From NCBI GenBank assembly GCA_028684065.1, contig JAQUGO010000001.1, positions 186,001-250,000 of the forward strand: a stretch of 64,000 nucleotides of DNA, in the 5' to 3' direction. Positions 1 to 64,000 of the stretch are shown here, one piece after another. The translations under genes and the position numbers were made by a program. The notes under the pieces were generated by a model. That model saw nothing but the letters and a program-made list of their open reading frames with translations. It was not told where the DNA came from and searched no databases. Numbering within the stretch: position 1 is the first letter of the stretch; each line of letters begins with the position of its first letter. The stretch is from Sulfurospirillaceae bacterium (GTDB lineage Bacteria > Campylobacterota > Campylobacteria > Campylobacterales > Sulfurospirillaceae).

Positions 1-902
1 CCAACACCAAATTCACGAATCTCTTGATTTGAAGAATATTCACTATCAATAAAAACCAAAACACCATTATTCATTTTTAAATACTCAATGGCATGCAATA
101 AACTTTGAAATTTTTGATCATTCGCTAAAAGCACATTATCAGGGCTAATATGATGAAATTTAACGGCACTGGTTTTTTCAATCGTCCCAAAAGCATAAAC
201 AATATGATGATTACCTTCGTGGTCAACCATATCTATTTTCCGAGCGTCTGCTCCAAAAAATGAAACGTTAGACGACATGACTTCACGAACCAATGATTCA
301 TTTTGCATACGGTATGCCACAATATCAGAAATATAAACAATATTAATTCCATGTTTTTTACAAAATAAGTCCAAGTCGTCACGGCGTGCCATGTGACCAT
401 CTTCTTTCATGACTTCACAAATAATGGCAACTTCATATAAACCAGCCATACGACAAAGGTCTACAGAACCTTCTGTATGTCCCGTACGAACAAGCGTTCC
501 ACCTTTACGTGCAATTAATGGAAAAATATGACCAGGTTTAACAAGCTCTTCAGGTCGGCTCATGGTATCAGCTAATATTTTGATGGTAATATCTCTTTCA
601 TACGCTGAAATACCTGTAGAGCAAACACGCGCGTCCACCGAAACAGTGAAAGCTGTTTCATGTTGTGAATCGTTATTGCTCACCATGGGATTTAAATTTA
701 AACGCTTTGCTATCTCTTCTGTTAAAGGAGCACAAATCAATCCCTTAGCTTCTGAAGCCATAAAATTAACTTTTTCAGGTGTAGTAAAGGTTGCCGCATA
801 AACTAAATCGCCTTCATTTTCTCTATCTTCATCATCCACCATCATAACCATTTTGCCATACTTGATATCTTCAATTGCTTGTTTCACTCTTTGGATCGGC
901 AT
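1..902 (-). CDS. ribBA: 3,4-dihydroxy-2-butanone 4-phosphate synthase with RibA-like C-terminal region (3' end outside window)
   Basis: This is the N-terminal 300 residues of a riboflavin-biosynthesis enzyme; the gene runs off the left edge. The start is the ATG at 902-900. The RibB domain fills about residues 1-205. Residues 23-32 carry the acidic DDEDRENEGD signature, and RTGHTEGSVDL lies further on. RibB makes 3,4-dihydroxy-2-butanone 4-phosphate from ribulose 5-phosphate. After about residue 205 a second region begins that resembles the GTP cyclohydrolase II fold region of RibBA fusions. The part inside the window shows no zinc cysteines, so I cannot say whether that half is active. The gene is divergent from the tRNA pair. 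No FMN riboswitch is visible in the short upstream gap. Confidence 0.9.
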   Translation of the reverse strand, partial: MPIQRVKQAIEDIKYGKMVMMVDDEDRENEGDLVYAATFTTPEKVNFMASEAKGLICAPLTEEIAKRLNLNPMVSNNDSQHETAFTVSVDARVCSTGISAYERDITIKILADTMSRPEELVKPGHIFPLIARKGGTLVRTGHTEGSVDLCRMAGLYEVAIICEVMKEDGHMARRDDLDLFCKKHGINIVYISDIVAYRMQNESLVREVMSSNVSFFGADARKIDMVDHEGNHHIVYAFGTIEKTSAVKFHHISPDNVLLANDQKFQSLLHAIEYLKMNNGVLVFIDSEYSSNQEIREFGV

Positions 903-942
903 CGTGTCCCCCAATGTTTTTTTGAAGTATACAAAATTACCC

Positions 943-971
943 TTGACAAACAAATTAAAAATCACTATAAT
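943..971 (+). promoter_or_regulatory. consensus sigma70-type promoter for the tRNA pair
   Basis: TTGACA at 943-948 and TATAAT at 966-971 are separated by exactly 17 bp, a full match to the housekeeping consensus. This is unusual here, because most promoters in the window have only a recognisable -10. It points at the tRNA-fMet gene beginning 56 bp after the -10. Confidence 0.8.
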
Positions 972-1026
972 TTCACCTCACTTAAGGGCTTGTTCCAGTC
1001 ATTAAGAACTAGATTTTCTTTAATAT

Positions 1027-1102
<76 letters not shown>

Positions 1103-1121
1103 ATTTATTTCTAAATCTTCT

Positions 1122-1196
1122 TGGGGATTCGCCAAGCGGTAAGGCATCACGTTTTGGTCGTGACATCCACAGGTTCGAATCCTGTATCCCCATCCA
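1122..1196 (+). tRNA. tRNA-Gln (TTG)
   Basis: The 75-nt cloverleaf has acceptor arms TGGGGAT/ATCCCCA, a TTG anticodon inside the stem TCACG/CGTGA, and an encoded CCA end. The discriminator base is T (U73) rather than the G73 of the E. coli glutamine tRNA. Campylobacterota are known to make Gln-tRNA by transamidation, which may relax this position. Confidence 0.93.
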
Positions 1197-1384
1197 CCCT
1201 CTTTTAAAATCATATTTTTAAGCTATTTTGTCGGACAAATTACCACTGGAAATAATTTTATCTATTTCTTTTTGATTTTATAGTAATGGTGAAACTTTTT
1301 GCACTTATAGATTGAATTGGCACTTTAAAATAAATCATTAATCGTATATTTACTACTATTTTTATGTATTATACTATTTGGCCC

Positions 1385-1413
1385 TTGACATTATTACTAA
1401 TTAGTAGTATTAT
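1385..1413 (+). promoter_or_regulatory. marR promoter with overlapping palindromic operator
   Basis: TTGACA at 1385-1390 and TATTAT at 1408-1413 are 17 bp apart. The spacer contains a perfect 12-bp palindrome, TACTAATTAGTA, at 1395-1406. The same 12-mer recurs before yceI. A palindrome lying between the -35 and -10 would be expected to block RNA polymerase, so MarR autorepression is the likely arrangement. The 188 bp between tRNA-Gln and this promoter hold nothing else I can recognise. Confidence 0.7.
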
Positions 1414-1430
1414 TCTGCCAGGAGAAGGAA

Positions 1431-1883
1431 ATGAAGATAAAAGCAGATAAAACTTATGGTGATTTTGCTGATAGCGCCATGCGAACGTGGATACAACTTT
1501 TTCGTTCTTTTAATAAAATTAGAGCAAAAGAGACAACATACATTCAAACGTTTGGACTTACTATTAATCAATTTCAAGTTTTAGAAGTACTTTATCATCG
1601 TGGTGATCTCAATGTTGGTGCCATCACAAAATTAACGATGAGCACACCTGGCAATATTACTGTAGTTGTTAGGAATTTAAAAAGAGATGGATACATTCAC
1701 TCTATTTCTGATGAAAACGATAAAAGAGCTTCAATCCTTTCTATTAGCCAAAAAGGGAAAGAAATTATTGAAAAGTTGTTTCCAGGTCATGCCAAAAATT
1801 TTGAAGATTATTTTAAAATGTTTGGAGAAGAAGAATTGGAAACCTTATATGCTTTACTAAGAAAGTTACACAAGTCACAATAG
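1431..1883 (+). CDS. MarR-family transcriptional regulator
   Basis: The protein has 150 residues, the usual length for MarR family members. A winged helix-turn-helix lies around residues 40-105. The recognition region GAITKLTMSTPGNITVVVRNL is followed by the wing around DENDKRASILSISQKG, where the D-x-R of the family is recognisable. It should act as a dimeric cytoplasmic repressor released by a small ligand or by oxidation. The start ATG follows an AGGAGAAGG ribosome site. The same palindrome occurs in its own promoter and before yceI, so those two transcripts are its likely targets. The ligand cannot be read from the sequence. Confidence 0.88.
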   Translation: MKIKADKTYGDFADSAMRTWIQLFRSFNKIRAKETTYIQTFGLTINQFQVLEVLYHRGDLNVGAITKLTMSTPGNITVVVRNLKRDGYIHSISDENDKRASILSISQKGKEIIEKLFPGHAKNFEDYFKMFGEEELETLYALLRKLHKSQ

Positions 1884-1902
1884 CTTTTTTTTAGTAAAAT
1901 AC

Positions 1903-1918
1903 TACTAATTAGTATAAT
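1903..1918 (+). promoter_or_regulatory. yceI promoter with MarR-type operator
   Basis: The 12-bp palindrome TACTAATTAGTA (1903-1914) overlaps a perfect -10, TATAAT, at 1913-1918. It is identical to the palindrome in the marR promoter. The -35 region is poor. The site lies 15 bp upstream of the yceI start. Confidence 0.65.
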
Positions 1919-1932
1919 AACAAGGAATAAAA

Positions 1933-2499
1933 ATGAAATTTTCAACAATAAGTTTAGCCGCACTTTTGGCTACTGGAGCGTTACATGCAGGTGTTTATAA
2001 TATCGACTCAACACATTCAAACGTAGGCTTTAAAGTCAAGCACGTTATGATTTCTAATGTTGTCGGTAAATTTGATACATTTAATGGTGTCATAGAATAT
2101 GATGAAGCAACAAAAACACTGAAAAATCTTACAGGTACTATTGAGACAAATTCTGTTAATACGGCTAATTCACAAAGAGATACGCACTTAAAATCTGCGG
2201 ATTTATTTGATGTTGCCAAATATGCCACTATTACTTTTGCACTTCAAAAAGCTGACAAAGAGTACGCTTATGGAAAACTCACGATTCATGGTGTCACAAA
2301 AGATGTCAAACTCGCTTTTACAGATAATGGCATTGCAACAGACCCTTATGGAAATCAGCGTGTAGGTTTAGAGCTTAAAGGGACTATCAATCGTAAAGAT
2401 TTCGGTATCACGTGGAATAAAATCCTAGAAACGGGTGGCTTAACCGTAGGTGAGGATGTTAAACTTGATGTTGAGCTTGAAGGTATTTTAAAAAAATAA
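1933..2499 (+). CDS. YceI-family periplasmic protein
   Basis: The protein has 188 residues with an N-terminal signal peptide of about 19 residues ending at ALHA. The mature part starts with the family's typical opening (YNIDSTHSNVGFKVKH) and keeps the pattern of a YceI lipocalin-like barrel, including TANSQRDTHLKSADLFD and NRKDFGITWN. Family members bind polyisoprenoid or similar lipophilic ligands; the ligand here is unknown. Its own operator-controlled promoter lies just upstream, and a hairpin follows the stop. The link to the MarR regulator and the pirin suggests a stress or xenobiotic response, which is inference. Confidence 0.9.
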   Translation: MKFSTISLAALLATGALHAGVYNIDSTHSNVGFKVKHVMISNVVGKFDTFNGVIEYDEATKTLKNLTGTIETNSVNTANSQRDTHLKSADLFDVAKYATITFALQKADKEYAYGKLTIHGVTKDVKLAFTDNGIATDPYGNQRVGLELKGTINRKDFGITWNKILETGGLTVGEDVKLDVELEGILKK

Positions 2500-2509
2500 G
2501 TTTTACAAT

Positions 2510-2541
2510 AATGGTGTCATCGCTTAATGTCTGACACCATT
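2510..2541 (+). terminator. hairpin between yceI and the pirin gene
   Basis: A perfect 10-bp stem (AATGGTGTCA at 2510-2519, TGACACCATT at 2532-2541) encloses a 12-nt loop. No T-run follows, so it may be a weak terminator or an mRNA-processing or stability element rather than a strong intrinsic terminator. Confidence 0.5.
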
Positions 2542-2563
2542 GTAATGCTTTAAAGGATAAAAG

Positions 2564-3280
2564 ATGTTAACAAAACGAACAAAAGATAGTCTCTATTTAG
2601 CCGAGCATGGCTGGCTAACCAGTCGGTTCCATTTTTCATTTGCAGAGTATCACAACCCAAACAATATGCATTTTGGAGCACTCCGTGTCCTTAATGATGA
2701 TTTAATTCTTCCTAAAACAGGCTTTGATACGCATTCCCATCGAGATATGGAAATCGTTTCGTATGTTGTCAATGGTGAAATTACCCATAAAGATTCAATG
2801 GGAAATGCTAAAGTTCTCAAACGTGGAGAAGTACAATATATGAGTGCTGGAACGGGAATATATCATTCAGAACACAATCGCCATGAGAGCGATTCACTTC
2901 GTTTATTACAAATGTGGTTTTTGCCTACCTCGACACACCTTACCCCTGTTTATGGAGACAAACATTATACAAAAGAGGAACGCCACAACACACTATTGCA
3001 TATTGTTTCAAGTTACCAAGGCGATGCTGCTATTAAAATCAATCAAGATGTAAACTTATATGTTACCGAGCTTGATAAAGGCTTGCATGTAAACGTTTCG
3101 ATTCAACCTCAACGACAAGTTTATCTTGTGCAAATAGAAGGTAGCTGCCTCGTTAATACTATTGAATTACATCAAGGTGATGCACTAGAAGTTATACAAG
3201 AAAAGCATTTGAAAATTGAAGCACTCAGTGATGCCCATATTTTAGTGATTGACCTCGCAGTAGAAGGGTATGCAAGCTAA
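2564..3280 (+). CDS. pirin-family bicupin protein
   Basis: The protein has 238 residues, the size of the short YhhW-type pirins. The N-terminal cupin holds a complete metal site, His57, His59, His101 and Glu103, within FDTHSHRDMEIV and GTGIYHSEHN. Related proteins show quercetin dioxygenase activity or act as redox-sensitive cofactors. The C-terminal cupin is degenerate, as is usual. The ATG follows an AAAGGAT ribosome site 64 bp downstream of yceI. It may be read through from the MarR-controlled yceI promoter past the hairpin. The physiological substrate is unknown. Confidence 0.87.
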   Translation: MLTKRTKDSLYLAEHGWLTSRFHFSFAEYHNPNNMHFGALRVLNDDLILPKTGFDTHSHRDMEIVSYVVNGEITHKDSMGNAKVLKRGEVQYMSAGTGIYHSEHNRHESDSLRLLQMWFLPTSTHLTPVYGDKHYTKEERHNTLLHIVSSYQGDAAIKINQDVNLYVTELDKGLHVNVSIQPQRQVYLVQIEGSCLVNTIELHQGDALEVIQEKHLKIEALSDAHILVIDLAVEGYAS

Positions 3281-3308
3281 TTTTAATCTTACATTTAGCT
3301 CTATACCC

Positions 3309-3314
3309 TATAAT
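3309..3314 (+). promoter_or_regulatory. probable -10 element for the MFS transporter gene
   Basis: A perfect TATAAT lies 57 bp upstream of the transporter start. No convincing -35 is present, which is common in Campylobacterota. Confidence 0.45.
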
Positions 3315-3370
3315 ATCACTCCTTTAATTCCAAATAATGCCTTTGTGCACGCTCTTTTGAAAGAAGTCTT

Positions 3371-4549
3371 ATGTCTCACCAACTCTCTGAACGTCAAATT
3401 GTTTTAACATTAGCAGCGCTTGCCGCCATTACACCTTTAGCCATAGATATGTATCTACCAGCGATTCCAGCGATTAGTCAATTTTTAAATACTTCTGTTC
3501 CTCACGTACAAGTTAGCCTTAGTTTGTATTTTTTTGGAATGGCTATAGGACAACTTATTGGTGGCCCTATTTCTGATGCCTATGGCAGAAGACCGATGAT
3601 TGTCTTAGGTCTTATCGTTTTTGCAATAAGTAGTTTTTTACTATCGTTTGTCACACAAATTGAATTTTTTTGGCTTTTACGCGCTATTCAAGCCATTGGC
3701 GGTGGATTTGCTACCGTCAATGTTTCTGCAACAGTGCGTGATCTTTTCAGCGGAAAAGAGAGTGCGCGGATTTTTTCACTTATTAGTATGATCATGCTTC
3801 TAGCTCCATTGATTGCCCCTAGTTTTGGTTCTCTTATTATTAGTATGTTTGATTGGCATACCATTTTTATCATTCTTAGCATTTATGCCATCTTTGCAAT
3901 GGTCTTTTACATTTTTTTATTTCCACCTATAGAACAAGAAAAAACAAAAATTACGCCTGTAGCAAACTATATTGAAGTACTCACGCACAAACGAGCAATG
4001 CTTTTTATTATTTCTCAAACCCTTTGTACTTCTGGCATGTATACGTTTATCACCTCTTCATCTTTTATTTATATGGGACATTTTCATGTGAGCCCAACTG
4101 CCTTTTCACTCTATTTTGCACTCAACGTCTTTATGATGATGCTTTTTGGGCGTCTCAATGCTTGGCTTGTTAAACGTATAGACCCCTTTTCATTACTTAA
4201 ATTTGGAATGGGCGCACAAGCTATTCTTGGCTTAATACTCTTTAGTCTTCATAACGAGGAAAACCTCTATTTATTTTCTCCATTACTTGGTCTTTATATT
4301 GGCTCTTTAGGTTTTATTTTTGGTAACTCTGTCGCTTTAATACTTGAATTTTTCCCGCGCATTAGTGCCTCGGCCAATGCTATTATTGGTGTACTTCAAT
4401 ACAGTGTTGGTGCATTGATGGGCTTTATCGCTAGTGCATTTCATGATGGCACTCTTTTTCCTATTACAATTGTTATGATGTTAGTGAGCATATCAGGGAC
4501 ACTTTTATTGATGATTGGTACCCATAATAAAGCTGTTTCTTCGTCATGA
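3371..4549 (+). CDS. Bcr/CflA-type multidrug efflux transporter (MFS)
   Basis: The 392-residue inner-membrane protein has twelve predicted hydrophobic segments. The opening LAIDMYLPAIPAI is typical of the Bcr/CflA (DHA1) drug:proton antiporters. MFS motif A appears as GGPISDAYGRRP between helices 2 and 3, and helix 4 begins LLRAIQAIGGG with the conserved arginine. It should export small hydrophobic compounds using the proton gradient. Following MarR, YceI and pirin, it completes what looks like a small detoxification block, although it appears to have its own -10. The substrate is not predictable. Confidence 0.85.
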   Translation: MSHQLSERQIVLTLAALAAITPLAIDMYLPAIPAISQFLNTSVPHVQVSLSLYFFGMAIGQLIGGPISDAYGRRPMIVLGLIVFAISSFLLSFVTQIEFFWLLRAIQAIGGGFATVNVSATVRDLFSGKESARIFSLISMIMLLAPLIAPSFGSLIISMFDWHTIFIILSIYAIFAMVFYIFLFPPIEQEKTKITPVANYIEVLTHKRAMLFIISQTLCTSGMYTFITSSSFIYMGHFHVSPTAFSLYFALNVFMMMLFGRLNAWLVKRIDPFSLLKFGMGAQAILGLILFSLHNEENLYLFSPLLGLYIGSLGFIFGNSVALILEFFPRISASANAIIGVLQYSVGALMGFIASAFHDGTLFPITIVMMLVSISGTLLLMIGTHNKAVSSS

Positions 4550-4569
4550 TTCGAGGGTTACTTGTATGA

Positions 4570-4575
4570 TATAAT
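4570..4575 (+). promoter_or_regulatory. extended -10 promoter upstream of the ClC gene
   Basis: TATAAT at 4570-4575 is preceded by TG one base upstream, giving an extended -10. Transcription would begin near 4582, leaving a leader of about 57 nt that contains the short ORF at 4601. Confidence 0.55.
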
Positions 4576-4600
4576 GCTTTTTTAAGAAGATAGCGTTATA

Positions 4601-4642
4601 ATGAAGAAAATCCAAATGTTTACATGTAAAGAAGCACCGTGA
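4601..4642 (+). CDS. possible 13-residue leader ORF upstream of the ClC gene
   Basis: An ATG at 4601 opens a 13-codon frame (MKKIQMFTCKEAP) ending in TGA at 4640-4642. That stop overlaps the GTG start of the chloride transporter as GTGA. A weak purine-rich site lies about 12 bp upstream. The palindrome TTTACATGTAAA (4619-4630) is inside it. The overlap suggests translational coupling, but the peptide itself is unproven. Confidence 0.3.
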   Translation: MKKIQMFTCKEAP

Positions 4643-6045
4643 GAAAACATATCGCAGAACAAACCATCATTTTTTTTAGCGTTTCCAAATGGCTCATCCT
4701 CTCCTCCATTGTTGGTATTATGATTGGCGCCTTAATGTCTTTCTTTTTAAAGACACTAAGTTTTGCTGAACTCTCTAGAAGTGACCTTCCCTTCCCTTAC
4801 TATTTTACACTTCCAATAGCACTGATGCTTGCAACATGGATTGTACGAACATTTGACCAAAATGCCACAGGGCATGGCACTGAAAAAGTTATTGAAGCTG
4901 TACATAAACGCGATGGATACATTAATGCCAAAGTCATACCTGTCAAATTAGTAGCAACCGTTATCACACTCTTTTCTGGTGGTTCTGTTGGTAAAGAAGG
5001 CCCAGGTGCACAAATTGGCGCAGGAGCGGCATCATTTGTTGCAACACTCCTAAGATTTTCAAAAGCTGATAGAAAAAAATTGGTCATTTGCGGTATTAGT
5101 GCAGGTTTTGCTTCTGTCTTTGGAACACCCATTGCAGGAGCTATTTTTGGTATCGAAGTGCTTATCATCGGCGTTATTATGTATGATGTTCTCTTGCCTT
5201 CATTTATTGCTGGATTTGCAGCATTTACGACCGCTCAATTTTTAGGTATCAAATACACGTATTATGATATCAATGTATATCGGGCCTTTGATTTAGATTT
5301 ATCACTGATTATGCAAGTTGTTCTTGCGGGCATATTTTTTGGAATTGTATCAGACTCGTTTATTACCGTTGTCAATACCATTGAAACATGGATTAAAAAA
5401 GTACCTTATAATCGTTATCTTAAAGCCTTTGTGGCTGGTTTGGTTATGGTTGTTGTTTCTTATATCGTATCCCAAAGCTATCTTGGATTAGGACTTTCAA
5501 CCATAAGAGACGCACTCAGTCCAAATGGTCTTATCTCTGATAATATTCATTGGTACGATTTCATTTTTAAAACTATCTTTACCGCCATTACCTTAGGTTC
5601 TGGTGGAAGTGGCGGTATTATCACGCCTATCTTTTATGTTGGGGCAACAAGTGGTGTCGTCTTTGGTAATATTACAGGGGATCATGTGGCTCTTTTTGCC
5701 GCACTTGGTTTTGTCAGTGTCCTAGCAGGAACAACCAACTCTCCCATTGCATCAATTATTATGGCTGTTGAACTTTTTGGTGTACATATGGCCAATTATG
5801 CGGCATTGAGTGTTGTTATTGCATTTTTAATTACAGGACACCGCAGTGTTTTCCAATCACAAAAATTAGCCCTTAAAAAAGCCGATAATATCAATATCGG
5901 TGAAGGTACTGATATTGAGCATACTCCTATTAGCGTTAACATGAAAGATATTGAGAAAATTCAGCGCATACGTACACACTTACGTTATAAACGTTTAAGA
6001 TGGCAAGTCAAGAATGCGCATAAAGATGATGAGCCAAAACTTTAA
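4639..6045 (+). CDS. ClC-family chloride channel/transporter
   Basis: The 468-residue polytopic inner-membrane protein starts at GTG. ClC signature regions are present: ATGHGTEKV in place of the GSGIP selectivity segment, GKEGPGAQIGAGAAS with the gating glutamate, and GSGGSGGIITP for the third signature. The retained gate glutamate fits a Cl-/H+ exchanger, though ClC subtypes cannot be separated safely by eye. It lacks the C-terminal CBS domains of eukaryotic members and ends in a short basic tail. The GTG start has no strong ribosome site of its own and overlaps the preceding short ORF, hinting at coupled translation. The gene is followed 12 bp later by ybaK. Confidence 0.9.
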   Translation: MRKHIAEQTIIFFSVSKWLILSSIVGIMIGALMSFFLKTLSFAELSRSDLPFPYYFTLPIALMLATWIVRTFDQNATGHGTEKVIEAVHKRDGYINAKVIPVKLVATVITLFSGGSVGKEGPGAQIGAGAASFVATLLRFSKADRKKLVICGISAGFASVFGTPIAGAIFGIEVLIIGVIMYDVLLPSFIAGFAAFTTAQFLGIKYTYYDINVYRAFDLDLSLIMQVVLAGIFFGIVSDSFITVVNTIETWIKKVPYNRYLKAFVAGLVMVVVSYIVSQSYLGLGLSTIRDALSPNGLISDNIHWYDFIFKTIFTAITLGSGGSGGIITPIFYVGATSGVVFGNITGDHVALFAALGFVSVLAGTTNSPIASIIMAVELFGVHMANYAALSVVIAFLITGHRSVFQSQKLALKKADNINIGEGTDIEHTPISVNMKDIEKIQRIRTHLRYKRLRWQVKNAHKDDEPKL

Positions 6046-6057
6046 GGTATAGTTTAA

Positions 6058-6537
6058 ATGAGTTTAAAAAAAACAAATGCAGCTCGATTCCTTGATACCC
6101 TCAAAGTCACGTATGAACTGACAGCGTATGATGTTGACGAAGAAGACTTAAGCGCCACCCATGCAGCAGCAATGCTTGGGGTAACCCCTAACATCGTCTT
6201 TAAAACACTGGTTGCGCGTGATGAAAAGAATCTTCCATTAGTTGCTTGTATCCCTGCTGACAAAGAGATAGATCTTAAGGCTTTAGCACGTTTGGCTAAC
6301 GTAAAACGTTGCGAACTTGTTGCTGTTAAAGAGCTTTTGGCCATAACTGGCTACATAAGAGGAGGATGCTCACCTCTTGGTATGAAAAAAAAGTATCCAA
6401 CATTCATTGACATATCAGCTCAAAACTATCCACTTATTTATGTTAGTGCCGGTCTTCGTGGTATGCAATTACATCTTAATCCACAAGATTTACTGAGTGC
6501 ATCTAAAGGTGTATTGGGTGTTATCATTAAAGAATAG
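6058..6537 (+). CDS. ybaK: Cys-tRNA(Pro)/aminoacyl-tRNA deacylase, YbaK/EbsC family
   Basis: The 159-residue protein matches the whole length of YbaK, which hydrolyses Cys-tRNA(Pro) misacylated by ProRS. Family landmarks visible are FKTLVARDE, the lysine-containing PADKEIDLKALA, and the glycine-rich RGGCSPLGMKKKYPTFID segment. It acts in the cytosol in trans to ProRS. It sits 12 bp after the chloride transporter and is probably cotranscribed with it. A second, more divergent family member lies at 32580-33053. A hairpin directly after the stop should end the transcript. Confidence 0.9.
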   Translation: MSLKKTNAARFLDTLKVTYELTAYDVDEEDLSATHAAAMLGVTPNIVFKTLVARDEKNLPLVACIPADKEIDLKALARLANVKRCELVAVKELLAITGYIRGGCSPLGMKKKYPTFIDISAQNYPLIYVSAGLRGMQLHLNPQDLLSASKGVLGVIIKE

Positions 6538-6560
6538 TTTTACATGTAAAGCTATTCTTT
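6529..6560. terminator. long hairpin ending the ClC-ybaK transcript, built around TTTACATGTAAA
   Basis: The arms AAAGAATAG (6529-6537) and CTATTCTTT (6552-6560) enclose the perfect palindrome TTTACATGTAAA (6539-6550). One G-T wobble joins the two parts, so the whole 32-nt segment can fold. It overlaps the end of ybaK. The downstream arm ends CTTTGTT, a weak U-tract. Confidence 0.65.
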
Positions 6561-6689
6561 GTTCACTAAAGACCTTATATAAATCAATACTTGTCCCCTT
6601 ATAATGCAGATAAATATTTTCATTCTGTTCTATCAATGGTATCGAATAAACACATTGGTAAAAGCCTAAAGCTATTTTTTATACACAAT

Positions 6690-6721
6690 GCAACACGATT
6701 GCAACATTTGTAAGGTAGAAT
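6690..6721 (+). promoter_or_regulatory. OmpR-type direct-repeat site and -10 for the kinase operon
   Basis: Two GCAACA hexamers (6690-6695 and 6701-6706) are spaced 11 bp apart start to start, one helical turn. A -10, TAGAAT, follows at 6716-6721, 9 bp after the second hexamer. The divergent promoter at 12692-12734 has the same hexamer, the same 11-bp period and the same 9-bp gap. Winged-helix OmpR-type regulators bind such tandem repeats, and the gene at 11956-12645 encodes one. The rest of the 310-bp gap before the kinase holds only this site and the palindrome at 6778. Confidence 0.65.
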
Positions 6722-6777
6722 TTCTGAATTAAGCTCATATTGGGCTCAAAATGATAGAAGCTATTATGGTTTTTGGA

Positions 6778-6796
6778 TTCTCGACAATGTCGAGAA
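6778..6796 (+). promoter_or_regulatory. palindrome in the 5' leader of the kinase operon
   Basis: TTCTCGACA (6778-6786) and TGTCGAGAA (6788-6796) are perfect 9-bp inverted arms around a single A. It lies about 57 bp downstream of the predicted -10 and 55 bp before the kinase ATG. It could be an operator for a dimeric regulator or an RNA hairpin in the leader. Confidence 0.5.
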
Positions 6797-6851
6797 ATAT
6801 CTTATTCTTGAAAATATATGAAGTTCTAAATTTTTACAATAGGAATTTTCA

Positions 6852-8066
6852 ATGCAACTCAATGAACAGCATTTTATAACGTATGAATGTGTGAATGCTA
6901 TTGGTACATCACTTGAATTAAGCCCAATGATAGATCATTTTTTAAAAATATTTTCACATCAAACAGGTGCTCTTGCTTCTGTTTACTGGGAATATCTCCC
7001 GGCAGAGAGGCATTATGAGCAACTTTGTATTTATGGTGAAAAATCTTTTGAAAAATTCTTTATTTCCCCTAATAATATGTTGCAAGATTTTGCTGTAATT
7101 TGTATTCCTAAACATGAAAAGATTCTCTTACATATAAAAGCCCATGACGATTGGATTGTCTTTTTATTTCACGACAAGGATACTGATATTGAGATCATTA
7201 AAACGATTATTCACTCGTTTAAACTCAAACTTGAAAATGCCATTTTTGCATGTAAGAATTTTCTGGAACTCAAAACCATCAATGAAACCTTAGCATTAAG
7301 AATTGAAGAAGAAGTCTCTAAAAACAGGAAAAAAGATAAGCAAATTATGCAACAATCCCGCCTTGCGCAAATGGGCGAGATGATTAGTATGATAGCACAT
7401 CAATGGCGCCAACCGTTAGGCTCCATTTCAACTGTTGCAGCCTCTTTAAAACTAAAAATGGCGCTAAATCGCTTTAATTTAGATGAACAACAAGGACGTG
7501 ATGAACAAAAAAAATTTATTGAGGACGCCACAAATAAAATCGAAGATTATGTAAAATTTTTAACCCATACAATTGATGATTTTCGCAATTTTTTTAAACC
7601 GGACAAGCAACAAGAGAGTGTCACTGGACTTAGCCTTGTTCAGCGTACATTAGAAATTATTGGCAAAGCTTTAGAAATTAATGGCATTACAATCACTGTA
7701 GAAAACCATGCAACAAAAACATTTTTTACCTATACGAATGAAGTGACACAAGTCATTTTGAATATTCTAAAAAATGCTGAAGATGTTATCAAAGAGCGCT
7801 GTATTAAAAATGGTTGTATTACAATTGTTATCACCGAATCGAATCACGCTCAATATATTTCCATTTCCGATAATGCTGGTGGAATTCCACAAGAAGTATT
7901 ACCTTATATTTTTGAGCCATACTATTCTACAAAAAGTGAAAAAAATGGTACGGGACTCGGCCTTTACATGTCAAAGACAATTATTGAAGAACATTGTGGT
8001 GGAAAAATAACGGCTCAAAATGATGCTCAAGGGGCACTGTTTATACTTGAATTAAGAGAAAAATAA
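6852..8066 (+). CDS. soluble sensor histidine kinase
   Basis: The 404-residue protein has no membrane segment. Residues 1-150 form a putative GAF-like sensory region that I cannot assign firmly, followed by a coiled coil. The HisKA helix contains MISMIAHQWRQPLG with phospho-acceptor His183. The ATPase domain has the N box NILKNAEDV, then DNAGGIP, and GTGLGLYMSKTIIEEH. The catalytic half is closely similar to that of the next gene, so the two arose by duplication. It is the first gene of an operon with the second kinase and a REC-GGDEF-EAL protein, reached through a leader with an OmpR-type site. Its signal is unknown. Confidence 0.88.
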   Translation: MQLNEQHFITYECVNAIGTSLELSPMIDHFLKIFSHQTGALASVYWEYLPAERHYEQLCIYGEKSFEKFFISPNNMLQDFAVICIPKHEKILLHIKAHDDWIVFLFHDKDTDIEIIKTIIHSFKLKLENAIFACKNFLELKTINETLALRIEEEVSKNRKKDKQIMQQSRLAQMGEMISMIAHQWRQPLGSISTVAASLKLKMALNRFNLDEQQGRDEQKKFIEDATNKIEDYVKFLTHTIDDFRNFFKPDKQQESVTGLSLVQRTLEIIGKALEINGITITVENHATKTFFTYTNEVTQVILNILKNAEDVIKERCIKNGCITIVITESNHAQYISISDNAGGIPQEVLPYIFEPYYSTKSEKNGTGLGLYMSKTIIEEHCGGKITAQNDAQGALFILELREK

Positions 8067-8067
8067 A

Positions 8068-10242
8068 ATGATGACTCATACTTTATCAAACCTTATTAAA
8101 ACAGAATATTTAAAGTCGATTATTTTCCCTTTAGTAGTAATCGAATCAATGTTGCTTATGGCCTATTTTTGGAGTAATTCTTTTGTCAATGATGTTACTA
8201 AAAATGCACTTATTGTGGAAACAAAAGCTAATATTAAAGAAATTAGTCAACACTCTGCAAATGTTATTAATAGTGAATTTATATCCATTGCAAACGTTAC
8301 TTCTTTATTTCAAAAAGAGCATGAAAACTTTTTTAGTAATTATGATCCATCACAAGTAAAGCTGACGGATAGTTTCTATACACAAATGGCGGATGGTGTT
8401 ATTTTGAACAAACCTCGTGACAAAAATTCTTGTTCACTTTTCTTTTCCAATGCAGAACAAAATAGCCCTAACAGAATGGCTAAAGCAATCGCTTCAGAAA
8501 AATTGGACTACTTCTACAATGCTGCACTAAAAACAAATTCAAATATTGCACAACTCTACTTCAATAGTTATGATTCTATGAATCGACTCTGTCCTTTTAT
8601 GACCGATGCCTCAGCCCAATACGACCACAATATAAATATTCCTATCTTTAATTTCTATTTTGAAGCTGATTTAGCACATAACCCTGAAAAAAAGGTTGTA
8701 TGGACCGATGCTTATTTGGATCCTGCAGGGCTCGGTTGGATGATAAGTGCCATTGCACCTGTGTATAAAGGTGACTTTTTAGAAGGTGTAGTGGGTGTCG
8801 ATGTGACCATCGATAAATTAATACACACTATTTTATCCATCAAGTTACCATACGTTTCAATGGCACTAATGGTAGATAAAAAAGGTAACATTCTTGCGAT
8901 GAATGGTGATTTGGAGCATGTTTTAGGGATAAAAGAGTTGAAAGAACACGAGTATAAAGAACCTGTTGCTCAAACGATTACTAAACCAAAAGATTTCAAT
9001 TTACTTGAAAACACTACCAATGCGCTAGCAATGCATTTAGCCAATTCCATAAAATTAAACTTACCTCTCACTGAATATAACAGTGAACAATCAAACTTTT
9101 TAGTAACACAAAATACTATCCAAGAAACAGGATGGAAACTTATTCTCTTACTGAATAAAGAATCCTTACTTGCATCAACCGTAGCTCTTAAAAATAAAAT
9201 TGATTTCATTGGTTACATTGCTATAGGCTTTATGGCTCTTTTTTACCTACTTTTTTTGGCTATCATTATCAAACGCTCCCGAAACTTTTCAAAGCTTATT
9301 TTAACACCATTGCATAACTTAGTCGATGCGACTAAAGACTTAAAAAGTACAATGACTATTCGCAAGTTAGAGCATTCGCATATTAGTGAAATAGATACCC
9401 TTCTTGATAATTTTACGTCAATGAGTCAAGAACTTCAAGAGTTATATGAATCTTTAGATAATAAAATTCGTGCTGGAATTTTGGAAAATATGGAAACACA
9501 AAAAGTCATGATTTATCAGTCTCGCCTTGCACAAATGGGTGAAATGATCAGTATGATAGCGCACCAATGGCGCCAACCGTTAGGCTCTATTTCAACCGTT
9601 ACCGCAGGTATTAAACTCAAGCAAAAACTTAAAAAATTCGATCTTGAAACACTTGATGGACGAAATGCACAGATAGAATATTTGAATACAGCCGTAGATA
9701 AAATTGAAAACTACATTCATTTTTTAACGACAACTATTGATGATTTTAGAAATTTTTTCAAACCAGATCAAGAGCAAGTCGAAACAACTATGAAAGAAAT
9801 TGTTGATCATGCTTTGAAAATTATCGGTAAAAGTTTAGAAGTACATAATATCACTGTTTTACGTCGTGATGAGTCCCTTAGACCTTTTCTAACCTATAGT
9901 ACACAAATGACACAGGTTCTTATTAATATTATTAAAAATGCACAAGATGCTCTTCTCGAGCACAAAGTCGAACATGGGCATCTTAGTATCCATTCATATG
10001 AAACTAATCAAACATTTATTCTTGAGATTGAAGACAATGCTGGCGGAATACCCGAAGAGATTATAGATAAAATTTTCGATCCTTATTTTTCAACCAAAAC
10101 GGATAAAAATGGAACAGGGCTTGGTCTTTATATGTCTAAAACTATTATTGAAGAGCATTGCCGTGGAATTCTTAAGGCGATAAACACAGAGAATGGGGTA
10201 AAATTTGTTATTACAATACGAGGGGACAGTCGTGCAGATTGA
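8068..10242 (+). CDS. membrane sensor histidine kinase with periplasmic dCache-type domain
   Basis: The 724-residue kinase has a membrane helix at about residues 19-38, a periplasmic region of about 330 residues, a second helix around 376-400, a HAMP-like linker, a coiled coil and a kinase core. The periplasmic part shows dCache features near WTDAYLDPAGLGWMISAIAP and GVVGVDVTIDKLI, the double-PAS fold that binds small metabolites. The phospho-acceptor is His499 in MISMIAHQWRQPLG. N, G1 and G2 boxes are present. It starts one base after the first kinase stops. The pair may sense a cytoplasmic and a periplasmic cue that feed the same regulators. Confidence 0.9.
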   Translation: MMTHTLSNLIKTEYLKSIIFPLVVIESMLLMAYFWSNSFVNDVTKNALIVETKANIKEISQHSANVINSEFISIANVTSLFQKEHENFFSNYDPSQVKLTDSFYTQMADGVILNKPRDKNSCSLFFSNAEQNSPNRMAKAIASEKLDYFYNAALKTNSNIAQLYFNSYDSMNRLCPFMTDASAQYDHNINIPIFNFYFEADLAHNPEKKVVWTDAYLDPAGLGWMISAIAPVYKGDFLEGVVGVDVTIDKLIHTILSIKLPYVSMALMVDKKGNILAMNGDLEHVLGIKELKEHEYKEPVAQTITKPKDFNLLENTTNALAMHLANSIKLNLPLTEYNSEQSNFLVTQNTIQETGWKLILLLNKESLLASTVALKNKIDFIGYIAIGFMALFYLLFLAIIIKRSRNFSKLILTPLHNLVDATKDLKSTMTIRKLEHSHISEIDTLLDNFTSMSQELQELYESLDNKIRAGILENMETQKVMIYQSRLAQMGEMISMIAHQWRQPLGSISTVTAGIKLKQKLKKFDLETLDGRNAQIEYLNTAVDKIENYIHFLTTTIDDFRNFFKPDQEQVETTMKEIVDHALKIIGKSLEVHNITVLRRDESLRPFLTYSTQMTQVLINIIKNAQDALLEHKVEHGHLSIHSYETNQTFILEIEDNAGGIPEEIIDKIFDPYFSTKTDKNGTGLGLYMSKTIIEEHCRGILKAINTENGVKFVITIRGDSRAD

Positions 10243-11959
10243 ACTTGAAGACCTCATTGCCATTACAGCAAAGATGAACGTTCTCTATGCTGAAGATGAT
10301 ATTGCTTTACGAGAAAACACCTCTGCTCTCTTATCTGATCTTTTTCATACTATTGAACAAACATCTGATGGACTTGAGGCTTTTGCACTTTATACAGCAC
10401 AACCAGACCACTACGATATCGTGATTACTGATTTAAATATGCCTCATATGAATGGAATTGAGCTCATTAAAAAAATTCAAGAGCTCAATCCACTCCAAGC
10501 CATCATTATCATCTCGGCACATAATGAAACAGAGTATTTTTTAGAAAGTATTCGTAATAATGTAAATGGCTATATTTTGAAACCCATTGAATTTGATCAA
10601 CTCATGGAATCATTATACAAAACAGCCATTACTGTCAAAGAGCGCAAGGAAAATATTGCTTATAAAGAAAATTTGCAATTACTGGTTAAGCAAAAAACTG
10701 TTGAGTTAGAAGAAAATTATCAAAAAATGCATGAATTTTTGACGATTGACAAAATTACACAACTGCAAAATGCTACTATGCTTTTTTCATATTTAGATCA
10801 TCACGATACATCAAAAGCACTAACACTGATGCTCTATAATATTGATGATTTTAATCATATCAACAAAACATATGGTATTGAATTTGGAGATAATACGTTA
10901 AAAAAAGTAGGTGAATTTTTAAAATTTAATATTTCTGAAGAAATTAATCTTTTCAAATACAACTCTGATGAATTTGTCATCGTTTTTGAAGCATCTATTA
11001 CTGACCCTGTCTTTGTAGCAACTCAAATTCAAGCTTTTTTTCGAGAAACACCCATCGTAGAAACACTCGATGCTCCTCTTTATATTACCCTTTCATGTGG
11101 CATTTCTACCTCTCAAAATACAAATTTATTATTATCAAGAGCCCGTATTGCACTTAAAGAAGCGCATCTGAAAACAATACCAAACCAATATAATATCTAC
11201 GAAAACATACCTTCTTCTAAAAAATCTGATGAAGAATCTACTTGGTTACTGAAATTTAGAGAAGCACTAGAGCAAGATAGAGTCATTCCTTTTTTTCAGC
11301 CTATTATCAATAACCATACACAAAAGATTGTTAAATACGAATGTTTGGCTCGCATTGAAGAAGAAGGTATATTCATTGGCCCTGCTCATTTTTTGGAAGC
11401 AGCAAGACGGACGGGACTGATGTCTAATCTTACACGTTGTATGATCAACAAATGCTTCAAGATGTTCTCCGGCCATAATGACTTAGAATTTTCAATCAAT
11501 ATAACCACTGAAGATTTAATGAATAACTCTTTTATCGATTTTTTAGAGATCAAGCAAATCCACTATGGTATTCAAGCTGATCACGTTATTTTTGAAGTTT
11601 TAGAAGATATTATCATCAGTGATCATAATCCTACCGTTCTTGCATCTTTGCAAACACTCAAAAAACGTGGCTATAAAATGGCTTTAGATGACTTTGGCAG
11701 TGATAGGTCCAATTACAAACGATTAAAAACACTTGGAGCAGATTTTATTAAAATCGATGGACAATTTATAAAAGATATCGATAAAAATTCTCGCAACCAA
11801 AGTATTGTAGCCTCTATTACGGATATGGCACATAGCTTAGACATTAAAGTAATTGCTGAATTTGTTTCAACATTTGAAGAATTCACTATCGTCAATGCAT
11901 TAGGTGTAGATTTCTCACAAGGATATTTTTTCAACAAACCCCTAGGGCATTTAATTTAG
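10232..11959 (+). CDS. response regulator with degenerate GGDEF and EAL domains (c-di-GMP signalling)
   Basis: I choose the GTG at 10232, which follows a GAGGGGAC ribosome site and overlaps the kinase stop by 11 nt, giving 575 residues; a TTG at 10205 is the alternative. Domains: REC (phospho-acceptor Asp in DIVITDLNMP), coiled linker, GGDEF, EAL. The GGDEF signature reads NSDEF, so cyclase activity is unlikely. The EAL side keeps the first glutamate as ECLAR, plus FEVLED, ALDDFG, KID and AEFVS, so phosphodiesterase activity is plausible. It would lower c-di-GMP when phosphorylated by the kinases, an inference from fusion and operon. It converges on the regulator at 11956 with overlapping stop codons. 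Confidence 0.85.
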   Translation: MQIELEDLIAITAKMNVLYAEDDIALRENTSALLSDLFHTIEQTSDGLEAFALYTAQPDHYDIVITDLNMPHMNGIELIKKIQELNPLQAIIIISAHNETEYFLESIRNNVNGYILKPIEFDQLMESLYKTAITVKERKENIAYKENLQLLVKQKTVELEENYQKMHEFLTIDKITQLQNATMLFSYLDHHDTSKALTLMLYNIDDFNHINKTYGIEFGDNTLKKVGEFLKFNISEEINLFKYNSDEFVIVFEASITDPVFVATQIQAFFRETPIVETLDAPLYITLSCGISTSQNTNLLLSRARIALKEAHLKTIPNQYNIYENIPSSKKSDEESTWLLKFREALEQDRVIPFFQPIINNHTQKIVKYECLARIEEEGIFIGPAHFLEAARRTGLMSNLTRCMINKCFKMFSGHNDLEFSINITTEDLMNNSFIDFLEIKQIHYGIQADHVIFEVLEDIIISDHNPTVLASLQTLKKRGYKMALDDFGSDRSNYKRLKTLGADFIKIDGQFIKDIDKNSRNQSIVASITDMAHSLDIKVIAEFVSTFEEFTIVNALGVDFSQGYFFNKPLGHLI

Positions 11960-12645
11960 TCTTTTGTGTTAAGTTTATAACCTCTATTTTTGAGATTTGA
12001 AATAGCATCAGCATAGCCTAATTTATCTCTTAATCTTTTGACGAGAGCACGTAAAGTAGAATCATTAATGCCATCACTTTGCCATACTTCTTGCATAATT
12101 TGTTCATTTCGTACAGGAACATCTCTATTTTTCACCAGAAAACTGAGCAAAAGTTCTTCTTTGAGTGTCAATAAGCTCAATTCACCTTTGACATGTAACT
12201 CTTTCGTTTTACTATCAAAACTTACATCTGGGTGTAAGCGTATTATTTGAGTATCAACGATGTGATTGAGATGGTGCAATATCGTGGTCACTTTAATCAT
12301 AGTATTAATCAGTTGTTGTGAATTAAAAGGTTTCGTGAGAAAACTATAAATACCAAGCTCAATACTCTTTAAAAAATAATCTACTTCTTTATAAGCAGAT
12401 ATGACTATCACATATTGAGACGGTTTTTTCTTCTTTATTTTTTCAACAAATTCTAATCCATTTTGTTTAGGAAGTTGAATATCTGTAATAACTAAATCAT
12501 ACGTAGTTACGACAAATTTTTCGTAGGCATCCTCTGCATTCGTTGCAACATCAATTATTTCAAAAAAATCTTCTAGAAAAATACTAAGCTCATCTAATAA
12601 AGAAGCATCATCTTCAATCAGTAATAAAGAAAGCTTACTTCGCAT
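11956..12645 (-). CDS. OmpR/PhoB-type response regulator
   Basis: I place the start at the ATG 12645-12643, preceded by AAGGGA, giving 229 residues. An open frame continues upstream to 12720 but would run through the promoter. The REC domain has the acidic pair (IEDD), the phospho-acceptor in DLVITDIQLP and the conserved lysine in FLTKPF. The C-terminal winged helix carries NDSTLRALVKRLRDKL and a wing ending NRGYKL. It lies between two operons encoding kinases and REC proteins. It is the obvious candidate to bind the 11-bp-spaced GCAACA repeats before both. Its expression is divergent from the REC-PAS gene. Confidence 0.88.
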   Translation of the reverse strand: MRSKLSLLLIEDDASLLDELSIFLEDFFEIIDVATNAEDAYEKFVVTTYDLVITDIQLPKQNGLEFVEKIKKKKPSQYVIVISAYKEVDYFLKSIELGIYSFLTKPFNSQQLINTMIKVTTILHHLNHIVDTQIIRLHPDVSFDSKTKELHVKGELSLLTLKEELLLSFLVKNRDVPVRNEQIMQEVWQSDGINDSTLRALVKRLRDKLGYADAISNLKNRGYKLNTKD

Positions 12646-12691
12646 TTTTTCCCTTAATATAGTATGATATGTAATCAGTATATCAAAAAAA

Positions 12692-12734
12692 GCAACGTTA
12701 TTACAACACAAATGCAACAACTTAAGTATATAAT
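12692..12734 (+). promoter_or_regulatory. three-copy OmpR-type direct repeat and promoter for the REC-PAS operon
   Basis: Hexamers GCAACG (12692), ACAACA (12703) and GCAACA (12714) are spaced exactly 11 bp apart. A perfect -10, TATAAT (12729-12734), begins 9 bp after the last one, so the array occupies the -35 region as expected for an activator. The same layout, with two hexamers, lies before the kinase operon. The array may also affect the divergent regulator gene whose start is at 12645. Confidence 0.7.
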
Positions 12735-12764
12735 TATAAATAAAATTTGAAAATGGAGATCAGT

Positions 12765-14054
12765 ATGGACAATGCTATTGATCAACTTATTACGTGGAGT
12801 AAAGATCTCAAAGTGCTGTATGTTGAAGATGACATTTCCTTGCGAGAAGAGGTTAGCATCTTTTTATCCGATATTTTTGAGAGTGTTGATTTAGCAAATA
12901 ATGGTCAAGAAGGGCTTGATAAACTAGCGCTCAACCATTACGATATTGTGATTACTGATATTCGTATGCCCGTTATGGATGGCATTGAAATGATTGAAAA
13001 AATCAAAGAACTCTATCCAGAACAACCCATTCTTATCACCTCTGCGCATAACGAAATTGAATACCTTCTCAAGCTCATCAATTTAGGTGTAGATAACTTT
13101 ATCACAAAGCCTTTACAAAGTGAACAAATTTTCAAAGTGCTACACAAAATGGTTGAGCGTATAAAACAAAAAAATGAATTACAAAAATATAAAGATGATT
13201 TAGAAAATGCCAATGCAAAACTGCACAAATTAACCCTTTCACAATCTAAAGATATTGATTTGAAGACTTCTGTGTTAAAATCATATAAAAAAGCATTAGA
13301 TGCGGCATGTATTGTTTCGCTTACTAATAGTGATGGTATTATCCAAGATGTTAATGAAAATTTTTGTAATGCTACAGGCTATTCTAAGCAAGAAGTTATT
13401 GGGCAAAAGCATCGTATTATTACCCATCCATCTACAGATCAAGAGCTTTTTACGAATCTTTGGAAAACAATTTTAGAAAAACGTATATGGCAAGGGCTAA
13501 TCGTAAATCAAACAAAACAATTAACCCTACTCTACCACTATACAACGATTGTACCTATTTTGGGTCCCAATGGTGACATTATAGAATTTATTAGTATTAT
13601 TCAAGATTTAACAGAACTTTACAAAGGTAATGAAGCCAAAAACAAAGAAAATATCTCTTGTGCCATTGGAATCAAAAGTGATGAGTTGCTTAAAACTATA
13701 CCATTTCCGAGTGCTTTGATAGACAATCATTTTGTTTTTCAAACATGCAATACTGCTCTTAAAAATCTTGTAGATGAGCACAGTGATGAACAACTATTGG
13801 TCAAACTAACTTCACATACTTTAACACTGAAAGAGTTGGTTTTTTTTGAAGAAATGGATTATTTTGAAACGATTGATTCCATCCAAAACAATTGGCCTTA
13901 TGAAGGTAATATCTCTTTTAAAGGAATCATTAAATCCTTACATGGCTTACAAGAAGTATTAGTGCAAATATGCAAATACCATGAAAATCAATATATTGTT
14001 TGTATTGTTAAACAAGAGGATTTTGAACTATGTTGCCAAGTTCACGAGAGATAA
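12765..14054 (+). CDS. REC-PAS response regulator without an output domain
   Basis: The start is the ATG at 12765, a few bases after GGAGAT; in-frame TTG and ATG codons at 12747 and 12753 are less well placed. The protein has 429 residues. A REC domain (about 10-130) has VEDD, phospho-acceptor Asp in DIVITDIRMP and a TKP lysine. A coiled coil (130-180) and a PAS domain (about 182-290, with NENFCNATGYSKQEVIG) follow. The last 140 residues show no domain I recognise. With no DNA-binding or enzymatic module, it probably works by protein contact. The next gene overlaps it by 25 nt, making the propeller protein the likely partner. Confidence 0.82.
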   Translation: MDNAIDQLITWSKDLKVLYVEDDISLREEVSIFLSDIFESVDLANNGQEGLDKLALNHYDIVITDIRMPVMDGIEMIEKIKELYPEQPILITSAHNEIEYLLKLINLGVDNFITKPLQSEQIFKVLHKMVERIKQKNELQKYKDDLENANAKLHKLTLSQSKDIDLKTSVLKSYKKALDAACIVSLTNSDGIIQDVNENFCNATGYSKQEVIGQKHRIITHPSTDQELFTNLWKTILEKRIWQGLIVNQTKQLTLLYHYTTIVPILGPNGDIIEFISIIQDLTELYKGNEAKNKENISCAIGIKSDELLKTIPFPSALIDNHFVFQTCNTALKNLVDEHSDEQLLVKLTSHTLTLKELVFFEEMDYFETIDSIQNNWPYEGNISFKGIIKSLHGLQEVLVQICKYHENQYIVCIVKQEDFELCCQVHER

Positions 14055-16171
14055 TATTACACGCGGCTATTTCGCGTATGAATTTAGCTAATGATAATAC
14101 GTTACATGTTATTGACAATAACTGTAATTTACATCAAATTGATCTCAAATCACTCAGCATATCAAAAAGTGTTTCATTGGCACAAATTTATGAACAAAAT
14201 GATTTCGATTACTACAAACGCCCTTTTGCATTGGGTAAGAATAAAGCCTATATCTCTTTTTCAAAACAAGGATGGGAATACGTTCTTAATATTTCTCAAC
14301 GACTCAATAAAGCATCAAGTTTTCTTTATAACGGTGGTAACGCTTCTGTCACCAAAGCTTTTTTTAGCGAAGACGATGAATTACTGATTACCGGTAATGA
14401 AAAAGGACGCACCTATGTTATAAGTGCGGATGAAGGATATATCAAAGCAGAACTCCCACGCTCAAGTGATACAATAACAGCGGTTACAATATCCAATGAA
14501 TATAAACTTGCAGCTAGAGCTTCTTTTACGAAGAACTTAGTAGTCTATAGAATTGATAGTATGAAAGTTGTTTTCAAGATGAAGCTTCCTTCAGTTATTG
14601 AGCGCATTCGCTTTTTAGATCAAGAGACATTACTGATTATCACACGAGATGGCAAAATTTTAAAAATTGATTTCGAAAATGAAAAAATTTTACAAGAAAA
14701 AATAGTTTGTGAAAACATGTGGCCATCAAGCATGACCCTTTCGCATAGTAAAAAATTTGTTTATGTCAGTACTAGAGAATCGATGTTGTATGCTTTGCAT
14801 GTCAACTCCCTTGACACACTCTTTCAATTAAAACTTCCCTATCATGGTATTACTGCAATGGTTCGGTCTCCACAATATTTTATTATTGGATTTAAAACAG
14901 GAGAAATTATATTTTATAACCATCGTGAATTTGAAAATGAATTTCTCTCCGCTATTCAACTCAAAAATATTAAAGAAGCATCCATCCTTTTTCAAAAAAA
15001 TACTTTTTTAATGTCCAACCGTGCTACAAAAATAATTTATGACTATTGGCTCGAAGAAAAAGAGACAATTACGAATCTTCTATCACGAGGTGAAATAGAA
15101 AAAGCTAGAACCATTGCTGAGCCCTATTTATTCCATCCAAAATGCCAACTTGAATTTGCAGAACTTGAACTTTTACAGCCTGAGTTAGTAGCACTTCAAC
15201 GCTATATTCGAAGTATGAGCTATGCTGCGGCTTATGAACTCATAGCTCAAAGACCTGCTCTTCGTAAAAGTACTCTTTATACTAGTTTAGATGCCATTTG
15301 GAAGAAAGCTTTACAAAAAGCACAAACCTTACTTTCGCGTGAGCCTATGGCAAATAAAGAAGCTGCTAAAGATAGCCTCAAATTATTTTGGAATATAGAA
15401 GAAAAACAACCTATTATTGACCATATGCTTCTTCACTCAGGTATTTTTACAATGGCAGAGTCATGCATTCGTGATAAAAATTTTGCATTATATTTTAAAA
15501 TTGCTGCAACAAATACTTTTTTGGAACACACTCCTCTCTATCATAAAGTCCTTAACTTAGGAGAAAAGCTACAACAGCAAATTATCACTCATATAGAAAA
15601 TAAAGATTATGAACATGCTTTAAGTTACTCTGATATGCTTAGTACATTCACACCTTATTTTCATCAAGCGCAGAGATTATCAGAAGTATCTAAAGCCTTG
15701 ATGCTCGTTGAACATCATATTAGTAACAATAATTTACTCGAAGCGGTTAAACTTCAAGAAAAATATGACCTACAAACGAACTATAGCCTCATTCATACAT
15801 TAGAAGATATGAAAAGTACCTTTCAAAAGCAACAATTTTTACTATTAGAATCTCATCAATATTCTCAAATTTTGACCAATCTATCGCCTTATATGAAAAT
15901 TTCACTTTGCGCTGGACTGATAGCAACAATTATGAAGCGTTTTTATATTACTCAATTCAAAGATGCTCATAAGCGATGCAATGAAGCAATAGATTGGGAA
16001 AAAACCTTTGAAATATATTTGAATCTTTTTACAATGGATAAATGGCTTGTTGAATTTGCCAAAGAGAGTGAAAAAACTCATATTCTTAAAAATTTTCAGC
16101 AAAATAATGAAATTTTACCTTGCACAAACTATCCAAAAAATATACTCGTTACTAAAACCAACGCTCTTTAA
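14030..16171 (+). CDS. beta-propeller (WD40-like) protein with C-terminal alpha-helical region
   Basis: The 713-residue protein has no signal peptide or membrane helix and so should be cytoplasmic. Residues 1-330 contain repeated four-strand units of WD40/PQQ-like type, for example around LLITGNEKGRTYVISADEGY, LLIITRDGKILKIDFEN and FVYVSTRESMLYALHV. Residues 345-713 look wholly helical and may form a solenoid (starting LLSRGEIEKARTIAEPYL). I see no catalytic motif. Its start lies 25 nt inside the REC-PAS gene, a sign of tight translational coupling. I infer a scaffold read or controlled by the REC-PAS protein. Propeller-plus-solenoid proteins are rare in bacteria. Confidence 0.7.
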   Translation: MLPSSREIILHAAISRMNLANDNTLHVIDNNCNLHQIDLKSLSISKSVSLAQIYEQNDFDYYKRPFALGKNKAYISFSKQGWEYVLNISQRLNKASSFLYNGGNASVTKAFFSEDDELLITGNEKGRTYVISADEGYIKAELPRSSDTITAVTISNEYKLAARASFTKNLVVYRIDSMKVVFKMKLPSVIERIRFLDQETLLIITRDGKILKIDFENEKILQEKIVCENMWPSSMTLSHSKKFVYVSTRESMLYALHVNSLDTLFQLKLPYHGITAMVRSPQYFIIGFKTGEIIFYNHREFENEFLSAIQLKNIKEASILFQKNTFLMSNRATKIIYDYWLEEKETITNLLSRGEIEKARTIAEPYLFHPKCQLEFAELELLQPELVALQRYIRSMSYAAAYELIAQRPALRKSTLYTSLDAIWKKALQKAQTLLSREPMANKEAAKDSLKLFWNIEEKQPIIDHMLLHSGIFTMAESCIRDKNFALYFKIAATNTFLEHTPLYHKVLNLGEKLQQQIITHIENKDYEHALSYSDMLSTFTPYFHQAQRLSEVSKALMLVEHHISNNNLLEAVKLQEKYDLQTNYSLIHTLEDMKSTFQKQQFLLLESHQYSQILTNLSPYMKISLCAGLIATIMKRFYITQFKDAHKRCNEAIDWEKTFEIYLNLFTMDKWLVEFAKESEKTHILKNFQQNNEILPCTNYPKNILVTKTNAL

Positions 16172-16351
16172 ACTTTTATTAGGCTTTATACTCCCAGTTT
16201 AAATTATCTTGATACTTAAATTTGCACAAAAAGTCCGAACTTGTCTTAGATATTTTTTTTACATCTATTGAGAGCTACATAAAATCTATTGCCTCTATTT
16301 TCTTATGCATAGTATTACACTTTTTTTGCATCATTTTTTTATCGCCGACAA

Positions 16352-16364
16352 TGTGCTATAATCA
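16352..16364 (+). promoter_or_regulatory. extended -10 promoter for the cyclophilin gene
   Basis: TGTGCTATAATCA contains a TGnTATAAT extended -10 (TATAAT 16357-16362). The same 13-mer occurs before rpiB at 62719-62731. The rest of the 221-bp gap after the propeller gene is A+T-rich with nothing else I can identify. Confidence 0.6.
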
Positions 16365-16392
16365 CTATACAAATTTTATATAAGGTTATACA

Positions 16393-16887
16393 ATGGCACA
16401 ACTCAAAGTTTATGATTATTCTAAAGAAGATTTAGCAAAATTTCAATACGCTATTTTTAAAACAGAAAAAGGTGATATTACCATCAAACTTTTTCCAGAA
16501 GAAGTTCCAAATACAGTAGCAAACTTTGCAACATTAGCCAATGACAAATTTTATGATGGTTTAATTTTTCATCGTGTTATTGCAGGGTTTATGGCACAAG
16601 GTGGATGTCCTAGTGGCAGAGGTACTGGTGGACCTGGCTGGTCCATAGCATGCGAATGTAAAGGTCAAAAAAGCAAACATACGCGTGGAACGCTTTCAAT
16701 GGCACATGCGGGTCCAAATACAGGTGGAAGTCAATTTTTTATCTGTTTTGTAAACACTCCTCACTTAGATGGTGTACATACGGTATTTGGTAGCATTCAA
16801 AAAGAGGATGTTGAGAGTTTTAAAGTTCTTGATAGCATCAAACAAAATGATAAAATTCTTTCTATCGAAATAAAAGAAGTCCTTTAA
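16393..16887 (+). CDS. ppi: cyclophilin-type peptidyl-prolyl cis-trans isomerase
   Basis: The 164-residue single-domain cyclophilin has no signal peptide, so it should be cytoplasmic. The active-site stretch FHRVIAGFMAQGG contains the catalytic arginine. GGSQFFICF and LDGVHTVFG carry the substrate-binding Gln, Phe and His positions. It speeds proline isomerisation during folding. The gene is monocistronic: it has its own extended -10 and is followed by a perfect hairpin. Confidence 0.95.
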   Translation: MAQLKVYDYSKEDLAKFQYAIFKTEKGDITIKLFPEEVPNTVANFATLANDKFYDGLIFHRVIAGFMAQGGCPSGRGTGGPGWSIACECKGQKSKHTRGTLSMAHAGPNTGGSQFFICFVNTPHLDGVHTVFGSIQKEDVESFKVLDSIKQNDKILSIEIKEVL

Positions 16888-16892
16888 CATTT

Positions 16893-16926
16893 ATGTACAT
16901 GTAAAGAAAAACCTTTACATGTACAT
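16893..16926 (+). terminator. perfect 14-bp hairpin after ppi
   Basis: ATGTACATGTAAAG (16893-16906) and CTTTACATGTACAT (16913-16926) are exact inverted repeats with a 6-nt loop. Each arm carries the recurrent TACATGTAAA word. The downstream tract is TATTCC, so the U-run is weak. Confidence 0.7.
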
Positions 16927-17009
16927 TATTCCTTCCCTCATAATCAATTTTACCTTAATCTGATTACTTGTTGGTTATAATTATTTCTATTATCATTTAA
17001 AGGAGTATT

Positions 17010-17915
17010 ATGATTCAACGTATTAACTCGCTCTTCCCCTTATGGGCATTGCTGTTTTCAATTGCTGCTTATACTATGCCAAGTATTTTTATCCCATTTA
17101 AAAGTAATATTACTTTTTTACTGATTTCTATTATGTTTTTCATGGGTATAACCTTAAGGCTGGAAGATTTTTCACGCGTCCTGAAACAACCTAAGATTAT
17201 TGCTATTACAGTTAGTTTACAATTTATTATGATGCCGCTTATGGCTTTGTTTCTTTCGAAAAGTCTTGGTTTTTCAACTGAACTACTCGTAGGCATGATC
17301 TTAGTAGGTGCCGTATCTGGGGGGACTGCTTCGAATGTTATCACCTACTTAGCAAAAGGTGATGTTGCACTTTCCATTACGATGACTATAACGTCTACTT
17401 TACTTTCAGTGATCTTTACGCCTTTTTTAACATTGATTTATGTTGGCCAAAGTGTGCCTGTCCCAACCAATGATATGCTTTTAAGTATTTTAAAAATGGT
17501 ATTGGCTCCAGTTGTTATGGGTGTTATTATTAATTATTTTATGCATAACATCATTAAACGTTATGAGCCTTTTTTGGCAACATTCTCAATGATTGCTATC
17601 GTCTTTATCATTGCTATTGTTGTAGCACTTAACCAAGGTCGTATTGCTACCATTGGGCTTATTACAGTCACAGGAATCATTCTTCATAATCTATCAGGAC
17701 TTACAAGTGGATATTGGGTAGCTAAGTGGTTAGGATATGATCATAAAATTTGTAAAACTGTCGCGATAGAAGTAGGAATGCAAAACTCTGGTCTGGCCGT
17801 AGCGCTTGCTATGAAATACTTTACACCACTCAGTGCTTTACCTGGTGCAATTTTTAGTGTCTGGCACAATATCTCAGGTGCTATACTAGCTGGCTATTGG
17901 TCAAGGCGTACATAA
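17010..17915 (+). CDS. bile acid:sodium symporter (BASS) family transporter
   Basis: The 301-residue inner-membrane protein has about ten hydrophobic segments. GAVSGGTASNVITYLAKGD and VEVGMQNSGLAVALA match the two crossover signatures of BASS/ASBT proteins that bind sodium and substrate. Bacterial members carry organic acids such as pantoate or keto acids as well as sterol acids; the substrate here is unknown. The ATG follows a strong AAAGGAG site. The gene stands alone between ppi and the convergent S24 repressor. Confidence 0.87.
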   Translation: MIQRINSLFPLWALLFSIAAYTMPSIFIPFKSNITFLLISIMFFMGITLRLEDFSRVLKQPKIIAITVSLQFIMMPLMALFLSKSLGFSTELLVGMILVGAVSGGTASNVITYLAKGDVALSITMTITSTLLSVIFTPFLTLIYVGQSVPVPTNDMLLSILKMVLAPVVMGVIINYFMHNIIKRYEPFLATFSMIAIVFIIAIVVALNQGRIATIGLITVTGIILHNLSGLTSGYWVAKWLGYDHKICKTVAIEVGMQNSGLAVALAMKYFTPLSALPGAIFSVWHNISGAILAGYWSRRT

Positions 17916-17925
17916 TTAAGCTTTA

Positions 17926-17955
17926 GGTAGGTACATGCACCTCTAAGTACCTACC
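17926..17955. terminator. bidirectional terminator between convergent genes
   Basis: GGTAGGTAC (17926-17934) and GTACCTACC (17947-17955) form a 9-bp stem with a 12-nt loop. It sits between the transporter (plus) and the S24 repressor (minus), so one hairpin may serve both. Confidence 0.6.
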
Positions 17956-17974
17956 CATTACAAAAATATATTTA

Positions 17975-18634
17975 TTAAATATTTGACGATAATTTACCTA
18001 CTACTTTCCCTAAAATCTCAACATTTTCAGCATTAACCAGTTCTAGAGCATACGATTCATTATCGGATACTAATGCCACCATACCGTTTGATTTTAATTG
18101 TAAACGTTTAATAAAAAGCCCAGCTGGCGTAGAAACAATATAGATACCTGACTTTAATGCGTTCTTATACTCTTGATTGATAAATACAACATCACCACTG
18201 TATAAGGTTGGCTCCATTGAATCACCTAATACATTGATTGCTTGTATGTGTTTAATACTTTGAACTCCACCCAAGCGAGCAACAATCTCCTCATCAAGCA
18301 ACATAGGTTCGCTTTTCTCTTCGTCATTTAAAGCACCTCCGCCAGCAGAGGCATAAATGTCTTTAAAATAGTTAATACGCGCAAATTTATCTGTCTCGGC
18401 TTGTAAACTCTCTACGAATTGATCAAATAAAAGCCAATTGATAGAAATTTTACGTTTCGCACAAAATTCCAATATCTCCTTATAAGGAATTTTATTGCGA
18501 TTTTTCATCGTAGCCAATGTAATTTGATTGATATCTAGGGCTTCAGCTACATCTTTATCAAAGACTTTTCGATTTCCAACCTCTTCAGAAAGAATATCCT
18601 TGATTTTATTTAAAACATCAAAAATATTAGGCAT
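17975..18634 (-). CDS. CI/LexA-like repressor with S24 peptidase domain
   Basis: The 219-residue protein joins an N-terminal CI-type helix-turn-helix (about residues 24-60) to an S24 autopeptidase domain. The self-cleavage site is Ala97-Gly98 in YASAGGG. The catalytic serine is Ser139 in GDSMEPT and the lysine is Lys176 in GLFIKRL. Such proteins repress until RecA-stimulated self-cleavage. A 21-bp palindrome 32 bp upstream of its start is the likely operator, and a small divergent ORF lies beyond it. I see no phage structural genes nearby. It may be a domesticated repressor or the last trace of a phage switch. Confidence 0.85.
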   Translation of the reverse strand: MPNIFDVLNKIKDILSEEVGNRKVFDKDVAEALDINQITLATMKNRNKIPYKEILEFCAKRKISINWLLFDQFVESLQAETDKFARINYFKDIYASAGGGALNDEEKSEPMLLDEEIVARLGGVQSIKHIQAINVLGDSMEPTLYSGDVVFINQEYKNALKSGIYIVSTPAGLFIKRLQLKSNGMVALVSDNESYALELVNAENVEILGKVVGKLSSNI

Positions 18635-18665
18635 GATAACTCCTTATTAAGATTTTGAAACTATA

Positions 18666-18686
18666 AATATTTCAATTTGAAATATT
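18666..18686. promoter_or_regulatory. palindromic operator between the S24 repressor and the divergent small ORF
   Basis: AATATTTCAA (18666-18675) and TTGAAATATT (18677-18686) are perfect 10-bp arms around one T. Its place between divergent starts resembles a CI/Cro-type switch. Confidence 0.6.
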
Positions 18687-18738
18687 ATTATAGCATAAAT
18701 TCTATTTTTATTACAATATGAACAAAAAAGGAGTTACC

Positions 18739-18843
18739 ATGAAAACTTTAATCTGTAAAATGAGCCATACACGCGAAGCCTACAATACCTTTATGAATCG
18801 GCTCGAACAAAAAATGTTAGTACTTAGTAATATAATCTTCTAA
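18739..18843 (+). CDS. small 34-residue ORF divergent from the S24 repressor
   Basis: The ATG at 18739 is preceded by a very good ribosome site (AAGGAG, 5 bp spacing) and, at 18712-18717, by a TACAAT that could be a -10. The frame encodes 34 residues beginning MKTLICKMSHTREAYNTFMNRLEQK. The part after that is hydrophobic. The product is not recognised. Its position across the palindrome from the repressor suggests it is the repressed gene of the pair. It could also be a decayed remnant of a longer gene. Confidence 0.45.
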   Translation: MKTLICKMSHTREAYNTFMNRLEQKMLVLSNIIF

Positions 18844-18854
18844 AACAAACGTTA

Positions 18855-19421
18855 TTAGCTCTTCTTCTTTTGCGTAGCCTTTTGAAGATACGTCCACAAA
18901 AGAGCTATGATAGAGAGTAAAATAATAGGAGCATAAAGAGGATTGGCTGAAAAATAAGCCGCTATACGGGTAAGTAAATCTCCCGCTAAATAACTACCAA
19001 TACCCAATAGTAGTGCCCATAGTGCTGCAGATATGGTATTAATAATATGAAACTTTACAACAGGATATTTAGTTAGCCCTATTGTCACAGGAACAAGCGT
19101 TTTCAATCCATAGATAAATTTTTGAAAAAAGATGATTTTATCACCATGTTTTTTCATAAGAATATGACTGAGAGCCAACTTTCTACGGTGTGCTTTAATA
19201 TACGGCATTAAGACATGTTTATTGTATCTTCCCATATAAAAAAGAAAAGCACTCCCTATCACATTTGCACTAAAGGCTACAGCAATCGAAACCGTTAAAT
19301 CCATTTTCCCTGCATAAGAAAGTACGCCTGCTGCGATAATAGCAACCATACCACCGCCAAAAGAGTACCCAAATAAAATAATATAACCATAGGTAGAAAG
19401 TGAGTTAATAATATCTTCCAA
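18855..19421 (-). CDS. DedA-family membrane protein
   Basis: The 188-residue polytopic protein shows DedA/VTT features: a re-entrant region around FGYSFGGGMVAIIAAGV, then GDKIIFFQKFIYGLKTLVPVTIGLTKYPVVKFHIIN with the conserved F-x-R/K-x-x-x-x-x-R/P-like stretch. DedA proteins are flippases or lipid-homeostasis proteins, including undecaprenyl-phosphate carriers. It ends in a short lysine-rich cytoplasmic tail. It lies 8 bp downstream of the SYLF gene, probably in one transcript. Confidence 0.83.
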   Translation of the reverse strand: MEDIINSLSTYGYIILFGYSFGGGMVAIIAAGVLSYAGKMDLTVSIAVAFSANVIGSAFLFYMGRYNKHVLMPYIKAHRRKLALSHILMKKHGDKIIFFQKFIYGLKTLVPVTIGLTKYPVVKFHIINTISAALWALLLGIGSYLAGDLLTRIAAYFSANPLYAPIILLSIIALLWTYLQKATQKKKS

Positions 19422-19429
19422 GAAAATCC

Positions 19430-20092
19430 TTATTTATAAATCAATTGTAATGTTTTAGCAAACTCTTCAACGGCATACGAAGAAAGTAAGCTATCTGCTT
19501 GTATAATTTGTTCAGGCGTAATGTTATTCCCATAGAGCTCAATATTCTTATCATAATCATGATTTAATACACTACCATCAAGTGAAAAACCGATAAAAAG
19601 TCCTTCAGTTTTTGTATAAGTGTAAATTTCTGATTTAAAGTCTACTTCACTTCCTTTACCAACGCTCTCTCCTGCTGGTCCTACGGCAACTGAAGCATCT
19701 ACCCCTAATGTTATTTTATCATTCATCATTTTTTTGATACTATCTTTACTTTTAAATACCATTAAAATATCTTTAGATTCAAATCCAAGTTGTAAACCAA
19801 AACCAGCACCACCGAGTTTGACAAAAAATGGGTAACTCCATGAACCATCTGATTTTCTTACGACCATTACGCCATTACCAGTTTTGCCACCTAAAAACAT
19901 ACTAATTTCTATCGTTGAAGGGAAAATAGCAATGGCTTGAGCACTCTGGAATACTTTTCGAGGAATTGCCTTACTATCACGTAACATATTTTTAAATGCA
20001 TTAGAACTATCAAGTAATTTTTCTTCGGCAGAACCAAACACAAAAGTTGTGGCTAGTAAAACTAGCATAAGTATATAGCCTATTTTTTTCAT
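19430..20092 (-). CDS. secreted SYLF/YSC84-domain lipid-binding protein
   Basis: The 220-residue protein has a clear signal peptide of about 20 residues ending near VFGSA. The mature part is one SYLF domain: KVFQSAQAIAIFPSTIEISMFLGGKTGNGVMVVR and the glycine-rich GGAGFGLQLGFESKDILMVF. Proteins of this group bind phosphoinositides in eukaryotes and are of unknown function in bacterial periplasm. It lies between an ABC exporter and DedA, with gaps of under 10 bp, suggesting a shared role in envelope lipids. Confidence 0.85.
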   Translation of the reverse strand: MKKIGYILMLVLLATTFVFGSAEEKLLDSSNAFKNMLRDSKAIPRKVFQSAQAIAIFPSTIEISMFLGGKTGNGVMVVRKSDGSWSYPFFVKLGGAGFGLQLGFESKDILMVFKSKDSIKKMMNDKITLGVDASVAVGPAGESVGKGSEVDFKSEIYTYTKTEGLFIGFSLDGSVLNHDYDKNIELYGNNITPEQIIQADSLLSSYAVEEFAKTLQLIYK

Positions 20093-20097
20093 CTTTT

Positions 20098-21885
20098 TTA
20101 TCCCTCTCTTCCTTGATTTTTATTCACATAATTGTAAAATGCCCCCTCTTGTGCCAAAAGCATTTCGTGGGTTCCGTGTTCAACAATAACACCTTTATCA
20201 AGAACATAAATATAATCTACATTCTTAATGGTACTTAGCCTATGGGCTATAATTATCGTCGTCTTTTTTTCTAAATACGCTTCTAAAGCATAAAAAAGCT
20301 TTGCTTCCGTATGTACATCAAGAGCTGACGTTGACTCATCTAGGATGACTATATTGGGATCTTGTATTACCATACGAGCAATCGATAAACGTTGCCTTTG
20401 TCCACCAGAAAGTTTAATCCCATGCTTACCAATCTGTGTATCTAAACCTTCATCAAGCTCTGTAACAAAGGTATCAAGCTGTGCAATTTCTAAAGCTTTG
20501 TGGATTAATCCTGGCCCTATTGTACCATCAATCATTAAATTTTGAGCTATAGAAGCATTAAAAAGTTGTGGATTTTGAAGGACTAAAAAAACATTATCGC
20601 GCACAACATCCATACCTATATCTCGTATCGAAATTCCATCAAAAGCAATATCACCGTGTTCAAAAGGGTAAAGACCTACCAATAAATTAGCTAATGTTGT
20701 TTTTCCGCTTCCACTTGCACCGATAATAGCAACTTTTGAGCCTTTTGGAATACTCAAATTAATAGTATCCAAAACTGGTTTCACTCCATCGTAACTAAAG
20801 CTAAGATTTTTGACTTCTATACTATTGGTAGTGTCTTTGATAAAAGGATTTTCCACGTGTAGGAACTCTTCTTCTGTTGGAAGATTTAAAATAGCATTAA
20901 TTCTATCCAATGCCTTTTGTGCATTATGATAGCTGTATTGAATACTCAAAATATCTTGAATAGGTGTCATCATCACCCATAAATAGCCAAAAATTGCCAA
21001 CATTGAACCAATACTTAAGTCTGAATAGGCTACCACAAAAATACTTGCCGCACGAAAAATTTCAAAACCGGAGAGAAAAATCAAAAAGGAAAGACGGCTT
21101 GCACCATCACTTTTATAACCAAATTTAATGGAGCTTGTTTTAATGCTTTTGGCAAGTTCAATCACGTGACCAAAAAAACTCTTCTCTTTATTGGTAGAGC
21201 GAATTTGAATAAACATATCAAGTGTTTCACTTAGAGTATCTTGAAATATTTCAAAAGCTTTGTTTTGCTCTTTTTTAAGCAAAGAAACTTTTTTGGCTAA
21301 CTTTGTTGTCAACAAAATTACGATAGGGTTTAATATCAGTATAAAAAGCCCTAATTGCCAATGAATCATTAACAAAACAGCGCCTACACCAAGAATCGTA
21401 AATATAGAAATAATTAACCGACTGATAAACACACCAATAAAATTATCAATGGTTTCAACATCAATCACTAATAATGAAGAGGCTTGCCCTGCACCAAAAA
21501 ACTCAAAGGCATTCATTCGCACTTTGCTTAAATGAGTCAAAAGCACTTCTCGAATACTGTAAGCAACATTTTTTGAAACTATTGTGAAAAGTTTTGTCTG
21601 TAAATAATTTAAGAGAAAGAAACCACATCGCAAGAAAAGAACAATAACAAGAACCACCCCAATATAAATATAAGGTTTTTGTACATCACCCAAGAAGACA
21701 TCTACCCAATGCACGACAAATCCAGGTTTAGACAATAGCACTTCATCGACAAGCATTGGCATTAAAAGAGGAACTGGGGTGCTTATAAGAACAGCAATAA
21801 AAGCAATAATATTGGCAAAAATCAGTTCTTTTTTATACTGCATAATTGCTTTAAAAAGTGTGTTGAAGGTATAAAATGTTTGCAT
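20098..21885 (-). CDS. ABC exporter, MsbA-like half-transporter
   Basis: The 595-residue fusion of a six-helix membrane domain (1-310) and an ATPase domain (about 350-590) has the Walker A GASGSGKTT, the signature LSGGQRQRLS, the Walker B IVILDESTSALD and the H-loop IIIAHRLST. It should work as a homodimer exporting a lipid or amphipathic substrate. It is followed within 10 bp by SYLF and then DedA. Whether it is the essential lipid A flippase MsbA or a paralogue cannot be told from this window. Confidence 0.88.
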   Translation of the reverse strand: MQTFYTFNTLFKAIMQYKKELIFANIIAFIAVLISTPVPLLMPMLVDEVLLSKPGFVVHWVDVFLGDVQKPYIYIGVVLVIVLFLRCGFFLLNYLQTKLFTIVSKNVAYSIREVLLTHLSKVRMNAFEFFGAGQASSLLVIDVETIDNFIGVFISRLIISIFTILGVGAVLLMIHWQLGLFILILNPIVILLTTKLAKKVSLLKKEQNKAFEIFQDTLSETLDMFIQIRSTNKEKSFFGHVIELAKSIKTSSIKFGYKSDGASRLSFLIFLSGFEIFRAASIFVVAYSDLSIGSMLAIFGYLWVMMTPIQDILSIQYSYHNAQKALDRINAILNLPTEEEFLHVENPFIKDTTNSIEVKNLSFSYDGVKPVLDTINLSIPKGSKVAIIGASGSGKTTLANLLVGLYPFEHGDIAFDGISIRDIGMDVVRDNVFLVLQNPQLFNASIAQNLMIDGTIGPGLIHKALEIAQLDTFVTELDEGLDTQIGKHGIKLSGGQRQRLSIARMVIQDPNIVILDESTSALDVHTEAKLFYALEAYLEKKTTIIIAHRLSTIKNVDYIYVLDKGVIVEHGTHEMLLAQEGAFYNYVNKNQGREG

Positions 21886-21906
21886 GTTGGTCCGTTTAAA
21901 AGCAGA

Positions 21907-21931
21907 ATGTAGAGGAAATTTTCCTCTACAT
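21907..21931. terminator. hairpin after rny
   Basis: ATGTAGAGGAAA (21907-21918) and TTTCCTCTACAT (21920-21931) are perfect arms around a single T. It lies 11 bp past the rny stop on the minus strand and 21 bp before the ABC exporter start, so it should separate the two transcripts. It abuts a TACATGTAAAG word at 21927-21937. Confidence 0.6.
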
Positions 21932-21942
21932 GTAAAGATTAC

Positions 21943-23496
21943 TTAGCGTGCAAAATCTATCGCGCGCACTTCGCGAATCACGTTAACTTTAATTTCACCT
22001 GGATACTGAACTTTATCTTCAATCTCTTTGGCTATTTCTTTGGCCAACAAGACTGCTTCATCATCATTAATAAGCTTAGCATTAGCAATAACACGAATTT
22101 CACGTCCTGCATTAATCGCATACACTTGTTTGATTCCTGGTTTACTTTTAGCAATATCTTCGATATCATTAACACGTTTTAAGAAGCTCTCTAAAACCTC
22201 TCTTCTAGCACCTGGTCGTGCAGCTGAAAGTGTATCGGCAGCACATACCGCAGCGGATTCAACAGAGGTTGGCTCTTCATGACCGTGGTGAGCATAAATA
22301 GCATTAATAACAACATCATGTTCTTTATAACGTCTACAAATATCTGCACCCAAATCAACATGACTTCCAGCAGTCTCATGCGTTAGTGCTTTACCGATGT
22401 CATGTAAAATTCCTGCTCGTCTGGCTAAGAGTACATCGCCACCTGTTTCAGCCGCAATAATACCTGCTAAATGGGCAACTTCTAACGAATGCCCCAACGC
22501 ATTTTGACCATAACTTGCTCTAAATTTTAAGCGTCCAATGAGTTTGACTAATTCTGGATGGACTTTGGTAATACCAAGGTCTATAATAATATTTTCGCCC
22601 TCTTCGATTAAACTTTGGTCAAATTCATCTTTAACCTTCTCATAAATACCTTCAATACGTGCAGGTTGAATTCTGCCATCTTGGACTAGAAGCTCAATTA
22701 CTTTGGTTGCAATAGCACGGCGATATAGGTTAAAGCTACTCAAAATAATCGCATTAGGCGTGTCATCAATAATAATATCAACCCCTAAAAGCATCTCAAG
22801 TGTTTTGATATTGCGACCCTCTTTACCAATAATGCGACCTTTAAGCTCATCATCTTTGATATTGACTACGTTGATAAGACGCTCCGCTGCAAATTCACCG
22901 GCAAAACGTGTTGTTGCTTGCGCTAATATATAATTCACTCTACGTTTTGCATCTTGCTTCGCTTCTTCTTCAAGACGTCTAACCGTATGGGCAATTTCTG
23001 CACGTGATTGTTCTTCAACTTTTGTTAAGACAATTTCACGTGCTTCATTTTGTGTTAAACCAGCAGATCGTTCTAACACAGTTAAAGCTTCTTGAACTTT
23101 TACACTATACTCATTTTTAAGCTGTTTTCCTTCATCATATAAAGCATTTGCACTGGATTGAAGTATTTGAATATCTTCACGCTCTTTGGTGATTTTTTTA
23201 AATTCGTCTTTAAAATTACGCTCTTTTTTCTCAATTTCTAGCATTTTTTCAGAATGCTCTTTTTTAAGCATAATCGTACGATCTTCATACCGTCGTTTTG
23301 CTTCTAACTCTGCTTCTTTAACTTTAAGGTTACTATTACTTAAAATGAGTTCCGCTTCATGCTCAATTGCTTTTGCTTTTGCGCGTGCTTGTTCTATATG
23401 TATTTGGTAATTTGCCGACTCCATCTTTTTGGCGATGAAAAACCCTGCTACCCCACTTACTACGGTAGCTCCGATTGCTAATGACTCTAAAACCAT
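21943..23496 (-). CDS. rny: ribonuclease Y
   Basis: The 517-residue membrane-anchored endoribonuclease starts mRNA decay. An N-terminal membrane helix (about 1-20) is followed by a long charged coiled coil (25-190), a KH domain with GRIIGKEGRNIKTLE, and an HD domain with the metal-binding pair in ILHDIGKALTHE and AIYAHHGHEEP. Length fits the family. The ATG follows AGAGGGATC. Its first 134 nt overlap the end of the upstream cyclo-ligase gene in another frame, an unusually long same-strand overlap. Confidence 0.95.
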   Translation of the reverse strand: MVLESLAIGATVVSGVAGFFIAKKMESANYQIHIEQARAKAKAIEHEAELILSNSNLKVKEAELEAKRRYEDRTIMLKKEHSEKMLEIEKKERNFKDEFKKITKEREDIQILQSSANALYDEGKQLKNEYSVKVQEALTVLERSAGLTQNEAREIVLTKVEEQSRAEIAHTVRRLEEEAKQDAKRRVNYILAQATTRFAGEFAAERLINVVNIKDDELKGRIIGKEGRNIKTLEMLLGVDIIIDDTPNAIILSSFNLYRRAIATKVIELLVQDGRIQPARIEGIYEKVKDEFDQSLIEEGENIIIDLGITKVHPELVKLIGRLKFRASYGQNALGHSLEVAHLAGIIAAETGGDVLLARRAGILHDIGKALTHETAGSHVDLGADICRRYKEHDVVINAIYAHHGHEEPTSVESAAVCAADTLSAARPGARREVLESFLKRVNDIEDIAKSKPGIKQVYAINAGREIRVIANAKLINDDEAVLLAKEIAKEIEDKVQYPGEIKVNVIREVRAIDFAR

Positions 23497-24067
23497 TGAT
23501 CCCTCTTTTTAATATAGTTTTGTAGGGGGTTAAATAAATATCTGCTTCAATATCATGTTCTTCGGACACAATGGTCTGAGTGAAACACACTTCTCGCTGA
23601 ACAAACAATATTGTTGGTTTTGACGAAAAAGATTCGAAAAATCGATCATACATTCCTTTTCCAAAACCAATTCGCTTAAATGCCCCATCCACCCCAATGA
23701 CAGGCACTATGACTGCATCTATTTTTGGTTTAACTGCAAAAGAGTTCTTAGGCTCTAAGATGTTAAATCTTTTTTTATATAGAGGCAATTTATATTTTAC
23801 CATCTTAAAACTAATACCTTCCATAAATGGCACATAAACCTTGCATCTTCGCCTAAAGAATTGAATAACGTGTGTAATATCAGCTTCAATTGCCAAGGGA
23901 ATATACAGTAAAATTGAGCGTGCTTTTAACAAAGAAAGCATCGTAATTAATCTATCAGAAATCAATTTATCACGTTTATAATTATTGCTAGTTTGACATA
24001 GTTTTGCCCTACAATAGGCCCGAAATTCAGATTTATTTTCAAATTTAGTTTTTTCCATTGTTGTCAC
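23363..24067 (-). CDS. 5-formyltetrahydrofolate cyclo-ligase
   Basis: The 234-residue enzyme converts 5-formyl-THF to 5,10-methenyl-THF with ATP. The family core is intact: IPLAIEADI in the N-terminal half, and the ATP-binding GAFKRIGFGKGMYDRFF. The normal fold should end near IYLTPYKTIL. Another 45 or so basic residues follow because no stop appears before 23363, deep inside rny. That tail has no family likeness and is probably just read-through from a lost stop. A GTG at 24067 fits the AAGG site; the ATG at 24058 is an alternative. Confidence 0.85.
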   Translation of the reverse strand: MTTMEKTKFENKSEFRAYCRAKLCQTSNNYKRDKLISDRLITMLSLLKARSILLYIPLAIEADITHVIQFFRRRCKVYVPFMEGISFKMVKYKLPLYKKRFNILEPKNSFAVKPKIDAVIVPVIGVDGAFKRIGFGKGMYDRFFESFSSKPTILFVQREVCFTQTIVSEEHDIEADIYLTPYKTILKRGINGFRVISNRSYRSKWGSRVFHRQKDGVGKLPNTYRTSTRKSKSN

Positions 24068-24084
24068 TTTAAGCCTTATTTCAA

Positions 24085-24090
24085 TATAAT
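24085..24090 (+). promoter_or_regulatory. -10 element for the TlpA-ftsY-radA transcript
   Basis: A perfect TATAAT lies 42 bp before the lipoprotein start, in the gap divergent from the cyclo-ligase gene. No clear -35 is visible. Confidence 0.45.
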
Positions 24091-24132
24091 AGTACCCTTA
24101 ATATGATTTCTTTGCAATAAAAAAGGATTAGA

Positions 24133-24684
24133 ATGAAATTTTTTTTAGTGACCTTTACCGCCATCAGTTTGCTGCTTTTTAGTGGCTGTTCTTCCGATAA
24201 AAAGCAGAGTGAAGATAAAAACACATCCATTCTTCAAGAAAATACAAAAAAAGAGCCTATAACTCTTACCGATATTGATGGACAATCTATTATAGTCACG
24301 CCAACGGCAAAAGGATATACTTTCTCTGGCTATGAAAACAAAGTCGTTTTGGTCAACTTTTTTGCGACATGGTGTCCTCCATGTAAAGCAGAAATTCCTC
24401 ACCTTAATAACTTACAAGACAAATATAAAGATAATTTTGCCATTATAAGCGTTTTACTCGAAGAAAATAAATCCAACGACGAAATTGCTAATTTTGTTAA
24501 ATATAATGCTATCAAGTACACGATTACCAATAGTCCTGAAAACTATAAATTTGCTAAAGCTGTTGGTGGAGTTAATAATATCCCTTTAATGTTTTTATAC
24601 GACAAAGAAGGAAACTACTCTACACATTATGTTGGTGCTATTCCTGAAGAGATGATTGATGCTGATATCAAAAAAGTTCTCTAA
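24133..24684 (+). CDS. TlpA/ResA-like thiol-disulfide lipoprotein
   Basis: The 183-residue protein has a lipoprotein signal with the lipobox LLFSGC, so Cys20 should be lipidated and the protein membrane-tethered in the periplasm. The thioredoxin-fold domain carries the active site ATWCPPCKAEIPHL and the cis-proline region NNIPLMFLYD. CPPC proteins of this class usually reduce disulfides, for example in cytochrome c maturation. It is 2 bp upstream of ftsY. One D-x-N-x-T/S sequon lies near the N-terminus. Confidence 0.88.
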   Translation: MKFFLVTFTAISLLLFSGCSSDKKQSEDKNTSILQENTKKEPITLTDIDGQSIIVTPTAKGYTFSGYENKVVLVNFFATWCPPCKAEIPHLNNLQDKYKDNFAIISVLLEENKSNDEIANFVKYNAIKYTITNSPENYKFAKAVGGVNNIPLMFLYDKEGNYSTHYVGAIPEEMIDADIKKVL

Positions 24685-24686
24685 AG

Positions 24687-25574
24687 ATGTTTGGCTTTAT
24701 TAAAAAAGGACTTAGTAAAACACTAGGAGCTATCAAAGAGATCTTACCCGAAAAAGTTGATAAAATCGAGAAAACTCTTCTTGAAGAGATTTTACTTGAA
24801 TCTGATATTCCTTATGAACTTATTGAAGAGATCTTCTACTACTTACCGCCTTCTGAAAAAGTTAACAAAGAAGATATAAGACGTGTTTTAAAAGCCTATT
24901 TTATCTATGATACGAAAAATGACAACATCCCACATGCAGGGCCTATAGTTGAACTTATTTTAGGAGTTAATGGTGCAGGGAAGACAACCACTATCGCCAA
25001 ACTCGCCCACAATTATAAGAAAGAAGGTAAAACTGTTCTCTTAGGTGCGGCCGATACCTTTAGAGCAGCGGCCATTGAACAACTTAAAAGTTGGGCAGAC
25101 AAGATTGGCGTGGGTATTATCTATACGCAACAAGGTCACGATCCCTCTGCTGTAGCTTACGATACGATTAGCTCAGCCATTGCAAAAAAAATTGATCATG
25201 TTATTATAGATACAGCAGGTAGACTCCACAATCAAGTGAATCTTGCCAATGAACTTAAAAAAATCGTACGTATTTGCGATAAAGCCTATGAGGGTGCTCC
25301 TCATCGAAAAATTCTTATCTTAGATGGCACACAAGGTACCTCTTCTATCAATCAGGCAGTGGCCTTTAATGAGATGATAGGTATTGATGGTATTATTATT
25401 ACAAAACTTGATGGTACGGCAAAAGGCGGATCTTTATTTGGCATAGTTAAGGCGCTCGAGTTACCAATTTTATACGTAGGCATTGGTGAAAGCAGAGATG
25501 ATTTGATTCCTTTTAATGCTGATGAGTACGTCGATACGATTTTAGATTCTATTTTCATCAGTCACAATGGCTAA
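24687..25574 (+). CDS. ftsY: signal recognition particle receptor FtsY
   Basis: The 295-residue SRP GTPase has only a short N-terminal extension, as in other Campylobacterota, instead of the long acidic A domain of E. coli. The N domain is followed by the G domain with GVNGAGKTTTIAKLA (P-loop), the DTFRAAAIEQL region, DTAGR and TKLDGTAKGG. It docks ribosome-SRP complexes at the membrane for co-translational insertion. It overlaps the start of radA by 8 nt. Confidence 0.96.
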   Translation: MFGFIKKGLSKTLGAIKEILPEKVDKIEKTLLEEILLESDIPYELIEEIFYYLPPSEKVNKEDIRRVLKAYFIYDTKNDNIPHAGPIVELILGVNGAGKTTTIAKLAHNYKKEGKTVLLGAADTFRAAAIEQLKSWADKIGVGIIYTQQGHDPSAVAYDTISSAIAKKIDHVIIDTAGRLHNQVNLANELKKIVRICDKAYEGAPHRKILILDGTQGTSSINQAVAFNEMIGIDGIIITKLDGTAKGGSLFGIVKALELPILYVGIGESRDDLIPFNADEYVDTILDSIFISHNG

Positions 25575-26919
25575 AAAACAAACTCTTTTTGAGTGCCAAG
25601 CATGTGGACATCAGAGTGCAAAATGGCTTGGCAAATGCCCAAATTGTGGAGTCTGGGATCAGTTTATCGAACTTAGCTCCAAACAAATTGAAGTTCTCAA
25701 AGAAACAAACTCCAATCCACTGCCGTCCTATTCTGTGGCTATTCCTATCACGGAAGTCAGTTATGAACATTTAGAACGATTTAGCTCTGGTGATACAGAA
25801 CTTGATTTAGTTTTAGGTGGTGGTATCGTTCAAGGAAGTTTAACTCTTATTGGTGGTAGTCCTGGTGTTGGTAAATCCACACTGTTACTTAAAATCGCAG
25901 GCAATTTAGCCAAAGCAGGCAAAAAAGTTCTCTACGTTAGTGGGGAAGAGTCCTCCAGCCAAATTAAACTGCGCGCCGATAGACTTGATAGTAATTATGA
26001 ACTACTCTATCTTTTATCAGAAATCAGACTGGATATTATCTTTAAAGAGCTGGAGAAACACTCCTTTGATGTACTTGTCATTGATTCGATACAAACCATT
26101 TATTCTCAAGATATCACCTCTGCTCCTGGTAGCGTTTCACAGGTTCGAGAAATTACATTTGAGCTAATGCGTTTTGGTAAAGAAAAAAATATCGCTATTT
26201 TTATTATTGGACATATAACAAAAGAAGGCTCCATTGCAGGACCTCGTATCTTAGAGCATATGGTCGATACGGTGCTTTATTTTGAAGGAGATGCTTCAAG
26301 GGAACTTCGACTCTTAAGAGGTTTTAAAAACCGCTTTGGTACAACAAGTGATGTGGGTATCTTTGAAATGACCAAACAAGGGCTTATGAGTGCTAAAGAT
26401 ATCTCCAAAAAATTCTTTACTCGTGGCAAAGCACAAGCAGGTTCAGCCATTACGGTACTGATGGAAGGTACCCGTCCTATTATCTTAGAAGTACAAGCCT
26501 TAGTCAGCGATAGTGGTTACCCCAATCCAAAACGTAGTGCTACAGGCTATGAGCTTAATCGCTTGACGATGCTTTTAGCACTTTTAGAGCGAAAACTTGA
26601 TTTACCTTTTAACCAATATGATGTCTATATTAACATTGCTGGCGGTATTAAAATCAGTGAAACGTCTGCTGATTTAGCCATTATAGCCGCACTCATAAGT
26701 AGTTATCGCAATCGCCCTATCAGTAAAGATACCGTTTTTATTGGCGAAGTCTCACTGATTGGTGATGTAAGGGATATTTTCAATCTTGATGTACGTTTAA
26801 AAGAAGCAAAGTCGCAACATTTTGAAAAGGCAATTGTTCCTTCTTTGCCACTAGAAGCCATAGAAGGTATTCGCTGCTATGCGATTGATGAAGTCTCAAA
26901 ATTAATTGAATGGATGTAA
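25567..26919 (+). CDS. radA: DNA repair protein RadA
   Basis: The 450-residue protein has an N-terminal four-cysteine zinc finger (CQACG...CPNCG), a RecA-like ATPase with Walker A GGSPGVGKST, the RadA-specific KNRFG motif, and a C-terminal Lon-protease-like domain. It acts as a branch-migration helicase in recombination. Length and domain order match the family. The stop codon overlaps the -35 of a sigma28-type promoter for fliL. Confidence 0.96.
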   Translation: MAKKQTLFECQACGHQSAKWLGKCPNCGVWDQFIELSSKQIEVLKETNSNPLPSYSVAIPITEVSYEHLERFSSGDTELDLVLGGGIVQGSLTLIGGSPGVGKSTLLLKIAGNLAKAGKKVLYVSGEESSSQIKLRADRLDSNYELLYLLSEIRLDIIFKELEKHSFDVLVIDSIQTIYSQDITSAPGSVSQVREITFELMRFGKEKNIAIFIIGHITKEGSIAGPRILEHMVDTVLYFEGDASRELRLLRGFKNRFGTTSDVGIFEMTKQGLMSAKDISKKFFTRGKAQAGSAITVLMEGTRPIILEVQALVSDSGYPNPKRSATGYELNRLTMLLALLERKLDLPFNQYDVYINIAGGIKISETSADLAIIAALISSYRNRPISKDTVFIGEVSLIGDVRDIFNLDVRLKEAKSQHFEKAIVPSLPLEAIEGIRCYAIDEVSKLIEWM

Positions 26920-26943
26920 ATTTTTATCACCGCATGCCGATAT
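26917..26943 (+). promoter_or_regulatory. sigma28 (FliA)-type promoter for fliL
   Basis: TAAA (26917-26920), 15 bp, then GCCGATAT (26936-26943) is a near-exact match to the flagellar sigma28 consensus TAAA-N15-GCCGATAA. It lies 39 bp upstream of fliL, a flagellar gene. The inverted repeat CATGCC (26933-26938)/GGCATG (26947-26952) overlaps the -10. Confidence 0.7.
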
Positions 26944-26981
26944 AAAGGCATGAATACACTTAACATGATAAAGGAATAGGA

Positions 26982-27527
26982 ATGGCAGGGAAAAAACCTG
27001 AAGATGGCGATATTGTTGTTGAAAAAAAATCTAAAAAAAATACAGTTCTTATTATTGTAATTGCGCTATTAGTAATTCTCCTCTTAGGTGGAGGGTTGGC
27101 AGCATTTTTCTTGCTTGGTAGCCATGACGAACAACCAACAGCACATGAGGCTGGCGATACAACACGTCAAGAGGCAAAAATTGAAAAGAAAAAAAGTAGC
27201 AAAAAATCAACAGATCATTTAGTTATAGGTCCTATGTACCCTATGACACAATTTGTTGTTAATCTTTTAAGTGAAAGTGGTAATCGCTACTTAAAAGTTG
27301 CCATTGATTTAGAACTCAGTGATATTAAACTGCAACCCGAGATGGATCATAAAAAATCATTGATTCGAGATATTATTATTCGCACCTTTTCATCCAAAAC
27401 TTTTGAAGAAATAAGCACGCTTAAAGGCAAAGACAAGCTTAAAGATGAAGTGCTCGATAAAATAAATGAAAATCTCTCTGATGGACAAGTTAAAAATATT
27501 TATTTTACTGACTTTGTGGTTCAATGA
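26982..27527 (+). CDS. fliL: flagellar basal body-associated protein FliL
   Basis: The 181-residue single-pass protein has a short cytoplasmic basic stretch, a membrane helix (VLIIVIALLVILLLGGGLAAFFLL, about 22-46), a charged linker and a periplasmic domain with the family's MTQFVVNLLSESGNRYLKVAIDLEL. FliL surrounds the stator and supports torque. It is far from other flagellar genes, as is common in this phylum, but has its own sigma28-type promoter. The stop overlaps the acpS start (ATGA). Confidence 0.92.
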   Translation: MAGKKPEDGDIVVEKKSKKNTVLIIVIALLVILLLGGGLAAFFLLGSHDEQPTAHEAGDTTRQEAKIEKKKSSKKSTDHLVIGPMYPMTQFVVNLLSESGNRYLKVAIDLELSDIKLQPEMDHKKSLIRDIIIRTFSSKTFEEISTLKGKDKLKDEVLDKINENLSDGQVKNIYFTDFVVQ

Positions 27528-27922
27528 TTGGCATTGATATTGTTAGTATTGCAAGAATTGCAAAATTCATTGAGCGTTTTGGGGACAAAGCGCTCACGAA
27601 ATTTTTAGATAATGATGAGATACACCTTGCTAAATCTATTGAAACAATTGCAGGTTTTTTTGCCGCAAAAGAGGCAATTTCAAAAGCTTTAGGACTTGGA
27701 ATTAGTTCAAAATGTGGTTTTTTTGATATCAAACTTTACAAAGATACCCATAACGCTCCATTCTTCACACTCTCACAACATCTCGTTGATGAATTTGCTA
27801 TCGCCGATTTAACCCTTTCAATTAGCCACGATGCAGGCTTTGCTATTGCTGTCGCAAGTATTGAAGGTAAAAAAGCATCAAAGTCGCTAAGCCACAACTC
27901 ATCCACCGCCAACAAATTGTAA
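27524..27922 (+). CDS. acpS: holo-[acyl-carrier-protein] synthase
   Basis: The 132-residue phosphopantetheinyl transferase loads CoA-derived 4'-phosphopantetheine onto ACP. MIGIDIVSIARI has the metal-binding aspartate and FAAKEAISKALG the catalytic glutamate and lysine. The basic C-terminal tail runs antisense across the last 24 nt of thiS. It is translationally coupled to fliL through ATGA, so it may be expressed from the sigma28 promoter as well as by read-through from upstream. Confidence 0.95.
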   Translation: MIGIDIVSIARIAKFIERFGDKALTKFLDNDEIHLAKSIETIAGFFAAKEAISKALGLGISSKCGFFDIKLYKDTHNAPFFTLSQHLVDEFAIADLTLSISHDAGFAIAVASIEGKKASKSLSHNSSTANKL

Positions 27923-28096
27923 AAACTCAACTCTGTCATTTTCATTGAGAAGAAATGTTGCCCAATTATCTTTTTTAACGACATTCATATTTACAGCCGC
28001 CGCCATCACTTTTTCTTCGATACCTATTTCTTCTAGTAACTCTTTAATGGTTTGTGCTTGACAATTCTTTGGTTCTCCATTGACTACTAAGTGCAT
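27899..28096 (-). CDS. thiS: sulfur carrier protein ThiS
   Basis: The 65-residue beta-grasp protein ends in a glycine tail (FVGGG), with the terminal glycines needed for thiocarboxylation; one extra glycine follows the usual GG. ThiS donates sulfur for the thiazole of thiamine. No thiF, thiG or thiH lies nearby, so it stands apart from its usual partners. Its 3' end overlaps the convergent acpS by 24 nt. It lies 9 bp after the methyltransferase gene. Confidence 0.87.
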   Translation of the reverse strand: MHLVVNGEPKNCQAQTIKELLEEIGIEEKVMAAAVNMNVVKKDNWATFLLNENDRVEFLQFVGGG

Positions 28097-28105
28097 ATCA
28101 ATCCT

Positions 28106-29131
28106 TTAGTCTTTTCTAAAACATGCCATTTTAAAACGTTCTCCCATAAAAGCAGGGTCTATTAAAATCTTAACTTTGTTCGCTTCTTTTTCATAATTTT
28201 CTTTGGTAGCATGGGTGTGAAGCATCTCTAAAAGCTCAATCAATCCAAACTCAATCAAAGCTGTCATCTGCGTCGTAAAACGATGAAGCATTGCTCCACT
28301 TTGCTCATAAGCACCAATAAGGTGTCCAAAATGCACATCATATGTAATATCACTGTGACCAAAAAAAGTCTCAAACGAAACAGGCTCTCGTAAACTTTCA
28401 TCTTCAATCAACGGTGTTAAGGCAAAAAAAGGATACACTTTTTGTTCGGCATAAACACGCAAAGAAAAATCGTTACGTGCCTGTTTATCACCGTAATCAA
28501 ACGTAACAAACTCATAACGTGTACTGCTTTTTGCCATAGCCTTTGCAAAGGCTTCATATCCAACAGCCACTTCACCTTTTGTGATGCCATAACAATGTGC
28601 TAAAGCCTGAGTAGAGGCATCTATAGGCTCAAATACGAGTTGATTATTTTCTTTACATGTCAGCATTTTATTATCATAAACAACCTCACATGTAAAGGCA
28701 TCAAAAATCTCATTTGCAACAAAGAAGGCTTCTTGACATGTGAGTTCTTCCAAACTCTTTACATGCAAGAATTTTACAGAATCCCCAAAAGAGTCTTTAA
28801 AATAAGCTTCTTGCATGAGCCTATTTTCAGTAAAAGGTTCAACAATACAAAAAGTTAAGCTTTCTAGAAGTTCTGGTTTAAGCGTGTAAATAAATTGTAT
28901 CATATCAGCAATCAAGTAACCTTGATGAGCACCTATTTCAACCACATAAGACTGTGGTGATAAAAACCCACTCTCAATGGTTGAAATAAGTCGTTTAGCG
29001 ATACTTCCACCAAAAAAGATACTTGTACTAACTGCCGTATAAAAATCCCCTTTTTTACCGATAATACGCTTTTTACTATAATAGCCATTAGGGCCATAAA
29101 GCCACTCAGTCATATACGTACTAAAGTTCAC
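28106..29131 (-). CDS. SAM-dependent methyltransferase, MidA/NDUFAF7 family
   Basis: The 341-residue protein matches COG1565. The N-terminal signature is MTEWLYGPNGYYS...GDFYTAVSTS, and the SAM-binding glycine-rich loop follows in VVEIGAHQGYL. ANEIFDAFTCEVV is the family's NELLDA-like motif. The mitochondrial homologue methylates an arginine of a complex I subunit; whether this one does so is unknown. Four ACATGT words fall within about 115 bp of the gene (28652-28766), encoding repeated Thr-Cys pairs. It overlaps the TolC-like gene by 11 nt. Confidence 0.85.
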   Translation of the reverse strand: MNFSTYMTEWLYGPNGYYSKKRIIGKKGDFYTAVSTSIFFGGSIAKRLISTIESGFLSPQSYVVEIGAHQGYLIADMIQFIYTLKPELLESLTFCIVEPFTENRLMQEAYFKDSFGDSVKFLHVKSLEELTCQEAFFVANEIFDAFTCEVVYDNKMLTCKENNQLVFEPIDASTQALAHCYGITKGEVAVGYEAFAKAMAKSSTRYEFVTFDYGDKQARNDFSLRVYAEQKVYPFFALTPLIEDESLREPVSFETFFGHSDITYDVHFGHLIGAYEQSGAMLHRFTTQMTALIEFGLIELLEMLHTHATKENYEKEANKVKILIDPAFMGERFKMACFRKD

Positions 29132-30308
29132 CGTTCATCCTTGCATACAGTTCAACAAGTAAACGCTGAATATCGAGTTCAAAAATTGATTTATCCAATA
29201 TAATTGCCCTTTGAGAATTTTTTAATGTTTCTACATCATAAATGGTTTTTTCACCGGCACTATAAGCTTCATTGGTGGACGTTAATAGAGCATCGTAAAC
29301 TTGTGCATCGTGCTCAGCTAATACTATTTTTTGCCCTACCAAATATACTGTATTTACTTGTGTCTTGTAGAAATTTTCTTCACTTCGTTTAGTGTCTTTT
29401 TCTTGAAGTTGTGCTTTGAGATATTCTAATTTTTTCATCTCAATATTTTTAGCAATATTAATATCAAATAAAGGCATAGAAAGCTTAAACCCATAATTTT
29501 TATAACTATTGCTTCCTCTACCATATAAGTCATTATTGGTATCATAATAACCAACTACGGCCGACAGTGTTGGCAGATAAGAAGCTATTGTCATGTCTTT
29601 AAGATATTCACTTCTCAAAATTTGGCTTTTTTGTTGCGCCACTAATAATGATGCTTCAAGATACTGCTTTGCATCCATGATGGCAAATAATGGTGGTTTT
29701 AATGTGCTGTAATCGCTATCGCTGAGATTGGAAAAAGCCATTAAAGCAGTATAGCGATTAGATTGTAAATCGAGCATTGCTTTTTGCAATGTATTGTGCG
29801 ATAGCAATGCTTGGTCTAAAAAGCTACTATCAAGCAAACCATGTTCGTACTGCTCACGTTTACGCTCAATATCAATTTTTGCATTAGCGATAAGATAGCC
29901 TTGCTTTTGAATGAGCAAATCTGTCTTTTTTAAATCTATCCATGAAGCGATAATCTCTTTGAGCAAGCTTTGTTCATCAATTTTTGTTTTAAGATTTAAA
30001 AAAGCACGATTGGCATTGGCATATTTAATCGCATAATAGATACCACCACTTCGAAAAATAGGCTGATCCAAAACAATAGAAAAAGTATCTATTTTTTGCG
30101 TGTCACCAAGCTGATTGGTATTGGTCGTACTGTAAGAACCGATGATTTGCTTGACCCAGTCATATTGTAAAGCGTCACTTTCCAGTCTATTATGTTCTTT
30201 GTCGGCATTCAATATCTCTTGCTTGAGTGCCGACATTAAAGCACTATTATCTGCTAAAACAGAGCTTAGTGCTATACAAAGGAGGCTAGCAAAGCGTTTT
30301 ACATGCAC
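29121..30308 (-). CDS. TolC-like outer-membrane efflux protein
   Basis: The 395-residue protein has a signal peptide ending near SSVLA and the long helical repeats of an outer-membrane efflux factor. DTFSIVLDQPIFRSGG and the parallel YGFKLSMPLFDINIAKN match the two half-repeats. The start is a GTG 23 nt inside argD, following AAGG at good spacing. No pump or membrane-fusion gene is adjacent, so it may serve a pump encoded elsewhere. Confidence 0.8.
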   Translation of the reverse strand: MHVKRFASLLCIALSSVLADNSALMSALKQEILNADKEHNRLESDALQYDWVKQIIGSYSTTNTNQLGDTQKIDTFSIVLDQPIFRSGGIYYAIKYANANRAFLNLKTKIDEQSLLKEIIASWIDLKKTDLLIQKQGYLIANAKIDIERKREQYEHGLLDSSFLDQALLSHNTLQKAMLDLQSNRYTALMAFSNLSDSDYSTLKPPLFAIMDAKQYLEASLLVAQQKSQILRSEYLKDMTIASYLPTLSAVVGYYDTNNDLYGRGSNSYKNYGFKLSMPLFDINIAKNIEMKKLEYLKAQLQEKDTKRSEENFYKTQVNTVYLVGQKIVLAEHDAQVYDALLTSTNEAYSAGEKTIYDVETLKNSQRAIILDKSIFELDIQRLLVELYARMNGEL

Positions 30309-31473
30309 TCTCTAACCTTTTAAAACCTTCATCAATCTCTTCTTGACTAATAGTTAATGGTGGCAAGAAACGTAATGTATTTTTTCCTGCTTTTAAGACC
30401 ATAACACCATTTTCAAATGCTTTTTTAATAATATTCGCTAAAATTTCTGCACTCTTACAACGAATACCACGCATCAAACCAAGTCCTTCAACACTCTCAA
30501 ATAAATTAGGAAAATCGGCGCATAATGTTTTAAGTTTTTTCTCAAAATAAATCAAAGCTTCATCAAGCATCCCACTTTGTTTATATGAATCTAAGATATC
30601 CAAAACCTCTAACCCTGCACGTGTTGCCAGAAAATTTCCACCAAACGTACTGCCATGATCACCTGCTTCAAAGATATCTTTATGCTTTGTAATCACCGCA
30701 CCGATAGGTACACCACCAGCTAAACCTTTGGCCAAAGTAATAATGTCAGGCTCAATATCGTACAACGATGTTGCTAAAAATTCACCACTTCTAAAAACGC
30801 CACTTTGGACTTCATCGATAATGAGGAGTATCTCTTTTTCTTTTAAAAATTTTGCTAGCGCTTGAATCTCTTCTTTAGCAAAAGCTTTCACTCCACCCTC
30901 GCCTTGTACCAACTCTAACATTACTGCTACCGTTTCGTTATCAATGGCGGCATACAAATCAGCAATAGCCTTGGTAAATGAAAAGCCTTCAGGATACGGT
31001 GCAAAAGCACTTTTATGAAAACTATCTTGACCTGTTGCTTTAACGGTTGTAATGGTTCTACCATGGAAAGAGTGTTCCAGTGTTAAGACTTTGTATCTTT
31101 TATTGGCAAATTTTTTCTCACCGTATTTTCGCGCTAATTTGATGGCCCCTTCATTCGCTTCAGCACCAGAATTTCCAAAAAAAACACCGACTTCAAAACC
31201 TACTAATTCACATATTTTTTTAGCTAATTTTGCTTGTGGCTCTATTAAATAAAGATTAGAGGTATGGATGAGATGACGTGCTTGCTCGCTGATAGCATCG
31301 GCCAGTCTAGCATTGCCATGTCCAACACTAACAACACCAATACCAGCTGTAAAATCAATATAATCTCTACCCTTATCATCAAATAATGTAGCATTTAGTC
31401 CATGTTTAAAATTAACATAATTGCGACTGTATGTTTGCAACACATAGTTTTTATCCATCTCTTCGTAATTCAT
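30286..31473 (-). CDS. argD: acetylornithine aminotransferase
   Basis: The 395-residue PLP-dependent class III aminotransferase belongs to arginine synthesis. I start at the ATG 31473, which follows AGGAG; a longer frame to 31527 would enter the upstream gene. FGNSGAEANEGAIKLARKYG binds the cofactor phosphate, LIIDEVQSGVFRSG carries the PLP-binding aspartate, and TLAKGLAGGVPIGA has the Schiff-base lysine. HGSTFGGN is also typical. It lies in a run of minus-strand genes but belongs to no arginine operon here. Confidence 0.93.
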   Translation of the reverse strand: MNYEEMDKNYVLQTYSRNYVNFKHGLNATLFDDKGRDYIDFTAGIGVVSVGHGNARLADAISEQARHLIHTSNLYLIEPQAKLAKKICELVGFEVGVFFGNSGAEANEGAIKLARKYGEKKFANKRYKVLTLEHSFHGRTITTVKATGQDSFHKSAFAPYPEGFSFTKAIADLYAAIDNETVAVMLELVQGEGGVKAFAKEEIQALAKFLKEKEILLIIDEVQSGVFRSGEFLATSLYDIEPDIITLAKGLAGGVPIGAVITKHKDIFEAGDHGSTFGGNFLATRAGLEVLDILDSYKQSGMLDEALIYFEKKLKTLCADFPNLFESVEGLGLMRGIRCKSAEILANIIKKAFENGVMVLKAGKNTLRFLPPLTISQEEIDEGFKRLESACKTLC

Positions 31474-31502
31474 TTTTATACTCCTAAAAAAACTAAATAA
31501 TA

Positions 31503-32114
31503 TTACCCAATTTTTGGTAAATGCCACTGTTTATAGTAAGCCACCAATCGTAAAACAACACTCACTAAAAAAACCAACGATAAAGACAATAAACCTTCAA
31601 TATTCCACTGGTGTAAAACAAATAAAATCGTTCCAACCAGTAAAGAGACTGTTCCATAAAATTCACTGGTCAAAAGAATAGGAACACGGTTTAACAAGAT
31701 ATCTCGCATCACACCACCACCAACAGCTGTTAACAAAGCCAATAAAATCACACCAAAAAAGTTAAATCCAACTTGCAAACCAACTAAAGCTCCTGATATT
31801 GAAAAAGAGACCAAACCAAGGGTATCACTGATGATAAAATAGAGCTTTTTTTCAATCTCATTTCGGCGATGTAATTTTAACACAATGCTTAATACCAAAA
31901 CACCTATGACTAAGATAGAAGGCAAAAGATGCGTAAAAGTATAAGGTAAATGCCCTGCAACAGTATCTCTAACGATACCACCACCAAGAGCTGTTAAAAA
32001 AGAGGCTATAAAAATGCCCAATAAATCTAGCCTATCTTTAATCGCAACATAAAAACCGCTCAGTGCAAAGGCCAATGTCCCGATAATTTCTGCTACTTCC
32101 AATCCTACCATCAT
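31503..32114 (-). CDS. TRIC/UPF0126-family membrane protein
   Basis: The 203-residue protein has two repeats of three hydrophobic segments, each with the family glycine motif: ALGGGIVRDTVAG and AVGGGVMRDILLN. Bacterial TRIC proteins form trimeric cation-selective channels, and older annotations call them YicG or glycine-rich UPF0126. The ATG overlaps the ruvX stop as ATGA, so the two are probably coupled. Confidence 0.85.
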   Translation of the reverse strand: MMVGLEVAEIIGTLAFALSGFYVAIKDRLDLLGIFIASFLTALGGGIVRDTVAGHLPYTFTHLLPSILVIGVLVLSIVLKLHRRNEIEKKLYFIISDTLGLVSFSISGALVGLQVGFNFFGVILLALLTAVGGGVMRDILLNRVPILLTSEFYGTVSLLVGTILFVLHQWNIEGLLSLSLVFLVSVVLRLVAYYKQWHLPKIG

Positions 32115-32500
32115 ATCCCCAAATAGCGTTCTAAAATCACTTTTGCCGCCATAGAATCAATGCGTCCATCTCGTCTTTGACGCACAACACCTTGCATCAT
32201 CTCTTTAGCTTCCATACTAGAACCGTACTCATCTTGATAGATGATATCGCCTTGAAAGTTAAGCAAACTCACAAAATGCTGAATTCGCCGCTCCATCTCT
32301 TCACTACTACTACCACCTTTGGGAAGACCAACGACTAAAAGTTCAATAGCCCACTCTTTTAAAAAAGCGTTCACATCATGAGCAGCTTGGTCACGATTCT
32401 TACGCAAAATCGCTTCTTGTGGCGAAACAAGAGAAGGTGAAAGACACAGCGCAACCCCAATGCGTTTTAACCCAACATCAATCGCCGCTATTTTTTTCAC
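32111..32500 (-). CDS. ruvX: Holliday junction resolvase-like protein RuvX/YqgF
   Basis: The 129-residue RNase H-fold protein is of normal length. The catalytic aspartates are in AIDVGLKRIGVAL and, towards the end, RRDGRIDSMAAKVILE. VVGLPKGGSSSEEMERRIQHF is the family core. It is a nuclease tied to pre-16S rRNA maturation in several bacteria. It is followed by the TRIC gene with ATGA overlap. Confidence 0.92.
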   Translation of the reverse strand: MKKIAAIDVGLKRIGVALCLSPSLVSPQEAILRKNRDQAAHDVNAFLKEWAIELLVVGLPKGGSSSEEMERRIQHFVSLLNFQGDIIYQDEYGSSMEAKEMMQGVVRQRRDGRIDSMAAKVILERYLGI

Positions 32501-32579
32501 GTCAGACTCTTTTGCTTTATTTGACTCTATTTTATCGCAGATTGATTTAAAGCGCTCTTTGTAGCTTTATTTGTAAAAA

Positions 32580-33053
32580 TTAATCATACCAATTTTTGCA
32601 CACATCAACCCAACCAATGGCATGTGAATGAAACTCTAAGGCCTTTAAATCTAAGGCTATGGCACTATTAGCACTTCCTGCGGCGGGATAGACGATATCA
32701 AAACGTTTAAGAGAGATATCAAGGTAAATCGCAACACCTTCATTGATACCAAAAGGGCATACGCCACCAACGCCATGACCAATGAGAGCTTCAACCTCTT
32801 CATATTTTAACATTTTAGCTTTTTCTCTGAAGTGCTCTTTGTACTTTTGATTGTCAATTTTTGCATCACCTGCAGTAACAATTAAAATTGCACTATCATC
32901 CACCGTAAACGAAAGTGTTTTGGCAATACGTTCAGGTGCGCATCCCAAAGCAAGGGCGGCTAATTCAACTGTCGCACTTGATTGTTCAAATTCAATCACT
33001 TTCTCATCCATATGATGCTCTTTAAAATAGGCTTTTACCTTTTCAATTGCCAT
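32580..33053 (-). CDS. second YbaK-family aminoacyl-tRNA deacylase
   Basis: The 157-residue YbaK-domain protein differs from the one at 6058. It has AERIAKTLSFTV, AGDAKIDNQKYKEHF with the catalytic-type lysine region, and HGVGGVCPFGI in place of the RGGCSPLG loop. This pattern fits the YbaK/ProX clade sometimes described as ProXp-type editing enzymes for mischarged tRNA(Pro) or similar. The exact substrate cannot be assigned by eye. Confidence 0.82.
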   Translation of the reverse strand: MAIEKVKAYFKEHHMDEKVIEFEQSSATVELAALALGCAPERIAKTLSFTVDDSAILIVTAGDAKIDNQKYKEHFREKAKMLKYEEVEALIGHGVGGVCPFGINEGVAIYLDISLKRFDIVYPAAGSANSAIALDLKALEFHSHAIGWVDVCKNWYD

Positions 33054-33077
33054 GTCAAACCTTCTTACATGTAAAGC

Positions 33078-33884
33078 TTATAAAACTGATGTTAACATCT
33101 TAATACTAAGACTCATTAAAAGTAATGCAAAAATCTTTTTGAGTTTACCCACAGGAAGGGTATGGGCCATTTTAGCGCCAAATGGAGCCGTAAAATAACT
33201 CACAACAGAGATTAGAATCACACCTGGAATATAAACAAACCCCAAAACCATGTCAGTGCTTCCTCCTGAGTGTATCATACCATTAACCATATAACCAACG
33301 GTTCCTGCAATAGAAAGAGGGAAACCAATCGCTGCTGAAGTGGCTATTGCTTTTTTTAAATCGATATTTTGCCACACTAAGAAAGGAACGGTTAAGGAAC
33401 CTCCTCCAATAGAAACGAGGGCAGAAATGATACCAATAAACATGCCTCCTCCAAAAAGAGCTTTGTTGCCCACTAGTTCACGGCTTGGTTTTGGTTTTTT
33501 ATCAATTGCCATTTGGATTGAAACATATGCCATAAACACCGCAAAGAAAATAGCTAATTGAGATGATTTCATACTGGAAGCTAAAAATGTAGCACCAAAT
33601 GTACCTAAAATAACACCACTTGCCATCATCTTAACAATATTCCATTGGACAGCACCACGCTTATGGTGTGCTTGCATACTCGCAAATGAAGTCGTCACAA
33701 TGGAAGCCATCGATGTACCTAAAGCCATATGCACCACTTGTTCTACAGGAATACCCTGTGCTAAAAAAATACTGGTCAATACAGGTACCATAATGCCGCC
33801 GCCACCAATGCCTAAAAGTCCCGCCATAAATCCAACGGCCGCACCTAGTAATAAAAATGCTATGATCCATTCGAAACCAATCAT
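33078..33884 (-). CDS. TauE/SafE-family membrane permease
   Basis: The 268-residue protein has about eight hydrophobic segments and two glycine-rich repeats (GLLGIGGGGIMVPVL and ALVSIGGGSLTVPFLVW), the hallmark of TauE/SafE anion permeases. These export or import sulfite, sulfoacetate or related C1-C2 anions. Neighbours give no substrate hint. It lies 10 bp downstream of dprA. Confidence 0.88.
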   Translation of the reverse strand: MIGFEWIIAFLLLGAAVGFMAGLLGIGGGGIMVPVLTSIFLAQGIPVEQVVHMALGTSMASIVTTSFASMQAHHKRGAVQWNIVKMMASGVILGTFGATFLASSMKSSQLAIFFAVFMAYVSIQMAIDKKPKPSRELVGNKALFGGGMFIGIISALVSIGGGSLTVPFLVWQNIDLKKAIATSAAIGFPLSIAGTVGYMVNGMIHSGGSTDMVLGFVYIPGVILISVVSYFTAPFGAKMAHTLPVGKLKKIFALLLMSLSIKMLTSVL

Positions 33885-33894
33885 TTACGTTCCT

Positions 33895-34668
33895 TTATAT
33901 CCGTTTAATACGTCCATGTTCAACGATTATTTGACCTAAATACTCATATTCAAATACTTTTTCACCGTACAAAGCGATGGCATCATTATACAAAGGATTC
34001 GTAGTACAATACGCTAAAAAGTTATCACCTACATGTGGTTCAATATGACCAAACTGCGCCACAAAAGCATCAATATCATAAATAGGTGTTGCAAGTCCTT
34101 TTGCCAAGAATGCATTACTTCCTTCACTATCTCCCGTTCGATGGGGCAAAACAAAAATTGGTTTACCCATTTTTTGTGCAAATTCCATACTACGCATACT
34201 GCCACTATTAACATCAGCTTGAGTCACGATGAGTGCTTCACCAAGAGCTACAATCACTTCATTGCGTAAGGGAAAATTCCATTTATTGGAAGGGCTGCCT
34301 ACTTGGAATTGACTAAGAACCAAACCTTGTTTTTCAATTTCTTCAATAAGTATATGATTGACGTGAGGATAGCGCTTATCTAGACCTGTTCCAGCCACCA
34401 TAATCGTGTTAGAAACCCCTGCCCCTTTGTGCGCCAAAGCATCCACACCCATAGCGCCCCCACTGATAATGCAAACACCAACTTGAGAAAGTTTGTTGGC
34501 TATTTCAAAAGTAGCATTTTTAGTATAGTTAATAGGGTTTCGACTCCCTACGATGGAAATTTTTCGCTTTTTTAATAATTCTTGGTTACCAATGCTATAT
34601 AAAACCGAAGGATATACCTTCATGGCTAAAAGTTCAGGTACCTTACATGTAAGCTCTAAAATCTCCAT
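33895..34668 (-). CDS. dprA: DNA-processing protein DprA
   Basis: The 257-residue protein is essentially only the Rossmann-fold core of DprA, shorter than E. coli Smf because the C-terminal winged helix is missing, as in Campylobacter and Helicobacter. Core motifs are SIVGSRNPINYTK, ISGGAMGVDALAHKGA, GTGLDKRYP and ADVNSGSMRS. It protects incoming single-stranded DNA and loads RecA during transformation. It lies 8 bp after the deacetylase gene. Confidence 0.93.
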   Translation of the reverse strand: MEILELTCKVPELLAMKVYPSVLYSIGNQELLKKRKISIVGSRNPINYTKNATFEIANKLSQVGVCIISGGAMGVDALAHKGAGVSNTIMVAGTGLDKRYPHVNHILIEEIEKQGLVLSQFQVGSPSNKWNFPLRNEVIVALGEALIVTQADVNSGSMRSMEFAQKMGKPIFVLPHRTGDSEGSNAFLAKGLATPIYDIDAFVAQFGHIEPHVGDNFLAYCTTNPLYNDAIALYGEKVFEYEYLGQIIVEHGRIKRI

Positions 34669-34676
34669 ATTAAGCG

Positions 34677-35831
34677 CTATAAATCTTTAACAAAAACCAA
34701 ATCAAGGCCATTGAGCAACTCTTTAGAATCACGTAAAACTTCTAATGTATTTTTATGCGGATGGCCAATGGCAATAGCATATCCATGTTTTCGTGCCGTC
34801 TGAACAGCTTTTTTTAACTGCTCCGTAATATCCGCTTTATTTAAGGAATTATCTAAAAAAACATCACGCGATAAAAGTTGCATTTTATGTTGCCTAAATA
34901 TCTCTGGTGCTTTGCTATCAGGCGCTGTACGACTATCAACAAACATCAAATTCTCATTACGAAAAATGGTTAAAAGTTTTTCCATCGCTGCATAATTAGA
35001 GGTAAAATAGCCACCTGTATGGTTATTGTAATAGCTAATATGAGGGAACCATTTTTTAATGCGTTGGATTCGACGTACCATCACTTCAGAACTATCTACT
35101 ACATTGAGCGTATCCTCTTCTGGTCGCTTGTAATGTTTTGCCTCCAACGGAAGATGTATCATTGCAAAATCAAATTCATGTGAAAGCTTCACTGTTTCAG
35201 GATGCCCTGTTGTTGGTGGAAAAAATGCAGGTGTTATTTTATACGGAATCTCCTTCATCAATTTTGTCTGCCATGCAAAAGAAACATCATCAATAATAAT
35301 CGCAAGCTTAGGCGTTGTTCCAGGGGGATATTTTTTTCTTGTGACTTCACTGACTCTCTTGGTAGGAGATTTATTAACCTCTATGAGACTTGAAGAATAA
35401 TCACGAACTTCTGAAAGATCATGGTTTTTACTATTATCTTCTTGCTCGCCATTCGTATTGACAGCTTCTGTGCTTGTATTGACATCAATAACACTCTCTT
35501 TAGGCAATAAGCTTTGTGTTGTATTACGTTCGACATTTGGCTGAATAACATCAGGGGGAAGAGCAGGTAAAGATACCAATCTCTGCTTTTCATCATCCAG
35601 CATTTTTTTCATTTTATGCATAAGCTCATCCGTTGTTGTCTGCTGCTTTTGCTTTATTTTTTGATTTTGCTGATATGCTTCCATATACATATAAGCACTG
35701 ATTGACAACAAAGGAATAATCACTAAAATAACAAATACTATAATATAATTTTTGTAACTTTTTTGCTTTTGTGAGCTTTGTTTACGCGTCGTCTCTCGCT
35801 TTGGTTTTTTTTCTTTGATTCTTCTTGCCAT
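34677..35831 (-). CDS. divergent polysaccharide deacetylase-family protein (YibQ-like)
   Basis: The 384-residue protein has a basic cytoplasmic N-terminus, one membrane helix (about 28-50), a low-complexity linker and a deacetylase-like domain from residue 170. KLAIIIDDVSFAW, AMIHLPLEA and NNHTGGYFTSN, then MFVDSRTAPDS, are the landmarks of this divergent family. The metal ligands are partly retained. It should sit in the inner membrane with its domain in the periplasm. Function in peptidoglycan or polysaccharide processing is inferred only from the family. Confidence 0.82.
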   Translation of the reverse strand: MARRIKEKKPKRETTRKQSSQKQKSYKNYIIVFVILVIIPLLSISAYMYMEAYQQNQKIKQKQQTTTDELMHKMKKMLDDEKQRLVSLPALPPDVIQPNVERNTTQSLLPKESVIDVNTSTEAVNTNGEQEDNSKNHDLSEVRDYSSSLIEVNKSPTKRVSEVTRKKYPPGTTPKLAIIIDDVSFAWQTKLMKEIPYKITPAFFPPTTGHPETVKLSHEFDFAMIHLPLEAKHYKRPEEDTLNVVDSSEVMVRRIQRIKKWFPHISYYNNHTGGYFTSNYAAMEKLLTIFRNENLMFVDSRTAPDSKAPEIFRQHKMQLLSRDVFLDNSLNKADITEQLKKAVQTARKHGYAIAIGHPHKNTLEVLRDSKELLNGLDLVFVKDL

Positions 35832-35839
35832 TTATCACT

Positions 35840-36079
35840 TTACTTTCCCAATATCACTTCAACTTCTAAAAATTCAAGGTTTTGATTATTGTGTGATGTA
35901 ATTTTAACATCTTCCACTTTTGTATATTTTTTAATAACATTAATCAAATCATTTCTTAAATCGTCCAAATAGGGTAATTTACAACTGGCTCTCTCATGAG
36001 AAAGCATAATTGTTAATCTATCTTTAGCCACACTCGCCGTGTTCTTTTTCTTCCCAAAAAGTTCACTGAAAAAACTCAT
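35840..36079 (-). CDS. minE: cell division topological specificity factor MinE
   Basis: The 79-residue MinE has the amphipathic N-terminus ([12 protein letters not shown]), the MinD-contact segment with [13 protein letters not shown], and a C-terminal dimer domain. It stimulates MinD ATPase to drive pole-to-pole oscillation. Its start overlaps the minD stop by ATGA. Confidence 0.93.
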
Positions 36080-36885
36080 TTGAAGATTCCTTTTAGTGTT
36101 GCAATCAATCCCTTCTTCGCCTTGATATCTAAAAATTCTACCTCTTCACCTAAAATTCTTCGGGCAATACGTCGGTAGCTCTCAGCGGAGAGTGATTTAT
36201 CTTTATTTACAATAGGTGCACCAATATTTGTTGAAGTAATAATATCTTCATCATCAGGAACAACCCCTATCAAAGGAAGAGCTAAAATACTAAGAACATC
36301 TTCCACGCTCAACATATTGCCAGCTTCGACCATATCAGGCTTGATACGGTTAATGATGACATGTTTTTCCACTTCTAAACCATTTTTAGCACGTTCACTT
36401 TTAGCATCAATAATGCCAATAACACGGTCAGCATCACGTACAGAACTTACATCAGGAGTTGAGACAATCAAAGCACGATCAGCCAAGAAAATTGAGTGTT
36501 CAAAGCCACTCTCAATACCTGCAGGTGAATCAATCATGATAATATCAAAGCTCTCTTTAAGACTATCAATCAAAGCTTTTACTTTTTCTTTGCTCAAAAT
36601 ATCTTTATCTTTTGTTTGACTTGCTGGTAAAAAATAGAGTGTTTTAGATTTTTTATCATTAATCAAAGCTTGTGCAAGATTACATCGGCCCTCCATAACA
36701 TCCACAACATCATAAACAATACGGTTTTCTAATCCCAAAATCATATCAAGGTTTCGAAGCCCAATATCAAAATCTATCGCTACTACTTTTTTACCTAAAT
36801 TTGCCAATCCAACTGCTAAGTTAGCGGTGGTCGTTGACTTACCAACTCCACCCTTACCAGATGTTACGGTGATAACAATACCCAT
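36076..36885 (-). CDS. minD: septum site-determining ATPase MinD
   Basis: The 269-residue deviant Walker ATPase has the P-loop [15 protein letters not shown] at its N-terminus, [10 protein letters not shown] and DSPAGIE. The C-terminus ends in a short amphipathic helix ([13 protein letters not shown]) for membrane binding. With MinE it positions the division site. No minC is adjacent. It is separated from ilvC by a hairpin. Confidence 0.95.
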
Positions 36886-36911
36886 GTAACCTCTTTTTTA
36901 TTTTAAAATAG

Positions 36912-36946
36912 AACGTGCAAAAGAAGCAAAGCTCTTTTTGCACGTT
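36912..36946 (-). terminator. terminator after ilvC
   Basis: AACGTGCAAAA (36912-36922) and TTTTGCACGTT (36936-36946) form an 11-bp stem. On the minus strand it follows the ilvC stop and is followed by CTATTTTAAAA, a partial U-tract. Confidence 0.65.
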
Positions 36947-36961
36947 GTTAATTTTTATAGT

Positions 36962-37999
<1,038 letters not shown>

Positions 38000-38145
38000 T
38001 TAATATAGATTTTCGGCATTTTACAAAAAGGTTACTTAAAAAAATCAATTTTACGGATGGCTCTTAAGAGATGAAAGCAAACTATAAACCAACTACAGAT
38101 AAAATTTAAAACGTAAAATTATATATTTCAATATAGGGATACTCA

Positions 38146-38958
38146 ATGAACGACACTATTTTAAAAAAAATTAAAGCATTGCCACCGCTTGATGATACCA
38201 TTGTAAAAATTCAACGTATTTGTGTGGATAAAAATAGCTCGCTCAATGATTTGGTTAAAGTTGTTGAAAGTGACCCTATGCTCACTGCAAATATTTTAAA
38301 ATCTTCAAACTCACCGCTTTATGGCTTTAGTAGAGAAATTAAAAATATCTCTCACGCTGTTTCTTTGTTTGGTATGGCAACGGTAAGAGGTTTTGCTCTA
38401 TCGAGTGCTATCAAACAAAATATCAAAATCAACTTTGAGCCTTACAATATAAGCAATAATGCCTTTTTAGACATTAGCACTCTTCAAAGTAGTTTTATGT
38501 TCAAATGGTATTCTAAAGCCAACAAATCTATGCTTGAAATTTTACTGCCAGCTGCTTTTATGATGGAAGTTGGAAAAATTATCATTGCCAATGAATTAAT
38601 AGAACAAGGTAAGGATACCATTTTTAAACAAACATTATCAGGCATTAAAACTCCACATCAACTTTCAGCGCTCGAAAAAGAGATTATTGGCTTCACAAAC
38701 GAAGAAATCACAGCTAAAGTTTTTGAACAATGGAATTTAGAACCTGAACTTGTTGAATCCATTCATTTTTCTAATGAACCATTTTTGGCACAAGATCATA
38801 TTAAACCTTTTGCTTCAGCGCTAAGCGTTGTTAAAAATACTATTAATATATTTGGCCAATTTGATGAAGCCTCCACTACCCGTTCACTGACACTTATTGA
38901 TAACTATGGCCTCGACAAAGAACTATATCTACAGACGATAGAGCAATTTAAGCAGTGA
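38146..38958 (+). CDS. HDOD-domain signalling protein
   Basis: The 270-residue protein is almost entirely an HDOD domain. LPPLDDTIVKIQRI and VVESDPMLTANILKSSNSPLYGFSREIKNISHAVSLFGMATVRG follow the family consensus. The HD metal ligands are missing, as in all HDOD proteins, so no phosphodiesterase activity is expected. It is the first gene of a run with rnr, holA and the rpsF operon, and overlaps rnr by 4 nt. Confidence 0.85.
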   Translation: MNDTILKKIKALPPLDDTIVKIQRICVDKNSSLNDLVKVVESDPMLTANILKSSNSPLYGFSREIKNISHAVSLFGMATVRGFALSSAIKQNIKINFEPYNISNNAFLDISTLQSSFMFKWYSKANKSMLEILLPAAFMMEVGKIIIANELIEQGKDTIFKQTLSGIKTPHQLSALEKEIIGFTNEEITAKVFEQWNLEPELVESIHFSNEPFLAQDHIKPFASALSVVKNTINIFGQFDEASTTRSLTLIDNYGLDKELYLQTIEQFKQ

Positions 38959-40901
38959 GAAACTTTTTACAGACCCTTTGTACAGGACTTTTAGAGGAAA
39001 ATATTTCTCCTCTTTTTTCTTCTCACCTCAATGAACTTATTCGCCTTAAAGCTGTTATTAAAGTAGGACAACTTTACCTTTTTGAAGACGACTATACAGC
39101 AGGAAAAATTGATGTTGCCTTCAGTGGTACAGGCTTTTTAGAATCTTTTGAACCCAATAACACCAAAGATATTCTTATCGAAGCATCTAACCTTAATGGT
39201 GCTATGCGTGGCGATTTAGTAGTAGCCAAAAAACTACACGCTAAACGAGGTAGCCGCGCTAAAGCTGTTGTCATCTATATTGCACAACGTGCTTTTGCCA
39301 AAAGTATTGTTTATACGAAAATGCAAAAGGGAAAAGTTGTTGGGGCAAATGTCAAAAATGAATCCATTCTGGAAATTGCTGCGAGCCAAAAATCTCTTAA
39401 AGAACTCCCATTAGGTACTGTTTTAAAAATTGACAATACCACCAATACATTAGAAGAAGTTTTAGGAATATTAAGTGATCCCTCAGTGGATGAAAAAATA
39501 TCGTTAGCACTCTTTGATAAACACGAATTTTTTTCCAAACAAGCAGAAGCAGAAGCAAAAAGCCATGGAGACAGTGTCGATAAATCCTATTATCCAGACC
39601 GCGTGGATCTTACTAATTTACCTTTTTGTACCATTGATCCTGTTGATGCAAAAGATTTTGATGATGCTATCTACTTTGATGTTAAAGGGCATATCCTTTA
39701 TGTGGCTATTGCCGATGTTACTGAGTATGTATTTGATATGGGGCCTATTGATAAAGAGGCACGTGAACGAGGTTTTTCTATCTATTTTCCACACAAGTCT
39801 ATTCCTATGCTTCCGCGTGCTTTGAGTGAAAATATTTGTTCCTTAAAACCCAATGAAGATAGATTAGCATTTACGTTTAAAATTACATTAGACCCTCTTA
39901 CTTATAAGCCCATCAAAGAAGAATTACTGCAAAGTGTTATTCATTCTCAGAAGCGCTATACATATGAGCAAATTGATCTCTTTTTACAAGGAGATACTCA
40001 CGGCGCTGATAATGTCGACAAAACAATTCTCACCTACCTTCTACCCCTTTATGCATTGATGCAAAAAGTAAGAGCTTTACGATTGGAACACTCTTTTGAA
40101 TTTCGTTCATCTGAAGTGCGAATGCATGTTAATGAAGAGCAAAACCTTCTTTCAACGACAATTGAACATGAAACACCTTCACATGGTTTAATTGAAGACT
40201 GTATGCTTTTAGCCAATAAAGCAGCTGCAAAACGTCTTAATTATGGTGTATTCAGAACTCATGAGAGTCCTTCATTTGAACGTTTAGAGTCTCTTTTAAA
40301 TGATTTAGCATTGATTGGTATTCACGCTAAGCTTAGTTCTGATATTCCTATGTTGATTCAAACATTACAAAAACAAGCGGATCAATTACACCTTCGAGAA
40401 GAAGTTGATCAGCTTATTATTAAAAGCCAAAAGAAAGCCATCTATGCGCCAGAAAATAAAGGTCATTTTGGACTAGGTTTTGACTCCTATACACACTTTA
40501 CCTCACCAATTAGACGTTATAGTGATTTAACACTACACCGTATTTTAAAATTACATCTTAAAAACGATGATAAGAAATTACAATTTTTACTTAAAAACAT
40601 AGCAACCTTGTGTGAAAAAGTAAGCTTTTTAGAACGTGAAAGTGATAAAGTGGCATGGGACTATATGGACCGAAAATTTGCTCGTTGGGCTGATTTACAT
40701 GTTGGTGAAAATTTTAAAGCCATTGTTACAGATGCGGAACAAAATCCTATTGCAAAACTTGATGATGAACTCAAAGGTGCTCGTATTTTTCTTTTAGACA
40801 ATGATGTGAGTCTCCTTCAAAAAATTGAAATCAAAATTGTCGAAAGCAATATTGCAACGACAAAGATATACGCCAGAGTTGTTAAAGTCCTCAATGTATA
40901 A
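38955..40901 (+). CDS. rnr: ribonuclease R (RNB family exoribonuclease)
   Basis: The 648-residue 3'-5' exoribonuclease starts at a GTG that overlaps the HDOD stop as GTGA. The RNB catalytic centre is intact: TIDPVDAKDFDDAIYF gives the metal-binding aspartates, and later HFTSPIRRYSDLTLHR. The short S1 region is at the C-terminus. It is shorter than E. coli RNase R because the N-terminal helix-turn-helix and part of the cold-shock region are reduced, the usual state in this phylum. Confidence 0.94.
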   Translation: MRNFLQTLCTGLLEENISPLFSSHLNELIRLKAVIKVGQLYLFEDDYTAGKIDVAFSGTGFLESFEPNNTKDILIEASNLNGAMRGDLVVAKKLHAKRGSRAKAVVIYIAQRAFAKSIVYTKMQKGKVVGANVKNESILEIAASQKSLKELPLGTVLKIDNTTNTLEEVLGILSDPSVDEKISLALFDKHEFFSKQAEAEAKSHGDSVDKSYYPDRVDLTNLPFCTIDPVDAKDFDDAIYFDVKGHILYVAIADVTEYVFDMGPIDKEARERGFSIYFPHKSIPMLPRALSENICSLKPNEDRLAFTFKITLDPLTYKPIKEELLQSVIHSQKRYTYEQIDLFLQGDTHGADNVDKTILTYLLPLYALMQKVRALRLEHSFEFRSSEVRMHVNEEQNLLSTTIEHETPSHGLIEDCMLLANKAAAKRLNYGVFRTHESPSFERLESLLNDLALIGIHAKLSSDIPMLIQTLQKQADQLHLREEVDQLIIKSQKKAIYAPENKGHFGLGFDSYTHFTSPIRRYSDLTLHRILKLHLKNDDKKLQFLLKNIATLCEKVSFLERESDKVAWDYMDRKFARWADLHVGENFKAIVTDAEQNPIAKLDDELKGARIFLLDNDVSLLQKIEIKIVESNIATTKIYARVVKVLNV

Positions 40902-41880
40902 ACGTGAATATGAAGGGCTTTTGAAAGCCAAAAAAACACCAAAGTCATCTCTTTTTTACGGTGCATGTATGTACCAGAATAATTTTTTATTGAATGCAGC
41001 ACTGCACCTGCTGAATGTTCAAAAAGACGAAAAACTGTTACTCTATTTTGATGAGTACCATTTTGGAACTGCTAAAAATTTTATTGCACAGTCTTCTTTA
41101 TTTGGAGACAGAAATATCCTTATTATTAAATCCGATAAAGTTATTCCTACAAAAGAAATTGAAAGTTTAGTAGAACTTTGCAGTAAAAATGAATCAAGCT
41201 ACTTTTTTTATCAATATTATGGTGACGATACAAAAATAAAAACTGCTTCTAAAGTTTTCGATAAAAAAGGTGATGCCACTTTTGTTCGTCTCTTTAAAGC
41301 AGATTATAATGAAGCTATTTCTATGCTCATGGAAGATGCTAATAAATATTCTCTATCTATTAGTCGCTATGCTATGCAACATCTTTATATGGTGCATATG
41401 GAAGATTTATCATTATGTGTTAATGAATTTGATAAACTCGCTTTATTAGGCCATGAGATTCAGACTCGTGACATTGATTTACATGTCTATGGTCTAGGAA
41501 CCGTTACATTAGATACTTTTATTTCAAAACTTTTGGATAAAAAAGATATCAAAGAAGACTTAGAACGTATGAGTATCAGTGATGGTCATGATGAAATTAA
41601 AATTATCAATGCAATTGAAAATTATATTACCCAATTATTTTTATTCCACGCTTATATCAAACTCAATGGAAGTTTTGATGCAAAAGCAGTTTTAGGATAC
41701 CCGCTTCCTCCACAACTTGCTAATCAGCGTTCCACACAATCAATTAAACTGGATTTAAAGACCTATAAAGTTCTTTTCAGCCTTTTACTAGATGCAGAGT
41801 TTCGCCTTAAGAAATCTTCAAATCTTGAAAAAAGTGCTTTTCTCCTCTCTGTCTTAATTAAACTTCAAAGTTATTTATAA
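40894..41880 (+). CDS. holA: DNA polymerase III delta subunit (HolA-like)
   Basis: I start at the ATG 40894, which overlaps the rnr stop by 8 nt, giving 328 residues; an open frame further upstream lies within rnr. The sequence matches the divergent HolA type of Campylobacterota (FYGACMYQNNFLLNAAL, LLYFDEYHFGTAKNF, QHLYMVHMEDLSLCVNEFDKLALL) with a C-terminal collar. It is the clamp-loader subunit that opens the beta ring. The position before rpsF agrees with related genomes. Confidence 0.83.
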   Translation: MYKREYEGLLKAKKTPKSSLFYGACMYQNNFLLNAALHLLNVQKDEKLLLYFDEYHFGTAKNFIAQSSLFGDRNILIIKSDKVIPTKEIESLVELCSKNESSYFFYQYYGDDTKIKTASKVFDKKGDATFVRLFKADYNEAISMLMEDANKYSLSISRYAMQHLYMVHMEDLSLCVNEFDKLALLGHEIQTRDIDLHVYGLGTVTLDTFISKLLDKKDIKEDLERMSISDGHDEIKIINAIENYITQLFLFHAYIKLNGSFDAKAVLGYPLPPQLANQRSTQSIKLDLKTYKVLFSLLLDAEFRLKKSSNLEKSAFLLSVLIKLQSYL

Positions 41881-41935
41881 CACAATATACAACCCTTTCA
41901 AAAGTAGTATAAGCAGACCATAAGATGCATTACGA

Positions 41936-41989
41936 TATAATCTCAAGCTTAACCAAAAAATCCTTACTCAAATCCTTAACGATTTGGGT
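41936..41989 (+). promoter_or_regulatory. rpsF operon promoter and leader hairpin
   Basis: TATAAT at 41936-41941 begins a leader of about 60 nt. Within it ACTCAAATC (41966-41974) can pair with GATTTGGGT (41981-41989), nine pairs with one G-T wobble and a 6-nt loop. S6:S18-responsive leaders occur at this place in many bacteria. I do not see their conserved CCG loop clearly, so this remains a structural observation. Confidence 0.4.
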
Positions 41990-42009
41990 GAAATCCATAA
42001 GGAGAAAAT

Positions 42010-42432
42010 ATGCGACATTATGAGTTGCTTATTGTAGTAAAACCTACTTTAACAGTAGAAGAGCTACAAGCAAAATTAAATTTTCTAAAAGAAATTTTAG
42101 AAAAAAATGGTGCAGTTATTGCTGCGAAACAAGAGATGGGTACACGCAAACTTGCGTACCAAATAGACAAGTTTGAGCGCGGAAGTTATACTGTGTTCTA
42201 CTTCACTGCCCCTACAGCTGCCATTGCAGAAGTAGAGCGACTTATCAGAATTACTGAAGAGTTTATTCGCTTTATGACTGTTAAATTTGAAAATCAAAAA
42301 GAACTTAGATTCTGGAATAAACAAGTTGAAAAACTTACTAAAAAAAGCGAGCCAGCACCTGTTGCTGTAGCTGCCCCAGTAGCGGAATCTAAAGAGACAT
42401 CTGAAGACGAAATCGTTACAACTGAAGCTTAA
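42010..42432 (+). CDS. rpsF: 30S ribosomal protein S6
   Basis: The 140-residue protein has the S6 ferredoxin-like fold ([37 protein letters not shown]) plus an Ala/Pro/Glu-rich acidic tail of about 35 residues. S6 binds S18 on the 30S platform. It heads the rpsF-ssb-rpsR operon and follows a good AAGGAG site. Confidence 0.96.
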
Positions 42433-42442
42433 TTAAGGAGCC

Positions 42443-42928
42443 ATGATGTTCAACAGAGTAGTATTGCTTGGTAATTTGACTCGTGATTGTGAACTTCGTT
42501 ATTTGCCTAGTGGCGGAGCCGTTTGTACGACTGGTATTGCGACCAATCGAAAATTTAAAAAACAAGATGGAAGTTCTGGCGAAGAAGTTTGCTTTATTGA
42601 CATCACGTTTTTTGGTCGTACTGCAGAGATAGCCAATCAATACCTAAGCCGTGGTAAAAAAGTATTGGTTGAAGGTCGTCTAAAGTTAGATCAATGGACA
42701 GACCAAACTGGTGCAAAACGCAGTAAACATTCTATCACCGTAGAAACACTACAGATGATTGATACACGAGGCCAAGGTGATGGTGATCACACAAGTGGAT
42801 ATGATGCTCCAGCAATAGGTTCAAATACACCTGCCCAAAAACCATCATACCAAAAACCAACTACTCCTGAATACAGTGGTCATGACATTCCGGACATCGA
42901 TATTAACGATGACGAAATACCGTTTTAG
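42443..42928 (+). CDS. ssb: single-stranded DNA-binding protein
   Basis: The 161-residue SSB has an N-terminal OB fold (FNRVVLLGNLTRDCELRYLP; VEGRLKLDQWTDQTGAKRSKHSI), a Gly/Pro/Gln-rich linker, and the acidic tip ending DDEIPF that recruits repair proteins. Two start codons are adjacent (ATGATG). It lies between the S6 and S18 genes, the classical arrangement. Confidence 0.97.
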   Translation: MMFNRVVLLGNLTRDCELRYLPSGGAVCTTGIATNRKFKKQDGSSGEEVCFIDITFFGRTAEIANQYLSRGKKVLVEGRLKLDQWTDQTGAKRSKHSITVETLQMIDTRGQGDGDHTSGYDAPAIGSNTPAQKPSYQKPTTPEYSGHDIPDIDINDDEIPF

Positions 42929-42949
42929 TAAATAACAAGGATTAAAAAA

Positions 42950-43216
42950 ATGGCAGAGAAAAGAAAATTTGCACGTAAATATTGCAAATACTGTGAAGCA
43001 AAAGTAGAATATGTTGACTATAAAGATGCAAAAATTTTAAGACACTCACTTTCTGAGCGTTATAAAATTATGCCACGTCGTTTAACAGGCAACTGCAAAA
43101 GACATCAAGAGATGGTTGAGCTTGCTATTAAACGCGCTCGTGCAACAGCAGTCATCCCTTACATCATCGACACTCGTAAAGTGGTTGCTGTACCTTTCGA
43201 GCAATTGCAACAATAG
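42950..43216 (+). CDS. rpsR: 30S ribosomal protein S18
   Basis: The 88-residue protein begins [17 protein letters not shown], with cysteines of the zinc-binding S18 form. The core [28 protein letters not shown] is the S18 signature. It is the last gene of the operon, closed by a strong hairpin. Confidence 0.96.
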
Positions 43217-43226
43217 CCTCACATGT

Positions 43227-43254
43227 AATCCCAAATGCAAAAGCATTTGGGATT
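43227..43254. terminator. bidirectional terminator between rpsR and lon
   Basis: AATCCCAAATGC (43227-43238) and GCATTTGGGATT (43243-43254) are a perfect 12-bp stem with an AAAA loop. It lies between convergent rpsR and lon, and overlaps an ACATGTAA word at 43221. Confidence 0.75.
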
Positions 43255-43268
43255 CACTCTTCATAATC

Positions 43269-45695
43269 TTATTTTTCTAATGCCAATGCCAATACTTCTT
43301 CAATCCGTGATACTGGTAAAATTTTCATCTTCTCTTTAACTTCATCAGGAATCTCATCCAAATCTTTTTCATAATTTTTAAGTGGCACAAGCGCTGTTTT
43401 TATCTTTGCCTTATACGCCGCAATGAGTTTTTCTTTAAGCCCACCAATAGGCAATACTTTGCCGCTTAATGTGAGTTCCCCTGTCATCGCGATATCACTA
43501 ATAACTTTTTTATTGGACAAGATTGAAGCCATCGCCGTTGCCATAGTGATACCTGCACTTGGACCATCTTTAGGTGTTGCACCCTCTGGAACGTGTACAT
43601 GTAAATCAAATCGTCTGTAAACATCACTTGCTTCAATTTTTCTTGCAGTCTCTTCTTTTTCTGCTGGAACAGTAGGGATAATACTCAGAGGTATATCAAT
43701 TTTGCCTTCATCAATCAGGACTTTAACAACACTTAAAGCAATTTTTGCAGACTCTTTCATAACATCACCCAAAGAGCCTGTCAGCTGAACAGCACCCTTG
43801 CCTTGAATGCGAATAGCTTCAATTTTAAGGACATCGCCCCCAACACTTGTCCACGCAAGTCCATTTACAATTCCTACAAAGTTTTCTTTATCAACTTCAT
43901 CAATTTCAAAGACACTTTTAGGTAAATACTCTTTAAGATTATTTTGTGTTATACCTACTTTTTGCAATTCTGGATTGAGTAAAAGTTGTTTAGCCACTTT
44001 TCGTAAAATATCAGCTATTCTTCGACGTAAATTTCTAACACCTGACTCTCGAGTATAATTAGAGATAATAAGTTGTAACGTAGGCTTGGTAATAGCAATT
44101 TCACTATTTTTAAGACCATGCTTTTTTAATTCTTGTGGAATTAAGTATTTTTTAGCTATTTCATATTTTTCTTGAGGGGTATAAGAATTGATGAAGATAA
44201 ACTCCATTCTATCCCGCAAAGGTGCAGGAATAGAACCTACTTCATTCGCCGTTGCAATAAAGATGATTTTACTCAAATCAATATTAAAGTTTAAATAATA
44301 ATCTCTAAATTTGTTATTTTGCTCTGGATCAAGCACCTCCAGTAATACAGCTGTTGGGTCCCCTCTAAAACTTCGTGCTACCTTATCAATTTCATCTAAA
44401 ACAATGACCGGATTCATCTCGCCAGCTTCAATAATACCTTGAACAATGCGCCCAGGCATAGCACCAATATACGTTCGTCGATGACCTCTGAGCTCATTAA
44501 CATCTTCCAAACCGCCTAGCGCTATACGAATCAGTTTTCGCTTCAGTGCTTTTGCAATCGAATTGGCTAATGAAGTTTTACCAACACCTGGAGGGCCTGC
44601 GAAACATAAAATAGCACCACTTCCAGTTTTTTCGGCGATACCTCGTTTTGCCATCAACTCACGAACGGCAAAAAATTCTTCAATTCTATCTTTTGGTTTT
44701 TCTAACGAATAATGGTCTTGATCCAATTGGGAACGTACTTCCAAAACATCCAATGCTTTTTTAGATATTTTACTGAATGGAATTTCAATGACCCAGTCCA
44801 AATAACTTTGAATCAAATTGGCATCGGCAGAATCAGGATGCATGCGAGAGAGTTTGTCAATCTGCTTTTTGATTTCTTTATACGCATCTTCGTCCATATA
44901 ATCTTTTTTTGCATCTAACTTTTTACGATACTCTTCGATCTCTTCTTCCCGTTGATTATCACTTCCAAGCTCTTTTTGAATCTGCTTTAACTGCTCTTTT
45001 AAAAAATACTCTTTATTCACTTTCTCAATTTGAGAATGTACTTTAGTCTTAATCTCTTTTTTAAGCCTACTAGATTCTATTTCTTCAATCACATAGTCAA
45101 TTAGCTGTAATAAACGTATTTCGTCATCATCTTCTATAAAAAGCTTATAGGCCTGTTCCTTCTTTAGCTTCATACTACTAGCAATCAAATCGGCAATACG
45201 GTTGACATCACTATTGTCTTCAATCGTTTTAAGTAAATCTGGAGGAAATGGGCCACCCAAACTACCAAGTGTTGTCACCTTTTCACGCAAAACTGCTAAA
45301 ATTGCATCAAGTTTTGCAGAACTAGAAAGCATTGGATGCATAACATCAACAACAGCTCGTAAAGGTGATGCACTTTTTTCTTTAAGAATACGCCCTTTTT
45401 GCATACCTTGAAATAAAATCTTCACACGGCCATCAGGTAAATCCACTTTACGCATAATCGAACCAATGACACCGGCATCATAAATAGAAGAAAAATCTCT
45501 TCCTTTTTCATGACCTAACTTGGTCGTACAAACCATTATAAGAGAATTATGCTCTAAAGCACTATTGGCAGCAAGAATATTTTCATCATCCGCTAAAAAA
45601 AGAGGCGAAATCATAAAAGGATATAAAAAAAGGTTATCTTCTACGAGAATTGGTATTTCTGTAGGAAAAGCATTATAATCACTTAATTTCATCAA
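43269..45695 (-). CDS. lon: ATP-dependent protease Lon
   Basis: The 808-residue protease has an N-terminal substrate domain, coiled coil, AAA+ module (Walker [10 protein letters not shown]; Walker [10 protein letters not shown]) and C-terminal protease domain with the catalytic serine in [11 protein letters not shown] and the lysine in the [15 protein letters not shown] region. It degrades misfolded and short-lived regulatory proteins. Order bamD-lon next to rpsR is as in Campylobacter. Confidence 0.97.
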
Positions 45696-45741
45696 TGTAT
45701 CTCCGTCATGTATTTAATTTTAATTGGTATTAATATGTAAG

Positions 45742-45765
45742 GGTGCAGAATCTTAACTCTGCACC
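45742..45765. terminator. hairpin between bamD and lon
   Basis: GGTGCAGA (45742-45749) and TCTGCACC (45758-45765) form an 8-bp stem with an 8-nt loop between two minus-strand genes. No T-run follows on the minus strand; on the plus strand GTTTTAAA follows. It could be an attenuator or processing site for bamD-lon. Confidence 0.5.
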
Positions 45766-45803
45766 GTTTTAAAGTATTATAGACTAAAGAAGTAAATGGA
45801 GAG

Positions 45804-46448
45804 TTATTTTTCAAACCACGCACGATACCAAGGAATATAAGGGTCAACAATTTGTGCTTCACGCAATGGTGACTTATTTAATTTCTCCTCATAGTGCTTT
45901 GCTGCCTCTGGCTTATCAATTCTTTCATAAAGACCTTGAATATTCTCTTCTAAAAAGTATTGCCCTAGTTCAAGTCGTACAAGCATTGTTTCTGCAAGCG
46001 GTCGAAATTTTGAATTAGGATATTTTATTATGAACTCTTTAGTTTGGACAATCGTATCAAGTAAAAGTTGTTGATTTCTGTTAGGATTTGGAAAGGCTTC
46101 ATAGTTTGCTTTTAGTTTCATATAACGCACATGATCAGCATTTTCTTTCGTACCATAACGTTTTAAATACTCATCCAAATAGAAGTTTGCCAAGATATAC
46201 TCTTCATCTTGCATATGTGCATTAGCAAGCATAATCATGGCTTCTGCAAGCAGTGGAGACTCAACATGCTCACTGGAAAGTGACGTGTAAAAAGAGTCTG
46301 CTTTTTCTAAATCTTGGCTTTTAATTTCTTTGGCTATTTGCTCATACCAGTATGTTGCAGGCTTATTAAACACCTCTTTACTTTTAGGCGCACACCCACT
46401 GATAAAGGCCACCGATACCGCTATGATAAGAATATTTGTTATTTTCAT
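45804..46448 (-). CDS. bamD: outer membrane assembly lipoprotein BamD
   Basis: The 214-residue lipoprotein has its lipobox at FISGC and five TPR-type helical pairs (for example YWYEQIAKEIKSQDLEKADSFY and AEAMIMLANAHMQDEEYILANFYLDEYLKRYG). BamD is the essential lipoprotein of the outer-membrane barrel assembly machine with BamA. Its place between lon and fliW agrees with Campylobacter gene order. Confidence 0.9.
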   Translation of the reverse strand: MKITNILIIAVSVAFISGCAPKSKEVFNKPATYWYEQIAKEIKSQDLEKADSFYTSLSSEHVESPLLAEAMIMLANAHMQDEEYILANFYLDEYLKRYGTKENADHVRYMKLKANYEAFPNPNRNQQLLLDTIVQTKEFIIKYPNSKFRPLAETMLVRLELGQYFLEENIQGLYERIDKPEAAKHYEEKLNKSPLREAQIVDPYIPWYRAWFEK

Positions 46449-46576
46449 TCACTTCATCCTTTTGATTAAAAATACTATTGTATCTTCTTTTTTGTTATCT
46501 TAAAATAAAAGTCTATTTTTTTTCTTTTTTGCCGATTTGTTTTCTCTAGCACTGTTTTATTTAACAGATAAAATGG

Positions 46577-46582
46577 TACAAT
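46577..46582 (+). promoter_or_regulatory. extended -10 for fliW
   Basis: TACAAT at 46577-46582 is preceded by TG one base upstream and lies 33 bp before the fliW ATG. The gap between bamD and fliW is otherwise T-rich without clear motifs. Confidence 0.45.
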
Positions 46583-46615
46583 AAAGGTGATATTCACCCG
46601 ACTTAAAGGAACACT

Positions 46616-47008
46616 ATGGTTTTCACGGTAAAAGCACCCATCCCAGGATTTGAAATCATTAAAGAAATAGAAGTTGAAAAAATTGATGACTTTTTTGTGA
46701 GGATTATTTCAAAATCAGACAAAACTACCTTTACAACGATTAATCCTTTTATGATTCGTAACTATATATTTGATATTCCTGAATATTTTCAACTGCTCCT
46801 TGGTATTAATGAAAAAACTAATATTTTAATTCTCAATATAATGATTATCGCAACTCCGATTGAAAGTTCAACCATTAATTTTATAGCACCTATCATCTTT
46901 AATACTGATAATGGAACTGTAGCACAAGTCCTTTTAGATGCAGGCAAATATCCAGATTTTGGATTGATGGAGAGTATTTCTAATTATTTAAACAAAGAAG
47001 AGGTTTAA
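46616..47008 (+). CDS. fliW: flagellar assembly factor FliW
   Basis: The 130-residue protein matches FliW: FTVKAPIPGFEIIKEIEVEKIDDFFV, then NILILNIMIIATPIESSTINFIAPIIFN. FliW binds flagellin and antagonises CsrA, linking flagellin export to flagellin translation. ATG follows AAAGGAAC. It is divergent from bamD, with its own -10. Confidence 0.9.
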   Translation: MVFTVKAPIPGFEIIKEIEVEKIDDFFVRIISKSDKTTFTTINPFMIRNYIFDIPEYFQLLLGINEKTNILILNIMIIATPIESSTINFIAPIIFNTDNGTVAQVLLDAGKYPDFGLMESISNYLNKEEV

Positions 47009-47073
47009 ATCGAGAATATAATATAGACTACATTTTTTATTAAAAATGTACGTGCAAAGGAGGATAATTTAAG

Positions 47074-50000
47074 ATGTTTAGTTTAAATGTTAATGTTTTT
47101 ATATTTTTTAAAATATTTGCAAAAATAAATTTTTTACTTGCACTTTTTTTGATTCTTTTTTGCTCAAGCATGAATTTACATGCCGGATGGCTCCAAAAAA
47201 ATGAACGCCCCTTTACACTTCGCAACACCAATGGAGTTACAGGAGATAACATTTATGGTGATTTCAATGTTACAGGTGCACCTATTTTGTGTGTCACTAA
47301 AACAAATGGCCAATGTGATTGGAATTATACAGGCATGCTTGCAACCGCTAATAGTAAATACCTTGTAGACAAACCAACCTCACAAATCCCATTAAACTCT
47401 TCCAGCGCAGATTTAACAATCCCCTCAGATGCAACTATTATCAAGGCATATTTGTACTGGAGTGGACATATTCATGGAAATACAGCAACGCAAACAGCGT
47501 ACAATGCTGCAATCGATGGATACAACAGTGTTATTTTTCGTACACCAGATGGCAATGACCATACCATTACTGCCAATATTAATGATACTACAAAAGTCAA
47601 TTATTATACCTATCTCAATGACACCATTAACACTAAAGGATTTCGACTTTTCTACCAAGCAACTGTCGATGTAACCGATATTGTTAAAAACGGCGGTTAT
47701 GCTTCCAATAAAAAACAATTTACTGTTGGTAATATTAAAGTTACAGCAGGGCCAGACCAAACACTCTATGAGCCTGAAATTAATGGAAATGTTGTATGGG
47801 GTCCAATGGGAGGGTGGTCTCTTGTAGTAGAATATACTAGACCTGTTGCTTCAGGACAAAAATATAAAAACGTTTCTATCTATGATGGATTTCAATTCTT
47901 ACTTCCACCGACCAATCAAACAGAATCTATAGATATTAATATTAGTGGTTTTTTAACACCTTTGACACAAGTTCCAACAGGTTCAATGGCATTTTATGCC
48001 ATGGGTTCAGAAAAAAAACTAACTGGTGAAAAAGTTAAACTTTCTAATAAAGCTGGCATTCTCCAAGATGTTTATAATAGCATTAACCCTGTTGGAGAAT
48101 TTCTTAATGATTCAATTTCCATTTTTGGCACAAATCTAGATGCTACTCGTATTTTTAATCCTGGAATAGACTTAGATGTTTTCAATATCGCAACAAGTTG
48201 TAAAAATAGCAGTGGTGCAACTGTAGCATGTATTGATACCAATCAAACCAGTACCACTTTACAGCTTAGTGTAAAGAATACGAATAACACAAGTGATCAA
48301 TCATTCCCTGGTATGATAGCTTTCTCTGTTGACATCTATCAGCCAAATATCAGCTCATTTAGAAAAGACTCAAATACAAGTGTTACCCAAATTCTCTACC
48401 CAAACGATTCTGTAGAATATACTTTAGACTTGAATAATTCAGGAACTGAAGCAGCAGAAAACATTACTATTTTTGATACTTTTTCATCTACCGTTGGTAG
48501 CGACATGCTTTTAGATTTGATTGATAGAAACGCAACAGCTATCAAAAACAGTATTCGCCTTAAATCATATTCAGAAGCAAATTACCATTGTGCGATTGGT
48601 TCTACTGATCCAGCGTGCGCTACATTAGCTCAAGATGCAAACTGCTCTGTTGATTATGCCGATAATAATATATCGCAAGCAACTAAAGTATGGTGTAATG
48701 TTCCTTATATGGCTGTTAATGCAAGAGAACTAATGAAATTTTCTATTACTATACGCAATGATTACAATCAGACTTTAGCAGACCAAAATGTTACCAATGT
48801 CGCTTATGCAGAATATTACAATGCAGCAACTCATGAAAAAATATCTGTTCTTGGGCAAAGTAATATTAATACAGCTGGAACGATAGGTGGACTACTGTCC
48901 TATAATTCATTACTTGACGTCGTTGACAATTATGATAACACCTACAATTATAATGCCTTAGTTGGACTAAAAACAAAAATCGCTAATTCTACAAATAAAA
49001 CTCTTGAAGCCGTATATTTAGGGAGTGATCCTACAAATCCTATTCCATCTTTGTATATTGGGCCAACCTATGACATGTTGGTTCTCTTTAGATTATCAAA
49101 TGATACGTGTACAGAAGATTTACCCATTAGTAGCACAGGGGATGTTACAACTACTTTTGTTGCTGGAGCAAACCAATATACATCCGTATCAAATGCCTTT
49201 ACATTGGTCAATCAAGCAAAAAAAGTTTCTAAGATAAAAACACATTTTATTGATTGGAATAAAATATCCCTTAATTTAATAGGAAATAACTGTGTCAATA
49301 ATAGCAGTATTTTGGGCAATCTTAAGGGAGTACCTCAATGTGTCAATGGGAACGAAGATAAAATACAAAATCTTATGACCGTTGATGTTACAGAATGTAT
49401 TACAGCCCCAGTGGGTAAAGATGCAGCGTGTTATTCTGAAGCCTATAATTCTAGTGGTAGTAAAGGGAATATTTACCCACCAAAATACAATAATACGTAT
49501 GGATGTTTAATGTGCTTATCAGACAAAGTTAATGGTACGAATAATTGTTCGCGTGACAATTTTGCCATTCGCCCTAATGATTTTAACAGTAGCATCAGTG
49601 CTAATCAACTTTTTGTAGCCGAACAAAATAATGCTATTACATTTAGAGCCAATCAATATGGCGGCATAGGAACACTTGATTATAATGAATCCATGAATAC
49701 TTCGTTTACTGTAGATATTAATATCAGTGATTCTAATAAAACATGTGTCAATCCTTCAATACAACTCAGTCCTAATATTGTTTTTGTAAATGGCTTAGTA
49801 ACAAATAATTATATGTTCTCCAATGTAGGTGATTTTAATTTGAGTATCCATGATATCAATGGTTCAGAATTCGCATTAATTGATGCAGATGACACTCCTG
49901 ATAATACCCGTTTTATCACACCTTTTGTACAACAGATTAAAGTGATACCATCTACCTTTCAAATAGATGGTAACTTTACAAATACAGCTAATAATTTTAC

Positions 50001-50949
50001 CTATCTATCCAATTTTGAAGCATTTCCTAACGCGGCAGACCGAAACATGTCAGCCAATTTGGATCTTAATATCTCTGCTCTTGGGGCCTTAAATACCATT
50101 ATGTCAAACTATACATCACAATGCTATGCTCAAGATGGCAATTTAACCGCAACATTAAACTCAGCATTGGTCATTAATCCCACTACAGCGCTAACGAAAG
50201 TTTTATGGTATGACAATCTCCATAGTCTTAATGGCAGTGTACCGCTAAATGGTACAACCTCTTACATTATGGATTTTAATCGTACCCAATTTGATAGTAA
50301 CGATGCCAATGGTACAGCTCATGTTAATTACCGTATTAATTTTGATCGAAATACTACAAAAACAGTAAAACCAATTCTTTTTAACCTAAATAATGTCCGA
50401 TTAACCGACGTAAACAGTGTTACGGGAGCCAAAATACTTAACCAAACAGCAACTTTTTACTACGGTCGTACCCATGCCCCAGACTATCGTTTTTCTGGTG
50501 TTACCAGTGGCTTAGCAACAATTTATTACGAAGTTTCTTGTAAAGACTGTAATCTTAGTGAACGTACTGCTTTTGGTATTACGGGCAATGAAAGTGTTGA
50601 TGCCATTGGCTGGTATCAAAATGTTTTACATGCGAATACAATGGGAACAGCTGCTCCTTCAACAATAAGTGCTAACATCACTGTTGGAGCACCAACACAT
50701 ACGGTTGATACCACAACAACCATCACTACAACAACTCTTCCAAATATTGGTAAAATTAATCTCAATGGAGCCAATTGGCTTGTACATTATCCTACAGATT
50801 TTACCGTTGAGTTTTTTGGTAGTGGGCAGTGGGCAGGATCGGGTTTTGTCAAACCAAATCAACCTAGTGCAACCGATACTAATACAACGGTGGGTGAGCA
50901 TGTTCATAAAACAGCACCAATAAGGTCTAATCGTAGGATAACATGGTGA
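47074..50949 (+). CDS. large secreted surface protein with DUF11-like region, rich in N-glycosylation sequons
   Basis: The 1291-residue protein has a signal peptide (about residues 12-38, ending LHA) and a strong AAAGGAGG ribosome site. An N-terminal beta-rich part includes AYLYWSG and GGWSLVVEYTRP. A DUF11-like repeat starts near residue 430 (NDSVEYTLDLNNSGTEAAENITIFD). Several cysteine-rich stretches follow, and the extreme C-terminus ends SNRRITW. By my count there are 26 D-x-N-x-S/T sites, the acceptor of PglB-type N-glycosylation. The stop overlaps the first pseudopilin gene. I infer a secreted or surface-displayed adhesin-like protein handled by the pseudopilins. No enzymatic motif was recognised. 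Confidence 0.75.
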   Translation: MFSLNVNVFIFFKIFAKINFLLALFLILFCSSMNLHAGWLQKNERPFTLRNTNGVTGDNIYGDFNVTGAPILCVTKTNGQCDWNYTGMLATANSKYLVDKPTSQIPLNSSSADLTIPSDATIIKAYLYWSGHIHGNTATQTAYNAAIDGYNSVIFRTPDGNDHTITANINDTTKVNYYTYLNDTINTKGFRLFYQATVDVTDIVKNGGYASNKKQFTVGNIKVTAGPDQTLYEPEINGNVVWGPMGGWSLVVEYTRPVASGQKYKNVSIYDGFQFLLPPTNQTESIDINISGFLTPLTQVPTGSMAFYAMGSEKKLTGEKVKLSNKAGILQDVYNSINPVGEFLNDSISIFGTNLDATRIFNPGIDLDVFNIATSCKNSSGATVACIDTNQTSTTLQLSVKNTNNTSDQSFPGMIAFSVDIYQPNISSFRKDSNTSVTQILYPNDSVEYTLDLNNSGTEAAENITIFDTFSSTVGSDMLLDLIDRNATAIKNSIRLKSYSEANYHCAIGSTDPACATLAQDANCSVDYADNNISQATKVWCNVPYMAVNARELMKFSITIRNDYNQTLADQNVTNVAYAEYYNAATHEKISVLGQSNINTAGTIGGLLSYNSLLDVVDNYDNTYNYNALVGLKTKIANSTNKTLEAVYLGSDPTNPIPSLYIGPTYDMLVLFRLSNDTCTEDLPISSTGDVTTTFVAGANQYTSVSNAFTLVNQAKKVSKIKTHFIDWNKISLNLIGNNCVNNSSILGNLKGVPQCVNGNEDKIQNLMTVDVTECITAPVGKDAACYSEAYNSSGSKGNIYPPKYNNTYGCLMCLSDKVNGTNNCSRDNFAIRPNDFNSSISANQLFVAEQNNAITFRANQYGGIGTLDYNESMNTSFTVDINISDSNKTCVNPSIQLSPNIVFVNGLVTNNYMFSNVGDFNLSIHDINGSEFALIDADDTPDNTRFITPFVQQIKVIPSTFQIDGNFTNTANNFTYLSNFEAFPNAADRNMSANLDLNISALGALNTIMSNYTSQCYAQDGNLTATLNSALVINPTTALTKVLWYDNLHSLNGSVPLNGTTSYIMDFNRTQFDSNDANGTAHVNYRINFDRNTTKTVKPILFNLNNVRLTDVNSVTGAKILNQTATFYYGRTHAPDYRFSGVTSGLATIYYEVSCKDCNLSERTAFGITGNESVDAIGWYQNVLHANTMGTAAPSTISANITVGAPTHTVDTTTTITTTTLPNIGKINLNGANWLVHYPTDFTVEFFGSGQWAGSGFVKPNQPSATDTNTTVGEHVHKTAPIRSNRRITW

Positions 50950-51626
50950 TTCGCAAAGCTTCCTCTATGATTGAACTGGTTATTGCTATTGTTGTAATGG
51001 GCATTGCTGTATCTGCTTTACCGATGATTTTAGTGCAAAGTCAGAACAATAATGCTTTAGCCCTGCAACAAGAAGTTATTTTAGCAACCAAAACAAAACT
51101 TGGCTATCTTTTATCCTATGAGTGGGATATAAATTCTTATGATAACAATGCAAGTGTTTCACGAGTTTTAGACACCAATGCTTCAACAAGTGCAAATTCA
51201 GCTTTTTACACTACGACCATAAGACGTATTGGACATATTTCTGCTGATAAAAGACGACGATTAAGAGATGATATGAAAGCACCAACGGTTGTTGGCAGTG
51301 CCAATTGGGGCAATATAGCACTCAGTGATCTGGATGATTTTAATGGCAAAAGTGAAACAACAACCGTTGTTTCAGCTGATATGGATTATATTTTTAATTT
51401 AGAACTAAACTCTACCGTTAGCTATATTTCAGATAGTCCAAGTTCGGGAACGTATAACAATCAAGATATTAATTTTACCTTCAATGCCAATAGCACTCCA
51501 GCTCATCCAACAAATATCAAAATGATTACAATTCGTACAGCCGATACTTCGCATAATGTCAATATCGTCTTACGTGCTTTCGCTTCTAATATAGGCGAAA
51601 GTGGTATTGCCAAAAGGGCGTGGTAA
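50943..51626 (+). CDS. minor pseudopilin, first of three (type II/IV prepilin)
   Basis: The 227-residue protein has a class III prepilin leader. Cleavage would fall after Ala6 in IRKA/SSMIELVIAI, leaving Glu at position 5 of the mature protein, then a 20-residue hydrophobic helix. The rest is a Ser/Thr/Asn-rich periplasmic domain with 4 D/E-x-N-x-S/T sites. The start overlaps the large protein's stop by 7 nt. Position and size suggest the GspI/PilV-like role in a minor-pseudopilin tip complex. Confidence 0.75.
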   Translation: MVIRKASSMIELVIAIVVMGIAVSALPMILVQSQNNNALALQQEVILATKTKLGYLLSYEWDINSYDNNASVSRVLDTNASTSANSAFYTTTIRRIGHISADKRRRLRDDMKAPTVVGSANWGNIALSDLDDFNGKSETTTVVSADMDYIFNLELNSTVSYISDSPSSGTYNNQDINFTFNANSTPAHPTNIKMITIRTADTSHNVNIVLRAFASNIGESGIAKRAW

Positions 51627-52522
51627 TGAGAAAAGCCTTCACAATGTTAGAACTCGTTATGGTGATGGTAGTTTTAGGTATTGTGGCTAGTATTGGTGCT
51701 GATATTATCGCATCTATGTACACAAGCTACCTTCGCACACGTACCGTCAATCGTTTAGAGTCTCAAACTGAAATCACGCTAGAACAAATTGCAAAAAGGT
51801 TGCAATATCGCATTAAAGAGAGCGTTATAGCTAGAAAAACTGGAGATTTTAAAGCATTGGCAGATTCTTTAAACGTTAATAGCACCTATGATATTCTAGA
51901 GTGGATAGGCTACAGCAATGAAAGTTTGTTAGGTACTCCCATCCCTGGATGGAGTGGCTTTATTGACCTTGATAGTAATGAAACAAACCGAACAAGTGGT
52001 ACATTAAAGACATCTGAAAGCAATCTAACAGAAGCGGCCTTGACCATTAATGCATTAACAGATTCAGCTATAGACATGACAACGGGTAAAGAAGCTGCTC
52101 TTATTTTTAAAGGTCAACCTTCTAATATTAATGATTTTGGCTGGGGGAATATAACAAATACTGATGGGACGAGTACTCTTAAAGTTAAAGTTGGTACAAC
52201 TGACGATACATTAGTCATAAGCAATGATACTCTCCCAACTGAAATTTTTGAACAATATTATCTTGCGCACAGTGCTTATGCTATTGTTCCGAGTGACACA
52301 AACTCAACTGATTTTAATCTAACACTGTATTACAACTATCAACCGTGGTTAGGGCAAGATTATAATACAAGTGGCTCACCTGCCCTCTTAGCGGAACATG
52401 CAAGCCTTTTTCGTTTTAAACAAGATGAGTCTATTTTAAGGTTAAAGCTTTGTTTACACGATGCTAATCAAACAGGAGTTGGAGATTTTATTGTTGTCTG
52501 CAAAGAAAAGGTGGTTTACTAA
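51626..52522 (+). CDS. minor pseudopilin, second of three
   Basis: I start at the ATG 51626, which overlaps the previous stop as TAATG; an in-frame GTG lies two codons earlier. The 298-residue protein begins MRKA/FTMLELVMVMVVLGI, a textbook prepilin peptidase site with Phe1 and Glu5. The larger globular part resembles GspJ-type minor pseudopilins in size. Seven D/E-x-N-x-S/T sites are present, several overlapping or adjacent (DSNETNRT, DTNSTDFNLT). It is tightly coupled to both neighbours. Confidence 0.75.
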   Translation: MRKAFTMLELVMVMVVLGIVASIGADIIASMYTSYLRTRTVNRLESQTEITLEQIAKRLQYRIKESVIARKTGDFKALADSLNVNSTYDILEWIGYSNESLLGTPIPGWSGFIDLDSNETNRTSGTLKTSESNLTEAALTINALTDSAIDMTTGKEAALIFKGQPSNINDFGWGNITNTDGTSTLKVKVGTTDDTLVISNDTLPTEIFEQYYLAHSAYAIVPSDTNSTDFNLTLYYNYQPWLGQDYNTSGSPALLAEHASLFRFKQDESILRLKLCLHDANQTGVGDFIVVCKEKVVY

Positions 52523-52980
52523 TGCGTCAAGGATTTAGTATGATTACTGCTATTATCTTTATGATTTTAGTCGCAACCATTGGTGCATTATCACTGTCAC
52601 TTTCAAGTGTTTCTGTCAAACAAACTTCAGATCTTTATCTAAGAGAACAAGCAGAAATTTTAGTGCAAAGTGCAACAGAATATGCATTGCTCGCTATATC
52701 TGGGCATGATTTTTCTGCAAATTGTTTAAACACGATTAATGCAACCTATACCCCAGATGGAATAACAACTGCCTTTGATATCAATATTACAATGTATTAT
52801 CTTGGCAATGGACTACCCAATAACTGCCAAAAACCAAGTGGTTCGATTAATGCAATTTCAAGTAATATTGATACCAATGAATCAAATCTCACTGTTTTAA
52901 TTGATACCATTGTAACATCTACCGCGACTGCCTCAACAGAGCCCATTCGTATCCACCGTCGCACACTTCAAAAACCCTAA
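52522..52980 (+). CDS. minor pseudopilin, third of three, without Glu5 (GspK/PilX-like)
   Basis: The 152-residue protein starts with the prepilin-like leader MRQG/FSMITAIIFMILVATIGAL. Position 5 of the mature form is Thr instead of Glu, which is how GspK-type tip pseudopilins differ from the others. Three D/E-x-N-x-S/T sites occur in the periplasmic part. Its start shares an A with the previous stop (TAATG). It is the last gene of the locus. Confidence 0.72.
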   Translation: MRQGFSMITAIIFMILVATIGALSLSLSSVSVKQTSDLYLREQAEILVQSATEYALLAISGHDFSANCLNTINATYTPDGITTAFDINITMYYLGNGLPNNCQKPSGSINAISSNIDTNESNLTVLIDTIVTSTATASTEPIRIHRRTLQKP

Positions 52981-53023
52981 AATCAGTACAAAAAATATCC
53001 TAGTTGTTTAAGGTTCGTTTTGT

Positions 53024-53053
53024 TATACTTTTTGTACAAACCCGTTTAACGGG
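53024..53053 (+). promoter_or_regulatory. hpf promoter -10 and leader hairpin
   Basis: TATACT at 53024-53029 is followed at 53041-53053 by CCCGTT-T-AACGGG, a 6-bp palindrome that would lie near the 5' end of the transcript. An AAAGGAG ribosome site follows it. The inverted pair GTACAAAAA (52986-52994)/TTTTTGTAC (53029-53037) surrounds the promoter. Confidence 0.45.
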
Positions 53054-53070
53054 AAGGAAAAGGAGACAAG

Positions 53071-53586
53071 ATGAACACTAGTATCGTAGGAAAACAGTTT
53101 GATTTAACTGAACCCATCAAAGCCTATATTGAGGATGCTGTTGAATCACTCAAGAAGTATAATTTAGACGTAATCTCTGTTCGTACTGTAATTTCTGCCG
53201 ATGAAAAAAACGGCAAAAAAGGCTTTAGTGTTGAATTCGCTATCAATATGGCCCATTTGAATACAGTTGTTATTCAGCAAAAAGACAAAGATGTTTATGC
53301 GGCTATTGACCTAGCCATTGAACGAGCCAAAAAAGTGCTTAGACGCCACCATGATAAAATGATTAATCAAAAAAGAGCAGAAGAAATTGTAGCAGAGAAT
53401 GAAAATACGGAAGGAAGCGATGATGAAATTGTTCCAGTACGTTTAGACAGTTACAAACCTATTGAAATTGAAGATGCAATGAATGAACTTAAAGTATCTG
53501 ATAAGCAATTTATGGTATTTCATGATATGGAAGATAAATTCCGCGTCATGTACAAAAAGTCTGATGGAAGATTTGGGCTTTACTAA
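53071..53586 (+). CDS. hpf: ribosome hibernation promoting factor, long form
   Basis: The 171-residue long HPF has an N-terminal S30AE domain (MNTSIVGKQFDLTEPIKAYIEDAVESL), which blocks the A and P sites of idle ribosomes, and a C-terminal domain (VRLDSYKPIEIEDAMNELKVSDKQFMVF) that pairs 70S into 100S dimers. Its stop codon overlaps the convergent recG stop. Confidence 0.93.
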   Translation: MNTSIVGKQFDLTEPIKAYIEDAVESLKKYNLDVISVRTVISADEKNGKKGFSVEFAINMAHLNTVVIQQKDKDVYAAIDLAIERAKKVLRRHHDKMINQKRAEEIVAENENTEGSDDEIVPVRLDSYKPIEIEDAMNELKVSDKQFMVFHDMEDKFRVMYKKSDGRFGLY

Positions 53587-55433
53587 TCATCAACCTTCTG
53601 TTGAGGGGGCTTCTTAGCCTCCTCAACTCTTTTTTGAGCCTCTTTTAAAATTCCTTCATCTTCGCTCATATCAAACCAAACAAATTTTTTACCGCTTTGT
53701 AAAATACCACCCACAATGTCACCGCCTTGTCGATATTTTAAATCAAGCTCTGCGATTTCAAAGCCATTGGTAGTTTTGCAAAAAGCTTCTAACCGTTCAC
53801 TTTTGCTTTTAGTGGTATAAAGATAACAATATCCTTTAAGTCCGTTACGGCTCACACGCCCTCTAAGTTGATGTAAACTAGCCAATCCTAATCGCTCAGC
53901 ACCAACAATGACTATCGTCGTTAATCTTGGTAAAGAAATACCTACTTCGACAACCGTTGTCGAAATTAAGATACTACCTTTTTCCCTAAATGTTTCTAAT
54001 ACCTCTTCTTTATATTTATCTTTACCAAACGTCACATAGACATCTTCAAAATTTTTTTCCCAAAATCCACGCCCTTCTTCAATGGATTGATACTCTATCG
54101 CTTCACTCTCTTCCACTAAAGGATAAACTACGATACACTGATGATGTAATGAAATCTCTTTCTTAATATGCTCAATCAGTGCTTTAAAATCAACTTTTCC
54201 AATGATATGCGTTTCTATCTCTTTTTTAAAAGGAAGTGTTTTAATAAAAGAAAAATCGACTAAGGAAGATTGCATTAAACTGAGTGTTCGAGGAATAGGC
54301 GTCGCTGAAAATTGTATAAAGTGCGGAGGTTTAGAGTTTTTAGAAACTAATGCCGATAACATTGAGCGTTGCTTGGTACCAAAGCGATGCTGCTCATCGA
54401 CCATCACTAAGGCACATTGGGGAATATCCCGAAATAAAAGCGCTTGTGTACCTATGAGAAAATCACTTTTTTCATAATTGGCTTTTACATCACTTTCCTG
54501 GACAACTAGCGAACTCTTGACATGTAAAGGCAAATACTTTTTGGCCTCTTCATAAATTTGCATGGCTAGTATAGTCGTAGGAGCCATTAAGACAGATTTG
54601 TATGGATAGGCCATCATCACAGCACTCAAAATAACCATTGTCTTTCCACAACCAACATCACCCATGACAACGCGCTTTGTTGCTGTTTTTCCCAAAAAGT
54701 CACGTTTAATATCGGCTATAACTGTTTCTTGATCGTCCGTTAAGGTAAAAGGAAGCGCCTTTATAAAAGGTTGTTCATCACCAGTCAAAATACAGCTATT
54801 AGGAAATGTTATCTTTTTAGTTGAGAGCTTTTCAAGGTAACTATAGATTTCACAAAATTTGAGTAAGGCTATTTGCTTGGGTAAATAACCATTATTCTCA
54901 AATGTTTGAATCTCTTGTAAATTAGGGAAATGAATCGAATGTAATAACCCTATTTCGTGTTCATGTAAACCCTCTTCTTTGAGCTGTTCAGAACTGAGGT
55001 ATTTTTGCATTAAGGCGAGCATTGTTTTATTTTGAAAAGGAGATTTATATTTAGGGGTAATCGTGTTAAAGGTTTGCAAAATTTTGGGTTGGATGATTTG
55101 CATTTGTAAACCACTGAGTTGGAGCTTACCATGTATAATAAGTTCTGAATCTACTTTAAACATAGCTTGATGATAAGGCTTAGAGCCAAAAATCACCCCT
55201 TCAATTTTTCGACCCCACACTTCCGAAAAAAATGAAACTTGAAATACTTTAGGTGTTTTTTTGACACTTAATACTTTTACATGCAACGTATTAAGTTGTC
55301 CTAATCGTGGTGTTTGCGAAAGGATACTATTTTCGTATTCATAAGGGAGTATCAATCCAAGTTCAAGAGATGTTGATACTCCTAATTTATCCAGTCGCCC
55401 TTTGTCGATAGCGTCTAAATCACTTTTTTGCAC
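53583..55433 (-). CDS. recG: ATP-dependent DNA helicase RecG
   Basis: The 616-residue superfamily 2 helicase reverses stalled forks and processes Holliday junctions. Walker A GDVGCGKTMV, the DEQH box in VMVDEQHRFG, FSATPIPRTL, and the C-terminal QLRGRVSRNGLKGYCYL (motif VI) are all present. It is shorter than the E. coli protein because the N-terminal wedge domain is compact, as usual in this phylum. It overlaps the M16-like gene by 14 nt. Confidence 0.95.
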   Translation of the reverse strand: MQKSDLDAIDKGRLDKLGVSTSLELGLILPYEYENSILSQTPRLGQLNTLHVKVLSVKKTPKVFQVSFFSEVWGRKIEGVIFGSKPYHQAMFKVDSELIIHGKLQLSGLQMQIIQPKILQTFNTITPKYKSPFQNKTMLALMQKYLSSEQLKEEGLHEHEIGLLHSIHFPNLQEIQTFENNGYLPKQIALLKFCEIYSYLEKLSTKKITFPNSCILTGDEQPFIKALPFTLTDDQETVIADIKRDFLGKTATKRVVMGDVGCGKTMVILSAVMMAYPYKSVLMAPTTILAMQIYEEAKKYLPLHVKSSLVVQESDVKANYEKSDFLIGTQALLFRDIPQCALVMVDEQHRFGTKQRSMLSALVSKNSKPPHFIQFSATPIPRTLSLMQSSLVDFSFIKTLPFKKEIETHIIGKVDFKALIEHIKKEISLHHQCIVVYPLVEESEAIEYQSIEEGRGFWEKNFEDVYVTFGKDKYKEEVLETFREKGSILISTTVVEVGISLPRLTTIVIVGAERLGLASLHQLRGRVSRNGLKGYCYLYTTKSKSERLEAFCKTTNGFEIAELDLKYRQGGDIVGGILQSGKKFVWFDMSEDEGILKEAQKRVEEAKKPPQQKVDD

Positions 55434-56718
55434 GCTTCGCTGTCACTATTGAAAAGCTAAGATGATTGATTTCATCGTGACTACGAATAAATTCATTCAA
55501 CTCTTCAAGCGTTAATTTTTCGATTTTATCTAATTGCTTTTTGGAATGACCTAACTCAAATCCACCATAATATTCAAAAAAGGCACGAGAAAGTCTTTGG
55601 GATAATGTTTCATTACGTAAAGGTTCACTTCCCAATAAAAAACGTTTTGCTTGAGCTAATTCTTCCGCACTTACACCCTCATCACAAAAGCGTTTTACTT
55701 CATCTTTTACCAATTGTTTTGCTTGATCTAAATTTTCAACTTTAGTTTGTAAATGCCCTGTAAAACTACTGTGTGATTTTCCAACACTTGTACGACTGTA
55801 TGCCGAATACGCAAGCCCACGTTTAACACGAATCTCTTCCATCAAACGACTACCAAAGCCACTCTCACCCAAAATAAAACTGGCTACCTTTGCCTTATAC
55901 GCATTTTCATCGCCACTTTTCATATAAAAAGGAGAGCCAAAATAGATATACGCTTGCTCACTTTTTTTCTCAACCATAACTTCTTTGCTTTTTTTGCTGG
56001 CTTCAAAATAAGGTAGTTTTTTAGTCGCACCCTTTTTAAATTCTACAAGAATAGGCTGTAACTCTTTTTTGAGTGTTTCTAATTCAATATCGCCCCCCGC
56101 AACAACAATGATGTTTTCTAAAATCATATGCTCTTTAAAAAAGTTCTCAACCTCTTTAAGTTTAAGTGCTTTAATACTTTTCACATCACCATTATAGGCA
56201 TGAGCAAAAGGAGTTCCTTCAAAAAGAATTTTTTGTAAATTAAGATTTGCAAGATAATCAAAATCACTCTCTTTAGAAGAGAGCATCCCCAATGTCATTA
56301 ATTTAACTTTATCGAAACTTTCTTTCGTAAAATTGGGACTTTTGAGTAATTTTTTAACCATTTCAAGGGCATAAGGAAATTGTTCTTTTAAAGAGGACAC
56401 CTCAAATACTAAAGTTTCAGTCCCCGCGTGAACACTAAGAGAAATGGCACGAAACTCTAACTCTTCCGCAAAACCAGTTGCACCAAGCTCCTTTGTCCCC
56501 TCTCCTAACATTGAAGATAAAAATTTTGCAATTCCTTCTGTCTCACCATCTTCCATACTACCACTATTTTTAACAACGATTTGTAGCGAAGCAATGGGTA
56601 AATTCGCCTCTTTTTCAAAAACAATAGGAACATCTATTCCATTGATGGTGACTTTACTTATCTCTTGACTCACTAATACTCCTTGTAAAAAAATCATTAA
56701 AAAAATTAACGCTCTCAT
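55420..56718 (-). CDS. M16-family peptidase-like protein lacking the zinc-binding motif
   Basis: The 432-residue secreted protein has a signal peptide of about 17 residues and the two-domain M16 fold (GIAKFLSSMLGEGT at the N-terminus; FGSRLMEEIRVKRGLAYSAYS in the second half, the R/Y motif). The zinc ligands HxxEH are replaced by K-F-L-S-S, so it should be catalytically dead. M16B enzymes often work as an active/inactive pair, so this may be the regulatory subunit of a protease encoded elsewhere. It overlaps mqnC by 4 nt. Confidence 0.82.
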   Translation of the reverse strand: MRALIFLMIFLQGVLVSQEISKVTINGIDVPIVFEKEANLPIASLQIVVKNSGSMEDGETEGIAKFLSSMLGEGTKELGATGFAEELEFRAISLSVHAGTETLVFEVSSLKEQFPYALEMVKKLLKSPNFTKESFDKVKLMTLGMLSSKESDFDYLANLNLQKILFEGTPFAHAYNGDVKSIKALKLKEVENFFKEHMILENIIVVAGGDIELETLKKELQPILVEFKKGATKKLPYFEASKKSKEVMVEKKSEQAYIYFGSPFYMKSGDENAYKAKVASFILGESGFGSRLMEEIRVKRGLAYSAYSRTSVGKSHSSFTGHLQTKVENLDQAKQLVKDEVKRFCDEGVSAEELAQAKRFLLGSEPLRNETLSQRLSRAFFEYYGGFELGHSKKQLDKIEKLTLEELNEFIRSHDEINHLSFSIVTAKRAKK

Positions 56719-57764
56719 GCAAACTGTTCCAAGACAGAATAAGAAGTATCCCGTTTTGCAGGAATTGATCCAATATCTTTAATTAATTTGATCATCTCTT
56801 CTTGATTCATCCGATTAGCTGCACCAGCTGCTTTCACCACATTTTCTTCCATCATGGTACTGCCTAAATCATTTGCTCCAAACATAAGTGCAAGTTGGCC
56901 AATATAACTACCTTGAGTGACCCATGAGCTTTGTATGTTTTCAAAATTATCTAAGAACAGACGACTCACCGCTAAAAGCCTTAAATAACGATTGGATGAT
57001 TGTTTTTTAATTTCGGGGTGTTCTAACTTTAATTGCGTATGTTCTGATTGAAAACTCCACATAATAAAGGCACGAAAACCACCTGTTATATCTTGTAAAT
57101 TGCGTATCTGTTCCCAATGTTCTATAATCTCTTCATCACTTTCAAGGGTTCCAAACATCATCGTAGCAGTCGATTTCATCCCAATCTGATGGGCAGCGTG
57201 ATGCACATCAAGCCACTCTTGGCTACCGAGCTTTTTAGGTGCTATAATATCGCGAACTCTATCACTTAAAATCTCAGCTCCAGCACCAGGTATGCTGTAA
57301 AGTCCTTTTTGTTGTAAGCGTAACAGAACTTCTTTATAACTTATCTTTGAAATTTTAGCAATATAATCAATCTCAATCGCTGAAAAACCATGAATGGTAA
57401 TACTCGGATAATTGGTACTAATCCATTCCACCAAATCTTCATACCATTCAATCTTAAGTTTAGGATGTACACCACCTTGAAACAAAATTTGCGTCCCACC
57501 AATGGCTATAAGCTCTTCAATTTTTTCCCCAATTTGCTCAAATGAAAGGACATACGCTTCATCCTCTTTGGCATGTCGGTAAAAAGCACAAAATTTACAA
57601 TCAACCCAACACACATTCGTGTAATTAATATTTCTATCAACGATAAATGTTGTACGATTTTCGGGGTGGAGTTCCATTTTTCGCTCATATGCCATTTTCC
57701 CAAGCGTATTTAAATCTTCATTTTGAATTAATGCTAACGCTTCTTCTTTACTCATTCGTTTCAT
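56715..57764 (-). CDS. mqnC: cyclic dehypoxanthinyl futalosine synthase
   Basis: The 349-residue radical SAM enzyme belongs to the futalosine pathway to menaquinone. The 4Fe-4S triad is in NVCWVDCKFCAFYR (Cx3Cx2C), followed by FQGGVHPKLKIEWYEDL and SIPGAGAEILSDRVR. Menaquinone is the main respiratory quinone in this phylum, so the gene should be essential for respiration. It starts 4 nt inside the preceding membrane-protein gene. Confidence 0.93.
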   Translation of the reverse strand: MKRMSKEEALALIQNEDLNTLGKMAYERKMELHPENRTTFIVDRNINYTNVCWVDCKFCAFYRHAKEDEAYVLSFEQIGEKIEELIAIGGTQILFQGGVHPKLKIEWYEDLVEWISTNYPSITIHGFSAIEIDYIAKISKISYKEVLLRLQQKGLYSIPGAGAEILSDRVRDIIAPKKLGSQEWLDVHHAAHQIGMKSTATMMFGTLESDEEIIEHWEQIRNLQDITGGFRAFIMWSFQSEHTQLKLEHPEIKKQSSNRYLRLLAVSRLFLDNFENIQSSWVTQGSYIGQLALMFGANDLGSTMMEENVVKAAGAANRMNQEEMIKLIKDIGSIPAKRDTSYSVLEQFA

Positions 57765-58261
57765 AGTGACTCTTTATTATGATTTATAAACCACACTCCA
57801 AAAAGACTTGAAAGTGGTACAATTCCAAGCCCTATCAAAAAGGCAATGGCATTAAAGGACGTATGTCGTATCAAAAAAAGAACACTTAGACATAAAAAAG
57901 CATATGCCGCTAAGCGATATGGAGACAATGCACCTTTATAACTACGCAATACATTGCGTGTACTTTTTTTAAATCCTTCCATTTTAGAAGGATGAACGAT
58001 CATTCTCTCTTCAGTTTCTTCTTCATATAATCCATGCGGATCTTCTATCGTATCTAATAAATCTCTGTCATCACCTAAATCACCCTCATTAACTCTATGT
58101 TTAACCATGGCTTGATACGCCATAAAAGAACTAAGCGTAATCATCATGGAACACACCAGTGCAATTTGAGTGTTTAAAAGCCATGTCTCATTTTGAAAAA
58201 TACCTATGACGATAACCAGACTATCAACGGCAAGAACAGACCAAAAAAAAGATTTAGTCAT
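57761..58261 (-). CDS. membrane protein of unknown function (hemL cluster)
   Basis: I start at the ATG 58261, part of a pair of adjacent ATGs overlapping the upstream stop; longer frames would run into the previous gene. The 166-residue protein has two N-terminal membrane helices, an acidic middle (GDLGDDRDLLDTIEDPHGLYEEE), and two C-terminal helices. I do not recognise a domain. A similar protein occupies the same place beside hemL in Campylobacter. It may be an assembly or accessory factor; nothing visible defines a role. Confidence 0.7.
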   Translation of the reverse strand: MTKSFFWSVLAVDSLVIVIGIFQNETWLLNTQIALVCSMMITLSSFMAYQAMVKHRVNEGDLGDDRDLLDTIEDPHGLYEEETEERMIVHPSKMEGFKKSTRNVLRSYKGALSPYRLAAYAFLCLSVLFLIRHTSFNAIAFLIGLGIVPLSSLFGVWFINHNKESL

Positions 58262-58538
58262 CATCGTCTTCAGTATTGTTTTGGTATTTTTTATACCGCA
58301 CATCATCCTTAAGTTCATCTAAGGATTTTACTTGCTTTTTGTAGGCTTTATAGACATTTAAAATGGCAGCAGCAACGCCCCAAAAAACACCTACCCAAAG
58401 CAGCCAAGGGGTATTGAAAAAATTCTTCAGCATAAGGCCTATCCCCACACCCAATAATACAGCAACTACGATGGAAATCCCTAATGAAAGCTGCTCAGCA
58501 CCTTCTATGATTTTGCCTAGTTTTGGTTTTTCGCTCAT
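58254..58538 (-). CDS. AtpZ/AtpI-family membrane protein
   Basis: The 94-residue protein has two membrane helices (about 16-38 and 45-65) with the glycine-rich first helix [22 protein letters not shown], then a charged tail ending in a run of aspartates. This matches the AtpI/AtpZ group, which aid c-ring assembly or cation entry for F-type ATPases. It is not next to atp genes here. It is coupled to hemL by ATGA. Confidence 0.75.
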
Positions 58539-59824
58539 TTGATTGCTTTCAAAACTTTTCGTGCTGCTTCAATAGCTTCATCAATCATCTCATCACTCAT
58601 AACGCTGGAGATAAAGCTTGTTTCAAATTGACTGCATGCAAAGTAAAAACCCTCTTGTAGCATACCTTGGTGGAAAGCGGCAAATCTTTTAGTATCAGAC
58701 CGTAAGGCATCCTCAAAATTATACACTGGCTTATCATTAAAAAAGAACCCAAACATACTGCCTATGGCATTCACTTGTAATGGGATACCCGCTTCATCGG
58801 CAGCTACCTTAAAGCCTTCGACTAAACGTTTTGCTTTTTCTTCTAAGCCTGCATGTAAACCTTCTGTATCTAGTAATTGTTGAATAGAAGCAAGTCCAGC
58901 AGCCATAGCCACAGGATTACCACTGAGTGTTCCTGCTTGATAAACTGGCCCATCAGGAGAGAGTTGATTCATAATGGAAACTTCACCACCAAAGGCACCT
59001 ACAGGCATCCCTCCACCAATCACTTTCCCAAAAGTAACTAAATCTGGCTTCGTATTATAAATACCTTGCGCACCTTTAAGGCTTGCTCTAAAACCACTCA
59101 TGACTTCATCAAAAATGAGTAATGCACCATGCTTATCACAAAGAGCACGAAGTTCTGTTAGAAATTTAGGATCGGCAGGGACAAACCCCATATTTCCAGC
59201 AATTGGCTCAATAATAACACATGCAATATTTTTTGAATTTTTAAAACACTCTTTAACACTTTTAATATCATTGTATTTAGCCAATAACGTATGCTTCGTT
59301 AAATCCGCAGGCACACCGGGAGAACTAGGCGTTCCGAAAGTCACAGCACCACTTCCTGCTTGGACCAATAATGAATCACTGTGTCCGTGATAACATCCTT
59401 CAAATTTCACAATATCATCTTTGTGGGTATAACCACGTGCTAAACGAATAGCACTCATTACAGCTTCTGTACCACTACTTACAAAACGAATTTTATCCAT
59501 TCTATCAAACATAGAACAAATAAGTGCCGCTAATTTTGTTTCAATTTTTGTTGGTGCGCCAAAACTAAGACCATTTTTAACGGCTTTAATCACCGCCTTT
59601 TCAATGGTTTTATCGCCATGTCCAAAAATTAAGGGTCCCCAACTTTGCACAAAATCAAGATATCGATTATCATCAATATCGACTAAATAGGCACCTTCTC
59701 CTTTTTTAATAAATAAGGGTGTGCCACCTACACTTTTAAAAGCACGTACAGGGGAATCAACGCCACCAGGAATGACTTTTTGCGCTTTTGCAAAAGCTTT
59801 GATACTCTTTTTGTAATTCATCAC
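58535..59824 (-). CDS. hemL: glutamate-1-semialdehyde 2,1-aminomutase
   Basis: The 429-residue PLP enzyme makes 5-aminolevulinate in the C5 heme pathway. [18 protein letters not shown] and [19 protein letters not shown], then FDEVMSGFR and [17 protein letters not shown] with the Schiff-base lysine, are all canonical. Two ATGs are adjacent at the start. It lies close to the cytochrome c gene that would consume heme. Confidence 0.96.
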
Positions 59825-59904
59825 ACTCTATCCTTCATTTCTTTCAAAAAGTCTCTTTGATTTGAATAATTTTACTTCAATTTGTGTAAATAAAAAGTAA
59901 AGCC

Positions 59905-60255
59905 TTATTTATTGACGTTTGAAACGTTAGAAACGTAGTAATACAAACTATTCACTTCTTGGGCAGTTAAAAAATACGTAGGCATTACCTTATGAGGAAT
60001 ATTCATTGCTTTAAAAAATCGCGCTTTACTAAGCTGTGTAATATTGGGCGCTTCAAGAGTGGCTTTTTTACCTTTTTGGAGATAGTGCGCGATAATTCCA
60101 CCCTCACCTTTTTCACCATGACATTTATTACATCCAATTCCTCTTGGATTAGAATAGAGCATTTGTGCATACTCTTTTTGCGTGATAAAATCTTCACCAA
60201 AAAGAGATGGCATTGCCATCAAAAACAAGATAAAAACTATAAAAAATCCCTTCAT
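59905..60255 (-). CDS. small periplasmic c-type cytochrome
   Basis: I start at the ATG 60255, which puts a signal peptide at the N-terminus (MKGFFIVFILFLMAMPSLFG). The 116-residue protein has one heme site, CNKCH, with a plausible axial Met in HKVMPTYFL. It is a class I-like monoheme cytochrome acting in the periplasm. It is divergent from folD. An equivalent gene lies between hemL and folD in Campylobacter. Confidence 0.82.
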   Translation of the reverse strand: MKGFFIVFILFLMAMPSLFGEDFITQKEYAQMLYSNPRGIGCNKCHGEKGEGGIIAHYLQKGKKATLEAPNITQLSKARFFKAMNIPHKVMPTYFLTAQEVNSLYYYVSNVSNVNK

Positions 60256-60358
60256 TTCGAACTTTTCATCCTCATTGATATCTACCATCTTACTTTCGTA
60301 AGGTCAGGTTTAATAGTAATTTGGTATAGTATCAAAAATGAACTAAAAGGGAGTTTTG

Positions 60359-61198
60359 ATGCAACTTCTTGATGGCAAAGCACTATCAGATACTATCAAA
60401 ATAGAATTAAAAAAAGAAAGCATGGCTTTAAATGAAAAGGGAATTACCCCTGGACTTGCTGTTATTTTAGTCGGCGATGATGCCGCGAGCCAAACCTATG
60501 TTAAGATGAAAGAAAAAGCCTGTGACGCCACAGGCATTTATTCAATTATTCATAAAATGCCCTCCACTATTTCGCAAACAAAAATCTTAGAAATTATTCA
60601 GATGATTAACCAAAATCCCAATATTGATGGGGTTTTGGTACAACTTCCGTTGCCTAAGCATATTGATACAACCAAAATCATCGAAGCGATTGACCCAAAA
60701 AAAGATGTTGATGGCTTCCATCCTTTTAATGTGGGGCGTTTAGTTTCAGGGCTTGATGGCTATGTTCCTTGTACACCTTTAGGTGTTATGCGCCTTTTAA
60801 AAGCTTACAATATCGACCCAAAAGGCTTAGATGCCTGTGTTGTTGGTGCGAGTAATATCGTAGGAAAACCTATGATGAATCTTTTGCTTAACGCCTTTGC
60901 AACGGTCGATATTTGCCATATTTATACCAAAAATCTTAAAGAGCACACCAAAAAAGCTGACCTTGTGATTGTGGGTGTAGGTAAGATTAATTTAATTACC
61001 GAAGATATGGTCAAAGAAGGGGCTATCGTCATTGACATTGGTATCAATAAAACAAGTGAAGGCAAAATTGTTGGCGATGTTGATTTTGAACATGTAGCGC
61101 CAAAATGTAGCTATATCACCCCCGTTCCTGGTGGTGTTGGCCCTATGACTATTGCGATGCTTTTAGAAAATACCATTCTTGCCGCACAAAAAAGATAA
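60359..61198 (+). CDS. folD: bifunctional methylene-THF dehydrogenase/cyclohydrolase
   Basis: I choose the ATG at 60359 after AGGGAG; an in-frame TTG lies one codon upstream. The 279-residue FolD has the active-site lysine in YVKMKEKACDATGI, GVLVQLPLPKHI, and the NADP-binding VVGASNIVGKPM. It interconverts methylene-, methenyl- and formyl-THF. Its last codons are followed by lepB within 17 bp. Confidence 0.96.
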   Translation: MQLLDGKALSDTIKIELKKESMALNEKGITPGLAVILVGDDAASQTYVKMKEKACDATGIYSIIHKMPSTISQTKILEIIQMINQNPNIDGVLVQLPLPKHIDTTKIIEAIDPKKDVDGFHPFNVGRLVSGLDGYVPCTPLGVMRLLKAYNIDPKGLDACVVGASNIVGKPMMNLLLNAFATVDICHIYTKNLKEHTKKADLVIVGVGKINLITEDMVKEGAIVIDIGINKTSEGKIVGDVDFEHVAPKCSYITPVPGGVGPMTIAMLLENTILAAQKR

Positions 61199-61214
61199 GG
61201 AAAAACTCTTACCT

Positions 61215-62042
61215 ATGAAAAATTCACTCAAAAAATTCTATGCCTTTTCCAATAGTTGGACAGGAACAGTCATTATCGTTTTATTGGTTATTTTCTTTGT
61301 GGCTCAAGCCTTTGTTATACCAAGTGGTTCGATGAAACGTACCCTTTTAATTGGTGACCATCTTTTTGTTAAAAAATTTGCCTATGGCATTCCCACACCT
61401 CACATTCCTTGGCTTGAAGTTCCCGTTTTACCAGATTTTAAAGGTAATGGACATTTAATCGACGGACCAAAACCACAGCGTGGCGATATCGTTGTTTTTC
61501 GATACCCAAAAAATGAAAAGATTCATTATGTAAAGCGTTGTGTTGCAACGGGTGGCGATGAGATTTTATTTCAAGATAAAAACCTCTACATTCACTTTGC
61601 TGAAGGTGACGAGTACATCAAAGCAAATTATGACAAAACAAAAATTACGATCATTTCAGGAAAACTATGGGTAAATAACCCTTATAAAGATACATATCAC
61701 GGTGTTCAATATGATGATACCATAGACCTATTTGAACAAATGGGACTGTACATGTCAGCCAACGAATTAGCAATGAAGCCAGCCATAGTGCAAGAACTTC
61801 CCAAACGCGAAGGCTACATGTACAATGCCTTTTACACCAAAGTGGAAGAAGGACATTTTTATATGATGGGTGATAACCGTGACCACTCTAATGATAGTCG
61901 TTTTTGGGGAAGCGTGCCGTATAATCTTATTGTAGGCAAACCATGGTTTATCTACTTTTCGTGGGATGATGATTATAAAATTAGATGGAATCGTATGGGA
62001 AGATTTGTACAATCTATGCAATTCGATGAGCGGTTTTTTTAA
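61215..62042 (+). CDS. lepB: signal peptidase I
   Basis: The ATG at 61215 follows AAGGAAAAA; an upstream TTG frame overlaps folD and is unlikely. The 275-residue enzyme has one N-terminal membrane helix, then catalytic serine in PSGSMKRTLLIGDHLFV and lysine in HYVKRCVATGGDEI, and the box-E motif MGDNRDHSNDSRFWG. It removes signal peptides at the periplasmic face. The order folD-lepB matches Campylobacter. Confidence 0.96.
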   Translation: MKNSLKKFYAFSNSWTGTVIIVLLVIFFVAQAFVIPSGSMKRTLLIGDHLFVKKFAYGIPTPHIPWLEVPVLPDFKGNGHLIDGPKPQRGDIVVFRYPKNEKIHYVKRCVATGGDEILFQDKNLYIHFAEGDEYIKANYDKTKITIISGKLWVNNPYKDTYHGVQYDDTIDLFEQMGLYMSANELAMKPAIVQELPKREGYMYNAFYTKVEEGHFYMMGDNRDHSNDSRFWGSVPYNLIVGKPWFIYFSWDDDYKIRWNRMGRFVQSMQFDERFF

Positions 62043-62695
62043 TGGATACTATTCATCTTTTAGAAATTGCTGCAACCATTTTAGCCCTTTTAGTGGCTAT
62101 TATCGGACACGAAATCATGCATGGCTATGTCGCTTATCTTCACGGGGATACAACAGCTAAAAATGCAGGAAGACTTAGTATTAATCCACTTAAACACGTT
62201 GACCCCGTTGGCACGCTTCTTGTTCCTGCTGTGCTTTATTTTTCAGGAGCTCCCTTTATGTTTGGATGGGCAAAACCAGTACCAATTTTCATACCTACCG
62301 TCGTTCGTAATGCAGGATTAAAAGGTGCTTTACATGTAGCGCTGGCAGGTATTGCTTATAATTTTACATTGGCTATTGTTTGTTCTTTAGCCTTTTCTAT
62401 GTTCAAAGATATCCATGCTGTTGATGGTTATTTGAGTTATTTTCTTGTCTACTTTTTAGTACAATCTATGATTTATAATGTTGTTCTAGGTATGTTCAAT
62501 CTCTACCCTATTCCCCCTTTAGATGGCTCACATGCACTCTCTTATGTTGCGGCCATGCTTGGATGGAATACTATCGTAGATTTTTTAGAATCAATGCAAC
62601 GCTATGGAATGCTTATTTTGATGCTTTTTATCGCAACACCCCTCTCAAAATACTTTTTTGCACCCATACATTATGTTATCAGATTGTTATATTGA
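62042..62695 (+). CDS. M50-family (site-2 protease-like) membrane metalloprotease
   Basis: The 217-residue protein is a compact S2P core with six or so hydrophobic segments. The zinc site HExxH is in IGHEIMHGYVAY and the third ligand is in NLYPIPPLDGSH. There is no PDZ domain, unlike RseP. Substrates are unknown. The ATG overlaps the lepB stop as TAATG, suggesting coordinated expression with signal peptidase. Confidence 0.87.
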   Translation: MDTIHLLEIAATILALLVAIIGHEIMHGYVAYLHGDTTAKNAGRLSINPLKHVDPVGTLLVPAVLYFSGAPFMFGWAKPVPIFIPTVVRNAGLKGALHVALAGIAYNFTLAIVCSLAFSMFKDIHAVDGYLSYFLVYFLVQSMIYNVVLGMFNLYPIPPLDGSHALSYVAAMLGWNTIVDFLESMQRYGMLILMLFIATPLSKYFFAPIHYVIRLLY

Positions 62696-62718
62696 ATTGT
62701 GGATTTTCTAATAATCCT

Positions 62719-62731
62719 TGTGCTATAATCA
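62719..62731 (+). promoter_or_regulatory. extended -10 promoter for rpiB
   Basis: TGTGCTATAATCA contains TGnTATAAT and is identical over 13 bp to the ppi promoter at 16352-16364. It lies 25 bp before the rpiB start. Confidence 0.6.
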
Positions 62732-62756
62732 AATTTATTACGACTAAAGGATAGGC

Positions 62757-63185
62757 TTGAAATTTTTTATTGCAACAGACCATGCAGGTATTGCCATTAA
62801 GCCAGATGTAATAGCGATGCTTCGCAATAAAGGCCATGAAATTATTGATTTAGGCCCGTTTAATGCTGAACGGGTCGATTACCCTGACTATGCACATGCC
62901 CTCTGCCTTGAGGTTCTTAAAGATGATACGACTCAAGGAATTTTAATTTGTGGTTCAGGTATTGGTATGAGTTTAAGTGCCAATAAACATATAGGTATTC
63001 GTGCTGCATTATGCCATGATGCATACACTGCGGAAATGGCACGTGCACATAATAATGCAAATGTTTTATGTTTTGGTCAACGCATCGTAGGATTGGGTGT
63101 CATTGAATCTATGCTTAATGCGTGGTGTAATACCTCTTTTGAGGGCGGAAGACATGCCCTAAGAGTTGAGAAAATAGAGCTATAA
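62757..63185 (+). CDS. rpiB: ribose-5-phosphate isomerase B
   Basis: The 142-residue LacAB/RpiB enzyme interconverts ribose 5-phosphate and ribulose 5-phosphate. The TTG start follows AAAGGAT with good spacing, and the product begins with the family's KFFIATDHAGIAIK. The catalytic cysteine is in ILICGSGIGMS, and HNNANVLCFGQRIVG follows. Ribose 5-phosphate leads to PRPP, which the downstream apt product uses. Confidence 0.94.
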   Translation: MKFFIATDHAGIAIKPDVIAMLRNKGHEIIDLGPFNAERVDYPDYAHALCLEVLKDDTTQGILICGSGIGMSLSANKHIGIRAALCHDAYTAEMARAHNNANVLCFGQRIVGLGVIESMLNAWCNTSFEGGRHALRVEKIEL

Positions 63186-63187
63186 CG

Positions 63188-63520
63188 ATGATTTCAGATT
63201 GGATTATTACAACTATTTTATTTTCGGCATGTATTTATCTTCTCGTCATGGTGTTTTATTTTAGAACACTTCTACGAAAAGAGAAACGTAGTAATATCGT
63301 TGTCAAACGTACTCTCAATGATGCTGAAATCGTAATACGCAAGTACCAAGTCCAATTACAGCGTTCACTTGGCAATATTGATATTTTAAGTGATGAACTC
63401 AAAAAGGTCAAAAACGACCTCAAATCCCTTCGTACACGTAATAGTCAATACCGAATGGAAGGCGATAAGTTACGACAACATATTAAAGAACTTGAAGGAA
63501 AGATTGAGGCACTATTGTAA
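63188..63520 (+). CDS. small membrane-anchored coiled-coil protein of unknown function
   Basis: The 110-residue protein has an N-terminal membrane helix (about 5-25: IITTILFSACIYLLVMVFYF) followed by a basic charged coiled coil to the end. I do not recognise a family. It lies between rpiB and a 27-residue membrane ORF, with gaps of 2 bp and an overlap, so it is certainly in one transcript with rpiB and probably apt. Confidence 0.7.
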   Translation: MISDWIITTILFSACIYLLVMVFYFRTLLRKEKRSNIVVKRTLNDAEIVIRKYQVQLQRSLGNIDILSDELKKVKNDLKSLRTRNSQYRMEGDKLRQHIKELEGKIEALL

Positions 63521-63603
63521 TGAGTGTAGAAGCAATTTCATATACTGCCTTTTCACTTCTTCTCATTCTTTCTTTATCTTTAAAATTTTATATTTTCAAA
63601 TAA
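63520..63603 (+). CDS. 27-residue membrane ORF
   Basis: The ATG shares its A with the preceding TAA (TAATG), a typical coupled start. The frame encodes 27 residues, nearly all one hydrophobic helix ([20 protein letters not shown] at the end). It stops 13 bp before apt. It is probably a translated mini-protein in the rpiB-apt operon. No family is recognised. Confidence 0.5.
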
Positions 63604-63616
63604 CAAAGGTTATTGT

Positions 63617-64000
63617 ATGCAGACACTTAGTAATGAAGACAAAAACTATTTATTAAACTCTATTCGAGAGGTTGAAGATTTTCCAAAACCGGGTATTAAG
63701 TTTAAAGACATCACGACGCTTTTGGGTAATAAAAAAGCCTTTCATCTTTTAATGGATCACCTAGTAGCCCGCTATAAAGATCAAGAAATCGATTATATAG
63801 CAGGTATTGAAAGCCGTGGTTTTATTTTTGGAGCGGCATTGGCTGCTTTACTCAAAACACGTTTTGTTCCAATTCGAAAACCAGGTAAATTACCTTATAC
63901 AACCATTAGTGAAAAATATTCATTAGAATATGGCGTAGATGAAGTAACCATTCATATAGATGCATTTTCAATGCCGAACAATTCAAAACCAAAAGTGCTT
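63617..64000 (+). CDS. apt: adenine phosphoribosyltransferase (3' end outside window)
   Basis: The first 128 residues of Apt are present and the gene continues past the right edge. Landmarks are [34 protein letters not shown] and [11 protein letters not shown]. It salvages adenine to AMP using PRPP. AAAGG precedes the ATG. The segment after [14 protein letters not shown] should lead to the PRPP-binding loop outside the window. Confidence 0.95.

Follow-up and report, generated by a model that had tools for sequence, protein, structure and literature searches.

The window, a 64,000-nucleotide stretch of DNA from a Sulfurospirillaceae bacterium, carries a unit of four genes whose products probably form the tip complex of an MSHA-type pilus, modified by PglB at many D/E-x-N-x-S/T sequons and with the glycan coat under selection. 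The underlying phenomenon, a clade-wide and enzyme-specific accumulation of sequons on one pilus tip assembly, is real. It points to PglB-type N-glycosylation that selection would have focused on the pilus tip: the sites are predicted, and we infer their occupancy.

Sequon excess at the locus and in the genome

The first gene of the unit (47074..50949, + strand) encodes a large exported multidomain beta-sandwich protein of 1291 aa, a putative MshQ-like pilus-tip protein. It is followed by genes for three minor pilins: one in a PilV/GspI-like position (50943..51626, + strand, 227 aa), which is the third-from-last gene of the unit and conserved, one in a PilW/GspJ/MshO-like position (51620..52522, + strand, 300 aa), and one that is PilX/GspK-like (52522..52980, + strand, 152 aa). 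The PilW-like protein has a TIGR02532 prepilin domain above cut-off, and the prepilin N-termini of the PilV-like and PilX-like proteins are recognized by weak models and by their conservation among homologues. The PilV-like protein has a prepilin-like N-terminal segment with an N_methyl match under the cut-off (E 0.021), and the PilX-like protein has a weak GspK match. The latter lacks Glu5 in its mature form, as does GspK, the tip pseudopilin. The predicted model of the large protein consists of tandem beta-sandwiches, mostly beta-strand, and pLDDT exceeds 75 in most of residues 38-425 and 830-1180. Structure searches with two half-models of this protein returned generic beta-sandwich matches alone, with low TM scores, PDB sequence searches gave no match, and there is a weak DUF11 match at residues 439-470. 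Neighbours of the locus are fliW and a 171-aa gene resembling a ribosome hibernation factor, and no pilus machinery was found adjacent to it.

Exact counts of D/E-x-N-x-S/T (x not Pro) are 26 for the large protein (26 with Asp), 4 for the PilV-like protein (3 with Asp), 7 for the PilW-like protein (5 with Asp) and 3 for the PilX-like protein (2 with Asp), which reproduces the numbers given by the initial annotation, including the exclusive use of Asp in the large protein. The shuffle control laid down beforehand falls far short of these counts: sequences of the same composition average 2.14, 0.34, 0.31 and 0.19 sequons, respectively, and for each of the four proteins 0 of 300 shuffles reach the observed value. 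With shuffling of the large protein confined to 20-residue windows (n=2000), the mean is 2.27 and the maximum 9; the global and windowed shuffles rule out chance or composition as the cause. When all 8000 a-x-b-x-c triplets of the large protein are ranked by over-representation, DxNxS and DxNxT take the first two places, with 13 occurrences each. In this protein 26 of 30 D-x-N are followed by x-S/T, and the reversed motif [ST]xNx[DE] occurs once. The 26 sequons fall into 25 distinct pentapeptides and 26 distinct 15-mers, with serine codons from both families. The sequons therefore arose many times, and repeat expansion is ruled out as their source. Across the four proteins, N-x-S/T lacking an acidic residue at -2 shows no excess (33 against 33.6 expected).

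Proteins were ranked in a sample of 900 kb, or 809 ORFs, of the same genome. Together, the window locus and its four-gene paralogue on contig C5 account for 65 sequons where 5.7 would be expected, and all remaining sampled ORFs for 178 against 172.8. Almost no proteome-wide enrichment is present in the sampled genome: the sequon excess sits on two pilus loci. Nor is a general enrichment of the secretome seen in this sample, since ORFs with an N-terminal hydrophobic segment have 30 sequons against 26.8 expected. The initial annotation gave none or one for the other exported proteins of the window that it had checked; not all exported-looking proteins there stay within this (3 sequons each at 24133-24684 and 34677-35831, and 2 at 8068-10242), though such proteins are at chance over the genome sample. 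One outlier of the sample is an 854-aa protein with an AsmA-like look (L125:4291-6855), which has 8 sequons.

PglB and the conservation of sequons

The genome encodes one STT3 protein, located on contig C3, with PF02516 above cut-off and a full-length alignment to C. lari PglB, whose structure is solved (E 3e-165). It keeps WWDYG, M-x-x-I, E312 (the Glu319 equivalent) and R324 (the Arg331 equivalent). The search for pglB that the initial annotation had proposed as a check thus led to a PglB with both catalytic and Asp-selecting residues. Its score against NF050801 is 649, under the cut-off of 1300. As to the genes of a pgl cluster for lipid-linked glycan synthesis, a UDP-sugar 4,6-dehydratase-like gene immediately precedes pglB where the contig begins. 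Arg331 of PglB is the proposed binder of the -2 Asp, and by itself it does not fix the acidic -2 rule (PMC4894442). PglB homologues are known in Campylobacter, Sulfurovum, Nitratiruptor and others (PMC7313396, PMC4894442); a search of the accessible literature for work on Sulfurospirillum glycoproteins found none.

Homologues of the large protein are present in 37 of the 44 Sulfurospirillaceae genomes, nearly all of which carry the unit in the order large-PilV-PilW-PilX, in two types: A, to which the window unit belongs, and B. Family-wide, observed sequons exceed expectation 8.2-fold in the large protein (596/72), 10.8-fold in the PilV-like (120/11), 13.6-fold in the PilW-like (189/14) and 20.6-fold in the PilX-like protein (114/5.5). 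The residue after D-x-N-x is S/T in 508 of 691 cases (137 expected) and N/D in 28 (123 expected), and this depletion of N/D at +2 argues against a calcium-type loop motif, which we reject. Sequon density is kept at ~30% identity while positions turn over: the sites of the large protein occupy 197 distinct columns among 28 sequences. Several sites in the minor pilins are widely shared, with PilX N88 common to 32 of 35 homologues and N122 to 25 of 35, and PilW N233 and N283 each common to 23 of 36. Sequon Asn is retained in 61.5% of aligned cells and other Asn in 45%, 36% of the changes at +2 are S-T swaps versus 21%, and sequon Ser/Thr is also better kept than other Ser/Thr, the cells being phylogenetically dependent in all of these comparisons.

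The four-gene unit of a large Ig-like protein and three minor pilins recurs across Campylobacterota. Outside the Sulfurospirillaceae, families f2, f3, f5, f6, f9, f15, f16, f18, f20 and f21 of the order have it with excess sequons, as do MAGs that bear the names Sulfurimonas, Sulfurovum and Nitratiruptor. Across 13 sequon-rich loci, acidic sequons number 457 versus 46.7 expected, and non-acidic N-x-S/T 387 versus 410. With its acidic-only excess, the sequon signal in these loci carries the specificity of the enzyme. In a set of 299 genomes from the order, 184 have both PilW (strong matches, E below about 1e-15) and STT3, 47 have STT3 only, 11 PilW only and 57 neither, which gives an odds ratio of 20 for co-occurrence with kinship ignored.

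Genomes that depart from this association are informative on both sides. In G254, which belongs to the genus of the Sulfurimonas loci L224 and L229 and in which PglB was not detected, the four proteins have 3, 1, 0 and 0 sequons versus 2.95 expected in sum; its six PglB-bearing congeners have 17-48 per unit, an enrichment of about 5-10 fold. PglB-negative G079 has 10, 0, 0 and 0, at or near chance, and its PglB-bearing congener G145 has 16, 5, 1 and 0. The unit is carried by 11 PglB-negative genomes, 9 of which are sequon-rich. In one of them, G028, hisH, which adjoins pglB in the sister genome G014, is also missing from the assembly, and the absence of pglB is therefore an assembly gap. In G040, hisH lies 1.8 kb from a contig end. 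We assume assembly gaps for the remaining sequon-rich PglB-negative drafts as well, the gap being shown for G028 alone. The converse case is found in Campylobacter-type loci (f10, and L221 from C. showae) and in the Campylobacteraceae MAGs L172, L175 and L222, where PglB is present and there are few or no excess sequons: the Campylobacter-type large proteins have 0 sequons in 1346 aa (G237), 0 in 1239 aa (G175) and, in C. showae, 1 in 1312. PglB is therefore not sufficient, and the sequons are dispensable for the fold and for retention of the locus. For the sequon-poor MAG loci, relaxed PglB specificity is an explanation on which the evidence divides: non-acidic N-x-S/T is modestly raised in some sequon-poor loci (1.2-1.9x), but the R331 equivalent is mostly kept.

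Identity of the pilus

The predicted assembly most likely belongs to an MSHA-type type IV pilus, as its tip complex, and not to a type II secretion pseudopilus. The genome holds two clusters, C5 and C2, with an MshL secretin above cut-off, an ATPase and GspF. The secretins score 253.1 and 260.8 bits with the MshL model TIGR02519 (cut-off 250.2), and one ATPase contains the MshE-type c-di-GMP domain NF053729 (54.5 bits, cut-off 38). A profile search of the window large protein gave no match to DUF6701, which we take to be the C-terminal domain of MshQ. The domain is matched in 5 of 32 C-half homologues of this protein (best 1e-23), and L195 (53.5 bits) and L227 (30.8 bits) are above its cut-off of 27. 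Searching plasmids by tblastn with a relative that carries DUF6701 gave no match.

A type II secretion pseudopilus or a competence pilus, built from the same N-glycosylated proteins, is a rather unlikely alternative. It could account for the weak GspK, GspG and ComG-type matches among the minor pilins and for cluster ATPases that score for both GspE and PilB. The two secretins, however, reach the MshL cut-off and fall under that of GspD (149.7 and 175.2 bits, cut-off 351) as well as that of PilQ, and the c-di-GMP domain of MshE is above cut-off in one ATPase. A DUF6701 protein beside minor pilins, presumably the MshQ arrangement, also speaks for an MSHA-type pilus.

The paralogous type B unit lies directly upstream of the C5 machinery cluster, and C5-type GspF occurs in genomes that carry this type. 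Minor pilins are not adjacent to the C2 cluster, and C2-type GspF is present in 41 of 44 family genomes. From this distribution we infer that the window unit would work with the C2 machinery.

The glycan coat and its alternatives

The initial annotation had suggested a heavily N-glycosylated secreted assembly. The acidic-only enrichment, its clade-wide persistence and the chance-level counts in G254 support this suggestion, which we refine to an MSHA-type pilus tip with presumably occupied sites. In the proposed mechanism, the three minor pilins and the large protein would undergo inner-membrane export and prepilin processing, as predicted from their sequences. Periplasmic PglB would modify the four proteins at many D/E-x-N-x-S/T sites, as acidic-only selection and G254 strongly support, before the pilus passes through the MshL secretin. 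Judging by homology and gene order, the three minor pilins may prime and cap the filament, with the large Ig-like protein placed on top as a putative surface or adhesin protein. The coat would likely provide stability, protection against proteases or phages, or an adhesive tip surface. A few sites are fixed in PilW and PilX, and those of the large protein turn over. Since density is conserved while sites turn over, selection probably acts on the glycan coat rather than on one particular site, which argues against single-site regulation. The distribution of sequons also suggests that the PglB of this cell may serve mainly to sugar-coat one structure.

A purely structural origin of the D-x-N-x-S/T pattern, in which polar alternation of beta-strands and turns or Ig-like metal loops would produce it independently of PglB, is very unlikely. 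The large protein is mostly beta-strand in the models and strands suit period-2 polar patterns, but neither other period-2 polar triplets nor the reversed motif are similarly enriched. Sequon Asn is not placed in loops more often than other Asn (10/20 versus 46/79 in the models), which would fit a strand pattern, while N/D at +2, expected in calcium loops, is depleted. The same excess appears in three minor pilins of a different fold, and both Campylobacter and PglB-negative G254 retain a homologous unit that lacks the motif. A reading of the sequons as remnants of bygone selection, with modern proteins that are not or only partly glycosylated, is very improbable. The 197 sequon columns of the large protein and the Campylobacter-type homologues without excess are compatible with relics; against them, decay toward chance would be expected at 30% identity, sequon residues are conserved better than matched residues, and PglB is intact in the genome.

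A tip complex with a selected glycan coat would bear on the question of why bacteria keep N-glycosylation, which is open because the known targets in C. jejuni are many and heterogeneous. Here selection points to one assembly: in many families the pilus-tip proteins have roughly ten times the expected number of sequons, and the sampled remainder of the proteome is at chance. Many Campylobacterota might keep N-glycosylation chiefly for the MSHA-type pilus tip, with the 'general' glycosylation of Campylobacter being derived or secondary, a possibility that we put forward tentatively and consider somewhat doubtful. The purpose of N-glycosylation becomes testable in environmental Sulfurospirillum or Sulfurimonas, and the loci provide acceptors of 20 to 70 sites for study. 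The passage of a heavily glycosylated tip through the secretin is a further question raised by these loci.

Several known systems share parts of this arrangement. The GspI-J-K and PilV-W-X-PilY1 complexes likewise have three minor pilins in the same order and a large partner, and the PilX/GspK-like protein is without Glu5. The fold of PilY1 is a propeller, whereas the large protein here is Ig-like with a DUF6701-related C half and no propeller. The MSHA pilus of Vibrio cholerae is similar in its large-protein (MshQ) and minor-pilin genes, MshL, the MshE-like ATPase, and the DUF6701 found in large-protein homologues; MshQ has been called a putative adhesin (PMC7096442). The present unit differs in that the large gene leads the order, the window locus lies away from the machinery, and the unit is sequon-rich in PglB-bearing Campylobacterota. 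The PglB system of Campylobacter has the same enzyme family, acidic sequon, catalytic motifs, and R331 and E319 equivalents. The system of C. jejuni acts generally, on 53 glycoproteins, and CmeA, CmeB and CmeC have two sequons each (PMC6478998), whereas here the excess is limited to two pilus loci and one protein has 26 sequons. Archaeal pilins and S-layers modified by AglB likewise form filaments or coats at the surface and bear many N-glycans, a number described as astonishingly high for the S. acidocaldarius S-layer (PMC4287180). In our case the sites are predicted from sequence, the enzyme is bacterial with an acidic -2 rule, and the carriers are minor pilins and a tip protein.

Pilus units with few acidic sequons

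Acidic sequons (D/E-x-N-x-S/T) are scarce in the four-gene pilus unit of a group of Campylobacteraceae MAGs (stretches L172, L173, L175, L181, L182, L189, L194 and L222), although PglB is mostly present there. Some of these MAGs display a modest 1.2-1.9x elevation of non-acidic N-x-S/T, which may reflect relaxed PglB specificity. Genome G254, placed in genus g20 of family f16 together with the Sulfurimonas loci L224 and L229, carries pilus-unit sequons at chance level, and a search of this genome for STT3 found none. G254 is a candidate for natural loss of N-glycosylation.

Paralogous and giant large proteins

The source genome of the window encodes a paralogous sequon-rich large protein with four pilin-like genes (L037:4522-11009, contig C5), directly followed downstream by an MshL/MshE/GspF cluster. 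Giant homologues of the large protein exceed 3200 aa with 66 sequons (G010:C1:998000-1016000, L056) and 3700 aa with 73 sequons (G002:C20:3000-22000, L068) within the respective stretches.

Other sequon-bearing proteins

Among non-pilus proteins of the genome sample, the top candidate glycoprotein is an AsmA-looking protein of 854 aa (L125:4291-6855, equivalent to C13:4291-6855 of the same genome, plus strand), with 8 D-x-N-x-S/T sequons against 1.1 expected. Within the window, a TlpA/ResA-like thioredoxin-fold protein (24133-24684) and a divergent polysaccharide deacetylase (34677-35831) bear 3 sequons each, whereas 0.2-0.4 are expected. A 131-aa ORF with 3 Asp sequons (L154:4718-5113, minus strand) lies immediately upstream of a pilin gene; its N-terminus lacks hydrophobic character, and it may be the C-terminal piece of a pilin that has been split.
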